Assembly: GCA_001972305.1 (NCBI GenBank)
Contig: BDDD01000913.1
Location: forward strand, 124,001 to 188,000
Length of the DNA stretch: 64,000 nucleotides
Direction of reading: 5' to 3'
Source: Cephalotus follicularis
Lineage: Eukaryota; Streptophyta; Magnoliopsida; Oxalidales; Cephalotaceae
The position numbers and the translations under genes were made by a program. This document shows positions 1 through 64,000 of the stretch, piece by piece. The notes under the pieces are model-generated. The model had not been told where the DNA came from and ran no database searches. It saw nothing but the letters and a program-made list of their open reading frames with translations. How positions within the stretch are numbered: the first letter of the stretch is position 1; every line of letters begins with the position of its first letter.

Positions 1-1641
1 ACCTGTGTTGAGGGTTATAGGCTTTATAACATATATGACTATTGATGACTTATTGTCCTGGCCAGGCACTAGGGATATTGGAAATAGTTGGTTTCCTGGG
101 ATATCTCCCGATAGTCTCAATGCGGTCATAGAATTATCGTTATCGCGGTTTAACCTAGGGGTGACATTAATCCAAACCCTAGTCCGCGGTCGGAGCCGAG
201 ATGATGAGGGATACATGACACATACACCGATGATAGTGAAGAAAGTACAAGTTATCCGGTTAACATATAATAGACGTGGTACTTTGGTCCACGGATTCAG
301 GAGTGATTACAGATCACACCGGGGCCATAGGATAGTTAAGAACTATCAGGATGGTCGTACCAGAATCATGGGATTTCTGGGAAATATATCTTTGTACCAG
401 AATCCAACCTGGCTTTTGGGTCCCGCCTGATTATTGAAAAAGTAAGGCATGCACACATGCTGAATTGGTGGTAAATCTAGTTTATGACTAGTATATATTA
501 ATTTGACATTAGTGACTTTCTCCACCATATTGTCTTATTGATATATAAAGAGAAGCTATAGTGAGAGTATGTTAATACATACAATGTGAAGAGCGTATAA
601 TAATAATGAGAGAAATGAGACACATGGGAACTTAACACATTTGTCACCAAAACACTCCAAAAACACGCTACACGTCCAGGCGAAAGTGAAAGGGAGAGCA
701 CGACAGCATGCAAAGCGCACAGCAGGCACACTCAGCAAGAAAAGACGAGCGCCATGGTGCCAGTGGCCGGGAAAGAGGTGTGTTCAGTTCGCCTCTTCAT
801 CATCTCTCTCTTTCTCCTTCATTTCTCTCTGGCGGCGGACCTTGGTGTTTTCACTATCACCCATTGTTAGCTCCTTTTTCTACCACCGACAGTCACAATA
901 GGTGGAGCCATCCCTTGGCTCTATCTATTTTGATCATAGTCTATGCGTTTCTGTTCGTTTTGTGGCTTGATGTAGAAGACTGAGTCGACTCGGTGGGTCA
1001 CGCTCGGTGAAGGCTGTGCGTTGGTGAATCGACCCGATTCTCAGCAGGTTTTGGGTGGAGATGCGAAGATCAGGAGATTTGGCGACTTGTGATGGCCCCG
1101 CCTATCCATGGAGAGTTGACCGAGTCTCAAAGAATCCGAATTCAGCTTGTCACCGCCACTGCCAACTGCTCCTATGCGTTTCGTGGCGGTTCTCGGTGGG
1201 TGTCCGCCAGCAATGGGTAGATTGGCGCATTTGGTGGCTGATGGAGTCGTTGGCCGGAGCTGTTGCGCACCTGTCAGAATCCGGGCGACGTTTGGGAAAT
1301 GAACAGTGACTGGCAGTTGCTACTGCCAATATTGGAGGAGCTTGGTTGCTGCTACAAGTGTGTAGCGGTAAAGTGGTGGAGCCTCCAACGTTGGTATGGT
1401 TGCTCCCTTTTTGTATTTATGGTTATCGGTGTGTTTTCGGTTTATCCTTTTATGTATGCTTGATCTTTTGTTTTGGTTCGATTGAATATTTAACGGTGAT
1501 CCTTGGCATATTGATTTTGGTAGTTGGATGTCAGTGTGAATCTTGACTTGCCGTCTTGGTGTTTTTGAAAAATTAAAGTTCTGCACACTAGCGTCCCAAG
1601 CCCAAAATCGACAGGGAACCCTCATGGGTTTCCTACACCAC
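1..1641 (+). repeat. LTR-C family LTR, 3' part (copia, plus orientation)
   Basis: This is a non-coding LTR whose beginning lies left of the window. Read on the minus strand it aligns with the complete LTR-C at 26022-28531: 1320-1641 matches the first ~320 bases of that copy, 640-900 matches ~26760-27060, and 180-440 matches ~27300-27560. The end near 1641 keeps a decayed form of the LTR-C terminus, followed by a decayed primer-binding-site-like stretch. Several reading frames here are open by chance and are not genes. It lies just upstream of the C1 gag remnant and so occupies the position of its 5' LTR, but it does not match the C1 3' LTR (LTR-D), so the pairing is uncertain. Confidence 0.75.
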
Positions 1642-1796
1642 TCTCTGATATACTGGATACCAACAAACTTACTTATCCAAACTTTGTGGACTAGTTACGC
1701 AATCTACGATAAATACTCTCTATCGATCGTAGAAGCTATGTACATGAGGCTAACATCCCCGCAAGTGTTGCTGAGGATGCTAGTGATGAGGAGAAA

Positions 1797-2470
1797 GTAA
1801 CATTTCCCAAGTGGAAGGAAGACAATGAGATTGTCAGATGCTGCATGATAATAGCAATGAGATATGACCTGCAACATTAGCATGAGTACGTGTCTGACCC
1901 AAGAGCTATCCGGCTTCACCTGCCAGAGTTGTATTGTGAGAAAAGTAGGACTGTCATGTACCAGCTCTCAAAGGAGCTTTTCAACACCAAGATGCCAGAG
2001 GGAGCATCTGTGAACGATCATTGTCTGAAAATGATCAGCTGCATCGAGCAGCTTGCATCTTTGGGTTTCATCCATGTGATCCTTTGTCACTTCCTCCTTC
2101 CTACTCTCAATTCATCATTTACTTCAACATGAACAAAGTTGAGGTATCTCTTTCTGAGCTCCTTAACATGTTGAGGGATGTTGAGATTCATCTCCCCAAG
2201 TCCAAACATGTGATGCACTTGACCCACACTTCCCAGAACAAAACAAAGGGGAAGAATGCCTTTGCGAAAGACAAGGGCAAAGGCAAGCAGGCAAGGCATA
2301 AGGCAGTGCAACCTTATGGAAGGCCACAGGCAGCTGCATCCGCTCCAAGGGTGGCATCTGCGGCGGCATTTATAGCCTCAACATCAACCGAGCCCCCTCT
2401 AAAAGGCCTATGTTTTTACTGTGGTGTAGCAGGGCATTGGAAGAGGAACTGCAAGAAGTTCCTGTCTTCC
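1797..2470 (+). pseudogene. C1 gag polyprotein remnant with CCHC knuckle
   Basis: This is the copia gag (UBN2 type) nucleocapsid region. A KWKEDNEIVRC-like stretch, a KMISCIEQLASLGF stretch and the LLNMLRDVEIHL helix are typical of plant copia gag. The zinc knuckle CFYCGVAGHWKRNC (CX2CX4HX4C) lies near 2410-2455. An in-frame TAG at ~1879 and a frameshift near 2070-2100 break the gene; the frame open from 2021 carries the second half and runs on into the protease. The start is not preserved. Confidence 0.8.
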
Positions 2471-2499
2471 ATTGGCAAATCTCAAGGCAAAGGTGAGTC

Positions 2500-3115
2500 T
2501 TCAATATTTATGATTCAAATAAATATGGCTATCGATAAGAGTTATCCTACTACTTGGGTAGTAGATAATGGATGTTCCTCACACATTTGTGTTAATGTGC
2601 AGGACCTTCAAGGAAGTAGAACCCTTGCAAAGGGAGAAGTGGACCTGAAGGTAGCTGATGGAACAAGTGTTGAACCATTAGCTATAGGATCTACTTGTAG
2701 TTTATTGCCCACTGACAAGAGCCTTGAGCTCAAGAACACTTTATTTGTACCTTCCTTATGGAAGAACATCATTTCTATTTCAGCACGTATGGCTGATGGC
2801 TTTAGTTATATTATTAAAGACAAGAGTTGCTCTTTATATAAGAATGATGTTTTGTATGTAGAGTGTTTTGTTGACAATGGGTTATACATAATAAATAGTC
2901 ATGTTAATTTAAATATTGAAAAAGGAACCAAAAGAAAGAGAGATGACATTAACCAGACATACCTCTGGCACTGTAGACTTGGTCACGCCGGTGAAAAAAG
3001 AGTCTATAGGTTGGTTAGTGAGGGATATCTTGATATTTCTCATAGTGAATCATTTCCAACCTGTGAACCTTGTCTCAAAGAGAAAATGGTCAAATCACCC
3101 TTTATGGGACAAGGA
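2500..3115 (+). pseudogene. C1 protease and GAG-pre-integrase region
   Basis: This stretch continues the gag frame. The aspartic protease motif reads VVDNGCSSH near 2555, where copia elements normally have D-T/S-G, so the catalytic DTG is now DNG and the protease is probably inactive. Downstream, the GAG-pre-integrase zinc-binding signature has LWHCRLGH near 2960 and a CEPCLKEKM cysteine pair near 3065. This domain precedes the integrase core in copia polyproteins. Confidence 0.8.
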
Positions 3116-3835
3116 GAGAAGTTTATAGTCTTATTGGGCCTAGTGCACATAGATGTGTGTGGCCCAATGCCTATTCAGGCAAGAGGTGGTTATTCCTACT
3201 TCATAACCTTTACGATGATCTTTCACGGTACATGTACTTGTACTTGATAAAGCACAAGTCTTAAGCATTTGAAAGGTTCAAAGAATTCATAATTGAAGTA
3301 GAGAAACAAACTAGAAATAGTATTAAAACTCTACTATCATATCGTGGAGGCGAATATCTTTCCACTGAATTTCTAGGTTATCTCAGGGAAAATGGGATTC
3401 TCTCTCAGTGGACTTCTCCAGGAACACCACAGTATAATGGTGTATCAAAAAAGAGAAACTGTACCCCATTAGATATGGTGCGAAGCATGCAAATATACCA
3501 CTGTCTTTCAGGGGACATGCCCTGGAAACCGCACTCCATTTGTTGAACAAGACACCGACAAAATCTACTCCCAGTACGCCATATGAGATATGGATTGGGA
3601 AGAAACCGCATCTTAATTACTTTAGGATCTGGGGTTGCTCAGCTTATGTGAAGTTAGCATAAGTAAATAAGTTAGAGGTTAGGTCAGTTAAATGCAAGTT
3701 TGTAGGCTATCCCAAGAATTCTATGGGATATTACTTCTACTACGTCGATGAGAACGAAGTGTTTGTCTCAAAGCATGCCACCTTCCTAGAGAAAGAGTTT
3801 TTATTAGAAGAATCTAGCGGAGTAGAGTTGAGCTA
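3116..3835 (+). pseudogene. C1 integrase core, catalytically broken
   Basis: The first catalytic aspartate is present in HIDVCGP near 3150. A frameshift near 3215-3225 ends the long frame at 3247; the next frame continues with DDLSRYMYLYLIKHKS. The second catalytic position, normally SDRGGEYL, reads SYRGGEYL near 3345. The glutamate position, normally VSERRN, reads VSKKRN near 3450. Two of the three DDE residues are therefore lost, and more stops follow. Family assignment is secure from the surrounding conserved blocks. Confidence 0.8.
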
Positions 3836-4019
3836 GATGAGGTTTCATCTACTCAGCAGATAAATAACCAACCGTTAAGCCTATAGCAACAGTGGAACCT
3901 CTTGACACACAACCTCCTTGAAGGTCTAGTAGAATACCTAGGGAACTCAATAGGTACTACAAGAGTTTTCTCATAGAGGGAACCCAATAGGTAAATCTTA
4001 TGCATGAGGATCCAACTAG

Positions 4020-4935
4020 TTACCTAGGAGCAATATTAGATATACACTCGGTGAAATGGCAGGAAGCCATGAAATCCGAAATTGACTCTATGTACTCCAA
4101 CCAAGTCTAGGACTTGGTAGTAGATGCACTTGAGGGAAGTGCTCCCATAGGGTACAAATGGCTCTTTAAGAGAAATATTGGAGAGGATGGGAAGGTTAAC
4201 ACCTTCAAAGCAAGGCTAGTAGCCAAGGGCTACAAACAGAAAGAGGGGATAAACTATGAAGAAACCTTATCTCCTCTTTCCATGCTTAAATCCATTCGGA
4301 TTTTGCTTGCTATTACTGCACACCATGACTATGAGATATGGCAGATGGATGTGAAGATGGCATTCTTCAATGGACACATTGAAGAAGACATCTATATGAC
4401 CCAACCTGAGGGTTTCATATCTCGTAGTAAGGACCACAGGGTGTGCAAACTCAATCGATCCATTTATGGATTGAAGCAAGCCTCTAGAAGCTGGAACATC
4501 TGTTTTTATGAAAAGGTCAAAGAGTTTGATTACATCAAAAATGATGATGAACTATGTGTGTAGAAGAAATTGAGTGGGAGCTCAGTCGTATTCTTGATTC
4601 TGTATGCTGATGACATACTACTCATTGGGAATGATGTAGATATGTTGACTAAAACTAAGAAATTGTTGTCCACAGTTTTCTCCATGAAGGATTTGAGAGA
4701 AGCATCCTATATCTTAGGAATTGAGGTCTATAAAGATAGACCTAAAAGGATGCTTGGACTATTCCAATCATTATACATAGACAAAGTGATAAAGAAGTTT
4801 AGCATGAAAAATTCCAAGAGAGGCTACCTACCTCTCTGTCATGGAATTAAGCTTTCTAAATCAATGTCTCCTAAGACATCGGATGAAAAATAGCACATGA
4901 TGCATATTCCCTATATTTCTGCAATATGGAGCATC
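4020..4935 (+). pseudogene. C1 reverse transcriptase (RVT_2)
   Basis: The copia RT domain shows the ARLVAKGYKQKEG block, the MDVKMAFFNG block, the CKLNRSIYGLKQASR block, and the active site LYADDILL near 4605-4620 with both aspartates kept. Stops at 4561 (TAG) and 4891 (TAG) interrupt the frame. The domain is cut at 4935 by insertion of C2; the next codons are found at 28537. Confidence 0.9.
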
Positions 4936-5402
4936 TGTTGGAACCCGGGAAGGGTCCCGGTCGATTTTGGGTCTAGGATGCAAGTGTGTATAATTTTAAT
5001 TTTTCAAAAACTACCAAGACACGAAGTCAAGGTCACACTTACATCTTACTACAAAAATCTATGCGCCTAGGATCTCCGTTTAATATTCAATCGAACAAAA
5101 CGAAAAGTCAAGCATACATCCACTTAACCGAAACCAATTCAGTAAACAACAAAAACATAAGATTAGGAACCATACCAACGGTGGCGGCTCCATCACTTTG
5201 CCGCTACACGCTTGCTGAAGCAACTGCCGATTACTGGCTCCACTGCCGGTTTTTGGCCAGTCAACGAAAAAATCAACCAAGACACCAACGGACTCCAAAA
5301 AATATGCTCAGCTTGTTTCTAGAGGAGACGCGTTGGGAAGCGCTCTGGAAGGCGGCGAGTTCAGACTCAGTGCGACTCAGTCAACGCTTCATTGACCGGC
5401 GG
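4936..5402 (-). repeat. C2 3' LTR, first piece (LTR-C)
   Basis: It matches 26022-26475 nearly base for base. It starts with the LTR terminus next to the GCATC target duplication and stops at 5403, where LTR-B of G3 begins. The open frame over 4986-5453 is chance. Confidence 0.85.
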
Positions 5403-7195
5403 TGTCAAACCTGTTCCCTACAAAAACTGATATCCTACTTAGAATGGATATGACGTTCCACATGACAACTTCCTTTCGGAAGTCACCACATGGTTTATAT
5501 AAAACTCACTTTAAACTTGGAAATCAAAAAGTTAAACGTTTCCAAAACTTTGAAAATTTTTCTAACTCTTAAATTTTTACAAAAATCGGGCATGTAGTAT
5601 CTTTTTATAGGACTATGCGCCCTGTAAAGAAAAACACAGTTTATATACACACTCCCGAAGGAGGAATCAACAGTTTTAAAATGGGCTCAGCCCTCAGCAA
5701 ACCACAATATAAAGCAGTAAACATGGGTTGGGCTCAGCCTCAACCATTTCAACAAGCAATAAAAGTAAATCTATAGGGCTCGGCCCTTTTTATCAAAACC
5801 ATAAGAGAAAACGTTTATATAAAAACATAAGTACATGCATAATTAAATATTGATGTGGAATGCTATGCATGTGTTAGAATCCTGGTAGCATGCCCTGCCT
5901 CCGTGGTCAATCATCAACAGCAACAAACTAGCAATCACTTACCATCTCGCCTTTATCTGGAAGGGAAAGAAAAGAGAGGGGGTTAGTCCAAATGACTAAG
6001 TGAGTAGAAACATCAAATACATTTCCCATGACTATATATCGAATAAAAAGAAAAATGATATAAGCTGAAAGTATAATGCAATGTAAATCTAAGGCGAGAA
6101 AAGAAATCAAATATCACAAAAGATATCGAGATCACAAGAGATATCGAGGTCACAAATGATAACGAGATCACATAGGATATTGAGATCACAAAGGGATATA
6201 GATATTCTCGATATGAAAACGAAATCCACGAATATAAATACAATCTACGATGTAAATGAGAATCATAAGTGTAAAAGAAATCTGGGAAGGAGATATCGAT
6301 AAATAAAAGAAACGCTATAACTCAACAATGCAGTTAGCATATGAATCCATAGAACAATCTCAATGATCAAGTCAATACTCGACAATCAATTCCACAGTCA
6401 TGAACATAGACATTAACAAACTTTATAAATGAAACTCGGAAACCAACGATGAAAGTGCTGTTGAACAAACTCAAGGCTCAAGACTCCCCAAGTACAATAA
6501 AATCCGAGTACATAAACATATCAAGAATCACGGATGTGATCAACAATCATGAATAGCCCAATAGCAAGACTTCAATGAACTAAGAAATGACTCAACAAGT
6601 CCGCTAAACAAATATCATACTCAAAACAATATTCAAATAAATGAAGGTCACAACAATATCAAGTATCTGCATATCAAGCTAAAAGATACGATCATGAAAA
6701 TATCAATATCAAGAATGTAATATGTGCCCGAAGAATCATAAACAACAAATATAAGGGGATGCTGGTACCAATCCTGTCACTATCTCATATCCCCGCCAAA
6801 TCACATGGCGTCATATCATATCCCCGCCAAATCACATGGCGTCATAAAATAACCGCTGCAGCAATAATAAAGGCCAATAGGCTACAGGATGTGATCATCA
6901 TCCATCATACACCGGTGCAGAGTGCCTATGGTAAGCGTAACATCCAAACCTCGCATGAGGGGCTGGCATATACCGCATGGACCCTAGCCCTCGCCGAGGA
7001 AACCCGCACGCATACTCAACCTCATCCGAGGGACCCACGTGCAATATATATCAACAACCAAACACAGTCCAATAGGAGGGTAATGGAGCAGCTCTGCTGC
7101 AGTCACACTCAGCATACCATCATAGACAATAGTATGCCGCAGATCCATGTATGGAACCCGGGGGCAGTTTCCACATAACACCCCATCATAGACCA
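5403..7195 (-). repeat. LTR-B, left part (G3 3' LTR)
   Basis: It aligns with the solo LTR-B at 42424 onward: a shared start with GATATCCTA, the AAATGGGCTCAGCCCTCAGCAA-type block near 5680, the GGGGTTAGTCC box near 5980, and the CCGCCAAATCACATGG repeats at 6790-6850. It also shares the CATACACCGGTGCAGAG block near 6905 and the CATCATAGACAATAGTATG block near 7120. Imperfect ~20-bp GATATCGAGATCACAA units run through 6118-6210. It breaks off at ~7195 in a deletion shared with the G1 left LTR. Confidence 0.8.
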
Positions 7196-8036
7196 ACCTT
7201 AATGTTCCAAGTTAGGAACCAGAAAGTCCACCTCTTTAAGTATCCAAACAGGTCACAGCAGCCTCTCTAGGTCCGTCCCGTAGCTGCACCGGTGGTTCCA
7301 AGGTCCAGCTCCAAGCTCCAAGTTCAACAATGGCACACACACACTGTTTCTCTTTCCCTTTCTTTCTTCTGGTGTTATAAAAATGAGAGAGAGAAGTGGG
7401 GAGGGATATTCTTATGCAGATGGCTCCCCCAAACACCCTTCTGCTGGCACTCAACAAGTCACCCCCGAGATCTCTCCCACTTTCCTTCTTTCTGCATTTC
7501 TTTTTGTTTTCTATTCTTCCTTTTGCAGGTTGCATGTTAGGGTGGTATAATTCCTTGCATGTTCCATGTGTGGGAAGGTTTCGGAACATGCCAGGCAACT
7601 CCCATTGTGATTAACACGTCGCCATGCACTCGAAAATGCGTCTGGTAAAGCCTTATAAAAATCCCCCTTGCATGTTACTCTGCCGACGAAGAACGTGATG
7701 GCCATTCTTACAAAGGCGTCGACGTCTTTCCTTGGACGTCGATGTCTTTTGCATTTTGTAAGAAGGTGTCGATGCCTTCTTCCGTTGTCGACGTGCATGT
7801 CCCTTCAAACACGTGTGCCTTGGCTCCCAAAGGCGTTGACGTCTTTACAAAAGACGTCGATGTCTTTATGCCAAAACAGTGTCGTTTCAAGCTTTCAACA
7901 CACATTCCATTTCTAAAGCCATAAGTAGGGTTTACAAGCATCCTTTGAGTTCAAAAACCCAACATTCTCATTAAATCAAGTTTAATGATACATCATAATT
8001 TGAATTATTACATCATGAAAAATACCGGGCGTTACA
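7196..8036 (-). repeat. G1 3' LTR (LTR-A), truncated
   Basis: It corresponds to 12836-13674 of the complete right LTR and ends in CGGGCGTTACA. It contains TCGA-centred motifs (for example GCGTCGACGTC, GGACGTCGATGTC) at 7710-7870. Open frames here, for example at 7236-7598, are mirrored in the other LTR copy and are not genes. Confidence 0.9.
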
Positions 8037-8060
8037 TCCACCCCTCCTTCAAGAAATTTC
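8037..8060 (-). other. G1 polypurine tract
   Basis: The minus strand is a purine-rich run (AAGGAGGGGTGGA) directly before the 3' LTR start. It is the expected primer site for plus-strand DNA synthesis. Confidence 0.7.
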
Positions 8061-8081
8061 GTCCTCAAAATTTACACAATA

Positions 8082-9218
8082 CTAGAACAAGTGCGGGTAG
8101 CGTTCTCGGATGTCCTCCTCACGTTCCCAAGTCGCCTCATCAGGTTTGTGAAACTGCCATTGAACCTCGACCATAGAAATGGTTTGGTTCCTCAAAGTCT
8201 GCGTCTTCCGATCGAGAATCCGCACAGGTAACTCCTCACAAGATAGATCATTCTGTACAGGAACAGTATCATAATCCAGGACATGTGACGCGCAAGCCCG
8301 TAGCATATCCTCCAAGGTCTGGATGGTACGCTCAGACTGCCCATCGGTCTGAGGGTGGAAGGCAGTACTCAAGTTCAGCTTCGTCCCGAAGGCTGACTGA
8401 AACCTCTTCCAAAGGTTAGAAGTGAAGATAGCATCTCTATCACATACGATGCAGACTGGAACCCCGTGCAGCCTCACTATCTCTTTCACATACAGTCGAG
8501 CCAGCTTGCTCGCAGAATCCGTAACGTGTGTCGGTAGAAAGTGCGCTGATTTGGTGAGTCTATCTACGATGACCCACACAGCATTATGACGGTTTCGAGT
8601 CAAAGGAAAACCCGAAATGAAATCCATTGTAACATGTTTCCACTTCCACTCTGGAATTGGCAAAGGTTGTAGCAAACCTGCCGGTCTCTGGTGTTCGGCC
8701 TTAACTATCTGGCAAGTCCAACACTTCGCCACATACTCGGCAATCTCCCGCTTCATGCCGGGCCACCAATAACACTTCTTCATGTCTTGATACTTTTTTG
8801 TGCTACCAGGATGAATGTTGTACATGGATTTATGATCCCCGCAGAGTAGCTCATCCTTCACCCTAGGTTCATTCGGAAGACATACACGTCCCCGATATCT
8901 CATAATACCGTCTTCGTGTATTCTGAAATCAGACTCTGAATCCAGATTCTCTCGAATCCTCTGCAATTCAGGATCATGTGGTTGTGCCTCTTTGATGCGA
9001 TGCAGTAACACTGGTTCTACTCGCATGTCTGCTAGAATGATTCCCGGTGACTGATTAAAAGGGTACCATTCTTGGAAGTCTTCCAGCATCTTCCATTGTG
9101 ACACCATCGTACTAGCAAGAATAGCCTTGCGGCTCAAGGCATCAGCGACTACGTTCGCTTTCCCCGGGTGGTACTGGATGCTGCAGTCATAATCGTTAAA
9201 GAACTCCACCCACCTGCG
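8082..9218 (-). pseudogene. G1 integrase and chromodomain-like tail, internally deleted
   Basis: Reading from 9218 down, the frame opens with the RNase H/spacer motif HPGKANVVADALSR. It continues with the integrase zinc-binding HHCC domain (IHPG...YWWPGMK...CWTCQIVKAEHQ) and the core with MDFISGFP, VCDRDAIFTS and QTDGQSERT, so all three catalytic D, D, E residues are present. After the DMLRACA block the frame jumps directly to SHVLDYDTVPVQ. The usual ~200 residues of the C-terminal integrase half are missing without breaking the frame. The tail LRNQTISMVEVQW...WEREEDIRERYP resembles the Tekay chromodomain. Confidence 0.9.
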
Positions 9219-10400
9219 CTATCTCATGTTCAGCGTGTCCTGGCAGAACAGGTACCTCAAGCTTTTATGATCGGTCAAGATTTCAAACTGCGCCCCATAA
9301 AGATAGTGTCTCCACTTCTGAAGGGCGAAGATAATAGCTGCAAGTTCAAGGTCATGAGTTGGGTAGTTTCCCTCGTACGGTTTAAGCTTCCTTGAGGCAT
9401 ATGCAATCACTCTGCCTCGCTGCATCAATACACAGCCCAAACCCTTTCCCGATGCGTCACTGTAGAATGCAAAGCCCTCATTACCTTCAGGTAATGCCAA
9501 GATGGGAGCGAAAACCAACTGATCCTTCAGTTTACGGAAACCAGTTTCGCAACCTTCATCCCAGACAAACAAAGTCTTCTTCTGGGTTAGTCTAGTCAAA
9601 GGCTCAGCTATTCTTGAGAAATTCTGGATAAACCTCCTGTAATATCCCGCCAAGCCAAGAAAACTGCGTACCTCCGTTACATTCTTCGGCTGTGGCCAAT
9701 CTCGTACCATCTCTGTCTTTGATGGATCCACCGCCAAACCTTCTCCAGATACAATGTGACCAAGAAAGATCACATGGTCAAGCCAAAATTCACACTTACT
9801 GAATTTGGCATACAGCTTGTGCTCTCGGAGAATCTGTAGAGCCAACCTCAGGTGGGAAGCATGCTCTTCCTCACTTTTCGAGTATACAAGTACGTCGTCA
9901 ATGAACACAACGACGAACTGGTCCAAGTACGGTCGAAACACATCGTTCATCAATGACATGAACGCAGCCGGTGCATTTGTAACACCAAAAGGCATCACCA
10001 GGAATTCATAGTGACCGTATCTTGTCCGAAAGGCAGTTTTCTCTATATCTCCTTCCCTCACCCTCAACTGGTGATATCCTGTTCTCAGATCAAGCTTCGA
10101 GAATACTCTCGCTCCTTGCAACTGATCGAATAAATCCTCGATGTGGGGTAAAGGGTATTTATTCTTGATAGTTGCTATGTTCAACATTCAGTAATCGATA
10201 CAGAGTCTCATCGACCCATCCTTATTTTTGACAAACAGCATAGGTGCACACCACGGTGAAACACTGGGTCGTACAAAACCTTTATCAATCAGGTCTTGTA
10301 ATTGCAGCTTTAGCTCTCGCAACTCAGCCGGAGCATCCGATAGGGTGATTTAGAGATAGGAGCCGTTCCATGAACAAGGTCAATAACGAACTCCATACTC
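9219..10400 (-). pseudogene. G1 reverse transcriptase and RNase H
   Basis: The frame holds the RT blocks [36 protein letters not shown] and the active site VFIDDVLV. RNase H follows with [21 protein letters not shown] and LTDHKSL. It is bounded by two stops: TGA at 10188-10190 where related elements have DYR, and TAG at 9219-9221 where they have a glutamine in NMRQRRW. Upstream of the TGA the RT continues in frame to ~10310, after a one-base loss near 10330. Both stops are explained by single C-to-T changes. Confidence 0.9.
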
Positions 10401-11587
10401 CTCTTGGGTGGTAAGGATCCCAAGTCATCAGGAAACACATCCAGAAATTCACACACAACTGGAATTTCCTCCAAGCTCAAGCCTTTCTCCTTCCTTCTAT
10501 CCACAACATAAGCCAAATATCCCTCGCATCCCTTCTCCAGGTATCTCGATGCTCGGATAAAAGATATGATCGGTGTAGAGAATCCCTTGTCTCCCTTGAA
10601 CTGAAAATTCGTTCCGTCGGGCAGACAAAAGTCCACAGTCTTGTGGTAGCAATCCATACGAGCACGGTGCATCGATAGCCAATCCATCCCCAATATCACA
10701 TCGAAGTCACGGTTATTCAGCACAATCAGATCTGCATATAAAGGAATGCCTGCCATAGACATCTCACAACTCCTATATACCGAGTCAGTATACATAGAAG
10801 TCCCGTGCACCCGAGCCCTTTCTGCTCGGTCCTCACCAGATATGCTCTCTAGCAGCCTCGCCTTCTGTGCGACCTCTGAAAAGGTACCCAGCTCCATAGC
10901 CCTGATCATCGACCGAAGATCCTGTCGCAAACCCTTTAAAAACCTCCTTATCTTCTTCACATCATCAGCTACCAGATATGGTGAGTGTCTGGATAGCTCC
11001 ATGAACTTGGCCTGGTACTCGACCACAGACATCTCCCCTTGCCGTAACTCCAGAAGCTCACTCTCCTTCCGTTCTTGCTCCATTCGAGGTACATAGGAAT
11101 CGAAGAACTCTGTCTGGAATATCTCCCATGTAGCATCAAGTCCAGTTGATTCCCACTTCACCTTGACCATCTCCCACCAGTGAGTGGCCTCTCCCTATAG
11201 ACGGTACACGGCAAATTTCAGCTTCTGTGCATCAGTATAGTCCATCACTGCAAAAATCTTTTCCAAATCTTGAAGCCATCTTTCAGCAATCGTGGCGTCA
11301 AGCTCTCCCCAGAAACTAGGTGGGTTTTGTCTCATGAATCTCTCGATATCCCTTCCGAATTGACTACCATCCGCTCCCGGGCAATGATCGGGAGCTCTGT
11401 GTTGCGGTCGGGCTTGCGCGTAGTGTTGGCGCATCTCCTCCGCATTGGCCATATTGAAGGCCATCTGCTGCTGGAAGTAGTCAGCAATCCGGGTCATCGG
11501 ATCTCTAGTATCTTGAGGAATATTCCCTCCCTCGGGGGCATTGTCTCCAGCGGCCCTAGCCCTACCACGCGTTCTCATTCGGTCCAT
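10310..11587 (-). pseudogene. G1 gag and residual protease
   Basis: Gag starts with MDRMRTRGRARAAG at 11587. The capsid (retrotrans_gag) region has GEATHWWEMVK and FFDSYVPRMEQERKE. One TAG at 11195-11197 (CAG expected) splits it. After LLESISGED the frame jumps to protease sequence (DFDVILGMDWLSMHRA), so the CCHC zinc knuckle and the protease active site have been deleted. The region then passes through VCEFLDVFPDDL into the RT start, where a one-base deletion near 10330 shifts the frame. Confidence 0.88.
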
Positions 11588-11685
11588 ATGTTCCTATAAG
11601 AAGGACGATGGTTAGTCACGACTTTAGGAAAACAATTTATTGATTTCCAAGGAACTTATCCAAGCTAAGCATATAATGGATATAT

Positions 11686-11697
11686 GCTCTGATACCA
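11686..11697 (-). other. G1 primer-binding site
   Basis: The minus strand reads TGGTATCAGAGC, the complement of the plant initiator methionine tRNA 3' end. It sits three bases inside the 5' LTR, which fixes the orientation of G1. Confidence 0.9.
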
Positions 11698-11700
11698 CGT

Positions 11701-13674
11701 TGTCACACCCCGTTTTCCAACTTAGACAACATATAAAGTGGTAAGACAATCAACATAAAAATAATCCAGGTCATGTGAAAATACCAATAATTTAAAACCT
11801 TCAATAGCGGAAGCAGTAACTTAAATGAGCCGAATACAAAAACACATCACGCATCCCATACTACGTGATGCCCGATAATCCAGACATAACTGTTGATCGC
11901 CCAAAATGGAGCGTGAAATAATAGTACAATACAAGATAACAATATCCAAATAACATTATCAATGTTCAATAACCCGAATACATAAACAAGAGAAATAACA
12001 AGTCTTCTCTTTAAATTTCCGTGCATGCTCCATGTCGAGACCACTCCATCAATCTGTTACAGTAGGGGTTAGCCTTTGTCCTCACTCGGCTAAGTGAAAA
12101 AGCCCATAAATACAGTTCGAGTCATAAGATAAAGAGTATCATAAATGGATCCATAATGATGAGCCATGACATGTAATTTTCATAGTAAAAATACCTCCGT
12201 GTGTACATATAAAATATATGCATGCTCACAGTACAATTATAACTCATAAGTTATATCAACACAGGCAGTAAATATGTTCCCAAAAAGGAACCAGACAAAC
12301 CAGTCGTCATGACCGTCGCCACCTCCTGGCCCCAACGTCACGCACTCTTACTCCATCCCAAACGGTTGTGGAGCAAGTCCTCAATAAGTTGTTTAGCACA
12401 AACATCAAATTGAAATCAAACAGGTGATTCCCAAGTGGCTAAAATGGCCATCTGAAATAAACATCACAGTTCAACGTATTTCCCAGAAAAGGCGTCGATG
12501 TCAATCAAAAGACATCGATGTCTTTTACACATTCACATGAAGGCATCGACGTCTTTACATGGACGTCGATATCTTTACAACCCAGAACGTGTTTTCCACG
12601 ATTTTAACACACCAAGCCATTTAACAAATCCATCCTTTACACAACAGATTCACGTATTCATGTAAACATACATGCATGATCAACTCAGTGTATCATAGTA
12701 ACATTACAACAAGTACAGAATCTCAATATTACAACAAGTCCAGAATCTCAATCCAATCACTAACATGCAATTCCCCATGCTATTCATTAACTTAGAACTC
12801 AAAATGCATATATAAATTCCATCACTTTCCCCTACCTTAATGTTCCAAGTTAGGAACCAGAAAGTCCACCTCTTTAAGTATCCAAACAGGTCACAGCAGC
12901 CTCTCTAGGTCCGTCCCGTAGCTGCACCGGTGGTTCCAAGGTCCAGCTCCAAGCTCCAAGTTCAACAATGGCACACACACACTGTTTCTCTTTCCCTTTC
13001 TTTCTTCTGGTGTTATAAAAATGAGAGAGAGAAGTGGGGAGGGATATTCTTATGCAGATGGCTCCCCCAAACACCCTTCTGCTGGCACTCAACAAGTCAC
13101 CCCCGAGATCTCTCCCACTTTCCTTCTTTCTGCATTTCTTTTTGTTTTCTATTCTTCCTTTTGCAGATTACATGTTAGGATGGTATAATTCCTTGCATGT
13201 TCCATGTGTGGGAAGGTTTCGGAACATGCCAGGCAACTCCCATTGTGATTAACAAGTCACCATGCACTCGAAAAAGCGTCTGGTAAAGCCTTATAAAAAT
13301 CCCCCTTGCATGTTACTCTGACGACGAAGAACGTGATGGCCATTCTTACAAAGGCGTCGACGTCTTTCCTTGGACGTCGATGTCTTTTGCATTTTGTAAG
13401 AAGGTGTCGATGCCTTCTTCCGTTGTCGACGTGCATGTCCCTTCAAACACGTGTGCCATGGCTCCCAAAGGCGTAGACGTCTTTACAAAAGACGTCGATG
13501 TCTTTATGCCAAAATAGTGCCGTTTCAAGCTTTTAACACACATTCCATTTCTAAAGCCATAAGTAGGGTTTACAAGCATCCTTTGAGTTCAAAAACCCAA
13601 CATTCTCATTAAATCAAGTTTAATGATACATCATAATTTGAATTATTACATCATGAAAAATACCGGGCGTTACA
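11701..13674 (-). repeat. G1 5' LTR (LTR-A), complete, 1974 bp
   Basis: It runs from TGTCACACCCC to GGGCGTTACA on the plus strand and is bordered by the primer-binding site on the left. It has a GGGGTTAGCC box at ~12065 and TCGA-centred motif clusters at 12486-12580 and 13350-13510. LTR-B sequence resumes at once at 13675. Confidence 0.9.
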
Positions 13675-15679
13675 GTGACCGAGTCACCCAGAGCATCGAG
13701 CATATAACCGCTCGGAATCACATCACAATCATGAATACGTTAACAGAAGACAACCGGGATACAAATCCCAACCAAGATCACATATCACAAGAAACCGGGC
13801 ACATATGAAAACAACATGAATCTCAAATAAAGAATTGCTCAACGGCATCAACAGCAGAGCTCAAATATAAGAATGCGGAGACCAATCAAACTCAACAAAT
13901 CCGGCCCTCAATAGCCATTTCATAATAGAACCACAAAAGAGCACATAGCTAACAACACAACTCCAGCATGACAATACAAAGCTAGAATGAATATAGCAAT
14001 AGCAATAGAACAAAATAGATCTTCGTTGAAGTCCAACAGATATAACAACAAAAATAGAAATAATATATGTCCGCAGGAGCCAATGCGGATACGATGTCAC
14101 GAGGTGAAATGAATATATGATCACAAGGTCTCATATCAAGTAGAAGTTCAAACGAGAATACTCAAAGGAATCCAGAATAACAAACGTATCATATCAATAT
14201 GAACATTCAATCGGAATATCAATAGAGGGCTCAACGCAAGCGATTAAGGAATCGATTTCAATAAAGGGTTCAAAGCAAGTGATTATAGACTCAATTACAC
14301 AATGAACAATTAACAAGTCCTATCAGAGTTCAATCGAGAATGTAAATAAAGGATTCCAAGAAACCATTATGGAATCATATAACAAGCCACATCGTATGAT
14401 AAAATCAAGCAACGAAGGCCATTAACAAGTATGGGAATCAATTCCAAATCAAATTATCAACAAATCAAATGATAGTTACGAATCACAATAATGACACATA
14501 GCAATCATTAACGAATTTCAAAATCAAATAAAATAAAGGAAGGAGATGTTCTACTCACAAATTCAATGCCCATTTCTATAACGAACTAACCCCTCGAAGC
14601 TTTGAATCAGCTATCAGATTCCCGTCATCGCTTCAAAACTCTATCAACTGTCACACTGCATAAACACTATATATCGGTTACTTCCTACACATACGCAATT
14701 AACACTATTAGTCACCGGAGCTTTGGCCAATTTCTGGTCAACCTGCCAAAGTTCCGACGACACCCAAAGCAACCCCCTAAACTGTTGTTCAACACATTAT
14801 TGATCGAACCTCACTGTGACTCGCCAGGAAATGGGCAGCCACCTTCGGCAGTGAGTTTGACTCACTGAGTCAACTCGTTGGTCATCCAACAATTATGGTC
14901 ACTTCACAAAAAGTTGTCCATGAGGTCCGTACTACGCGTCTTCGCCCGTAACTCGCCTAGAATCGGCGGCTGTCGCCACGCCGGACCTCCGACCGATACG
15001 CCATTCCCCCGGTCTTGCCACCACTAGCCTCCACACCGTCCAGGCTACTCGTTGGTGGCCGAGACTCGCCAGGAATCGGCGTAGAACACGGCGTTCCAAG
15101 CCGACAGTGAGTCAAAAAGTCGGCTTGACTCAAACGGCAAAAATCCGGCCGATTCTGGCCAAATAATGCTTCAACAGCCGTCAAGATGGGTAGAGCTGGT
15201 CTTGTAAACCAAGACCGGCCCAAACCGCGATGGCAACGGCGGTGAACGTGCACCGATAGTGGCCATTAGGTGTGGGGAGAAAAGAAGGAAAGGAGAAGAA
15301 AGGAGGGAGAGGGAAGGCTTACCGGCGGCTGGAGGAAGACCCGTGCCTCATCTCCCGGTCCGGCGCCTCGCCCGACGTCATCTCTGGCATCTCTCCTTCT
15401 CTCGCGTTTCTCTCTCTCTTAACTCTCTCCCTCTCTATGTCACACGGGCGCATAGCGCCCGTTTCTTTCTTCTCTTAATTAGGCTGGGCGCATCTAGCGC
15501 CTTCCAGACGCGCCCGGCTACCCCTTTTTTTTTTAAATTTTTTATTATTATTTAACATTATAGTATATATATTATTATTACGAGAACAACATTAATAATA
15601 ATTACTAAAATGCCACTCACGAAATTTCCACGCTCACGTGTTTTGCAAATCAGCCTCATAAATGTGACGGGGCGTCACA
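13675..15679 (-). repeat. LTR-B, right part (G3 3' LTR)
   Basis: It continues LTR-B after G1, matching ~44547-46335 of the solo copy. It ends GGGGCGTCACA at 15679, followed by a purine-rich tract on the minus strand (GGGGGGGAGAT). Gene-like frames at 14957-15555 are GA- or CT-rich LTR sequence without homology. Confidence 0.85.
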
Positions 15680-17582
15680 ATCTCCCCCCCTTAAGAAATT
15701 TTGTCCTCAAAATTTACTCACATCATGTAGCATAGAAAACTGAGTACTGTCTACTCATTTCGTCCATACTCTCCCAAGTAGTATCTCTCTAAAAGAACTG
15801 AACTCGCATGTCATGAATCTATACTGGTACTCTCTCAACATTGATACGTGGAAGCTATCATGAATACTTAGAGTGGTTTCGAACGATCCAGTGTCGTTGA
15901 AACTGAGCCTTTTGCGGCTTCCTAACTCAATCACTCTTGTACCGTGATGCCCGTAGGAACACTTTTTCATCCAGCTGAAACTTCATGTTCACGCGACATC
16001 TGTTTACGAACTCCTCACCGATACTATCCCAACATGAGTGTATCTCGTGTTGCCAACCATACATGTTTCATGGAGGTGTCAAGTCACTAGCTTGAATCTA
16101 TGAAAGTCATGAGACAAGCCCATCTTAGAACTATTATCGCTCAAGCGCTTAACTACTGTGTTCTGATGGGATCCGGTGCATTAGTACTGATATGGTCGCT
16201 CCTCAAGGTGGTCTAGATCATAGGTGCAGAATCGATAGATGTGAACTGTTTAGGCAAGTCATTTCAGTATGACTTATATCACATCATCCTTTAGCGGTGT
16301 CCGTGACGGTCATATAATGAAGTCCATCGCGACATGCTCCCATATAACGTCAAAAACCATAAGAGCCATGCATTGAGTCAACAAGCACATTGCGAGGTCA
16401 ACGAGGCACATGAATATCATGCATGTCAAGCAACAAACACTTGGTCAGTGAATAAGGAACGAAGTCCTATGTCCATTTGATATCCCATATCCAGCTACAC
16501 GAGAAAGGTCTGATAGCTCAAACCACGACGAATGAACAACGTATGCTTGAAACACACAAACTACTACAGGGTCAGCCATCGCCTGAAAAGGCATCGGACA
16601 AAAATCTTCCGAGGAACAATGGGACTCCGTCTCATAGGTATGCAGCACAAGGTCTCAAAAGCAATCCATCAATAGCAAGGATGTCCAAAGACAAAACTGA
16701 AGAGGCGTGCGTATTGATCGATCGATGAATCAATATGGAGTCAGCCAAGCCACGCAACCAAAAATACCGTTCAAGCCCAACATACACAAAGCAAGAGGTT
16801 ATCTAAACGAACCATAAACAAGACGACGAGTAGTCAACGTCAAACATGTGGAAACATCGAGAGAATCCCATGCTAGCACCGTTAGGTGTGATATGAGAAT
16901 GAGTGCAAACTCCTGGTGTGGACAATTAAAGCTGACAATTGAAACATCGTGTACAGAATGTACAAGCTCAAGGTACCATGAATGCAGGTTGCACATACTC
17001 ATGTCATCATGCGTATAAACGCCAGCACACGCAGAAGAACATGCACATAAATACGCACACAAACCTCGTGCAAGCACCACATTAAGCGTTCACAATCGCC
17101 AAGTAAGCAGTAAAAAGTGGACACAATAACGTGTATACAAACTCTTTGTGTAGACAATAACTACATCATCGGTACAAAATGCACACGCGCGCACATCAAG
17201 ATGCATACACAATGGCCAAGCGCACACAATTGCATCGCTAGTACAAGGGCACAACAATCATAGCATACTCTTCCGCTGGAGAATATAAAGCAGCTGCAAT
17301 TGCTTAAAGTTTCACTATTGCTCCACATTAAGTTGCAATTATGTTGAACATCTCGTTATCAGAACTGCGGTATTCCTCCTCATGTTATTCTACCAGAAGT
17401 GCTCCCTCCAGCAACGACACACTTGGTACTATTAGGTTGTATTGAGGAAAAATGATTTATGGTCTTCACCAGGACTTACATTTGACGGCTTCATTAAGCG
17501 ATGGACATAACCTGTCCTCATACATCAGCGTTTCATCATTTCAAAGCGAGTAGTCAGTACGATTACAATTCTATCATCGAGC
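15680..17582 (-). pseudogene. G3 internal region, heavily decayed gypsy pol
   Basis: Right after the LTR the minus strand gives TTTTGAGGACAAAATTTC, typical of the gypsy 3' end. The frame 15970-15755 contains the SIHDSFHVSMLREY block that ends gypsy integrases (usually IHDVFHVSMLRKY). The rest up to 17582 keeps no confident domain, only scattered stops and frameshifts. Confidence 0.6.
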
Positions 17583-17650
17583 ATCGGTGGCGAGTCAACC
17601 CGCCCGGTGAAAATAGGATCACCGCGACACTGCACCACCATAATCGGCAC
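17583..17650 (-). repeat. C2 3' LTR, second piece (LTR-C)
   Basis: It matches ~26556-26622 of the complete LTR-C (GGCGAGTCAACCCGCCCGG and CACTGCACCACCA blocks). It shows that G3 ended before here and that C3 (from 17651) inserted into the same LTR. Confidence 0.8.
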
Positions 17651-17770
17651 TGTTGACGATTAAGTCTCAATCCTTGTTTTGATGATAACATATTTGCATC
17701 TAACTAAGTTAATTGATGTGCAAGGAATTACAAGTTGAATATCAAAGCAATATGCCATCTGCAGAAAAAG

Positions 17771-18560
17771 AAGTCGACTCCTTTCCAAATAGCATCGACA
17801 TCTTTTGTACAGAATGAACTGCAAAGAAAACATCTACCTCCCGGTATTGGCATCGACGTCCGTACCAAAAGAAGTCGACTACTTCCAGAAAACGTCGACG
17901 CCTTTCAAGATGACATCGACAACTTCAGTGATAACATCGACGTCTTTAGCAGTTTTCCAAAACAGAAGCTACTGTATGAAATTGCACTCAAAGACATCGA
18001 TCCTTAATCAAAAGACATCGACGTCCAAGTAAAAGACATCGAAGTCTTAATATAGAGATCGACGCCATTTTCATCATTCCCAGAAAAAGCATCGACTCCA
18101 AGGGAAGAGATCGATGCGACATTCAAGACTTGAAGACATGGAGTTTCCTAGAAAAGACATCGACGCCTTTCAAAAAGAAGTCGACGCCTTTTCAAGATTG
18201 ATTGTATGAATATGTGATGTGATGATTGTTTTTGATTATTTGTTCTGTTTTTGGCTTGATTTTTCTGTTCTACATTGAAAAACGTCGACTCCTTTTCTGG
18301 AATTTTTATGCCTTGCAAAAATAGAGTCGACTCCTTTTCTGGAAAAACTGTATCTTATGAAAATGCCGTCGACTTCTTTTGAAAAACGTCGATCCCTTTG
18401 TGTTTTTCTAAAACACGTCAACCTACTTTTCAAATGCGTCGATCCCTTTTAAAACGCACCGTTTTTACAGACAAATTTAAAGAGAGCGTCGACTCCTTTT
18501 GGAATCACGTCGACGTCTTTTCATCAGACACTCGACTTCTCCATAAAAGTCGACTTTTTG
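17771..18560. repeat. TCGA-motif array in the C3 LTR
   Basis: More than 20 short units are centred on GTCGAC, CATCGAC or GTCGAT and followed by a pyrimidine tail (GTCGACTCCTTTT, CATCGACGTCTTT, GTCGACGCCTTTC). They are spaced irregularly by ~15-50 bases. Two sub-blocks are visible: CATCGAC-rich at 17771-18195 and GTCGACTCCTTTT-rich at 18280-18560. Confidence 0.85.
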
Positions 18561-18761
18561 CTCATTTCTTACTTTCCCTCTCTTCTCTGTTTTTTCAAAA
18601 ATTTTCCAATCACTTTGTTTTTCGTCAAAAATCTTTCTAAGTTGTTCGAAAATCATCTCCTATCTCTTTTCCACTACAAACATCATTTTTCGTCTGTCCA
18701 AATCCACTGATTCGTTTCACTCTTTGTTCTTTCCCCTTGTGCACACAAACTGTTTGTCATA

Positions 18762-20350
18762 ATGCCGAGGACAAATAAAGCTACCAAAAAGAAGGCTGTC
18801 TCACCTTCTCAACCCAAGAAATCTGCTAAGAAGTAGAGATTAGAGGTTAGGGAATCATCTTCTGACTCTTCTCACTCCGATTCCTCTTCAGAATAGCCTG
18901 TTCCAATCCGAACCCTAAGTTTTGTAGAAAAACGGGTCATGGGAGGCAGAAATATCGATTATGATTTCTGTTCCTCCGAATTTTCTTTTGTTTCATGGTT
19001 AGATGACCTACATTTACTCCCTCTTGTCCAAATCTCTAACCCTTTTTATATAAAATTGGTTAAAGATTTTTACTCTAACCTAAAAATGGTTTCCGATCAA
19101 AACCAAGAATTCGCTGTTACTTCTGTTGTTAAAGGTCAGCGTATGTATCTTGATGCTATAATTCTAGCTTCAATTCTTCATATTCCACATACCGGCATTT
19201 ATGTCTTCGAACATAAAAAATGGCCGGAGGTTGAGGGTTTTCACCCTAACCAAATTCTCTCTATTTTGTATCCCAATGATCCTAACGTTCATCCAAACAT
19301 GGCTCTTACAACCAACCGTTTGTCAGTTGATCATCGGCTCCTCCACCACCTTATCGTGCATCAAATTCTACCCACCGGTGGAGGGTACGCCAAATTATCT
19401 AGGATGCAAGTGTTTATTATGTGGTGCATCCTATCAAAGATTGAGTTTTGTTTCCCTCTTTTAATTCTTAAGACTATGGTGCGAGCGTTCTCTCAGAAAA
19501 AATCAATCCCTCCTTATGGATCCCTTCTCACTCTTGTCTTCCTACACTATCACATTCCTCTTGATGGAGAGATATCCACGAAATTGAAGAAGGAGGATAC
19601 TTATAATAAGAGCACGTTGAATAGAATGGGCTGGAGGAAGGAGCAAGGAATATGGATATATCACCCTAGAGCGGATCAAGCTCCTAGGCTTGCGAGGGAG
19701 GAGCAAGAGGACAACCCCCCTTGGGAACATGATGCCCCTGCACCAGCAGCCCCTGCCCCTGCACAGACAGCCCCCTCCTCAATGGCTTTAATCACAAGGA
19801 GATTCAAGAAGTACCTTGCAAAGAAAAGATTTGGGAACAAACAATTCAAGAAGACATTCCCATCAAAATCCGAAACGAAGAAAGAAGAAATCATTTGTTT
19901 CGAATGCAACAAGCCCGGACATTACAAGAGTGAGTGTCCAAGATTGAAGAAAGCAAAAGACACTATCAAGAAGAAGAAAGCCATGCTTGCCACTTGGTCG
20001 GATAGTGATGAATCAAGTTCCGAAGAAGAAGAAGACCAAGAAATTGCACAAATAGCATTGATGGCAATCAATGATAGTGACAAAGATGAAGATGAAAATG
20101 AGGTAAGTGAACTTCTAGACCTACTCGAAAAATTTAGTTTTGAAAATGCTTCTCTTAAAAAGACCGTTAAAGCACTTAATAAAGAAAATGCTAGACTAAA
20201 ACTTGAATTAGAATGTTCATCTAAAAAGACCTTAGAAGACAAGACCATTTCTTTGGAAAAGGAAAATGAGATTTTAAAAGTTGAAATTGATGCTCTTAAA
20301 AAGACCTTTTCAAAATTTTCAAATAGTAGTGATAAACTTGATAAATTACT
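18762..20350 (+). pseudogene. C3 gag-like ORF with plant-transposon domain, CCHC and coiled coil
   Basis: An ATG at 18762 opens MPRTNKATKKK, followed by two in-frame TAG stops; from 18939 the frame is open. The first ~220 residues resemble the putative plant transposon protein domain found before gag in SIRE-like elements (SNLKMV, VKGQRMYLDAI and YAKLSRMQ blocks). A proline/alanine linker leads to a basic stretch, one CCHC knuckle (CFECNKPGHYKSEC, ~19900), an acidic serine stretch and a leucine/lysine coiled coil ending SSDKLDKLLG. The usual UBN2 capsid domain is not seen between linker and knuckle. The frame reads on into LTR-C to a stop at 20495, giving a 48-residue foreign tail. Confidence 0.75.
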
Positions 20351-20862
20351 AGGTCTGTTCAGTCTCATGCTCCTTATCATGAACCTCGCATTATGCTTTA
20401 GGATAAATCCAAATAGTAACGAGATAATCCATCCTCCACTAAACCCGGGAGCAAGCATAATACAGCAAGTCTTTGCGGTTCATCTATTGCCCTAAGAAAG
20501 TGAACATATGACTTGGAACATTTTTTAGAAGGGAGTAAGGATCTCATTCTCATAACCTCTCAGGCATGAGATCCAACCCCTCGAACGAAAGGGCACTATA
20601 TGTGTACTCGGATGACATGGTGATCACCCGATCCATTTAAGATGGTTTGGGATATACATATAGAGGGTTGCCATTGTTGATTGAATATGCACTATAAAAC
20701 ACAAAAAAGAATTCAGATTGTATAAATAGAGAGTGTAATATACACACATGCAACCATCCTGCGGCTTAAAAAGATATCTCCAGTTAAGGAGTGCATCTCA
20801 TACATACATATATATTTATGCAGAGCCACCTCGTGGCATGCATGGACACCCCTACTCTAACA
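20351..20862 (-). repeat. C2 3' LTR, third piece (LTR-C)
   Basis: It is nearly identical to 28019-28531, ends CTCTAACA, and is followed on the minus strand by the copia polypurine tract (CCAAGTGGAAGAT, 20863-20875). This fixes it as the start of the 3' LTR of C2. Confidence 0.88.
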
Positions 20863-23800
20863 ATCTTCCACTTGGCCCTCAAGCCACGAAGACCTTTAGC
20901 CTAAGCCAATGGCAATTTCGTTGTTGCTAAGTACTACTAATGCTCATGGCATTGGTCAGTGGGTCTGCCAAAATTTGCTATTGTCGCAAATCTCTATAGG
21001 ATAATGATTCCTCTCTATAAGATCTCATGAATCATATAATATTATGATACCGTTGCTTTATGTTCAGAGCGGTAATGAGACCTGGTTTTCATAGCCTGTG
21101 CAAAGGCCCCCTATCGTCATCACTCTACATAACTGGATGAACGATTGATGGAACTACATGAAGTTTCACAATGAACTTCCGCTACCAAACAGCAACTTTT
21201 CGGTATCATAGGTTATAACATACTCTTATTCATGGTTGAGTCAACAGTATCCCACTGTTGTAGACTCTTCCAACTCATACAGCACCTTCGTTCAGAACAA
21301 TCATATATCCTGATATGATGTCGTGATCATGTAGATCACAGATGAAATCAAAGTTAACAAAACTCTTATTCAATTCACTATCTTCTCCAGATGTCAAGAA
21401 GAAATCCTGAGTCACTCTGAGATCTCTTTGACAATTCCCAGTGCCTCTCATAGGAATTGAACTGATAGTCGACTAGCCAAACCCTTAGGCTAGTACGATG
21501 TCAGGCCTAGTACAAAGTATGATATTGCATGATGCAGCCTATAGCCGAAGATTAAGGTAGTCTACTCATGCAACACTTTCCTCTGACGTCTCTTTCAACA
21601 TCCTCTTGGAAAAATGAATTTCTTGGCTATTTGGCAGTAGGCCAAACGTGGAATTCAGAAGTCCATACTATATCAGCACCCTGCTGATGTACTAGCTTTG
21701 GGAAAGTTCGAACGACCTACTTGATCTACTCTTAAGATCTTTATTCTCAAAACGTAGGAAGTCTCTCCCAAATCCTTTTGGAGAAGTTCTTGGTTAATTG
21801 TACTATAACATATCTACAGCATTACCAATGTGTAGAATGTTATCTATGTATATTACCAAGAAAGTGATATCTGGGATATCCTATTTCCGGTAGACTTAAG
21901 GCATAGCATCATTTTTGATAAAATCAAAAACAGATGTTTCAGCTACGGGATGCTTGTATAAGGTCATACACAAACCTTAGGAGCTTGCACACACTCTGTG
22001 CTAATGTTCCTTCGATGTAAACCTCTCGGGTTTGGGACATTAAGATGTCATCTTCAAGATAGTCCTTTTTCAAGGTTATCTTGGCATCCTTATGCCATTT
22101 GTTATATCCATAACGAGTGGAAATTACAAGCATTATCCGAATATACTTAATCATTACGATTTAAAGGTTTGAACCTTTTCCATTAACGCTTATCTTCCTC
22201 TTGAAGATATATATGCAACCATTGGGCAACCCGCCTATGGGAGCATTAACCAAGTTCCATACTCGGTTGACATATATGGCGTCCATTTCGGATTTCATGA
22301 CTCCCAGCCATGCCTAGAATCAGTGCTCTTCACTGTTTCTTTTGTAGTTGACAGGCTCTTCATCATCGATGACTTTAGATTTATCAGTGCCTTTTGCGAG
22401 AAAACCATATTTCTCAGACGCTATTTAAATCTTGTCTGATCTCCTCTTACGAGGAGTTCCTTACTGAGATCCCTTCTTAGGTTGGGATCCTTTCCCAAAT
22501 CTTGTCTTTAGAGGGTTCCATCTCTAATTCCTCATCGTCCTGTGGGCTTTCACCAGGTAGTAACTCACTTAGTTATACCCTACTCCCACTGCTTCTTGTA
22601 AACAGGTATTCCCTCTTGGAATTTTGCAGTACGCAAAACAAATGTCATTTGTTTGCTAGAATGGTTGAAATGAAACCCTAAGCACTTCTTAGGATATCCC
22701 ACAAAACCGGCAATGATCTGCTTGCGCCTCCAACTTAGAAGGCTTTCGCCTTCTTATAAAGCTGGACAACCATTAACCCTCTTGGTTTAGGCTGGGTTTC
22801 CTCCTATTTAATATCTTGAAAGATATGGAGGGGACGAATTTCATAGGAATCCGGATTAGGATCTAGGTTGCCGCTGCAACGCATAATCCTAGAAGGAGAT
22901 AAGAAGATGAATAAAACATAATGGATTTGACATATTCCTGAATGTCATTTCCCTCCGTTTGGAAACATCATCACAGTATGGTGTTCTAGAAAGGATCCAT
23001 TGAGACAGAATTCCGTTATCTCTCAGATAACCCAAGAATTCAGCAGATAGGTATTCGCTTCCTTGATCAGAGTGTAATGCTCTAATGGGTTTACCCGTTT
23101 GCATTTCTACTTCATGTCTAAATCCCTTGATACTTTCAAAGGATTCAGATTTGTGTTTCACCCAAAACGCTTACCAAAACTGTGACGAATCACAGGTGAA
23201 GGTAATGAAGTAGTAAAAACCTTCACGTGCATTGTCTGACATTATACCACAAATGTCAGTGTGGATATATTACAATATGTCCACTACCTTCTCTGTATCC
23301 TTGGAGAAAATAAGATTTAGTCATTACACCAAAGAAACATGGTGTACACGTTGGAAGGGACTCCCTGTCTTGGATGTCCAAAAGTCCATCCTTAACCAAA
23401 CGTGTTTATCTAGTCTCGCTAGAATGACCTAATCTACAATGAAAAAGGTTATGAAGGATTTATATCATATTTCTCTCGTAGCCTTTTGTTATTAATTCCT
23501 TGCTCAATAGCTGGTGCTATTGTTTGATTAGTATTTAAGACTTAAAACTCATTATCTAATTAATCAGTGCCAACTGATACAGAACCAGAAAATAATAGCC
23601 ACTATCCATTTGTAATAAACAAAAAGCTCACGGCTTTACAAAATATACATTGGATATGCTAATCAAAGCTTAGAACAAAAGTTCTTTACAATGTTTACAA
23701 GAGTTTAGTCTATATGCAAAAGCCACATTGCTTTATACATGCATATCAAAATATCCTACAAAATTAAAGTAGATCCCCGATCTTCATGTCATACGTCCAT

Positions 23801-26008
23801 TGCATCCTCAGCTCCCAGCTGCCTAGCTCCTCTTAGCATCCTGCAAAGAGTTACAAATATTAGTCTCACAACTTGAGTACACAACCCAAATTGAACTTAC
23901 ATTGTAAACTAAGTGGAATATAATAAATATGATGGTACCTAACCCCAAGGTAACATCTGCAATGGAAGCAAGAAATTATTCGCAATTTCTCTTCCAGTAT
24001 CCTGACTTCCCACACAGAAGCATGATATCTCCTTAATAAGCTTTGTAATCCTCTAATGAATGTCATCCCCAAACCACGTGAAGTGGTTCCTTTTATTTCT
24101 TCCTTATGGGCTCCTTGCCCTTTGAACTGGATCCTCTTGATCCACCTCTCCCTGAGGTTGTTCCAGAAGAATGAATAGGTATCACAGATTTTTTTGATCC
24201 AGACTGGTCCAAAACTACCTTATGAGTCCTTGACTGTGTGCCAAACAACCCCTCAAGTTGTATCAATAGGGCACATAAGGTCTGTGAAGAAATACATAGT
24301 GTTTGCCAGTTTGGCATCAAGGCAACACTTGCCATGTATTGAGGTCTATGATCGCCGTCCCACCACTTAGCCACCCCGGCCTTGTGATGGTTAGATGCAT
24401 TGATCTCTAATGTGGGGGGGTATCTCAGTCATAACATGAGCAACTCGCATGCTCGTGAGTACTATGCGCAACCATTCAAAAAACGTGGATTATGTCGCTT
24501 AAGAAAATATAAAACATGCCACAAAACGGTGTTGTCTGCCATTTGAGTATATAGAATATGTTATCTAACAACCTATTAGAAGAAACAAGAGAGTAATTTA
24601 GCAGATCATTCGATTTTATATTATTACCATAATTCTTGGTCTTTAGTAATTATGGCTCCTCCCACTATTCCAATCGTATCCCACACCTCCATGTGGAATT
24701 CGGGAAGCCCCCTCTTCCTAGTTGGGATCGGAATCTATTTCGCATATTATGGTCTCTGCTGGGGGCAGGACAAACCATAATACCAAATAGGTAGGCTTTA
24801 AAGGCCAATTTACATTTGGGCCTCGCCTTTGAAATGCAACGTCCGATACATCATTCGTTCTCCCGACCCATACAATCCACCGCTATGGCGGCGCTAATAG
24901 TATGAACTCAATATAAGTCCGTACCCACAACCCTCAAAGAAATGAACCAGTTTTGATATCCACTAGGAGGCTAGTCAGAATACCAAAAGTTAGTTATTTC
25001 CTTCCAGTGCTACCCCAGCACTAAAATTTAGTAGAAATTGTCATAAAGGGGACCTCTGCTGAGGCAGTGCTATCCCGAATATATCCATACTAGTAAACAA
25101 ATGCGTGGAAGGCCAACGATGGAACACCCTTGTGTCCCACCCCTTATGGACTTATTATTTCACAATCGGAGGAATTTGTGGTCTCATGAAATTTTAAATT
25201 ACCAAAGCCGTTTATTAAATCAATTTTAATTTTCCAATCCATTTGGAACGGCTTATTATGCTTTACGTGTTTGGATTGTTTGCAAAAAGTAAACATCCAT
25301 CTCATGCATCCTATGATCCACATAGAAATAAAAATGGTCTGGCTATGGATTAAATCTATGAGCGATCACACGAGCGTATGTGATCCCTCAGTCTCCTAGG
25401 CGAACTATTTAAAACTACTTTATTACAAAATGCACCATGCATACATGGCCTTCACTTGGTCTTGCATTTTCCTTTATCTTCCTCTTCAAGCTCATTTGCG
25501 ATTCTTCTCTTCTTTTATTTACAAAAATGAAATTTACACAAAAAATACATTTAAAAAAAAATAAAGAATAGAATACAAATGGAGGGGGAGAGAGAATTAC
25601 ACAAAAAAAGGAAAAAATGGTGCTCGTAGGCAACCGTATTACAGACCAAATAAGTGCATGAAAATAAAGCAATTTAAACTATCCACAAAAGAAACCAAAA
25701 GCTAGGTTCAATCCCATTGCCTACCATCATGCACAAGACATTTAAATCTATATCCACAATAGAAATATATAAACACAAGTAATTTCAATTTCTGACGACC
25801 AATCGAAATAATCCCGACAAGTCCACCGATATTCCAATAAAACTCCCACTAAATTATTTAAAATCTAGTTTCCCTCGATTTAAGAAAAACTTAATTTTAT
25901 AAAACAACAATGGGAAGGGAATTACATTAGAATCTCAGCTACTTTAATCATTCCAAAATAGTCACCAAAAACTGAAATTTAAAGTCCAATTGATATTAAA
26001 ATGGATCA
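20863..26008 (-). pseudogene. C2 internal region, decayed copia gag-pol
   Basis: Fragments occur in the expected minus-strand order. A gag end with a basic linker and a decayed knuckle (CGKSGYWKRNC) lies at 24374-23960. Integrase at 23161-22889 keeps HSDQGSEYL but has VSKRRE where ERRN is expected. Reverse transcriptase at 22290-21700 has KTL-type blocks, a LLRFVYDLIQASRS block, and an active site that reads YIDN instead of YVDD near 21850. Stops and frameshifts are everywhere. The stretch 24400-26000 holds gag-leader sequence with no domain I can name. Confidence 0.75.
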
Positions 26009-26019
26009 CTCTGATACCA
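26009..26019 (-). other. C2 primer-binding site
   Basis: The minus strand reads TGGTATCAGAG, two bases inside the 5' LTR, complementary to initiator Met tRNA. Confidence 0.85.
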
Positions 26020-26021
26020 CT

Positions 26022-28531
26022 TGTTGGAACCCGGGAAGGTTTCCGGTCGATTTTGGGTCTAGGATGCAAGTGTGTATAATTTTAATTTTTCAAAAACTAC
26101 CAAGACACGAAGTCAAGGTCACACTTACATCCTACTACCAAAATCTATGCGCGTCAAGCATACATCCACTTAACCGAAACCAATTCGGTAAACAACAAAA
26201 ACATAAGATTAGGAACCATACCAACGTTGGCGGCTCCATCACTTTGCCGCTACACGCTTGCAGAAGCAACTACCGGTTACCGGCTCCACTGCTAGTTTCT
26301 GGCCAGTCCACGAAAAAATCAACCAAAACACCAACAGACTCCAAAAAATCTGCTTAGCTCGTTTCTGGAAGAGATGTGCCGGGAAGCGCTTCGGAAGGCG
26401 GCAAACAGCGGCAGTGACCCACTGAGTTTGGACTCAGTGCGACTCAGTCAACGCGTCATTGACCGACAGTGACATATGTGGACATCAAACACCTTATAAA
26501 GTCACTGGTGGCCGAGACTTGGCGAGACTCGGCCTGGAACGTGGCGAACAGACGGCGGCGAGTCAACCCGCCCGGCGAAAACAGGATTTCCGTGACACTG
26601 CACCACCACAAGCAGCACCTACAAAGCACTGCCAACACAACCTAATGCAAGACTCGCCATGAATCGACGCGGAACGCCGAGTCATGGCGCACAATGCACT
26701 AAGTCACCAGGGTCGACTCAGATGTGTGAAACCGGGCTAAAATGCACCGAAAAACACCTACTCTAAGATCAAAATAGGTAGAGCCAAGGTGTCTCCACCT
26801 ACGAAGACCACCGGCGACGGAAGAGAAGGCCACAACAGTGGGTGACGCGTAAAGCGTTGGGCCAAACCAGAGAGAGAGAGAAGAGAAAAACAGGAGAGAA
26901 AAGGAGAGAGGCTTACCGTGGATGAAAGCCAGCCACTTTCCCGGGCCACTGACGTCGTCTTCTCCGGCCAGAATGTGCTGGCATTGCGCAACGTACGGAC
27001 TCGTGCGCTTCTCTCTCGCCATTTTGCGCCCTCGTGCCTGAAAGTGGCGTGTGTAGCCAATTTTTGACCAAGTCAAAATCCCAAAATCCCCTTCTCTATT
27101 ATATATTTATATATAATATCTCTCTTTAGTTTAAAGTGTGTGCCCCGCACATTGTATGTTAAACATACTCCCACTAAGGTTTCTCTTAATATATCAATTT
27201 GACAATACGGTGGTAAATTTAAATAAATAAATAAACCACTAATGCCAAATTAATATATACTAGTTAAAACTAGATTTTCCACCAAGCTAGCATGTGTGTA
27301 GCATGTATCGCTTTTCCAATAATCAGGTGGGACCCGAAAGCCCGGTTTGAATCCGGTATGACTATAAATTTCTCAGAACATTCCATTAGTTCTGGTAGGA
27401 CCACCCTGATAGTCCCCGACTATCAGAATGACCCCGGTGTGAATCCCATCACCCCCCGAATCCGTAGAATTAACTACGTCTATAAGTCGACATCCGGTTA
27501 AACCAGTGCTTTATCCAGTCATCGGCATATGTGTCATGCATCCTACGTCATACTTAGCTCCGACTGTGACCTATGGTTCAGAATAATGTCACCCCTAGGT
27601 TAAGTCACGATAACTATAAATTTACGTACGCATTGAGACTGTCGACAAACCTCCCCGGAAACCACGTTTCCAGTCTGCCTATACCCTATCAGGGTTTTAT
27701 GAGTCTTAACGGACATAAATAATATAGAGCCGATCACCCTTCATACGGGTGTGACGATCCCTTATTGCAAACTCGCCCATACATCTCAATGAAGCTCCCA
27801 TAAGGCCCAAAGACAACCCTTTTGCCAGCACGTGGCTAGTGCTGGGGAAGGCAAAAATCAAAGCCAAGCTGTCATAACACAATGCATGCCAACCACTCAG
27901 GTCTAACGATACAACGTAGCTCAATGAATGGTATACTAGTCACCATAGACTATACACTATCGAGACTATAGGAATCCTATTGACATAGGTATGACTTTCC
28001 AAATAGGTTTCCTATGGTGGGTCTGTTCAGTCTCATGCTCCTTATCATGAACCTCGCATTATGCTTTAGGATAAATCCAAATAGTAACGAGATAATCCAT
28101 CCTCCACTAAACCCGGGAGCAAGCATAATACAGCAAGTCTTTGCGGTTCATCTATTGCCCTTAGAAAGTGAACCTATGACTTGGAACGTTCTGTCAGAAG
28201 GGAGTAAGGATCTCATTCTCATAACCTCTCAGGCATGAGATCCAACCCCTCAAACGACAGGACACTATATGTGTACTCGGATGACATAGCGATCACCTAA
28301 TCCATTTAAGATGGGTTGGGATATACATATAGCGGGTTACCATTGTTGATTGAATATGCACTATAAAACACAAAAAGAAATTCAGATTGTATAAATAGAG
28401 AGTGTAATATACACATATGCAGTCGCCCCGCGGCTTAAAGAGATATCTCCAGTTAAGGAGTGCATCTCATACATACATATATATTTATGCAGAGCCACCT
28501 CGTGACATGCAGGGACACCCTTACTCTAACA
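26022..28531 (-). repeat. C2 5' LTR (LTR-C), complete, ~2.5 kb
   Basis: It runs from TGTTGGAACCC to CTCTAACA on the plus strand and is bounded by the primer-binding site on the left and the GCATC duplication on the right. It is the reference copy for LTR-C. Frames at 26699-27076 and 28014-28238 are chance, the latter being repeated at 20351-20495. Confidence 0.9.
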
Positions 28532-29194
28532 GCATCATGTACGATGTGTTATGCATATGACCGAATATCCCCTTTCCTGTAAGTTTTACTAGCAGATATC
28601 AGTCGGATCCAGGTGAGAGTCACTGGAAGGCAATGAAGGACATTCTTAAGTTCCTTAAAAGGACTAAAGATATGTTCCTAGTATATGGAGGAAATAATTT
28701 GAAAGTAGAAGGTTTTACTGACTCTGACTTTCAAACAGATATGGATGATTCTAGATCAACATTGGGATACGTATACACCTTGAATGGTGGTACAGTAATC
28801 TAGAAGAGTTCTAAGCAACCAACCACTGCAGATTCAGTCATTGAAACTGAATACATTACAGCATCAGAAGATGTAAAGGAAGGTGCGTGGATGAAGAAGT
28901 TCATCACAAATCTTGGTATGGTTCCTACCATTGATGATTCAATATCTTTATATTGTGAAAATACTGGGCCTATTTCATAGGCCAAGGAACCCCGGTCAGA
29001 CCAAAGGTCTAAACAGATATTGTGGTGCTTCCATATTATTTAGAGAGATCATTGGAAGAGGAGACATTAAAATAGAGTGAGTACCAGGAGAAAAAACCGC
29101 AGCAGAGCCCTTTACCAAAGCCTTATCGAAGAGCGTCTTCGACAAACATCTTTCTGGGATGGGTGCGAGACACATGGGTAACTAGCTTTAAGAC
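28532..29194 (+). pseudogene. C1 RNase H end of pol
   Basis: It resumes the RT/RNase H frame after C2 (IMYDVLC...; SDPGESHWKAMKDILKFL). RNase H blocks GFTDSDFQTD, RSTLGYVYTLNGG and VIETEYITASEDVKEGAW are clear. TAG stops at 28801 and 28978 and later frameshifts inactivate it; the end has EPFTKALSKSVFDKHLSGMG, the usual copia terminus. Confidence 0.9.
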
Positions 29195-29205
29195 TAGTGG
29201 GAGAT
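29195..29205 (+). other. C1 polypurine tract
   Basis: AGTGGGAGAT directly precedes the LTR start TGTTAGGG, the standard arrangement at copia 3' ends. Confidence 0.85.
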
Positions 29206-31261
29206 TGTTAGGGATAAGCCTTGCAAGCCAGGTTATCATGTAATAAAAATAGTTTGTAATAAAAGTTTTTGTTCAATAAAGGATGTTCTTTATTATAATC
29301 AATGGCAACTGTTCATTTATATATGTTTATATATGTATTATCAATGAATGTCCATGGAATAAATTTTGATGACTAAGACCATGATGAGATCATGCTATGA
29401 GACTTAGCACATCGATAAGCTTTATTCTAGAACATTCCTAGTCGTAGGATAACATACTTGGACTTATATTATCCGGATAGACTACCACGTTGTATGCCAG
29501 CTCTTTGAAGAGGTTGACTATTCTCACAAATCATCATGTAATACACATGGGAGCTCATTGTTTTATGAGTTCACTGAAGTGGCTCACTGTAGGAAGACTT
29601 TTATGGAGTTTTACTTACATGTCCAACAGGCTTCCAGTATTACGATAGTGTGCGTGGTCCTTAGACCTGAGCCACCACTAGATGTCTCGTATAAGATATC
29701 ACATTTTGATGATACTTAAGTACGTCCTCTAACCATGAGGAGTATACAGGTATTAGTTGGGTATGGTAGATTATGCATAGAGATGTGTGAGTGAGCAAGA
29801 TAGAATCTATCTCTCACAGTGAAGGGAGTTTATGCTTAGGGTTATTAGTTATAATATTTCCTGATCACGATGAAATGATATTGGAATGTTGATTCCAATA
29901 TCAAAGATCAGTTAATTAGAAAGGGTTTTTAATTTGGTCGTGATAGCTAATTACCTGCGATATCATTTTATAAATGAACTGTTAGGGCCTGACACATTTC
30001 TTGCCCTAGGTTTAATTCGAGCATTGTTGGTAGAGAGTTGTACGTGCACGTAACTGTAATTCGAGATTCAAGATTATATTCATATTACCTGGGGGTCAAT
30101 ATGCATTGCTAGATGTCAATGTTGATCATTAGGATAACTGATATTAATTGATTATTAATCAAGTGTAATAAAGAATTAAAATAAGGTTTAATTCTTTTAT
30201 TGCAATTATAAGTTTCTAAGGCAGTTAGGAATGATTAATTGGACAATCATAAGCGTTATGATTAATCCTATGTCCAGCGTAATTATGAACCCTTAGAGTC
30301 ACGCATAATGCAAGTGTGAGAATGCAAGAGAATTGGCAAGAAATAATTAATTGGAGAATTAATTAAGGGGGTTAACTCCATTATTGTCCTTTGAATTTTA
30401 GACGTTGTGTCACAGTGGCCTATGAACTTTTTTTCGTGTCAAAGTTGCCTCTAAACTCTTCCCGGTTATTCGCTATTGCCTTCCTTCAATTTTTCCATCC
30501 AAAATCACCGTTAGGTGTGAGATGGCACGTTAGGTGTTATGTGGGATTTAACTGCCAGCTCACACTTAACGGTGATTTTGGATGAACAATTTGACGGAAG
30601 GCAATAGTGAATAACGGGGAAGAGTTTGGTAGCAACTTTGACACGAAAAAAAGTTCGGGGGCCAATGTGACACAACGTGTAAAGTTTAAGGGGCAATAAT
30701 GGACTTATCCCATTAATTAATTATACTAATGCAATTAGTTTGCTTGAATTAGCATATGAGATAAACTACATGATTAATGAGATTAATCATGTTGTATAGT
30801 CTCATGACTTATTTACCTTTGACTTGGTGAAGTCATAAGGTAACAAGTCATGGCCATCACTTTCTATATAATCAAGTGTGTTATGAGACTAAGGCTTAAG
30901 AGTTCATTTTCTCTAAAGGTATGAGAGATATTAAGAGAGAGACTAGTATCTCATATCCTTGGTTCTTTCATGCCTTGGCTGAAATTTGTGCTCTCCTTTT
31001 AGATACTCTCTTGCTTCTCTCTTGCTATGGATCCTCTTAGAGGTGACATAGCATTGTCACTAATGACTTGAAAAGAAAAGGAGTTAAAGAAACTCTGAGT
31101 AAGTGTTTTTCACCCTTCCTTCATCTTTTTGTTTTGATCTTTTGGTATATCAAAGTGATCTTGGCATTAGGTTTTGTTTCTGGCAAATCCATTCTGCTTT
31201 AGGGTTAGATTCTTAGGGTTAGATTAAGTTTTAATCTAGCCACTTTGTTATAGAACCAACA
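29206..31261 (+). repeat. C1 3' LTR (LTR-D), hosts MITE M1
   Basis: It runs from TGTTAGGGATAAGCC to GAACCAACA (TG...CA). Without M1 it is ~1.7 kb. No second copy is in the window. AAUAAA-like signals are near 29270. The right end is inferred from the TG/CA rule and from the change to CACTA coding sequence. Confidence 0.7.
30367..30711. mobile_element. MITE M1, Mutator-type foldback element
   Basis: This is a 345-bp element with long terminal inverted repeats. The left end GGGTTAACTCCATTATTG pairs with the right-end complement GGGATAAGTCCATTATTG, and the arms continue through GTTGTGTCAC, GTGTCAAAGTTGC and CAAAATCACCGTTA. It is flanked by the perfect 9-bp duplication ATTAATTAA (30358-30366 and 30712-30720), diagnostic for Mutator-superfamily transposition. 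Confidence 0.92.
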
Positions 31262-31446
31262 AATACCCCCAAACAAATTGAATAAGAACGTCATGCACAC
31301 TTTCTCATATGGTTTCAAGGTCGTGTAAGTAATGCACACTCTGTTAACAAAGCGTATTAGCTTTTTAATCGTTGATGTTGACTTTCATATACATTTCATT
31401 CAGTGTGTATACATTGTACACTTAATAAGTTAAGAACGACTAGGAA

Positions 31447-32221
31447 GTGGATGCCCATGTAGGAAATGTAGCAAGTAGACCTGGTACAAAAGTAAAGTCG
31501 TGGAATGGATATGTCGTCAACGGGTACAAGCTTCACGCCAAAGATGCATCGAGAACCTCAACCACTCAAAATTTGGGTGTCATGATCAAAGAGGGCACTT
31601 GGAATGATAATTGTAATGACTTCTATAGAGCCTTGGTTGATGTTGTAGAGCTTGATTTCTACAGAAAAGACAACAAATTTGTTTCATTCAAGTGTGATTG
31701 GGTTGACACTTCGGAGAGAGGTATTAGAGTAGATGTGTTTGGCATTGTTCGTTTGAACCCAAAAAAAACTCCCTACTTACGAGTCGTTCATGCTGGCAAG
31801 TCAAGCTATGCAAGTGTTTTACGCACCTAGTATTTCCAATGATCGTAGGTACAATCGGTGGGTTACTATGATAAAAACGAAACCCAGGAATGCTCATATC
31901 CTTCCTGATTATGAATAAGAAGATGGCGACGATTTGGGTATGGATTTGACATTGCAAGAAGATGTTGACAGTAGGCCACTATGGTCATTTGCAGATGATA
32001 GAAGTCTTGAAAGTGATGATTCCCTTCGAGAATATGGGGAAGAGGAGGAGGTAGTATTGCCTCCAAATGTTCGAATAAGGGATCTTACGTCAGACCATGA
32101 CAACACGGATAATGAGAAAGATGAATGGGATGAGGAGGATTCTGACACGGATGACGAGGACGAAGTGATGGAATATGATTCTGATAATCAAGACGACATG
32201 GATATTGATAACATAGATTAA
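31447..32221 (+). pseudogene. CACTA-1 TNP2 C-terminal region (DUF4216-like) and acidic tail
   Basis: The frame from 31447 has KVKSWNGYVVNGYKLH, TQNLGVMIKEGTW, DFYRALVDVVELDF and VSFKCDWVD, the DUF4216 signature at the C terminus of CACTA TNP2 transposases. A frameshift near 31795 moves to a frame with FILASQAMQVFYAP, also TNP2-typical. After a TAA near 31916 an acidic tail follows (31934-32221, Asp/Glu-rich), as in complete TNP2 proteins. The catalytic domain is absent. Confidence 0.85.
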
Positions 32222-32374
32222 ACTGTAAGTTAATGATGTAATATATGTAGTAAAGGATGTTTGCAATAGTATTCTTAATCTTCTAATTTTTCATGACATT
32301 ATAATTTCATAATATATAGTAGAAAAACTGTATAGAATTTGTATTGATTTTAAATACAGTGAGTTCTTGCAGAG

Positions 32375-33314
32375 ATGCCATGTAGGGTCACACGTTCCTC
32401 GATTGCTGGAGCTTCCACTACAGCATCTGGTTCTTCGCGTCTCGAGCTGGATGACGTGAATGGGAGCAGGATACCGATGTTCCCAGTGCTACTAAGGAAA
32501 TTTATTATGTCACAATTTTTTATTAAATTGTTTTTTGTATGTACGTATATATTTTTTTATTTTTTGTTATACATATTTACATTCAAACGTAATCATGTTT
32601 TTGAATTAGGCTCTCATCAGCGACGGATAAGGGGAGCTAGTAGGGTGGTGGACTTGTCCCCGCAAGGGGTGGAGAATTCTAGGCTCGTTCGTCATATTAG
32701 TGCCACGGGGTAAGCAACAAGTAATTTGAGTGCCACGGGCTCGTTCGTCATATTGTCCCCGCAGGATACCGATGTCCCCTCAAGTAATTTTTTTTAAACT
32801 AACCTATCATGTTGGTACTAATATTTGTTTAATTGCATATGTTTTAAGGACATGGATGTCAAGAACACGATAATGGTCCTCACCAAGGCCAGAATACTAC
32901 AGCCTTGGATGACGTGGAGCTAGTGGCCTTATTAAAAAAAAAGGAACTTTTGTGGGAGAAGTTACTGGTAAGTAAAACTATTTCAGTCAACAGTTAGTAT
33001 TATTCAAGTTATATTTATTTTCCTTGTTGATTGACATTGATATTTTGTAGGAGTACTTTTACTTTCTACCATCTGATGCACACAGTAGACCTACTTTCCA
33101 CAGTTACATACAAGAGAATTACCCAAAATGGATGCGTAAATTTAGAAATAAATCAATGACCAATGCTGGTGTGCATGAGATGAATCATGAGTGCAAGCAG
33201 TATGGCCCATTAGAGATAACAGACCCATTGTGGGAGCAGATGGTGGACATTTGGATGATAGAGGATTTTCAGAAGAAGGCAAGAACAAATGTCACCAATA
33301 GGGCAAGCGAATCT
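32375..33314 (+). pseudogene. CACTA-1 Transposase_24-type gene, 5' part
   Basis: It starts MPCRVTRSSIAGAST at 32375; introns separate small exons. The conserved block FYFLPSDAHSRPTFHSYIQ leads into ENYPKWMRKFRNKSM and WEQMVDIWMIEDFQKKA (33052-33280), the plant Transposase_24 (PF03004) signature. It is interrupted after the codons for ANRASES-like sequence by an LTR insertion at 33315; it matches the minus-strand gene in CACTA-2 at 53384-54399. Confidence 0.85.
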
Positions 33315-36140
33315 AATAGGACCCGTTCCCGTTCGACCAGGGAGAGGAGCCTTGTCGGGGATGGCAGACATGCCAACAACCCTCCAAACCGAAAACTACC
33401 TGACCTCTGACAACAAAGACAACACCATGGGTCTATTATGCAAAGGCCTGACGAGGAAGTCAGGGCTGGACACGCATAATACCACGTGGGGTGAAAAGAA
33501 AAGAGCAGAGGACTTAAAAGAAACTACCGAGGAACCCAAACTCCCCGTTTCACTTAAGCCCGACGAAACCCCACACGCGATCACACTAAACATCATGGTC
33601 GACTAACATGCCCGAGGAACCAAGCACTACGTTCCTCACCTCAGCAACATAACTCTCAAGCGCTTGGGCTTCAACACGAACTAGGCATCCGCGGATACCC
33701 AAAGACTCAAAATGCCCAAGGACTCACCAAAGTCCGAGGACACAACATGGTCCAAGGACTATCTACAACAAGGTTCCAGGCAACCCTCACATCCGAGGAC
33801 TGCCAACTAACCTAGTGGTCTGAATTCTACTTCCCTAGGACCCGAAGACATTCTCGGACAATGACCGACATGGTCTGATTTCCTGCTGAAGAAGCCTACC
33901 GCGCACCAAGGTCTATCCTAAGGTTGATCCAATGCCCGACCACTATCCTCAACATCAACAAATATCCATGGTTCATCTCGAGAGCTCGACACTAAGGTCT
34001 AATAAACCTAAATCCTCAAACATCATCAAAGATACATAACCGAGAAGAAAGATATGCATATATATCATTTCAAAACATAAAGGGAAATACATCAATCCTT
34101 TAAGAAATAGTACAAAGATTTTTTACAAAAATACAAATACAAAACAACCCCAAAATATATGTCCCCAATGCATGAAGGAAGGGCTAGCCGAGAAGGCTAG
34201 GGAAGGCGCACGTCTGTGGTCTACCTTGTAAAAAGTCCTTAGAGTGGTATGACGATGGAAGAACTTCACCTGTTACTCAATTGCAAAACAACCCGGGAGG
34301 GGGTTAGTCCAAGGACTAGTGAGAGGGGAAAAGAAGCATTCCATAAGAGCTCGACGAGCACTGGATGATGAGCAAAAGGCTTTGCTCAACTAGCCAACAA
34401 ATAACCATGGCTCATCACCCGAAGATACTCGACAAGAATCAAACAGACTACTTGGAGTATAAAAGAGCAAAAGACATGTAAAATCAATAATGATAAGGAA
34501 TGAAAGCAAGAGAGATAAAATAAAGCAAGTGTCCAGACCAATATCCCAAGGACCCAACAAAAAGGATCAAACTCAAAGGATCAAGTAGATAAGAGGAAAT
34601 CGGGTACCTGTCACATTACCCAAACCACCTCGGCCATATTCATACATTTGCTGGCACCGGATTTCACGTCGGTAATCTCACACAGTCCACCAAAAACTGG
34701 AGATGAAGATCACAGGCTTACAGGAAGTGCTCCACCTGTCATATACCGGTATAAAGAGCCGCATGTCTTGGTCTTCCATCAGAGGTGCCGACAGATCAGT
34801 GTCGAACCCAGCCCCTGAGAGACAAAGCAGATCGCGAACCTCAACTGAGGGGCCAGCGAATCACCGCTCAGGCACCACCCTCGTCGACAATCACGTATAA
34901 GAACATCGATTGGGAGGTTGGCGAATCATCACACGAGTCATCCATCATCAGAAATCTCATAGTAGAGCATCCTACAAGGCCTACTAGGAAGAGGAGCGAA
35001 TCCTCGGCTACACTCACACTCATATCCCATCATAGACAACGGAAATGTGCAGATCCAGGTAGAGGAACCTGGGGGCAGTCACACTTACTGCGCATCATAG
35101 ACCAATGACACTACAGTTATGAGAGGGGAATCCACGCTTACTCGCCCTCACCAAGTCGTGCTCAGATCATCATAGTTTCCCAGTACCCAGTATCCATAAC
35201 CAATAACACATGGTATCAAAATAGTTATGACATATATATATATATATATAGGATAAAACAAGGGGGAAAACATCATCTAGAACATCAAGCACACCAGCTC
35301 GGAAATCAATATCCACAATATATGTCAAAACAAGAAAAGAATAACTCCTGGAAATGAGACACCACGGAAGGGAAATCTAGGACACAAAATAAGCTTAAGA
35401 CTCTCAACTGTTCAAGATAAAGAAAGGAATCTCCCACTAACCACTTAACCGTACTCCTCCGCACCACTTCCTATAGCTCTGGATCAACACTCGACTCCTC
35501 GGCTACAAGAACAACAAACATAGACTTAGCACAGTCTGTAACTAAAACAGAGAAAAACATGCATGAAGCCTACATGAATGATCATCGCCTCGGACGGTCA
35601 CCCTGACCATCCACATGCTCCAGAATCCACCACGGATCACCCCCATCACCATTGTTATCTCTGTCTCCACCGCGAACGAGAGGTTTAGCACGCACATTGC
35701 CAAACTATCAGAGAAAAGAAGACAAAGAAAGAAGAGCTCACCTCGACGAACTCAAGGTCCAAGATCTTCAAGCAAAAACTCGCCTTCGCCAAAGGAAACT
35801 TTGGAAGAAAAGAAGAAGAAGCACTGAGAACTCACACTTCTCTCAACTAACACTCTTCTGGCACAACAACTGATACAATGACTCCTTTACATGCTTCTAC
35901 TGCCTTTGACGTGATATGGTTGTGTGCTTGACAAGATAGGGCATTAAATTCTCTTACACAAGCCTGTTACACTCCCACTTGCGTACAACCCACACAGCCA
36001 ACGCGCCAAAAACAGCCAAGGCAAAAGAAAAGAAAGAAATCCAAACAAGCCCAACCACTCAGGCCCAACTCTTCACCAAAGAAAAATTTTAAGGCCCAAA
36101 ACAAAAAGTCCAATACCAAAATGGACCTGGGCCATCACAT
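33315..36140 (-). mobile_element. Probable solo LTR (LTR-E, gypsy) in CACTA-1
   Basis: This 2.8-kb non-coding block splits the Transposase_24 gene. CACTA-2 has no insertion at the same place, which locates both ends. AATCT (33310-33314) and AATCC (36141-36145) look like a decayed 5-bp target duplication. It shares blocks with LTR-B: GGGGGTTAGTCCAAGGACTA near 34305, CATCATAGACAACGG near 35025 and CCTGGGGGCAGTC near 35065. The complement of its right end begins TGTGATGGCCCAGG. A (TA)n run lies at ~35230-35251. No coding domain is visible. Confidence 0.7.
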
Positions 36141-36990
36141 AATCCACACCACCTACACTGGCAATAGCTACACGATGGAGAGGCAACTTAAGATTGGGGT
36201 GAGTAATAAACTTAATTTATAATTATGGTGATTAATGTTTTATTTATTATTATTTGATCTACACTTTTTGTGTTTCAAACTTATTCAAAATAGCATTTGA
36301 CTTGCAGGGAGGCCAAGGGAAAGGGATTGGGGATGTATACTTCTACACTCATCTGAAGGTGAAGGAGGACACTCTTCCACCTCCTGTTGTAGTAAAGAGG
36401 GTGTTGAGTCACAAACTATAATGAATATGTCAATTACCATTTATATGTCAATGACTTAACTGATTAAACTTGTATTTTTTGTAGGAGAGGTACAACGCTG
36501 CTAATGGGTCAGATACTGTGAAAGGGCCCGATGGTACTATTAGGCCGGCTCCCTTCAACGTCTTGGCATGGACGAAGGTGACCGGAGGTACGCAGAAGGG
36601 CAAGATCCATGGCTTGGGGAACTACATAACTTCCACAAAGATGCTAGCACAATCACTTTATACTCCATCAGCAATGGACAGTCAGAGTCACCCTTTCACT
36701 TCACAACCACCATGTGATAGCCCTGGGACAGACGCAGGCTATCGTAAAGAGGTCACAGAGCTTTGACAGTAGATGGCGATGACGGTGGAGGCTTAGATGG
36801 CTCACTCAGCTCAGATTGCGACTCAAATGATTCAGATGGCTCAGATGATAGCTGCTTAGATGGCAACGCAGTCAGGATAATCTAGATCTGACCAGAGTAC
36901 GCAGCAAAACCGGTACCACCCATCTCAGTTATCTCCGGACTCGGACCATAGGGATTCTCCATCATAATTTTATTATTTTTATTACTTTTG
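36141..36990 (+). pseudogene. CACTA-1 Transposase_24-type gene, 3' part
   Basis: It resumes in frame with HTTYTGNSYTMERQLKIG at ~36148. An exon GKGIGDVYFYTHLKVKEDTLPPPVVVKRV at ~36315-36415 and, after an intron, ERYNAANGSD and the frame 36518-36766 (VLAWTKVTGGTQKGKIHGLGNY) follow. A low-complexity glutamine/methionine end lies at 36770-36950. Each block has a clear minus-strand partner in CACTA-2 (53480-52770). Confidence 0.8.
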
Positions 36991-37219
36991 ACACATTTTA
37001 TAACTTTTTTTTTGTAAACTTATTACACTTTTCATAAGTATAATATAAAGTTTAATTTATTATTTTGCTTCTTAGATGTGAATTATAATTTTGATCGAGC
37101 ATTTATAGTTGAGTCCATATGACAATCGAAATCTGAACTATCATTGTGATTGCTGAAAAATAAATTACAGGTTTTGCTTGGATAGGAAATGAATTCTGCT
37201 GATGAAACCATCAAGGATT

Positions 37220-37526
37220 GCTGTAGAATGGCGAGGGGGCCACAGCGAGGGGATGTGCCCTCACAGTTGCTCATGCCCTCACAGTTGCTCGCCACGAGCA
37301 GGTGCCTACCAGGGTGGGCACCCTCGCAGCACCCGCGCAAGTGGCGAGGGAAATCTACAATAAGGGTAGGTTGCCCTCGCAATGCCCTCGTCGTGCCCTC
37401 GCCCTATTAATGGTGGGGAAAGGAATGACGAGGGTGATTTCCCTTCGTTATACCCTTGCGGTTGACTCAACTGCGAGGGCTTGGCAAGGGGAAGTGCCCT
37501 CGCCATTACTGATTTTTCTTGTAGTG
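37220..37526. repeat. CACTA-1 subterminal repeats and 3' terminus
   Basis: Many direct and inverted copies of GCGAGGG / CCCTCGC lie in the last 300 bases, ending CTTGTAGTG. Subterminal repeats of this kind bind the CACTA transposition proteins. The same motif family occurs at both ends of CACTA-2. Confidence 0.8.
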
Positions 37527-39299
37527 CCATGTAAATTAAACGACACCATTGGTAAGCTTCAAAAACAACTATACTCCTCTAATTTATACCATGTATTCAG
37601 CTTCTTAACTCCTCCACCGACTGCATTATCAATAAATCAGTAACATCTTAATTTCTATCTCATTCTCAACACCTTCCATACTCCACTTACTGCTTTTGTC
37701 ATCAAGAAAAATCGAATATTGAAATTTAGAGGATTCAAAGGGAGCTACTGAATTGGAGACTGCATGTAAGCAAAGAGTTATTGATAAGTGCGTGCTAGAT
37801 TGGAGTTCCCTAAAAGTTGGATTGAAGCTTGAATTTGTCCTATTTTTTGTCTTCATCAAAAATCAAAATCATCTTCTACTTCAAGTCATCAATTGAGATA
37901 GGGGTTCTTGGTTGATTCTTGAATATGCATGCATATTGAAGTGCTATTGAAGTGCTAAGCTAAGTATATTATTTATTATGTCTTTGCATTAAAGTGAATT
38001 GAATATTGAATATTGGAAAATTTGAAGTGAATTGCTGTTGTTTTTATTGTCTGTTACGCTAAGCACTGACGGTTTGATTATAAGTCGTCACTTAGTAGCC
38101 ATTTCCACAATTTTAATAGCTTAACCATCAAGGGTTAGCTATAATTACCTCTTCTCCCCGCTAAGTGCCAATGGTTACCGTTGAGCATTGACGGTTAGGC
38201 AGTTTACAGTAGCTTCAAAACTACTGCAGCCTTAAGCGCCGACGGATTGACTAACCATCGACGCTTAAACTAAGCGTCGATGCCTAATATACAAGCATCA
38301 CTGCCTGATCTTGTAGTTCTTTAGAACTTGCTTTACGCCCCTAACTGGATTTCTTCCAAGGATTTTTATCCTTAATACAAATCAAATTGTGCATCTCTAT
38401 TGCTAAAGTGATTATGAATTGTTATTGAATGTTCAAGTGTGAGATTTCAAAGTGTTTATTATTAAAACAAGTGTATTAAAATAATATTTTTTATAATACT
38501 TATTTTATACGAAATTACTTTTATAACAAGCATTTCCAAATGGGTGTCTAATACACCAAGCGAAATGTTTTCAAGTGGTTGCTTAATGCAACAACTGATT
38601 TGTCTCTAGTAATGAGATTAGTGTTTAAAATTACAAACTTATGTAATTTTATTTTGTGAATGATTATGATTGAGTGTCTGTTGTTCAGTGGTCAGAGCGT
38701 TTTATTGCCAACAAAGGTGGGCGTACGTGCCAATATTTGGCTAGTTCTTCCACCCTAGTGTCGCCATGTGGGCGAGAGTGCTTACCCGCTTCGTGTAGGT
38801 AAGGAATGTTTCACATGGATCCTATTTTCTCGCTGGAGAGACTAGGACAATGGGCAGGGTTGCATCATTTGGGCCAGAAGTTGGTGATGAATGTCACCAC
38901 AGATTGTGATTGATCATTTGACCGTGTTATATGATAAGTAATTGAGTAACCATTTGCCATGATTTTTTTTAAAATAAAGTAAAAGTATTTTCTTATATAA
39001 AATCTATATTTATTATCATGCATTCAATAACTTGTATATTCTTTTGACATTCACTTTTCTCTAATTAGCCATGTGGAAAAGAATAACCCTATCAATTTTT
39101 AGATTAATGCAGTTTGCAAATACCAATTACGTGAAGTGAAGTAGTTGCCCCATTTCTTTTATGTTTTGTATTTTACATTTTACGTATTGTAATAAAACAA
39201 TATTTATGGTTTAAGCGAAGGACGTACATACCTTATATGTATGTATTCAGTATTTTAGCTTTCGCATTTATTTAATGTTAGGAATCATAATTTTTTTTA
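37527..39299. other. Non-coding, LTR-like stretch
   Basis: I find no coding domain. At 38050-38290 there are repeated GACGG/TCGACGC-type motifs (TAAGCGCCGACGG, CATCGACGCTTAA, AAGCGTCGATGCC) like those in the G2 LTR. The block near 38700-38900 has the look of gypsy LTR leader sequence. Ends and family cannot be fixed. Confidence 0.45.
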
Positions 39300-39649
39300 G
39301 GGTTAAATCCATTTTTGCCCCCTGAACTTTACACGTTGTGTCTCGTTGGCCCCCGAACTTTTTTCGTGTCAAAGTTGCCCCCAAAATCTTCTCCGTTCGT
39401 CACTGTTGTCTTCTGTCAAATTTTCCGTCCAAAATTACCGTTAAGTGACACGTGGCAGGCAATGGCGAGGGCCACGTGTCACTTAACGGTAATTTTTGCC
39501 TGCCACGTGTCACTTAACGGTGATTTTGGACGGAAAATTTGACGGTGATCAACGGAGAAGAGTTTGAGGGCAACTTTGACACAAAAAAAAGTTTGGGGGC
39601 CAACGAGACACAACGTGTAAAGTTCAGGGGGAAAAAATGGACTTATCCC
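39300..39649. mobile_element. MITE M2, same foldback family as M1
   Basis: The left end GGGTTAAATCCATTTTTGCC and the right-end complement GGGATAAGTCCATTTTTTCC are long inverted repeats sharing the M1 internal blocks (ACACGTTGTGTC, TTCGTGTCAAAGTTGC). A central hairpin is built from CCACGTGTCACTTAACGG. Flanks are T-rich (TTTTTTTA on both sides), consistent with an 8-9-bp duplication but low in complexity. Confidence 0.85.
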
Positions 39650-39794
39650 TTTTTTTATCTATAATAATACTGAATATAGTGAAAAGGGGGTATGACAATA
39701 ATTATGTGTGATAATTTCTTTCTTTACTCATAGGACTCATATCGCGTGTGCCATGAGTCAAATCTTTAATTATAATATTAGATTGTTTATGGAG

Positions 39795-39964
39795 TTAAAT
39801 CCATTATTGCCCCCTGAACTTTACACTTTGTGTCACATTGGCCCCTAAACTTTTTTTTCTTGTCAAAGTTGCCTCCAAACTGTTCCCCATCCATCACCGT
39901 TGTCTCCCGTCAAGTTTTCCATCCAAAATCACTGTTAAGTGTGAGCTGACATGTTTAATACCAC
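39795..39964 (+). repeat. M3, single M1/M2-type inverted-repeat arm
   Basis: One arm only: GAGTTAAATCCATTATTGCC with the TTTGTGTCACATTGGCCC, GTCAAAGTTGCCTCC and CAAAATCACTGTTAAGTG blocks. The partner arm is not found nearby. It lies ~830 bp upstream of the MULE transposase start, where a 5' terminal inverted repeat of that MULE would be expected. Confidence 0.75.
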
Positions 39965-40243
39965 ATGTCACCTAACCCAACAACAACCCAATCCATAATA
40001 CCCAACTCTAACTCATTTACCCATAAAAAAACCCAACCCATAGATACCATGTTTTTGGGCAATAAGAACCCTAAGAAACAATCAGAATTGGCGGGATTCC
40101 CTAATCAAAGACATAGCAATATATTCACTGATCTTCTAGACATAATGTCTAGTCCAAAATCAACTAAGAAATTTGGATTCTTTGGTACTTTGAAGGTACA
40201 TTCATCGATGCTCTGTTATTTTCAAAAAAAAAATCGTCAGTAA
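39965..40243 (+). other. Short unrecognised ORF between M3 and the MULE gene
   Basis: A 92-codon frame next to M3 reads FLGNKNPKKQSELAGFPNQR and LLDIMSSPKSTKKFGFFG. GFFGTLK is followed by AAG|GTACAT, which could be a splice donor. I do not recognise a family. It may be a captured gene fragment, part of the MULE leader, or chance. Confidence 0.25.
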
Positions 40244-40793
40244 TGTTTTGTGGTTTGTTTCTTTTAATCGATTTGGATGTCTAACATTATTGAATTCGAT
40301 GGGTCAAAAGTGAGGTCCTATTTTATTTTGTTTGCTTTTAAGTGAGGTTTCAATTAAAGAAAGGTAAAAAGAATTCAAACTTCAAACACACCCCTGTTGT
40401 GTCTGTGGTACCTTGATCTCTGAATGGAGCAGAAGAAAAAATGTTGGAGCTCCAAGGTTAATGAGAAACTTGGAAAATTCAATTTGTTTGTGAATAAGAG
40501 AAGTAAGACTATATAAATTAGAAAGGGCATGAATTGTTTAGAGTTATTTATTGATTTCTAATTAAACAACCCTAAAGTCACCCTATAAATTCACATCGAT
40601 TTCTCTATGGATATTTCATAGTGACTAGTAAAGGATAGTTGTTCTTATTAAACATGGGTGGGTACAGATCATGTCCCATGTGTTTTCCATTAACTGCACA
40701 TATACTATACATTATTTAATTCCTCTTTTCGAGGCTTGTGCTATGATTGCCTATCGACATTATTAATAATGTTCTAAAAAAATTTCTTGAAGG

Positions 40794-41989
40794 ATGGGAG
40801 GTTCGCAGGAAGATCCTAATGGAAGGAAATTGATTCTCTATTATGGGGGATATTTATCTTACATTCCACCAATGAAGTACATAAGTGGAAAGATGAAAAC
40901 CACAACCTATGACTTGGACATGCTGTCACTGTCTGAACTAAAGGCCCACATGAGTGAGGACTTAAATGTCCATAACTGCAACAAGTTCTACTATTTAGAA
41001 CCCAATAAGAGTCTATATGATAGTTTGAAGCCTCTAGATAGTGATGGTGCTTTTTTGGAGTTTTTTAAGCTTCCCACAGACACCATTGAGATATTTGTGG
41101 AGCATTTATTTCAAGATGCAGTGGAGAATTATCACATTCCAGAGCCTGTCCTACAACTTACTAGCCCAAGTAATGATGCTCCTGCTACAAGTGGTGGTGG
41201 TGTTGACTTGGATGGCAATGATGATGGTGGTCACTTTGGTTTCAATGTTGGTGGTGTTGACTTAGCAGCAAATAGGGAGGATAGTGATGGGGCCCTAAGT
41301 GCTGCTAGTTTTGAAATTGAGCATAGTTCTGATGAAGAGAGTGAGTATGCACTAGATGGTGATGTTGATGGAGCTACTACAAGTAGTGCTGATGGAGTAG
41401 CTGATGCTAATAAAGATGATGAGTTGTATGAAAATAATGTGGACATTGATGTTGAAGAACCAACTTTAGAATCTGATCAATTCAAGGGTGATAATATGGG
41501 TGATAGAGCTGCTTATGCTGATGGCAATGACACTGACTCAGTTAATATTTCCACACCGGTTGGGTCTGACGAAGAGAGTGAACCTCAACTGCATGACTAC
41601 AGGCCTAGAACACTTGTGCAACCCAAGGTTGGATTGGGGTTTAGCTCAGTCAAATAGTTTAAGGCAACACTCAGAAATTATGGAATAGTTAAGGGCTATG
41701 TATTTAACTTCAAACATAATGAGAAATGGAAGGTTTATGCCACATGCTACAAGGATGAGAACATTACCTGTCCCTTTTATATGTGTGCTTCAGGTAGTGA
41801 AAAGTGGATAGATGACCCAACATAGTGGTAAAGAGTTTGACCAATGTGCATAGCTTGAAATGTCAAATCACCTTGGTTAGCCAAACACTATGACGACAAA
41901 ATTAGGATTTAACCCATTTGGAAGTTGAGTGCATTTAGAAGCACCATACTTAGTGACTTCAACACTGAAGTGTCTCAAAGCACATGCTA
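40794..41989 (+). pseudogene. MULE transposase gene, N-terminal half (PB1-like and MuDR domains)
   Basis: ATG at 40794 opens a 287-codon frame. The first ~100 residues (GGYLSYIPPMKYISGK, TYDLDMLSLSEL) match the PB1-like N-terminal domain of plant MULE transposases; a long acidic linker follows. After TAG at 41655 the same frame gives FKATLRNYGIVKGYVFNFKH and CYKDENITCPFYMCAS, the MuDR DNA-binding domain, then frameshifts and SPWLAKHYDDKIR. It is cut at 41989 by G2; the next codons (CYGARKRAN) are at 59517 onward. Confidence 0.9.
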
Positions 41990-42423
41990 TTTCACACCCC
42001 GAACCATGGGAGGACCCGAGGGCTCAGCGCATGACAAACCGTCCATACGATCCATCTTTATAGATAGCATAGTACCCAAAATTAAGCTATAAATTAAAAC
42101 TTTAATCATCAACCACACAACGGAAAATAACCATTCAGATTGCATAAATAAACCCACATAACATTCAATACATGTATCTGCAGCACTGCCACAAGCCGAC
42201 AGGTCGATGCAACTGAAACACAAGTCTTATACAAGGTAGATAAAAGGACAATTGAACTGCAACTGGAAGTCCTGTCCTGAAGATCCGGTCCAACTCACTT
42301 TGACTCATCCTCAGCACTCGACCCTAAAAGGTTGTGCCCATTTCAAAAATGGGTCAGCCAAACACGGCCATGTAGGCAATACTATATGCAATGAAGCGAA
42401 CATGTATATATAGATATATGCAT

Positions 42424-45400
42424 TGTCACACCCGTTCCTGATATCCTAACGAGAACGGATATGGCATTCCACATGACAAATTCCTTTCGGAAGTCATCAC
42501 ATGGTTTTTATAAAACCCACTTTAAACTTTGAAAATCAATTTGAAATCACAAGTTAACTTTCCTTAAAACCATGAAAATTTTTCTAGCTCTTAAATTTTT
42601 ACGAAAATCGGGCATATAGTATCCGTTTATCGGACTATGTCCCCTGTAAAGAAAAACACAGTTTATAACACACCCCCAAAAGAGGAATCAGTAGTTTATA
42701 AAATGGGCTCAGCCCTCAGCAAACCACAATTTAAACTAATAAGCAAGTATGGGTTGGGCTCTGCCTCAACCATATCATCAATAGGGCTCTGCCCTTTCAA
42801 AACAAAACCATAAAAGAAAATCATTTATATAAAAATATAAGTAAATGCGTAATTTAAATGCTAATGTAGTTATGCTATGCAGGTGTTGAAACCCTAGTAG
42901 CATGCCCTGCCTTCGTGGTCCAGCATCAACTGAAACTGACTTAGCAACTCCTTGCCAACATCTGAAATGGAAAATTGGAAGGGAGTTAGCCCAAATGACT
43001 AAGTGAGTAGAGACAAAACATCTCCTGTACATCCATCAAAGAATTGGATGTGCTGAAGAAAATACAGGATCATATAATCAAGAATATGTGCAACAACAAG
43101 AGAATGTAAATCATAAACAAAAGAAAGGCTCAATAAGATCCATAATGATAGTCAGCACAAATACCACGATATAATGAGATCCACAAGGACTTAGATCTCG
43201 ATTACAATAAGTGGGTCCATAATTAGGATATAACAAGGCTCACCAATGAGTATGAAATCCATAAACATAAACGAGAACCACAAAGTAAGCAGAATTCACA
43301 AAGGTAAACAAAATCTAGAAAAGTGAACATCAAGATTCATAAAGGACATCAAGATCCATAAACGATATTAAGATTTACAAACGATATCAAAATCCCGTAA
43401 CAAAATCCACAAATGTAATCGAGTCCATGAAAGGAAACTCGATACTCAGCAATGGGCTCCATAACTATAAACATGAGTCAAGAATGAGAACAAGATCCAC
43501 AAAAGAGATCAAGATTCACAAACGTGAACAGGATCCACAAAGATAGCACGATCCACAAGGATATCAAGACCATCTCAATACTCAACAAGACAATAACATA
43601 AGAATCCATGGAACAATCTCAATGATCAAGTCAATACTCTACAAATACGATAGACTCACAATAAAATTAGTATGCAAGAATATCAAGAATCAAAGGCATG
43701 ATCATGGATAATAAATCAAAGTATGTTCCCATAGAGTCATAAAATATAAGAGGATGCTGGTACCAATCATATCACTGCCTTATACCTGCCGCCAAATCAC
43801 ATGGCAATACTGTCTGATATTCCGCCAAATCACATGGAAATATTGTTTGCTATGCTGCCAAATCACATGATAATACAATCAACCGCTGCAACAATAATAT
43901 AAACATAGGCCAATAGGCTACAGGATGTCATCATCATCCATCATACACCGGTGCAGAGTGCCTATGGTAAATATAATATTCACACCTCAACCGAGGGGAC
44001 GTCGTTATTTCATGGATCTGCCCTCGTCAAAAATCATGTATCACAACCTCGACCGACGTCGTTATTTCACGGATCTGCCCTCATCAGGATTCATGTATAA
44101 TAACCTCAACTGAGAGGACATCGTTATTTCACAGACCTGCCCTCGTCGGAAATCATGTATCATAACCTCGACCGAGAGGACATCGTTATTTCACGGACCT
44201 GCCCTTGTCGGAAATCACGTATCATAACCTCGACCGAGGGGACTCGTTATTTCACGGATCTGCCCTCGTTAGAATCACATAGCCAACACGGTCAAATGGA
44301 TGAGGGACGAAACATCTGCTGCACTCACACTAAGCATACCATCATAGACAATAGTATGCCATTGATTTAGGTATGAAACTCGGGGGCAGTTCCCACATAA
44401 CACCCCATCATAGACCAATGGGCATGCTAAGGAGAGTTGATCGTCGAACGTACCCTCACCATTGACCAGTAATACATATCCATAATCTCGGTACCCAGCA
44501 TCAGAGTATAACAATATAACGAGTCACAATAAAACAAATGTGAGAAGGTGACCAAGTTACCCAGAACATCGAGCATATACCCACTCGGAATCATAAATAA
44601 ACATGTGGCAGAAGACAAGTGGGATATAATCTCAATATTGTCATATATCATAAAACAATGGATACGTCAACAGAAGGACAACGGGATACAAATCCCGACC
44701 AACATCACAATCACAAGACAATAGGGAACATATGGATTAATATGACTCTTAAACAATGAAGAAGTGAATATCACAATGAATCAACATATAGAATGCAAAA
44801 ATCAATACAAATAAACAACTCCGGTTATCAAGAGCCATCTCAAAATAGAACCACAAAAGGACTCAAACATCATCAAAGATTAACAAGCACAAGGAAGTAA
44901 GAGAAGGGAAATGTCCACTCACAACAAGGATGTGCAAAGGCAATTGGCGACATGACAGCCATTTCTAGCAAAAGATAGGAATTGCTCAACAGTACCAACA
45001 ATGAAGCTCAAGTATAACAATACAGAAATAGAATGAGCATATGAATAGCAAAGAAGAAAATATCTATCCACGGGAGCCAAGCGGATATAATAGTAGAGTC
45101 ATATGAATGTACAACTGATAACGTCTCATACAAATAGGAGAGTTCAATGAAAATACCAATAAAGGATCCAAAGTAAACGATTATGGATTCAATTGCACAT
45201 CAGACAATTAACAAGTCATATCAGAGTTCAGTCGAGAATCTCAACAAAGGATTCTGAGAAACAATAATGGAATCATCATATAACAAGTCATATCATATGA
45301 AGAAATCACACAACAAGGCTATCAACAAGTTAGATGAATCACAAACGTAAGAATAACAATAAAGATACATATCCATCATCAAGGAATTTCATGAATAATA

Positions 45401-46335
45401 AGATAAGGAAAGAAGATGTTCTACTCACAAATTTCAGTGCTAATTACTACCACGGACTAACCCCTTTAAGCTTCGAATAAACTATCGGATTCTCGTCATT
45501 GTTTCGAAATCTATCATCCTTCACTCTGCATAAACAACACATATCTATTACACCATATTCATAGGAAGCATAACATTGTCGTAATCGGAATTCTGGCAAG
45601 ATTCTGGCCAACCCGCTGGAGTTCCGACGACACTAAAAATCGACCCCCAAAAATTTCAATCTACACACAATTGCCAGAGAACTGTCATGACTCGGCGCAC
45701 AACTGCCCGGTCACGGCCAATAGTGAGTTCCACTCACTGAGTCGACTCACCGGTCATAGACAATTCTGACGACTTCACAAAAATGTGTCCATAAGGCCCG
45801 CTCTACGCATCTCCACCCCAAACTCGCCAAGACTCGGCACCAAACGTGGCGTCACCGGTGGCAGCGAGTCAACTCGACTGAGTTGACTCAGTCAACTAAA
45901 TCTGGTTGAAAAGGCCCGAAAATGCCCAATCTAACACCAAAACGGGTGTAGACAGTCTTTACAATGAAAACCCGCTCCACCATAAATGATATCAAAGGTG
46001 GAGAACGCACAGTAGACAGCAAGGCATTGGGAAAGAAAAAGAAGAAAAGAGAAGAGAAGAGGAAGAGAAAGATATCGTCGGTGGTGGAGAACCCGCGCCT
46101 TCTCTTCCCGGCGTCGAGCTCCGTTCGTCAGCGCTCGCGTTTCTGGCGTCAATCGCGTTGGGTCTCTCTCTCTCTCTCTCATTTGTTCTCTGGCGCAAGT
46201 GCCCGCTCCCATGCTCTCTTTTAATTTTTTACGTCTAGAGTCTTCTAGGCACCTAACCCCCTTTTTTTAATAATACCAATAAAAAACTCACGTCTTTTGC
46301 ACGTCACACACCTAAATGTGACACGGGGTGTCACA
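42424..46335 (-). mobile_element. Solo LTR-B, 3912 bp
   Basis: It runs from TGTCACACCCG to GGGGTGTCACA and is flanked by TGCAT (42419-42423) and TACAT (46336-46340). The empty site is seen in the other G2 LTR near 51850. No internal region remains, so unequal or intra-element LTR recombination is the likely origin. It contains a ~62-bp tandem repeat at 43985-44281. Confidence 0.92.
43985..44281. repeat. ~62-bp tandem repeat, about five units
   Basis: Units begin CCTCGACCGAGGGGAC and contain CGTTATTTCACGGATCTGCC then TCATGTAT. Spacing is 57-62 bases with unit-to-unit substitutions. The LTR-B copy at 6930-7010 has no such array. Confidence 0.85.
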
Positions 46336-48084
46336 TACATGGCATGTAAAATGCATAAATGTCAATTGTGGACAACGTAAGTATATCAACTGTCCTTAAC
46401 CGACGGCATACTTAACGACTCCTAACCATAGAAATTACTATCCATACACCCTAGGTCTACAGACACTCCATAAGTCAATCCACCATCAATGGGCACAAAT
46501 AATCCATAAGGTCTAAGTATCACTCTGGCTCTCCGGCCCGAGATAGTACCTCCACCGTCTACACACTCTCCATGTCATAGCTGATAGAGTTGAGATAACA
46601 CTGACCACATGAACATTACCATAATCTAGTCCCCATAGGTTCTAGCCCATAACCATGTTTCCATTAGTCCATTTGATACTATGTTCCCATAGGTCCATCC
46701 ACAATGCGGTGTCCCCGCAGGTTCACCCTTAAAGTGGGTTTCTATACGACCATACAATTTTTGTACTATGTGGTCTAACACCCCTAACCTTCATGACGGA
46801 ATGAAGATTAGGAATGGGTTATCTCGTCAAGTCTTAAACAATATCAAACCATAAATCCATAACAATAAAACCATTTAAAGGATAGGGACCTAACCATAAA
46901 GGATCGCGTGGGATCCATCCATCAAAACCATTTCCATACCATCCATACCATTTCCGTACCATCTATATCTCGGTCCATATTGGAATTAATAAAACAATGG
47001 AGATGAGGTCAAACTAGGAGGTTCATGTCCAAACATTCCAATTGAACTAACCTAGCCATTTATGAAAAAATATATTGAAATTCATTTTGAAGATTGATTT
47101 GAAGATCAATTATGTTAAAAGAGGGTTCATATAGGTTACACGGCCTTGGGGAAGCTTCCTTTAGAACCTATTTGAAGATAAAAGAGTTTGAAGTTGAAAA
47201 GAGGTTTAAAACATATTGTTTTGTGTGAAACAGGGCACAAAGCGCCGACACTTTACATAAAGCGTCGATAGTTAAAGACTTAGACGAAAGCGTCAACAGT
47301 TAGAGCAAAGCGTCGACGCTTTAACAAAGGCGCCGACGGTTATGGGTTTAACAATCTCGATGTTTTTGGCTTTTGACAGTTTAAAATCAATCCAAATCTA
47401 TATAAATTGTTTAAAACTTGATGCAAAGGAAGCTATAAGCTCCAATGATCGATTATAACTTAAAAATAGCTTTAAAACACTGAAATCAACATCCATAAAC
47501 CCATAATCAAGAGAAAAAGGAGATTAGGGTCAAAATACCCAAAACTCTCAATTCTCTCTCTAATTTCCATTTTAATCCGTAATTAACCATAACAAGCACC
47601 CTAACTCATCCATCTAACATATATAAATCAGTTCATAGCCATATAACCATTCAATTCAACATAATGCATAAGTTCAAAGCATATATATATATAACCTACC
47701 CGCAACTGTTGAAAACGAAGAACGGGAAGGATTTGCTGTTAAATCCTTGTTCTAATTTTTTCTTCAAGTTTCAAACTCTACCACGAATCCAACGGATCCT
47801 TCCTTGCTTGATTCTACCCTCTCTCTCTCTAACTCACTCTCTCTCTAGAAAATGAGAAGAAGAAGAAGAATGAGAAGAGTTGAAATAGTTAGCCTATATA
47901 TAGGTTCCTTTGGGTGAAAAACCTAGAAACTCTCCCTAGGTTCGATTGAATCCACACTACCCATGAACATAAAATGTGAAAAATACCACAATACAACATA
48001 CATTACATGTCATCTATCAATACAATACCGTACAATACCATATAAATATAAATAATTACGGACATCTATAACTCGGGGATTACA

Positions 48085-49185
48085 TCCTCCCCTCCTTAGA
48101 GAAATCTTGTCCCGAGATTCCCTAAGGTCAGAACAAGTAAGGGTATAACGCTCTCACGTCTTCCTTATGCTCCCAAGTTGCTTCCTCAAGCCCGGGATAC
48201 TACCATAACACTTTAACCAATGCAATGCTCTTGTTCCTCAACTGCTTGACTCGACGACTAGGATCTGAACAGGTGTCTCCTCGAAACTCATATATGCTTT
48301 TAACTCCAACAACTCAAACTGCAATACGTACGAAGGATCTGGATGATACTTCCTCAACATCGATACATGGAAGACATTGTGTATCTCTGATAAATCGGGA
48401 GGTAAGGCAAGTCTGTAGGCAACTGTACCTACTCTCTCAAGGATCTCAAAAGGTCTTATATACCGTGGGGCTAACTTTCGCTTCTTGCCAAACCTCATAA
48501 CTCCTTTGGTTAGTGAAACGTTGAGGAACACATAATCTCCCACTGAGAACTCTAAGTCTCACCTTCGATGATCTGTATAACTCTTCTATCGACTTTAGGC
48601 TATTAGAAGCCTTTCCCTGATAACTTTGGCCTTCTTTATTGTCTCTTGCACATGCTTGGGCCCTAAAAGACTTTGCTCCCCTACCTCAAACCAACAAACT
48701 GGGGTTCTACACTTCTGACCATAAAGAGCCTCAAACGGTGTCATCCCAACGCTAGAATGATAATTGTTGTTGTATGAGAACTCTACTAAATGCAAATGCT
48801 TGTCCCAACTACCACCCCAATCCATCACACATGCTTGGAGCATGTCTTCAAGAGTCTGGATTGTTCGCTCAGACTGACCATCTATTTGGGGATGAAAAGC
48901 TATACTGAAGCTTAACTGAGTACCAAAAGCTGCTTGTAGTTTCTTCCAAAACCGCGAAGTACACTATGGGTCCCTGTCGGACACAATACTGACTGGTACT
49001 CCGTGAAGCCTAACAATCTCCTCAACATACAAGGATACCAACCGTTCAAGCGAATAAGTCATCTAGATTGCTAGAAAGTGTGCAGACTTCGTAAAATGAT
49101 CAACGATAACCCATATGGCATCACTGTTAGTCCACGTCCTTGGTAACCCTATCACGAAATCCATCGTGATGTGCTCCCACTCCCA
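48085..49185 (-). pseudogene. G2 integrase core and C-terminal end
   Basis: From 49185 down, the core has [11 protein letters not shown], a VSDRDP block and QIDGQSERTIQTLEDML, with catalytic residues present. FSYNNNYHSSVGMTPFEALYG (48843-48595) and GDYVFLNVSLTKGVMRFGK...NVFHVSMLRKYHPDP (48543-48238) complete the gypsy integrase. The tail EEATWEHKEDVRALYP resembles the Tekay chromodomain. Several stops interrupt it. A purine-rich tract (TCTAAGGAGGGGAGG) precedes the LTR. Confidence 0.88.
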
Positions 49186-50600
49186 CTATGCTACTAGCAA
49201 TGGCTGAAGCAATCCATCTAGCCTTTGATGTTCTACCTTAACTTGTTGACACGTTAAGCAGGAAAAAACATACTCTACTATCTTCCTCTTCATGTCATTC
49301 CACCGATAACTGAGCTGCAAGTCTCGGTACATCTTGGTTCTCCCTTGATGTACTGAGAAACTGGACTCACCCTTCAGCCCCTTACTGTTAGGAACACAAA
49401 CTCTGTCCTGAAACCTTGAAAATTCATCACCATGAAAAGAGAACTCGGGTTTCAACCCTCCTTGACTATTTGATGCAACCTTATGCAAGCCTTCATCCAT
49501 ACCTTGAGACTCTCTGATTCTATCCAACAACCACGGCCGTGTCTGAATCTGAGCAATTGTCAAGCAAGCTAATCGGCGACTCAAGGCGTCTGCAATCACA
49601 TTAGCTTTTCTTGGGTGGTACTATATCTCACAATTAGTCATTAAGTAACTCCATCTACCTCCTTTGTCTCATATTCAGATCCTTTTGGGAGAAAAGGTGC
49701 TTCAAACTTTTATGATCTATGTAAACACAAAACTTGGTGCCATATAAGTAATGCCTCCATTTGCATAGTGCAAAGAAGATCGCTGCTAACTCTACATCAT
49801 GAGTCGGATAACTCTCCTCATAAGGTTTCAGCTTCCTTGAAGCATAGGTCATCACCTTCCCATACTGAATCAAAACGCAACCCTAACCGCTCCCTGATGC
49901 ATCACTGTACACTACGAAGTCCTCACTGCCTTGTGGCAAAGCCAAGATCGGCGCAGAAATCATACAGTGGTTTAACTCCTGAAAACTCCCTTCACAACTA
50001 TCATCCCAAACAAACACTGTCTTTTTCTACATCAACCAGGTTAAAGGTGTAGCTATTCGTGAGAATCCCTCGACAAAATGGCGATAATACCCCGCTAAGC
50101 GAAAGAGACTATGGACTTCTGTCACTTTTGTCGGCCGTCTCCAACCTTTCACTGCTTCTATCTTTGTTGGGTCTACTGATAAACCGACACTGGAGATGAC
50201 GTGAACAAGAAAAGCTACCTTTGACAACCAAACTCACATTTGTTAAACTTGGTATACAACTGGTGGTCTCTCAAAACTTGCAATGCCAAGGGCAGATGTT
50301 CCACATGCTCCTCCATAGTCTTGGAGCACACCAAGATATCATCGATGAAGACTACGATGAACTAGTCAAGATATAGATTAAACACCCTGTACATAAGGCT
50401 CATGAATGCAGCAGGGGCATTGGTCATCCCAAACGGCATTACAACGAATTCAAAGTGTCCAAACCGTGACTTAAAGGCTGTGTTTGGAATATCTTCGACT
50501 CTAACTCTGAGTTGATCATATCCTGACCTCAAATTCAAGTTGGAGAACATCGAATAACCTCTTAACTGGTCAAACAATTCAGCAATATATGGTAGTGGGT
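49186..50600 (-). pseudogene. G2 reverse transcriptase, RNase H and integrase zinc domain
   Basis: RT blocks [15 protein letters not shown] and [14 protein letters not shown] lie at 50577-50362, the active site VFIDDILV near 50345, and LFRLAGYYRHFVEGFSRIA at 50227-50027. RNase H is at 49873-49655 ([25 protein letters not shown]). The integrase zinc-binding region is at 49599-49186 (CLTCQQVKVEHQR). Stops and small frameshifts separate the blocks. Confidence 0.88.
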
Positions 50601-51270
50601 ACTTGTTCTTAATTGTGACTCTGTTAAGCTGCCTTGCACTAGACCAAGGAACTCAACCTCCTATTTGTTACCTCCGTCTCGGGAAAGTACTTCTCATTGA
50701 ACTCTCCAACAAACAAATCCCAAGACGTCACTATCCTTGATTCCTCCCAAGAAGAATCAACTATCCTCCACCAATGTTCTGCCTCACCTTGTAGCATATA
50801 AGTGGCAAAAACAACTTTCTGTAAGTCTAAACACTCCAAGTACCTGAAGATCTTGTCCATTTGCATCAACCATCTCTCAGAGGCAACAACATCAGAATCT
50901 CTTGTGAAAGCTGCAGGTTTTAGTTTCAAGAACCTAATTAAAGGATCCTCCCTACGTGCAAAATGATCAACTGGTATCTCTGCTACTTCTGCACATTCAG
51001 CTGTTCTAGCAGCTGTGGCTTAACCTGATGCAGCCACTTGGCATTGTAAGGTCTAATTCATCTGGGCCATAGAGGCATACATCTCCATTAGAAAATCCAT
51101 TGGCTCTTCTTGAACGGGTGCAACAAACTCCACATTTGGTGTCACGTTACTTCCTTCCAGTTCTTCAACACCCCTACTAGCTCTGGTGTGCCTAGTTGAT
51201 AGCCCACCTTTGGCTTTTCTAGTAGTTCCTCTACAACGACCTTCAATATCTACCTTATATAAGAGAAAAG
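50601..51270 (-). pseudogene. G2 gag fragment fused to RT
   Basis: The capsid part reads ASERWLMQMDKIFRYLE, ATYMLQGEAEHWWRIVD and FVGEFNEKYFPETE (50929-50639). At ~50630 gag sequence passes directly into RT sequence ([13 protein letters not shown]), so the rest of gag, the zinc knuckle and the protease are deleted. The join falls in GGCAGCTT, which could be shared by both ends. Confidence 0.8.
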
Positions 51271-51388
51271 GTTAGATGTCCACTAATCTCAACAACAATT
51301 CCAAAATAAACTGAAACAATGAACAATCTTATCAATAACTCTTAATTCCAATAGCCAAGGATCATATCATGGCATAGCCAATTAAATT

Positions 51389-51402
51389 AGGCTCTAATAC
51401 CA
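51389..51402 (-). other. G2 primer-binding site, decayed
   Basis: The minus strand reads TGGTATTAGAGCC, one base different from the initiator-Met complement. It lies a few bases inside the 5' LTR. Confidence 0.7.
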
Positions 51403-52262
51403 CTCAACTGTCATGCCATGAACCATGGGAGGACCCCACGGCTCGGCGCACGAGAAACCATCCATACGATCTATCTTTATAGATAGCATAATACCCAAAA
51501 CTACGCTATAAATTAAAACTTTAATCATCAACCATACAGCAAAAAATAACCATTCAGATACTTGCATAAATAAACCCAAAGGTTATAGATAACATTCAAT
51601 ACATATGTCTGTAGCATGGCCACAAGTCGGCAGGTCGATGCAACTGAAACACAAGTCTTATACAAGGTAGATAAAACAAAAACTGAACTACAACTGGAAG
51701 TCCTGTCTTCAAGGTCCGATCCAACTCACTTCAACGCATTCTCAGCACTCGACCCTAAAAAGTTGTGCCCATTTTCAGAATGGGTCAGCCAAACAAGGCT
51801 ATGTAGGCAATACTATATGCAATGAAGTGAATATGTATATATAGATATATGCATAGCATGTGAAATGCATGAATGCCAATTATGGACAACGTTAGTATAT
51901 CAACCGTCCCTAACCAGCGGCATACTTAATTAGTCATAACCATAGAAATTACCATCCATACACCCTAGGTCTATAGACACTCCATAAGTAAATCCACAAC
52001 CATCCATGAGCACAAAAAATCCATAAGGTCTAAGTACCACTCTGCCTCTCCGATCCGAGATGGTACATACATTGTCTACACACTCTCCTTGTCATAGTTG
52101 ATAGAGCTGAGATAACACTGACCACATCAACCATACCATAATGCTAGTCCTCATAGGTTCTAGCCCATAACAATATTTCCATTAGTCCATAACCATATTT
52201 ACATCAGTCTATTTGATACTTTGATACTATAGGTCCATCCCACTACAAAAAAAAGGGTTAAT

Positions 52263-52505
52263 GGCGAGGGTATATCCCCTCATCTTCCCCTCGCGGTTGA
52301 GTCAAACGAGAGGGCATGGCTAGGGCGATGCCCCTTGCAGGCTGCACGCCTACCTCGCGGATACCCTAGCCATGCCCTCTGCATAGGCTTCACACCTACC
52401 TCACCGGTACCCTCGCTATGCCAGGGCATGGCGAGGGCTTCAATTCTGCAGAATGGCAAGGGCATGGTGAGGGTAATTCCCCTCGCCATGCCCTTGCCAT
52501 TCTAA
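52263..52505. repeat. CACTA-2 left subterminal repeats
   Basis: Repeated GGCGAGGG / CCCTCGCC / GCCATGCCCT units occur in both orientations, typical of CACTA ends. Confidence 0.85.
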
Positions 52506-52769
52506 AGATCCTGCCGATGCTTCAATTAGCAAGATCTATTCCCCAATCCAAGCAAAACCTACATTTTTTTTCAGCAACCACAATAATAGTTCATATTGCA
52601 ATTGTCCTATGGACTCAATTCATAAATGCTCAATAATACATTTAATTCACATTAAAGTAACAAAATAATACAACTGAACTTAATATCACACTTATAAAAA
52701 CTGTATTAGATTTAGAAATAAACTGTTATAAACTGTATCAAAATCAACAATTGTAACCAAACTATGATT

Positions 52770-54399
52770 CAGAATTGCTATGGCCGGAATCCAGAGATGA
52801 CTGGGAGAGGTGATACCGGTTCTGTGGCGTACTTTGATCAGATCTAGATCGTCCCCATGAAGACGAAAATGGACTGGCAACCATTTGAGTCAGCTGACTT
52901 ATTTGATCCATCTGAGCCTGCAACGCAGTCTGAATCTGAGATATCTGCTATTGGAGGTCTCTGTCCTCGTCGTCCTAGGTCTAGCCTCTTATGGCTGTGA
53001 AATGAATGGGCGACTCTAACTTCCCATTGCTGATGGAGTACGAAGTGCTTGTGGTAGCATCTTCGTGGAAGTCATGTAGTTCCCCAAGCCACGAATCTTG
53101 CCCTTTCACGTACTTCCGGTCACCTCTGTCCATGCCACGACTTTGAAGGGCCCCTCCGTAGTATCTGACCCACTAGCAGCCTTGCAGTTCTCCAACAAAA
53201 AATATAAATTTAATCAGTTAAGTAATTAACATACAAATGGTAATTGACATATTCATTATAGTTTGTGACTCACAACCCTCCCCACTACAGTAGGAGGTGG
53301 AAGAGTGCCCTCTTTCACGCTCCGATGGGTGTCGTAGTATACATCCTCCCACTTTTTCCCCTTAGCTTCCTACAAGTCAAATGCTATTTTGTTAGATCTT
53401 TGAAACACAAATTAAGTTTATTAATCACCATAATTACAGGGTGTAGTACCCCAATCTTAAGTTGCCTATCTATCGTGTAGCTACCGCCAGTGTAGGTAGT
53501 GTGCAATTCGTTCGCTCTGTTGGTGGAATTTGTTCTTGCCCTCTTTGGAAAATCCTCTGGCATCCAGATGTCCACCATCTGATCCCACACTGGCTCTGGT
53601 ATCTCTGTTGGGTGATGCCGCTTGCACTCAGGACTCATCTGATGCACACCAACATTGATCATTAACTTATTTCTAAATTTATGTATCCACTTTGGGTAAT
53701 TCTCATGCATGTAACTGTTGAATGCAGGTCTGCTGTGTGCATCAAATGGCAGAAAGTGGAAGTACTCCTACAAAATATCAATGTCAAATAACAATAGAAA
53801 TAAAAATATCTTCAATAAAATTAATTGTTAACTGTAACAGTTTTACTCACCAGGAGCTTCTCCCACAGTAGTTCATTTTCTGAATCAGGCCACTGGCCCC
53901 ACGTTGTCCAAGGGTGCAATATTCTGGCATTGACAATGCCCGCTATTGTGTTCTTCGCATCCATATCCTCAAAACAGCTGCAATTAAACAAATATTAGTA
54001 CCAACATGATAGGTTAGTTTTTAAAAAATGTACTGAAATTACTTATTACTTACCCATCGACACTAATATAACGAACAAGCCGAGAATCCTTTGCTCCCTT
54101 TGGAGGCAAGTCCACTCCTCTACTAGCTCCCCTCATCCATCACTGATGAGAGCCTGATTCAAAAACATGGTTACGTTTGACTGTAAATATGTTTAACAAA
54201 ATATAACAAAAACATTAAACAATATGAAAAACAGTTTAAGGTGAAATGTTGTGACATAATAAATTTCCTTACTAGCACTGGGAACATTGGTATCCTACTC
54301 TCGTGCGTCTAACTCCATGTTGTTTGACTCGGGACACGTAGAACAGGAAGCTGTGGTGGAAGCGCCAGGATTAGATGAACGTGTCACCCTACGTGGCAT
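52770..54399 (-). pseudogene. CACTA-2 Transposase_24-type gene
   Basis: The start MPRRVTRSSNPGAST at 54399 matches the start in CACTA-1. Exons are separated by introns. The Transposase_24 block HENYPKWIHKFRNKLM...WDQMVDIWMPEDFPKRA lies at 53710-53530 and runs uninterrupted to YTGGSYTIDRQLKIG. Later exons give KKWEDVYYDTHRSVKEGTL, a GLGNYMTSTK block and a low-complexity C-terminal end. Stops occur in several exons. Confidence 0.85.
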
Positions 54400-54959
54400 C
54401 TCTACAAGAACTCACTATATTTAAAAACAATACAAATTCTATACAGTTGTTCTACTATATATTATCGAATTATAATGTCATGAAAAATTAGAAGATTTTG
54501 AATACTATTGCAAACATCCTTTACTACATATTCTACACTATTATGCATCTGAAGAACATGTTTAAGGAGTGTAACCAAAGCTTTCTTGAAAAAAATTATG
54601 TACACAAAATAACGATATATCCTACAGTAGACGTACGTATGCGAGAACTATTAAAATTAGACAATTCATGATTCACCCCTATGGAACGAATCATGAAAGG
54701 GAAGCTAATGTTTCTTTCGACATTAATCATAATAGATAATAGAATTCTATAATAAATTTAAACCTGATCAACCCTCAGACTTTCATTTCAATATAAAACG
54801 TACAAGATACTTCAATAATCTAAGAGATTAAAATTCACAACCTAGAAAAGCTCTTTTAGAATTGTGGACTGACTGCAACAGTAAATGTTATCACTATGTA
54901 GTTATATAATATATATATATAGGGCAAAGTGGGCATGAGCGTCGCGCTAAGAAGCGCTG

Positions 54960-55245
54960 CAATTAATAAATATTAACAGTTACTTAAAAAATTGCAAACA
55001 TACACATTCTCTCTGTCATAAAAATTGACGAAATAAAGCAACTCCACCGCTTGAAGACAAATACTATTCATAATATATTATTGAAAGGTGATATCCACTT
55101 GACCACTTCTACTTTTTTTATTTTCGTTTTTCTGGGATCCCATAAAGTGGCTGACTAATAAAATTCATGTGTTTGATGATGACCATGTAAATACAAACAT
55201 TTACTTAAAAAATACAAACATACACCTTCTCCCTCTCAAAACAAC
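54960..55245. repeat. Imperfect direct duplication upstream of the captured FRS ORF
   Basis: A ~45-bp stretch at 54973-55018 (TTACTTAAAAAATTGCAAAC, TACACATTCTCTC) is repeated at 55193-55238 with a few changes. A CT-rich leader follows at 55226-55285. An (AT)n tract lies near 54905-54920. Confidence 0.6.
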
Positions 55246-55302
55246 ACTCCCTCTCTTTCTCTTCTCCCTCGTAATCTCTCTTTCTCTCAAAAAAAACATC
55301 TT

Positions 55303-56629
55303 GTGGAGAATGTGTATGCAATGCGAGATAATAACAGTGAGTTCTCAAGTGATTATAGAAAATGGTTTCATAGCCGAAATGTGAGTAAAAGTGAGATAAG
55401 ATGGCAAGCTTTGGTTGAAAAATACGGTATACAGGTTGACAGCTGGCTTGCAAAAATGTGGGACTTACGATTTCACTGGGTCCCTGCTTTTCTCAAAGAT
55501 ACTTTTGTTGCCGGTATGACATCCAGTGGACGGAGTGAAAGCATTAATTCTTTTTTTGATGGGTTTGTGAATTCTAATACTCACTTGCCTGAATTTATTG
55601 AACAATATAGTAGAGCATTGATGTCACGTCGTCAAGCAGAAGAACGACAGGATTATTTGACAATGAATTCAAATCCTAAGTTAATAACAAGGTTTCCATT
55701 TGAGAAAACAGCTGCAGATTGTTATACAGCAATAATGTTCAAGTTGTTTCAGGCGGAGCTTCATGAGAGTATGAGTTGTTGGTATGAGATGGTGAGTAAC
55801 AACAATGCTGCCACGATATATGTTGTGGGGCTATGTGATGAGGACAAGAGGAAATGGTGGACCGTTGTGTACGATGAATCGGAAGGAGTGACTCTCAGAT
55901 GTGAATGTGCGAAGTTTGAGACCGAGGGATACTTTTGCAAACATATCCTAAGGATTATGCAGGAGAGACATCTTACTGTCATCCCCGAACAGTATATGCT
56001 GAAGAGGTGGACCATCGGTGCTAGGTATATAATGGATAATGGAGTTTGTACGAGCAAAGAAAATGAGAATACGGTAACTCCAATTATGGAATGGAGTCTT
56101 AAAGCACTAGCCACCAAAGCTGCACATAAAGCATCAAGTTCAATTGCCACATATAACGAATGTCGTTCTTTGTTGAATGGTTTCATGGGTAAGTTTGATG
56201 AGTTATGTTTGATGGACAACCAGTTTGTGCCTCCTGATGGTATTCGCAGTGAAGTTGGTTCTACTGTAATTTCTTCTGACATGCCTGGGATATCCATTCG
56301 AGACCCTCAAGTTGTGAGAACCAAGGGTCGTCCAAAGATTGCTTCACGAATTCCATCAGGGCAGACGAATAGTCAGAAGGAAAAAAAGAGACGTACGTGT
56401 TCCATATGTCTGGAGAAAGGACATTATATGACAACATGTCCAAAGAAAGCTAAGGTATGTAATATTTGATGCAGTTATTAATTTCATTTCTCAAAACTCT
56501 GTAGTCGTCGCTTTATTGATACTTCATAATTTAATTTTTTTTTTTGAACAGATGCATATGATCAATGAGGAGGACGATGTCTCTAATGCAAGCGGAGGAG
56601 AGGAAGGAATACCGAGTCAGCATTGTTAG
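55303..56629 (+). pseudogene. Captured FAR1/FHY3-related (FRS) gene, C-terminal half, two exons
   Basis: Exon 1 (open to 56454) and exon 2 (56552-56629) are joined by a phase-0 intron with GTATGT...TTGAACAG ends. The frame is open through 384 codons of exon 1 from 55303; the first in-frame ATG is at 55321. Residues ~55-110 carry the end of the MULE-type domain (VPAFLKDTFVAGMTSSGRSE, INSFFDGFVNSNT). A SWIM zinc finger CECAKFETEGYFCKHIL is at ~residue 205. A CX2CX4HX4C knuckle (CSICLEKGHYMTTC) is near the C terminus, and exon 2 adds an acidic end. FRS proteins are light-signalling transcription factors derived from MULE transposases; here the N-terminal FAR1 DNA-binding domain and most of the transposase-like core are missing. 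It lies inside CACTA-2, antisense to that element's own gene. The frame stays open upstream through a CT-rich leader to ~55183. A cellular gene of its own seems unlikely given the position. Confidence 0.85.
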
Positions 56630-56639
56630 GTGTGACTCT

Positions 56640-56758
56640 TTCATTGTGGGATAATGAAGATAATGAGTGAAAAGGAAAAATTCTGAGGTTTAATTTGTCT
56701 TAAATTGCCTTATTATTTCTATATGGAGCTTATTTACTTTTTGAATATCATTCCAGGA
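56640..56758 (+). other. Intron remnant before the GTP cyclohydrolase fragment
   Basis: An AT-rich stretch ends in a pyrimidine-rich acceptor CATTCCAG just before the coding homology at 56759. It suggests genomic DNA, not cDNA, was captured. Confidence 0.5.
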
Positions 56759-56980
56759 TAATGCATTGATTTTGAGTGGAGATGTGATGGTTGTCATTGA
56801 GGCTAACCATACTTGTATGATTTCTAGAGGGATTGAGAAGTTTGGGAGTAGTACAACTACTGTTGCTATTTTGGGTCTGTTTTCAACTGACAGGACAGCA
56901 AGGGCTATGTTTCTTCACCTGCAACCATCTTTTTTGGGTCTGTTTTTTCAATTTCTCATTCCCGGTGAAGATAAGTTTTA
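56759..56980 (+). pseudogene. GCH1: Captured GTP cyclohydrolase I fragment (C-terminal part)
   Basis: The frame reads ILSGDVMVVIEANHTCMISR then GIEKFGSSTTTVAILGLFST and ARAMFL, the conserved C-terminal block of plant GTP cyclohydrolase I, the first enzyme of pterin and folate synthesis. The zinc-ligand cysteine in HTCM is kept. Everything before this exon, including the other zinc ligands and the first half of the plant two-domain enzyme, is absent. After ~56930 the frame continues ~15 codons without homology to a stop at 56981. It cannot encode an active enzyme. Confidence 0.85.
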
Positions 56981-57481
56981 AGGATCTTTAAACTTTATTC
57001 TTGACTTTTTATGTATATTTTGTTTCAACTGCTTTAGTTACTGTTTAGCGTAATCTTCACTTGGTATTGACAAATTTATGATTACATTTTTGGAGTATGC
57101 GATCATGATTGTTTATACATTATCACTTGCTTTTCTACAAATTTTATGTATTTAATAGAAAACAGTTTGATGCATAATAAAAAACAGATATTATGTTAAT
57201 GTGTTGTTCTAAAATTTTAATACAAATTTCTTTCTGGCCCCAATTTGTTATTGTTCAATTTCAATTTAATGGATCGGATGCTACAATGTGTTGTCCAGTT
57301 TGTTTTGGGATCCAATGGATGATAGTGAGAGTTGGTAAGTTAAACGGAAAAAAAAAACAAATGTATCATCCACATTATGAATAAAGGTCTCTCTACAAGG
57401 CTATACAGATATATACAGATAGATGGTGATAATTAAACAAATACAATCATTGATTACCATTGATAATCCATGAGGCAAAAC
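56981..57481. other. CACTA-2 filler, no recognised content
   Basis: AT-rich sequence. A short frame at 57193-57384 has no family I recognise. It may hold UTR or intron pieces of the captured genes. Confidence 0.4.
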
Positions 57482-57812
57482 TTAGAAGCTAATTCCAGTC
57501 AATGAGACATTTGGTTGGGGCCAAGCCATATTAGAGTGTGACATATCATTGGCAGATGGAGACATGGGTGGAGTAAATGGTGAAGGAGACGTGACATTAA
57601 CTGAGGATGGAGAACCAGGTAAGAGGCTCATGGCTGCAGCTAAATCCCTCTACGTCATTGTTAGCTGCGAGCTCAAGCAAGCTAGCAAAAGTATCTTCGG
57701 TCTCAATAGTCAAGTGATTCATTTCTATGTTGCCAGGTCTATCTTCGTCAAAAGAAATAGCAGATTCTGTCAGAGATGGTGCAGGCTTTAACCTCTCTGA
57801 TCCACAGCACAT
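57482..57812 (-). pseudogene. Captured CCCH zinc-finger/ankyrin protein gene, middle deleted
   Basis: From 57812 the minus strand reads MCCGSERLKPAPS and MNHLTIETEDTFASLLELAA then NNDVEG, the N terminus of the plant CCCH zinc-finger family with ankyrin repeats (AtC3H30/66 type). At ~57640 it jumps to AAAMSLLPGSPSSVNV, PFTPPMSPSA and HSNMAWPQPNV, a conserved region near the C terminus of the same family. The ankyrin repeats and the paired CCCH fingers are gone, and the join is out of frame by one base, so the first frame stops at 57597. The second part ends at a TAA at 57482-57484. It is the third host fragment in CACTA-2. Confidence 0.82.
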
Positions 57813-57924
57813 ACTTTCATTTGATTAAAGAAACGACTGGAATTAAAAACTTCACCCATTAGACTCAACCTATGTGCAAAAGAGAGAGAGAGAGAGAAGT
57901 TGTCAAGTAGTTGTAAGGTTAGAA

Positions 57925-58111
57925 CATGGCGAGGGTAATAAGTGCCCTCGTCGTCAATTTCTAACATAGCGAGGGCATGACGAGGGAAACAGTGCCCTCA
58001 CCGTTTCTTTCTAATTAAAAAAAAATTAAAATGGCCAACAGTGAGGGCATTATGTGCCCTTGCCGTTGCCTTCTCCATGTGCCCTCGCCATTTCCCTGTT
58101 TTTTTGTAGTG
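57925..58111. repeat. CACTA-2 right subterminal repeats and terminus
   Basis: GGCGAGGG, GTGCCCTCG and GACGAGGG units in both orientations precede the terminal TTTTTTTGTAGTG. It mirrors 52241-52505. Confidence 0.88.
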
Positions 58112-59228
58112 CCCATAATGCGGTGTCCCAGCAGGTTCACCCTTAAAGTGGGTTCCTATAGGTCTATGTAACTTTCATACTATGTGGTCTAACACCCCTA
58201 ACCTTCATGACGGAATGAAGATTAGGAATGGGTTATCTGGTCAAGTCTCAAACAATATCAAACTATAAATCCATATCCATAAAAGCATTTAAAGGATAGG
58301 GACATAACCATAAAGGATCACGTGGGATCCATCCGTCAAAACAATTTCCATAACCATCCATACCATCCATATTCATATCTCTGTCCCTATCGGAGTTAAT
58401 AAAACAATGGAGAGGAAGTTCAACTAGAAGGTTCGTGTCCAAACATCCCAATTGAACTAACCTAACCATTTATGGAAAACTTCATTGAAATTACTTTTAA
58501 AGATTTATTTGAAGATCAATTGTATTAAAAGAGGGTTTACATAGGTTACACGCCCTTAGAGAAGCTTCCTATAGAACCCATTTGAAGATAAAAGAGTTTG
58601 TAGTTGAAAAGAGGTTGAAAACATATTGTTTTGTGTAAAACAGGGCACAAAGTGCCGACACTTTACACAAAGCATCGATAGTTAAAGACTTAGGCCAAAG
58701 CGTCGAAAGTTAGAGCAAAGCGTCGACGGTTCAAGAGCTTAGGCAAAGCGTCGACACTTTAACAAAAGCGTCGACGGTTACAAGTTTAACAGTCTCAACG
58801 TTTTCAGCTATTAACAGTTTAAAATCAATCCAAATTCATTTAAGCCATTTAAAACTTGATCCAAAGGAAGCTATAAGCTCTAACGATCGATTATAACTTA
58901 AAAACAGCTTTAAAACATTGAAATCAACATCCATAAACCCATAATCAAGATGAAAAGGAGATTAGAATCAAAATACCCAAAACTCTCAATTCTTTCTCCG
59001 ATTTCCATTTTAATCTGTAAGTAACCATAACAATCACCCTAACTCATCCATCTAATATATATAAATCAGTCCATACCCATATAACCATTCAATTCAATAT
59101 AATGCATAAGTTCAAAACATATATATATATATATATATATATAACCTACCTGTAACTATAGAAAATGAAGAACAGAAATGATTTGCTGTTAAATTCTCAT
59201 CCAACTGATCCTTCCTTGCTCAATTCTG

Positions 59229-59277
<49 letters not shown>

Positions 59278-59521
59278 GAAAATGATAAGAAGAAAAAGAA
59301 TGAGAAGAGTTGAAATAGTTAGCCTATATATAGGTTCCTTTGGGTAAAAAACTCAGAAACTCTCCATAGGTTCGATTGAACCCACACTACTCATGAACAA
59401 CCATAAAAGTGAAAATACCATAATACCATATACATTCCATGCCATCCATCAATACCATACCGTACAATACAATATAAATACAAATAATTACGGACATCCA
59501 TAACTCGGGGCTTACATGCTA

Positions 59522-60545
59522 TGGGGCAAGAAAAAGAGCAAACGATGAGATTAAGGGTCATATGAAGAGTAGTTCTTGAGATTGAGAGATTATGGTGAGG
59601 AGATCATCAAAAGCAACCCAGGCAATACATTCATAATACAGACAGAGAGAGCATCAGATAAGGATTTGCCTAGATTCAAAAGGGTTTATGTATGCTTCCA
59701 TGGTTCAAAGGTTGGCTTCTTGACTGGTTGACGGCCATTCATCCATTTGGATGCATGCCACTTGAAGGGGCCATGTAGGAACATGCAGCTTCTGGCAGCA
59801 GTGGCAATTGATGCCAATGATGATTTATTTCCATTGGCATATGGTATAACAGAGGGAGAGACTAAGGAGACATGGCGTTGGTTCATGGATTTGCTATTGA
59901 ATGACATTGGTTCAATGGAGGAAAATGGGTGGACATTTATGTCAGATCAATAGAAGGTTAGTTTGTGTTTGCCATTAAATTTTCTTGTACTTTGTTTATA
60001 CTTTCATTATATACACACTGCTAATAGTTTTTTTTTTGTTGCCATTTGTTTGTTTCTTGTATGGACTTGTACCTATTGGATAGAGTTTGTTTGATGAGTC
60101 AATCACAAACCATGGTGAGCATAAATATTGCCTCATGCATATCTATGGAAACTTCAAGAATTCATTCAAGGAAAAACTATTGAAGGACCATCTCATGTTT
60201 GTTGTTAGGACCTGTTAGAAGCAAGTGTTCATAGATAACATGGAGGCAATTAAGAGGCATAATCTTTAAGCGCATGCTTGTCTACACAAGATACACCCAA
60301 AGCATTGGTCTAGGCATGCATTTGAAACATGAGCCAAAACTGACTGTGTGGTGAATAATGTGGCTGAGAGCTTCAATGCAATGATTTTGGAGGCAAAGGG
60401 ACCGCCAATAATCTCTATGATGGAAGAAATCAGGAAAAAGCACATGGTGAGAATTCAAGAAAGGTACGTTGCAATGGACAGGTATGATGGCATTATCTAC
60501 CCAAAAATTAGGGGCAAATTGGAACAATTGAAGCATGAAGACAAT
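59522..60545 (+). pseudogene. MULE transposase gene, catalytic half
   Basis: It resumes after G2 with GARKRANDEIKGHMKSS. Through one frameshift near 59570 it gives FKRVYVCFHGSKVGFLTG, IHLDACHLKGPCRNMQLLAA, PLAYGITEGETKETWRWFMD and WTFMSDQ. The next glutamine is TAG. An intron-like gap (59957-60083) precedes SLFDESITNHGEHKYCLMH, HWSRHAF, VVNNVAESFNAMILEAKGPP and IISMMEEIRKKHMVR. The DDE candidates are D in HLDAC, D in MSDQ and E in VAESFN; all are present. The gene ends in the rearranged segment at 60546. Confidence 0.9.
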
Positions 60546-60780
60546 GATAAAAGAGTGTATCATATGTCTCAAACATATACTTGCATCCACATCGTGGAAC
60601 AATGCCATCATCCCTGCAATCCACGATGTGGATGCAAGTATATGTTTGAGACATATGATACACTCTTTTATCGTATATAGTTATTGTTCCAATTTGCCCC
60701 TAATTCCGCCAATAATCTCTATTGGAACAATGGACAGGTATGATGGCATTATCTACCCACGATGTGGATGCAAGTATATA
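60546..60780. repeat. 53-bp perfect inverted repeat and scrambled duplicates
   Basis: 60546-60598 is exactly complementary to 60620-60672, with a 21-bp spacer. Further on, 60681-60705 is an inverted copy of ~60506-60531. 60706-60722 repeats 60402-60418 directly, 60731-60758 repeats 60478-60501, and 60759-60780 repeats the right arm again. All pieces come from the MULE exon. Confidence 0.92.
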
Positions 60781-60796
60781 GTTATTGTGACTTTAC

Positions 60797-61637
60797 CTAG
60801 GGTTGACAATAATCCAAACCCTATACCATAGTCAGAGCTAATCACAATGAGGGATACACGACATATAAGCCGAAGACAATGATAAAGTACTAGGTGATCT
60901 GGCTAACGGATGATAAACGTGGTGTCCACGAATCTGGGGGTGACTGAAGGTCACACCGGGACTATAGGATAGTCTAGGACTATTAGGATAGTCGTACCTG
61001 AATCATGGGATTTCTAGGAAGCATATCATCGTACCAGAACTCATCCAGACTTTCAGGTCCCGCCTAATTTTGGAACATGTTGACATGTCTGAGACACAAG
61101 TCATTTAGTGAGAGATTAACATCTGAGAGGTGTTACTTTACTAGTGAACTTTCCATTTGTTCATTATATGCATCACCATAATGGAATTGATTCCGAGCAA
61201 AGGGATTTTTGTTCTAACTAATTGGTGCATTTGTGCATCCATTGGTGGAGAGAGTTTGTGGACATGTGGGCTTACTGGACTTGGGATTTCCTATCCCACA
61301 TTGGGCCGAAATTGGGCCTTGATTATGGCTTGTGTATGGCCAGCCCAAAGATTATGCAATAATGGTCCAATTGTAAATACCATAGCCTACTAAACTTGAC
61401 TATTCAAAGGTGAATATAAAATGCATTTGTGTAATGCATTTGTTCTCTTCTTTTTGCCTTTTGCCTTGGCCAAATTTGAGCCTCGTTTTGGCCGGCCTTG
61501 TGCGTCAAGAAAAGAGAGAAAAGGTTTGGCATTTGTCTTGTCTCATGTTAGACATGTGTAGAATTCATTTTAATAATGTTTTCTTACTTAACACTTAAGA
61601 CAAAGGCTAGCACATCCAACTTGAGTGAATTCGGTTT
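60797..61637 (+). repeat. LTR-C-like fragment
   Basis: It aligns in plus orientation with 165-440 (TAATCCAAACCCTA, GAGGGATACA, GGTCACACCGG, ATCATGGGATTTCT and TTTCAGGTCCCGCCT-type blocks). Beyond ~61080 the similarity is lost. Frames at 61157-61598 are not recognised. It joins LTR-A-type sequence at 61638. Confidence 0.65.
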
Positions 61638-64000
61638 TGTCACACCCCGCTATTTCAATTCCAATATAGACAAGCATATGTGGTGATATCAGAAATAAGC
61701 ATGAATAATATTCCAGCACAATTCATGAATAAATTTGCGGAAGCATTCGATAAGCCAGAATATAAATACAAGCCGTCCGCACGCATCCCATACTACGTGC
61801 GGGTAAAATCAACAATTATCCTTTCACAAAAGGAAATACAACATAACACGGGATGTGATCCGTTCGATACAATACCAAATACAGTACATCATCAACATTA
61901 AATAACAACCTTAAAATAACAAAAGAAGCTCTCCAAGCTTCAGCAGCAGTCTCCAAATGTCCTTGCTTAATCTGAAATTGTAGGGGTTAGCCGTTGTCCT
62001 CACTTGGCTAAGTAGGAAGGTAATACATGGTCAGGAATATATGAATGCAACATGTATGACAGTTTATATCAAAATAACATTTCAATGTGCCAATATGAAA
62101 GCAATCATGCCAAGTGGCCATAGACAATACATATGCAAGAATACCGCACAAGGGTGCAATCAATTCATCCATCAATTGGGTGTCACATGTCGCTAACTCC
62201 TAGCACCAACTGTGCACCATATATCCATCACCCTACGCTCCGAAGATGATAAATCAGGTAACATTTACTACCGACATTAGCGGGCAGTTTAACAATCAAG
62301 CTCTGCATTGCAGGCAGTTTTGGTGTGTACTCTAACCAACTCCTGGCACATAGGACCACCTCCGTTAGCCAGTGACATCTGTCATCACTCGACTAATCGG
62401 CAATAACATAGACAATTGATTCAATCAATTCAGTTCAATAATAATATCACATATATGTAAAATATGCAATATAAAAGTTGTTTTCTTTAGAAACATATAA
62501 CAAGTCATTTATCGTACATCTCTTCGGAGGGAAACGATATTAATTCAATAATGGTTTCCAGTTTGGGAAACGAAACAGTAGGTACCTCTCATATAAGAGG
62601 AAAATCAGTAGTTCATTTGGCAATAATCATTCATTTGAAAATGATAGTTGATATCATAAATTGGGTACATAGCCCATAGTTGGTTTCAATCATTGAAATA
62701 CAAGTGGTGGTGGTGTTAGAAGACACCAAAACAGTTTATACTAATGTGACAGTAGCATATTCAGTAACAATATCACAAATCAGTAGTTCTTGCAATAATA
62801 GTTTTCATTTGAAAATGGTGTTTAAACCATGAATTGTGCATATGGCACATAGTTCGTTTGATCGTTGCAATATAAGTAGTAGCGATGTTAAATAACATCA
62901 AACAGTATATACTATATGGTGGTAGCATATACAATTCAATAACAGTACCAACAGTAGCAATTCAATCAATGTTATGTAATTTCTACCCAGAACAATCGGC
63001 TGCCCTCAAGATTAGCCGACTGTTTTGGTTATGCAGTTGACTGCTTTTACATGGCAGTCGACTGGATAGGTTCTGTAGTCGACTGCCAAGGGAGGCAGTC
63101 GACTGCCTCTGCCCAGAAATGCAAGCAGTAGCATGTCATGCAATGCAATTTCAATTTCCAATCAATTTCAACACATGTAAACATGCAGAAAATAGACATA
63201 CACAATATGCATACTCATATCTTCCATTACATATCGTTACCCCTACCTCAAATTGCTATCCCAAGATCAATTGAGTTTGATCTTTCTCTTTGAGTTTCAA
63301 GCCTTCTTCACCAACAATCTTTCAATCCAGCAAGTTCAATCTATGTATGCATGTTTATGGACACATGCATTAGTACCAGTAGGTTTCAGTAGTTACTTAT
63401 AACAATTACAATTCCCATAGTAGCTTAATCATCAAGTTCTCTAAGTCTAAACCTCCATTTAACAATTTCCTTTGAACTCTATGTCAACAATTATTCAATC
63501 TCGGATTCATTGATTTTAAGTGTGTTGACAGAAGATGCATTTACATTTAGGAAACCAGTAAGCATATTCATGACATTAACAACCACTAAAATCCATTCTA
63601 GAGGTTATAGTCACCAATTCCACTTGATCCAATCCTTACTTTCTATTTCAATTCAAGAGGTTGTTAATCCTAATATTAACAAAAGATATTCCACATTCAC
63701 CTAGCTATTTTATCATCATAACCACAGAGAATTCGGATTGAGAACTTACCAAGAGACCAAAGCTTCAAGGTTCCTTCTTGGAGCTCTCTACAATTCCTCT
63801 AATGCAAGCTCCAATAATCTCTCCCTTCACTTAGTGTTTTCTAACACTCATATCTCAATTCAACAGTTGTTATAAGTCTCAAAGACTTCTGAATTCGTCA
63901 AATTCCTTCTTCAAGTCACATGCACTCACTTTTCTCTCCTTTCCTTCCCATCACATGCATCCCTCTCTTCACCTTTCTCTCATTATTTTTCAATTTGTAG
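61638..64000 (-). repeat. LTR-A-type LTR, runs off the window
   Basis: It starts TGTCACACCCCGC and shares with LTR-A the CGCATCCCATACTACGTG block (61785) and the GTAGGGGTTAGCC...TTGGCTAAGT box (61980). TCGA motifs (GCAGTCGACTG) are at 63040-63110. It is a divergent relative of the G1 LTR; no coding domain is seen to the window end. Confidence 0.75.

Follow-up and report, generated by a model that had tools for sequence, protein, structure and literature searches.

The window analysed here is a stretch of 64,000 nucleotides from Cephalotus follicularis, and at 52241-58111 it holds a seemingly non-autonomous CACTA element that is host to a nested cargo of coding pieces. The perfect terminal inverted repeats described in the initial annotation are there: CACTACAAAAAAA stands at either end (52241-52253 on the + strand, 58099-58111 on the - strand), and the two copies agree at 13/13 positions. 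Across the 1.58-Gb assembly this motif is found 936+911 times, versus 79+84 for a reversed control. Subterminal repeats, of the GGCGAGGG type, had been reported as well; when both strands were scanned with up to two mismatches allowed, ATGGCGAGGG was found 11 times in the first 270 bp and 8 times in the last 200 bp, versus 3 times in the 5401 bp between.

The CACTA element and its cargo-free sister

The element at 52241-58111 is a genuine insertion, and the sequence that it interrupts belongs to a very common repeat. Comparison with empty sites defines a 3-bp target-site duplication, TCC on the left (52238-52240) and, after one substitution, CCC on the right (58112-58114). When the flanks are joined, the junction is spanned without a break in 39 of 41 rows, from the best 40 of 6274 candidates scored; of the remaining two rows, one is the left flank of the window itself and the other a fragment of 79 nt. 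Each of the six empty sites that were read is shorter than the joined flanks by 3 nt, exactly the duplication. Could the structure nevertheless be an assembly artefact, in which unrelated contigs were misjoined within the terminal repeats? The assembly is rich in repeats and consists of 9746 contigs, which makes the question a proper one. Against it, the empty sites run straight from one flank into the other with that exact 3-nt difference, so that a single insertion accounts for both CACTA ends; moreover the window contains no N, and the right junction of the cargo offers almost no common sequence that could cause a misjoin. An artefact seems to us very unlikely.

The left backbone of the CACTA (52241-54915) ends in a TA microsatellite, and its right end (57881-58111) begins in a GA microsatellite. 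What had been called a relic Transposase_24 gene (Ptta/En/Spm) lies in the left part, at 53384-53767 on the - strand; the match to Pfam PF03004 is found there, but it is weak, at 20.5 bits versus the curated cut-off of 28.7. No further Pfam transposase was detected in the nine backbone frames tested.

A search for other copies of this CACTA, with or without cargo, had been proposed, and it finds a sister on C877 that lacks the cargo; the best 40 of 4834 candidates from one genome search were scored, so that copy numbers are lower bounds. Large parts of the left backbone are common to C877 (89%) and other copies, and the right end is 79% identical to the sister. The sister ends in CACTAC on the left and, with one substitution, GTAATG on the right, and has a CGT/CGT duplication by eye. 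It aligns to positions 213-2161, 2300-2675 and 5641-5871 of the window element, and it has 233 bp of its own sequence where the window element has cargo. TA and GA microsatellites are present in C877 at the positions where the cargo starts and ends, and the GA tract at the right cargo junction belongs to the CACTA.

Composition of the cargo

The left edge of the cargo, which is about 3 kb long, is a Mutator-like terminus at 54922. The left terminal inverted repeat (TIR) of a nested Mutator-like element (MULE) extends on the + strand from there to 55295, with (TA)n before it. It is 93% identical to each of two right-hand inverted ends of a MULE on C1521, and its first 240 bp are 95% identical to the left end of that MULE. 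The family is a low-copy one with GGGCAAAGTGGGCATGAGCG termini, and the exact terminus motif occurs 13 times in the genome versus 0 for the reversed control. In the window copy the left TIR alone is kept, and the right end is gone. A Helitron origin of this left piece was considered and set aside, as no CTRR end was seen by eye and inverted copies lie at both C1521 ends.

For ten termini of this family the outer flank was read, and (TA)n adjoins eight of them; the four exact termini on C1691, C1726, C2339 and C8151 are outside this count. The eight are those of the window, C628 (one mismatch) and C5911, both on C591, both on C2062, and the inner right terminus on C1521; the two outer ends of the C1521 MULE have no (TA)n contact. 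C628 and C5911 each show one terminus within the stretches read.

The first coding piece is an FRS/FAR1-like, transposase-related fragment at 55294-56647 on the + strand, 98% identical to C628 and 97% to C5911. It was annotated as a piece of an FRS protein, and this stands insofar as Pfam finds a SWIM domain in an FRS-like frame (55306-56466), FAR1 and MULE domains being absent from the window fragment; the sequence is, however, a multi-copy repeat with 177 candidate loci, of which the best 40 were scored, and not a single host gene. On C628 the FRS-like frames have FAR1, MULE and SWIM domains, and the repeat is related to MULE transposases. Is FRS then the family's own transposase? We do not take this as certain, since the cargo MULE TIR was not matched in three further FRS loci, L031, L032 and L033. 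A terminus scan of L032 gave a diverged terminus only, with 3 mismatches over 20 nt, and a 169-bp inverted repeat in L031 has no target duplication by eye.

The second piece, as had been recognised, comes from a GTP cyclohydrolase I gene. It comprises 148 bp on the + strand (56771-56918) within a PF01227 match at 56745-56981 (E 1.2e-11), and is 92.6% identical to a gene on C1761 whose open frame, 403 codons long, contains two cyclohydrolase stretches. From 56919 to 57509 (+ strand) follows MULE sequence that has no recognised coding content and is wholly or partly common to C628, C5911, C1521, C2062 and others.

The third component is on the - strand and derives from a CCCH zinc-finger/ankyrin gene, again in agreement with the initial annotation. 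It is made up of an internal piece at 57506-57647 (approximately residues 388-437, past the zinc fingers) and an N-terminal piece with upstream sequence at 57641-57880, 97% and 99% identical, respectively, to an intact gene on C27. In that parent an open frame of 734 codons encodes ankyrins at residues 87-169 and CCCH fingers at 265-330. The identification is by this identity; there is no Pfam match, because only the residues to about 61 and about 388-437 are present, outside the ankyrins and fingers. The two pieces belong to one uninterrupted frame and its upstream sequence; a deletion has removed about 980 bp from between them, and C1521 has the identical junction.

A search for parental genes had been called for, and C27 and C1761 are its outcome. 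The tally of three unrelated host genes needs revision: two ordinary host genes are represented and no more, because the FRS part is repeated, transposase-like sequence. Their coding pieces are broken in the composite, which as a whole looks non-autonomous. Introns were said to be kept, and the FRS-like piece does appear to retain one (GT...AG near 56458-56551, read by eye), but the cyclohydrolase piece, which is intron-free and from within one open frame, and the zinc-finger pieces come from uninterrupted frames. A search with the zinc-finger piece returned five matches (5/5 candidates scored), namely the window, C1521 twice and the parent gene twice. By this search the composite of CACTA and cargo looks single-copy, and therefore nothing shows multiplication of the cargo by the CACTA.

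Origin of the cargo

Which element gathered the coding pieces? On C1521 the FRS tail, the cyclohydrolase piece and the zinc-finger piece occur in the same order between MULE termini, matching positions 4296-5640 of the window element at 97.4%. The inverted ends of the C1521 MULE (240 bp) are 99.6% identical, and it has a perfect 9-bp duplication, ATTATAATA, although that pair of termini spans a 2214-bp run of N; a further right terminus lies inside the pair, and its flank is unlike the left flank. C1521 is not the direct source of the window cargo, because most of the FRS piece is lost there. C628 and C5911 have FRS and cyclohydrolase sequence, and the zinc-finger piece is absent.

One reading makes the CACTA itself the agent of three separate captures of host gene fragments. 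The pieces do sit between CACTA ends, and gene pieces are described in Pack-CACTA elements and in soybean Tgm-Express1 (PMC1947982, PMC8903248). This is largely contradicted by C1521, where MULE termini enclose the pieces in identical order and with the identical internal deletion, and where a scan of the stretch for CACTACA/TGTAGTG gave a lone TGTAGTG, outside the MULE. The window cargo, too, begins at a MULE terminus. We regard separate capture by the CACTA as exceedingly improbable, and the CACTA probably did not take up the coding pieces one by one. The repeated DNA-level capture proposed earlier is upheld in that capture was at the DNA level and in more than one step, with pieces lying on both strands; on this evidence the agent was misassigned, because the block is MULE-bounded at its left, the run is MULE-bounded on C1521, and the sister CACTA is cargo-free.

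On the favoured account, gene capture was stepwise, at the DNA level, in the MULE lineage; both fragment combinations occur in separate copies. A low-copy MULE family, found mostly beside (TA)n and apparently favouring TA microsatellites, would have gathered host DNA in steps, and we infer that the FRS-like block and the 148-bp cyclohydrolase piece came first and the CCCH piece later. One such Pack-MULE would then have entered the TA tract of the CACTA, a step suggested by a terminus that is exact where it meets this tract and by the sister that lacks cargo. A later deletion would have joined the zinc-finger piece to the GA tract of the CACTA, a junction seen in the alignments, and so removed the right end of the MULE. 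The transposition step is argued from one end, because the window copy has lost its right end and with it any MULE duplication that could be compared. Even so, a Pack-MULE cargo in the TA tract of the CACTA, its right end subsequently deleted, is very probably the correct account. Another candidate for the deletion partner, a GA tract of the zinc-finger gene itself, was rejected, since the C1521 copy has no such tract there.

Alternatively, during repair of a break in the CACTA, synthesis might have changed template to a Pack-MULE at another site and then returned, leaving copied filler with no MULE transposition. The missing MULE end would suit this proposal, as would the junctions, read by eye on alignments: 0-1 nt of common sequence at the right one, in the GA microsatellite, and 1-6 nt at the others. 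Filler would rarely start exactly at a MULE terminus beside (TA)n, however, and the same setting recurs at C2062, C591, C5911 and C628 (one mismatch). We think filler unlikely.

Relation to known elements and implications

Tgm-Express1 is a 5.7-kb soybean CACTA of a similar kind, holding several unrelated gene fragments and with chimeric transcripts shown; its fragments are reported as CACTA-carried (PMC1947982), whereas in the window a MULE terminus delimits them, and they also occur in a MULE elsewhere. Likewise, CACTA termini surround coding DNA of several loci in Pack-CACTA/Pack-TYPE elements, but capture here is the nested MULE's, with no sign of CACTA-driven capture or multiplication (PMC8903248). 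The window copy differs from a Pack-MULE in being truncated and nested in a CACTA. Long TIRs and fragments of several genes are shared with Pack-MULEs (PMC3903597), as would be a 9-bp duplication, seen in the C1521 pair that spans a run of N.

MuTAnT of Medicago (PMC4486113) and, in guayule and rice, SaTar/AgS-MULE (PMC5907723) are MULEs that sit in microsatellites, TA above all, and have long TIRs and, in some copies, 9- or 10-bp duplications, features that the cargo MULE family appears to share. Incomplete copies are common in MuTAnT, a further likeness, but its ends are of the GGGGTTTGC type, unlike those of the cargo family (PMC4486113). The cargo family holds host gene pieces, unlike either by their descriptions: the terms capture and gene fragment are absent from the MuTAnT text, as are gene fragment and host gene from that on SaTar, where three rice SaTar families are termed non-Pack-MULEs (PMC4486113, PMC5907723).

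If the locus is transcribed from the FRS side, about 374 nt of the transcript would lie antisense to the zinc-finger parent. We also entertain, tentatively and as rather doubtful, a TA-targeting Pack-MULE family that would acquire gene pieces stepwise and deliver them into TA tracts of other transposons, where a CACTA could remobilise them, a handover from one superfamily to another. The composite is most likely an informative case of nested transposons, not of repeated gene capture by a CACTA. A CACTA may contain gene fragments that it did not itself capture: had the C1521 copy and the cargo-free sister not been found, the window element would count as a Pack-CACTA, and surveys can name the wrong superfamily when they credit captured genes to whichever terminal repeats lie outermost. 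Since the MULE copies form a series, with FRS and cyclohydrolase and then with the zinc-finger piece added, and both host parents are in the genome, the steps of capture are datable.

The CACTA element and its insertion site

The CACTA element that the initial annotation placed at 52241-58111 is genuine: its 13-bp inverted ends match perfectly, subterminal repeats of the GGCGAGGG type are present, and its insertion is demonstrated independently through empty sites. The insertion site is a copy of a very common repeat (51947-52240 and 58112-58363), which serves the empty-site comparison; in the 1.58-Gb assembly (9746 contigs), which the genes and transposons present suggest is from a plant, there were 6274 candidate loci, of which the best 40 were scored. 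Across the joined CACTA flanks, match runs continue uninterrupted over the junction in 39 of 41 rows from these 40. Each of the six empty sites read lacks 3 nt relative to the joined flanks, at the junction, so that the target site duplication is TCC, with the right copy today reading CCC. The surroundings are transposon-rich, with retrotransposon frames recognized by Pfam on the plus strand (gag_pre-integrase and RVT_2; 1949-3247, 4111-4563) and on the minus strand (RVT_1, RNase H and integrase H2C2; 8082-10187, 49186-49620).

A Mutator-like terminus inside the element

What are the limits of the cargo, the block of FRS-like, GTP cyclohydrolase I and CCCH zinc-finger/ankyrin pieces? A cargo-free sister on contig C877, ending in CACTAC on the left and GTAATG (one substitution) on the right and flanked, as judged by eye, by a CGT/CGT duplication, matches element positions 213-2161 and 2300-2675 at 89% and 5641-5871 at 79%, and between the last two matches carries 233 bp of its own. 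The alignment thus delimits the cargo to 54916-57880, bounded on the left by a TA tract and on the right by a GA tract of the CACTA element. By the zinc-finger search the composite with cargo is single-copy: the five matches are the window, two on C1521 and two in the parent gene.

Directly after (TA)n, at 54922, starts GGGCAAAGTGGGCATGAGCG, the terminus of a low-copy Mutator-like element (MULE) family, with a genome count of 8+5 (reversed control, 0). Both termini are present at C591:490318-493386 and C2062:73259-78967, with (TA)n on either side, and at C1521:325637-333126, where they form inverted ends (240 bp at 99.6%) flanked by a perfect 9-bp duplication, ATTATAATA, as expected of MULEs. 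The C1521 pair spans 7490 bp, including a 2214-bp run of N. A second right terminus lies within it, at a distance of 2931 bp from the left end; the sequence flanking this terminus is (TA)n and differs from the left flank. The outside was read for 10 family termini, among them nine of the 13 exact ones, and (TA)n adjoins 8 of the 10.

The C1521 interior carries the captured pieces in the window's order (element 4296-5640, 97.4%), shares with the window a loss of about 980 bp from the zinc-finger gene, and retains only the tail of the FRS-like piece. The right MULE end is absent from the window copy, where the zinc-finger piece is fused to the GA tract with 0-1 nt shared. We read the cargo as a truncated Pack-MULE nested in the CACTA element. 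In published accounts, gene pieces inside CACTA elements are described for Tgm-Express1 (PMC1947982) and Pack-CACTA (PMC8903248) and treated in a capture review (PMC13317346), MuTAnT (PMC4486113) and SaTar (PMC5907723) are MULEs located in microsatellites, and insertions nested within MULEs are reported (PMC3903597). A limited literature search found no clear precedent for a Pack-MULE targeting TA microsatellites or nested with CACTA.

Sources and order of capture

Three unrelated host genes had been proposed as sources, and for two of them the parents sought in the genome were found. On C27 lies the zinc-finger parent, an open frame of 734 codons that encodes ankyrins and CCCH fingers; the window stretch differs from it at 6 of 374 positions (1.6%). 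For cyclohydrolase, the parent on C1761 has an open frame of 403 codons with two PF01227 stretches and contributed 148 bp, at 92.6% identity. The PF01227 search (14 of 14 candidates scored) gave eight matches: two on C1761, and the same end piece six times, in the window, C1521, C628, C1067 and twice on C5911. The FRS-like sequence, however, is a repeat and not a single host gene, with 177 candidate loci; scoring the best 40 produced 44 match rows, including the window, at identities of 85-100%. It is probably a transposase relic; in the C628 copy, FAR1, MULE transposase and SWIM domains lie in interrupted frames. At another FRS-like locus, L031 on C3659, the copy begins right behind one arm of a 169-bp inverted repeat (97%; 3611-3779 and 8482-8650), at whose outer ends no duplication was seen by eye.

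On C628 and C5911 the FRS-like and cyclohydrolase pieces lie at the same locus as one family terminus and the zinc-finger piece is absent; the window and C1521 have all three. Divergence from the parents, 7.4% for cyclohydrolase versus 1.6% for the zinc finger, fits capture of cyclohydrolase before zinc finger, although the stretch compared for cyclohydrolase is short. From these copies and divergences, capture was probably stepwise, as the proposal of repeated capture had it, but inside the MULE lineage. Within the cargo, the alignments show by eye 1-6 nt of shared sequence at the junctions.

Coding capacity and possible effects

Neither the open frames nor the domains of the pieces point to a working host protein in the composite. 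The two zinc-finger pieces are in different frames and contain neither fingers nor ankyrins, the cyclohydrolase piece amounts to 49 codons, and the FRS-like piece still has a long open frame (55183-56469) but not the FAR1 and MULE domains. Antisense or small-RNA effects on the C27 and C1761 parents are possible.
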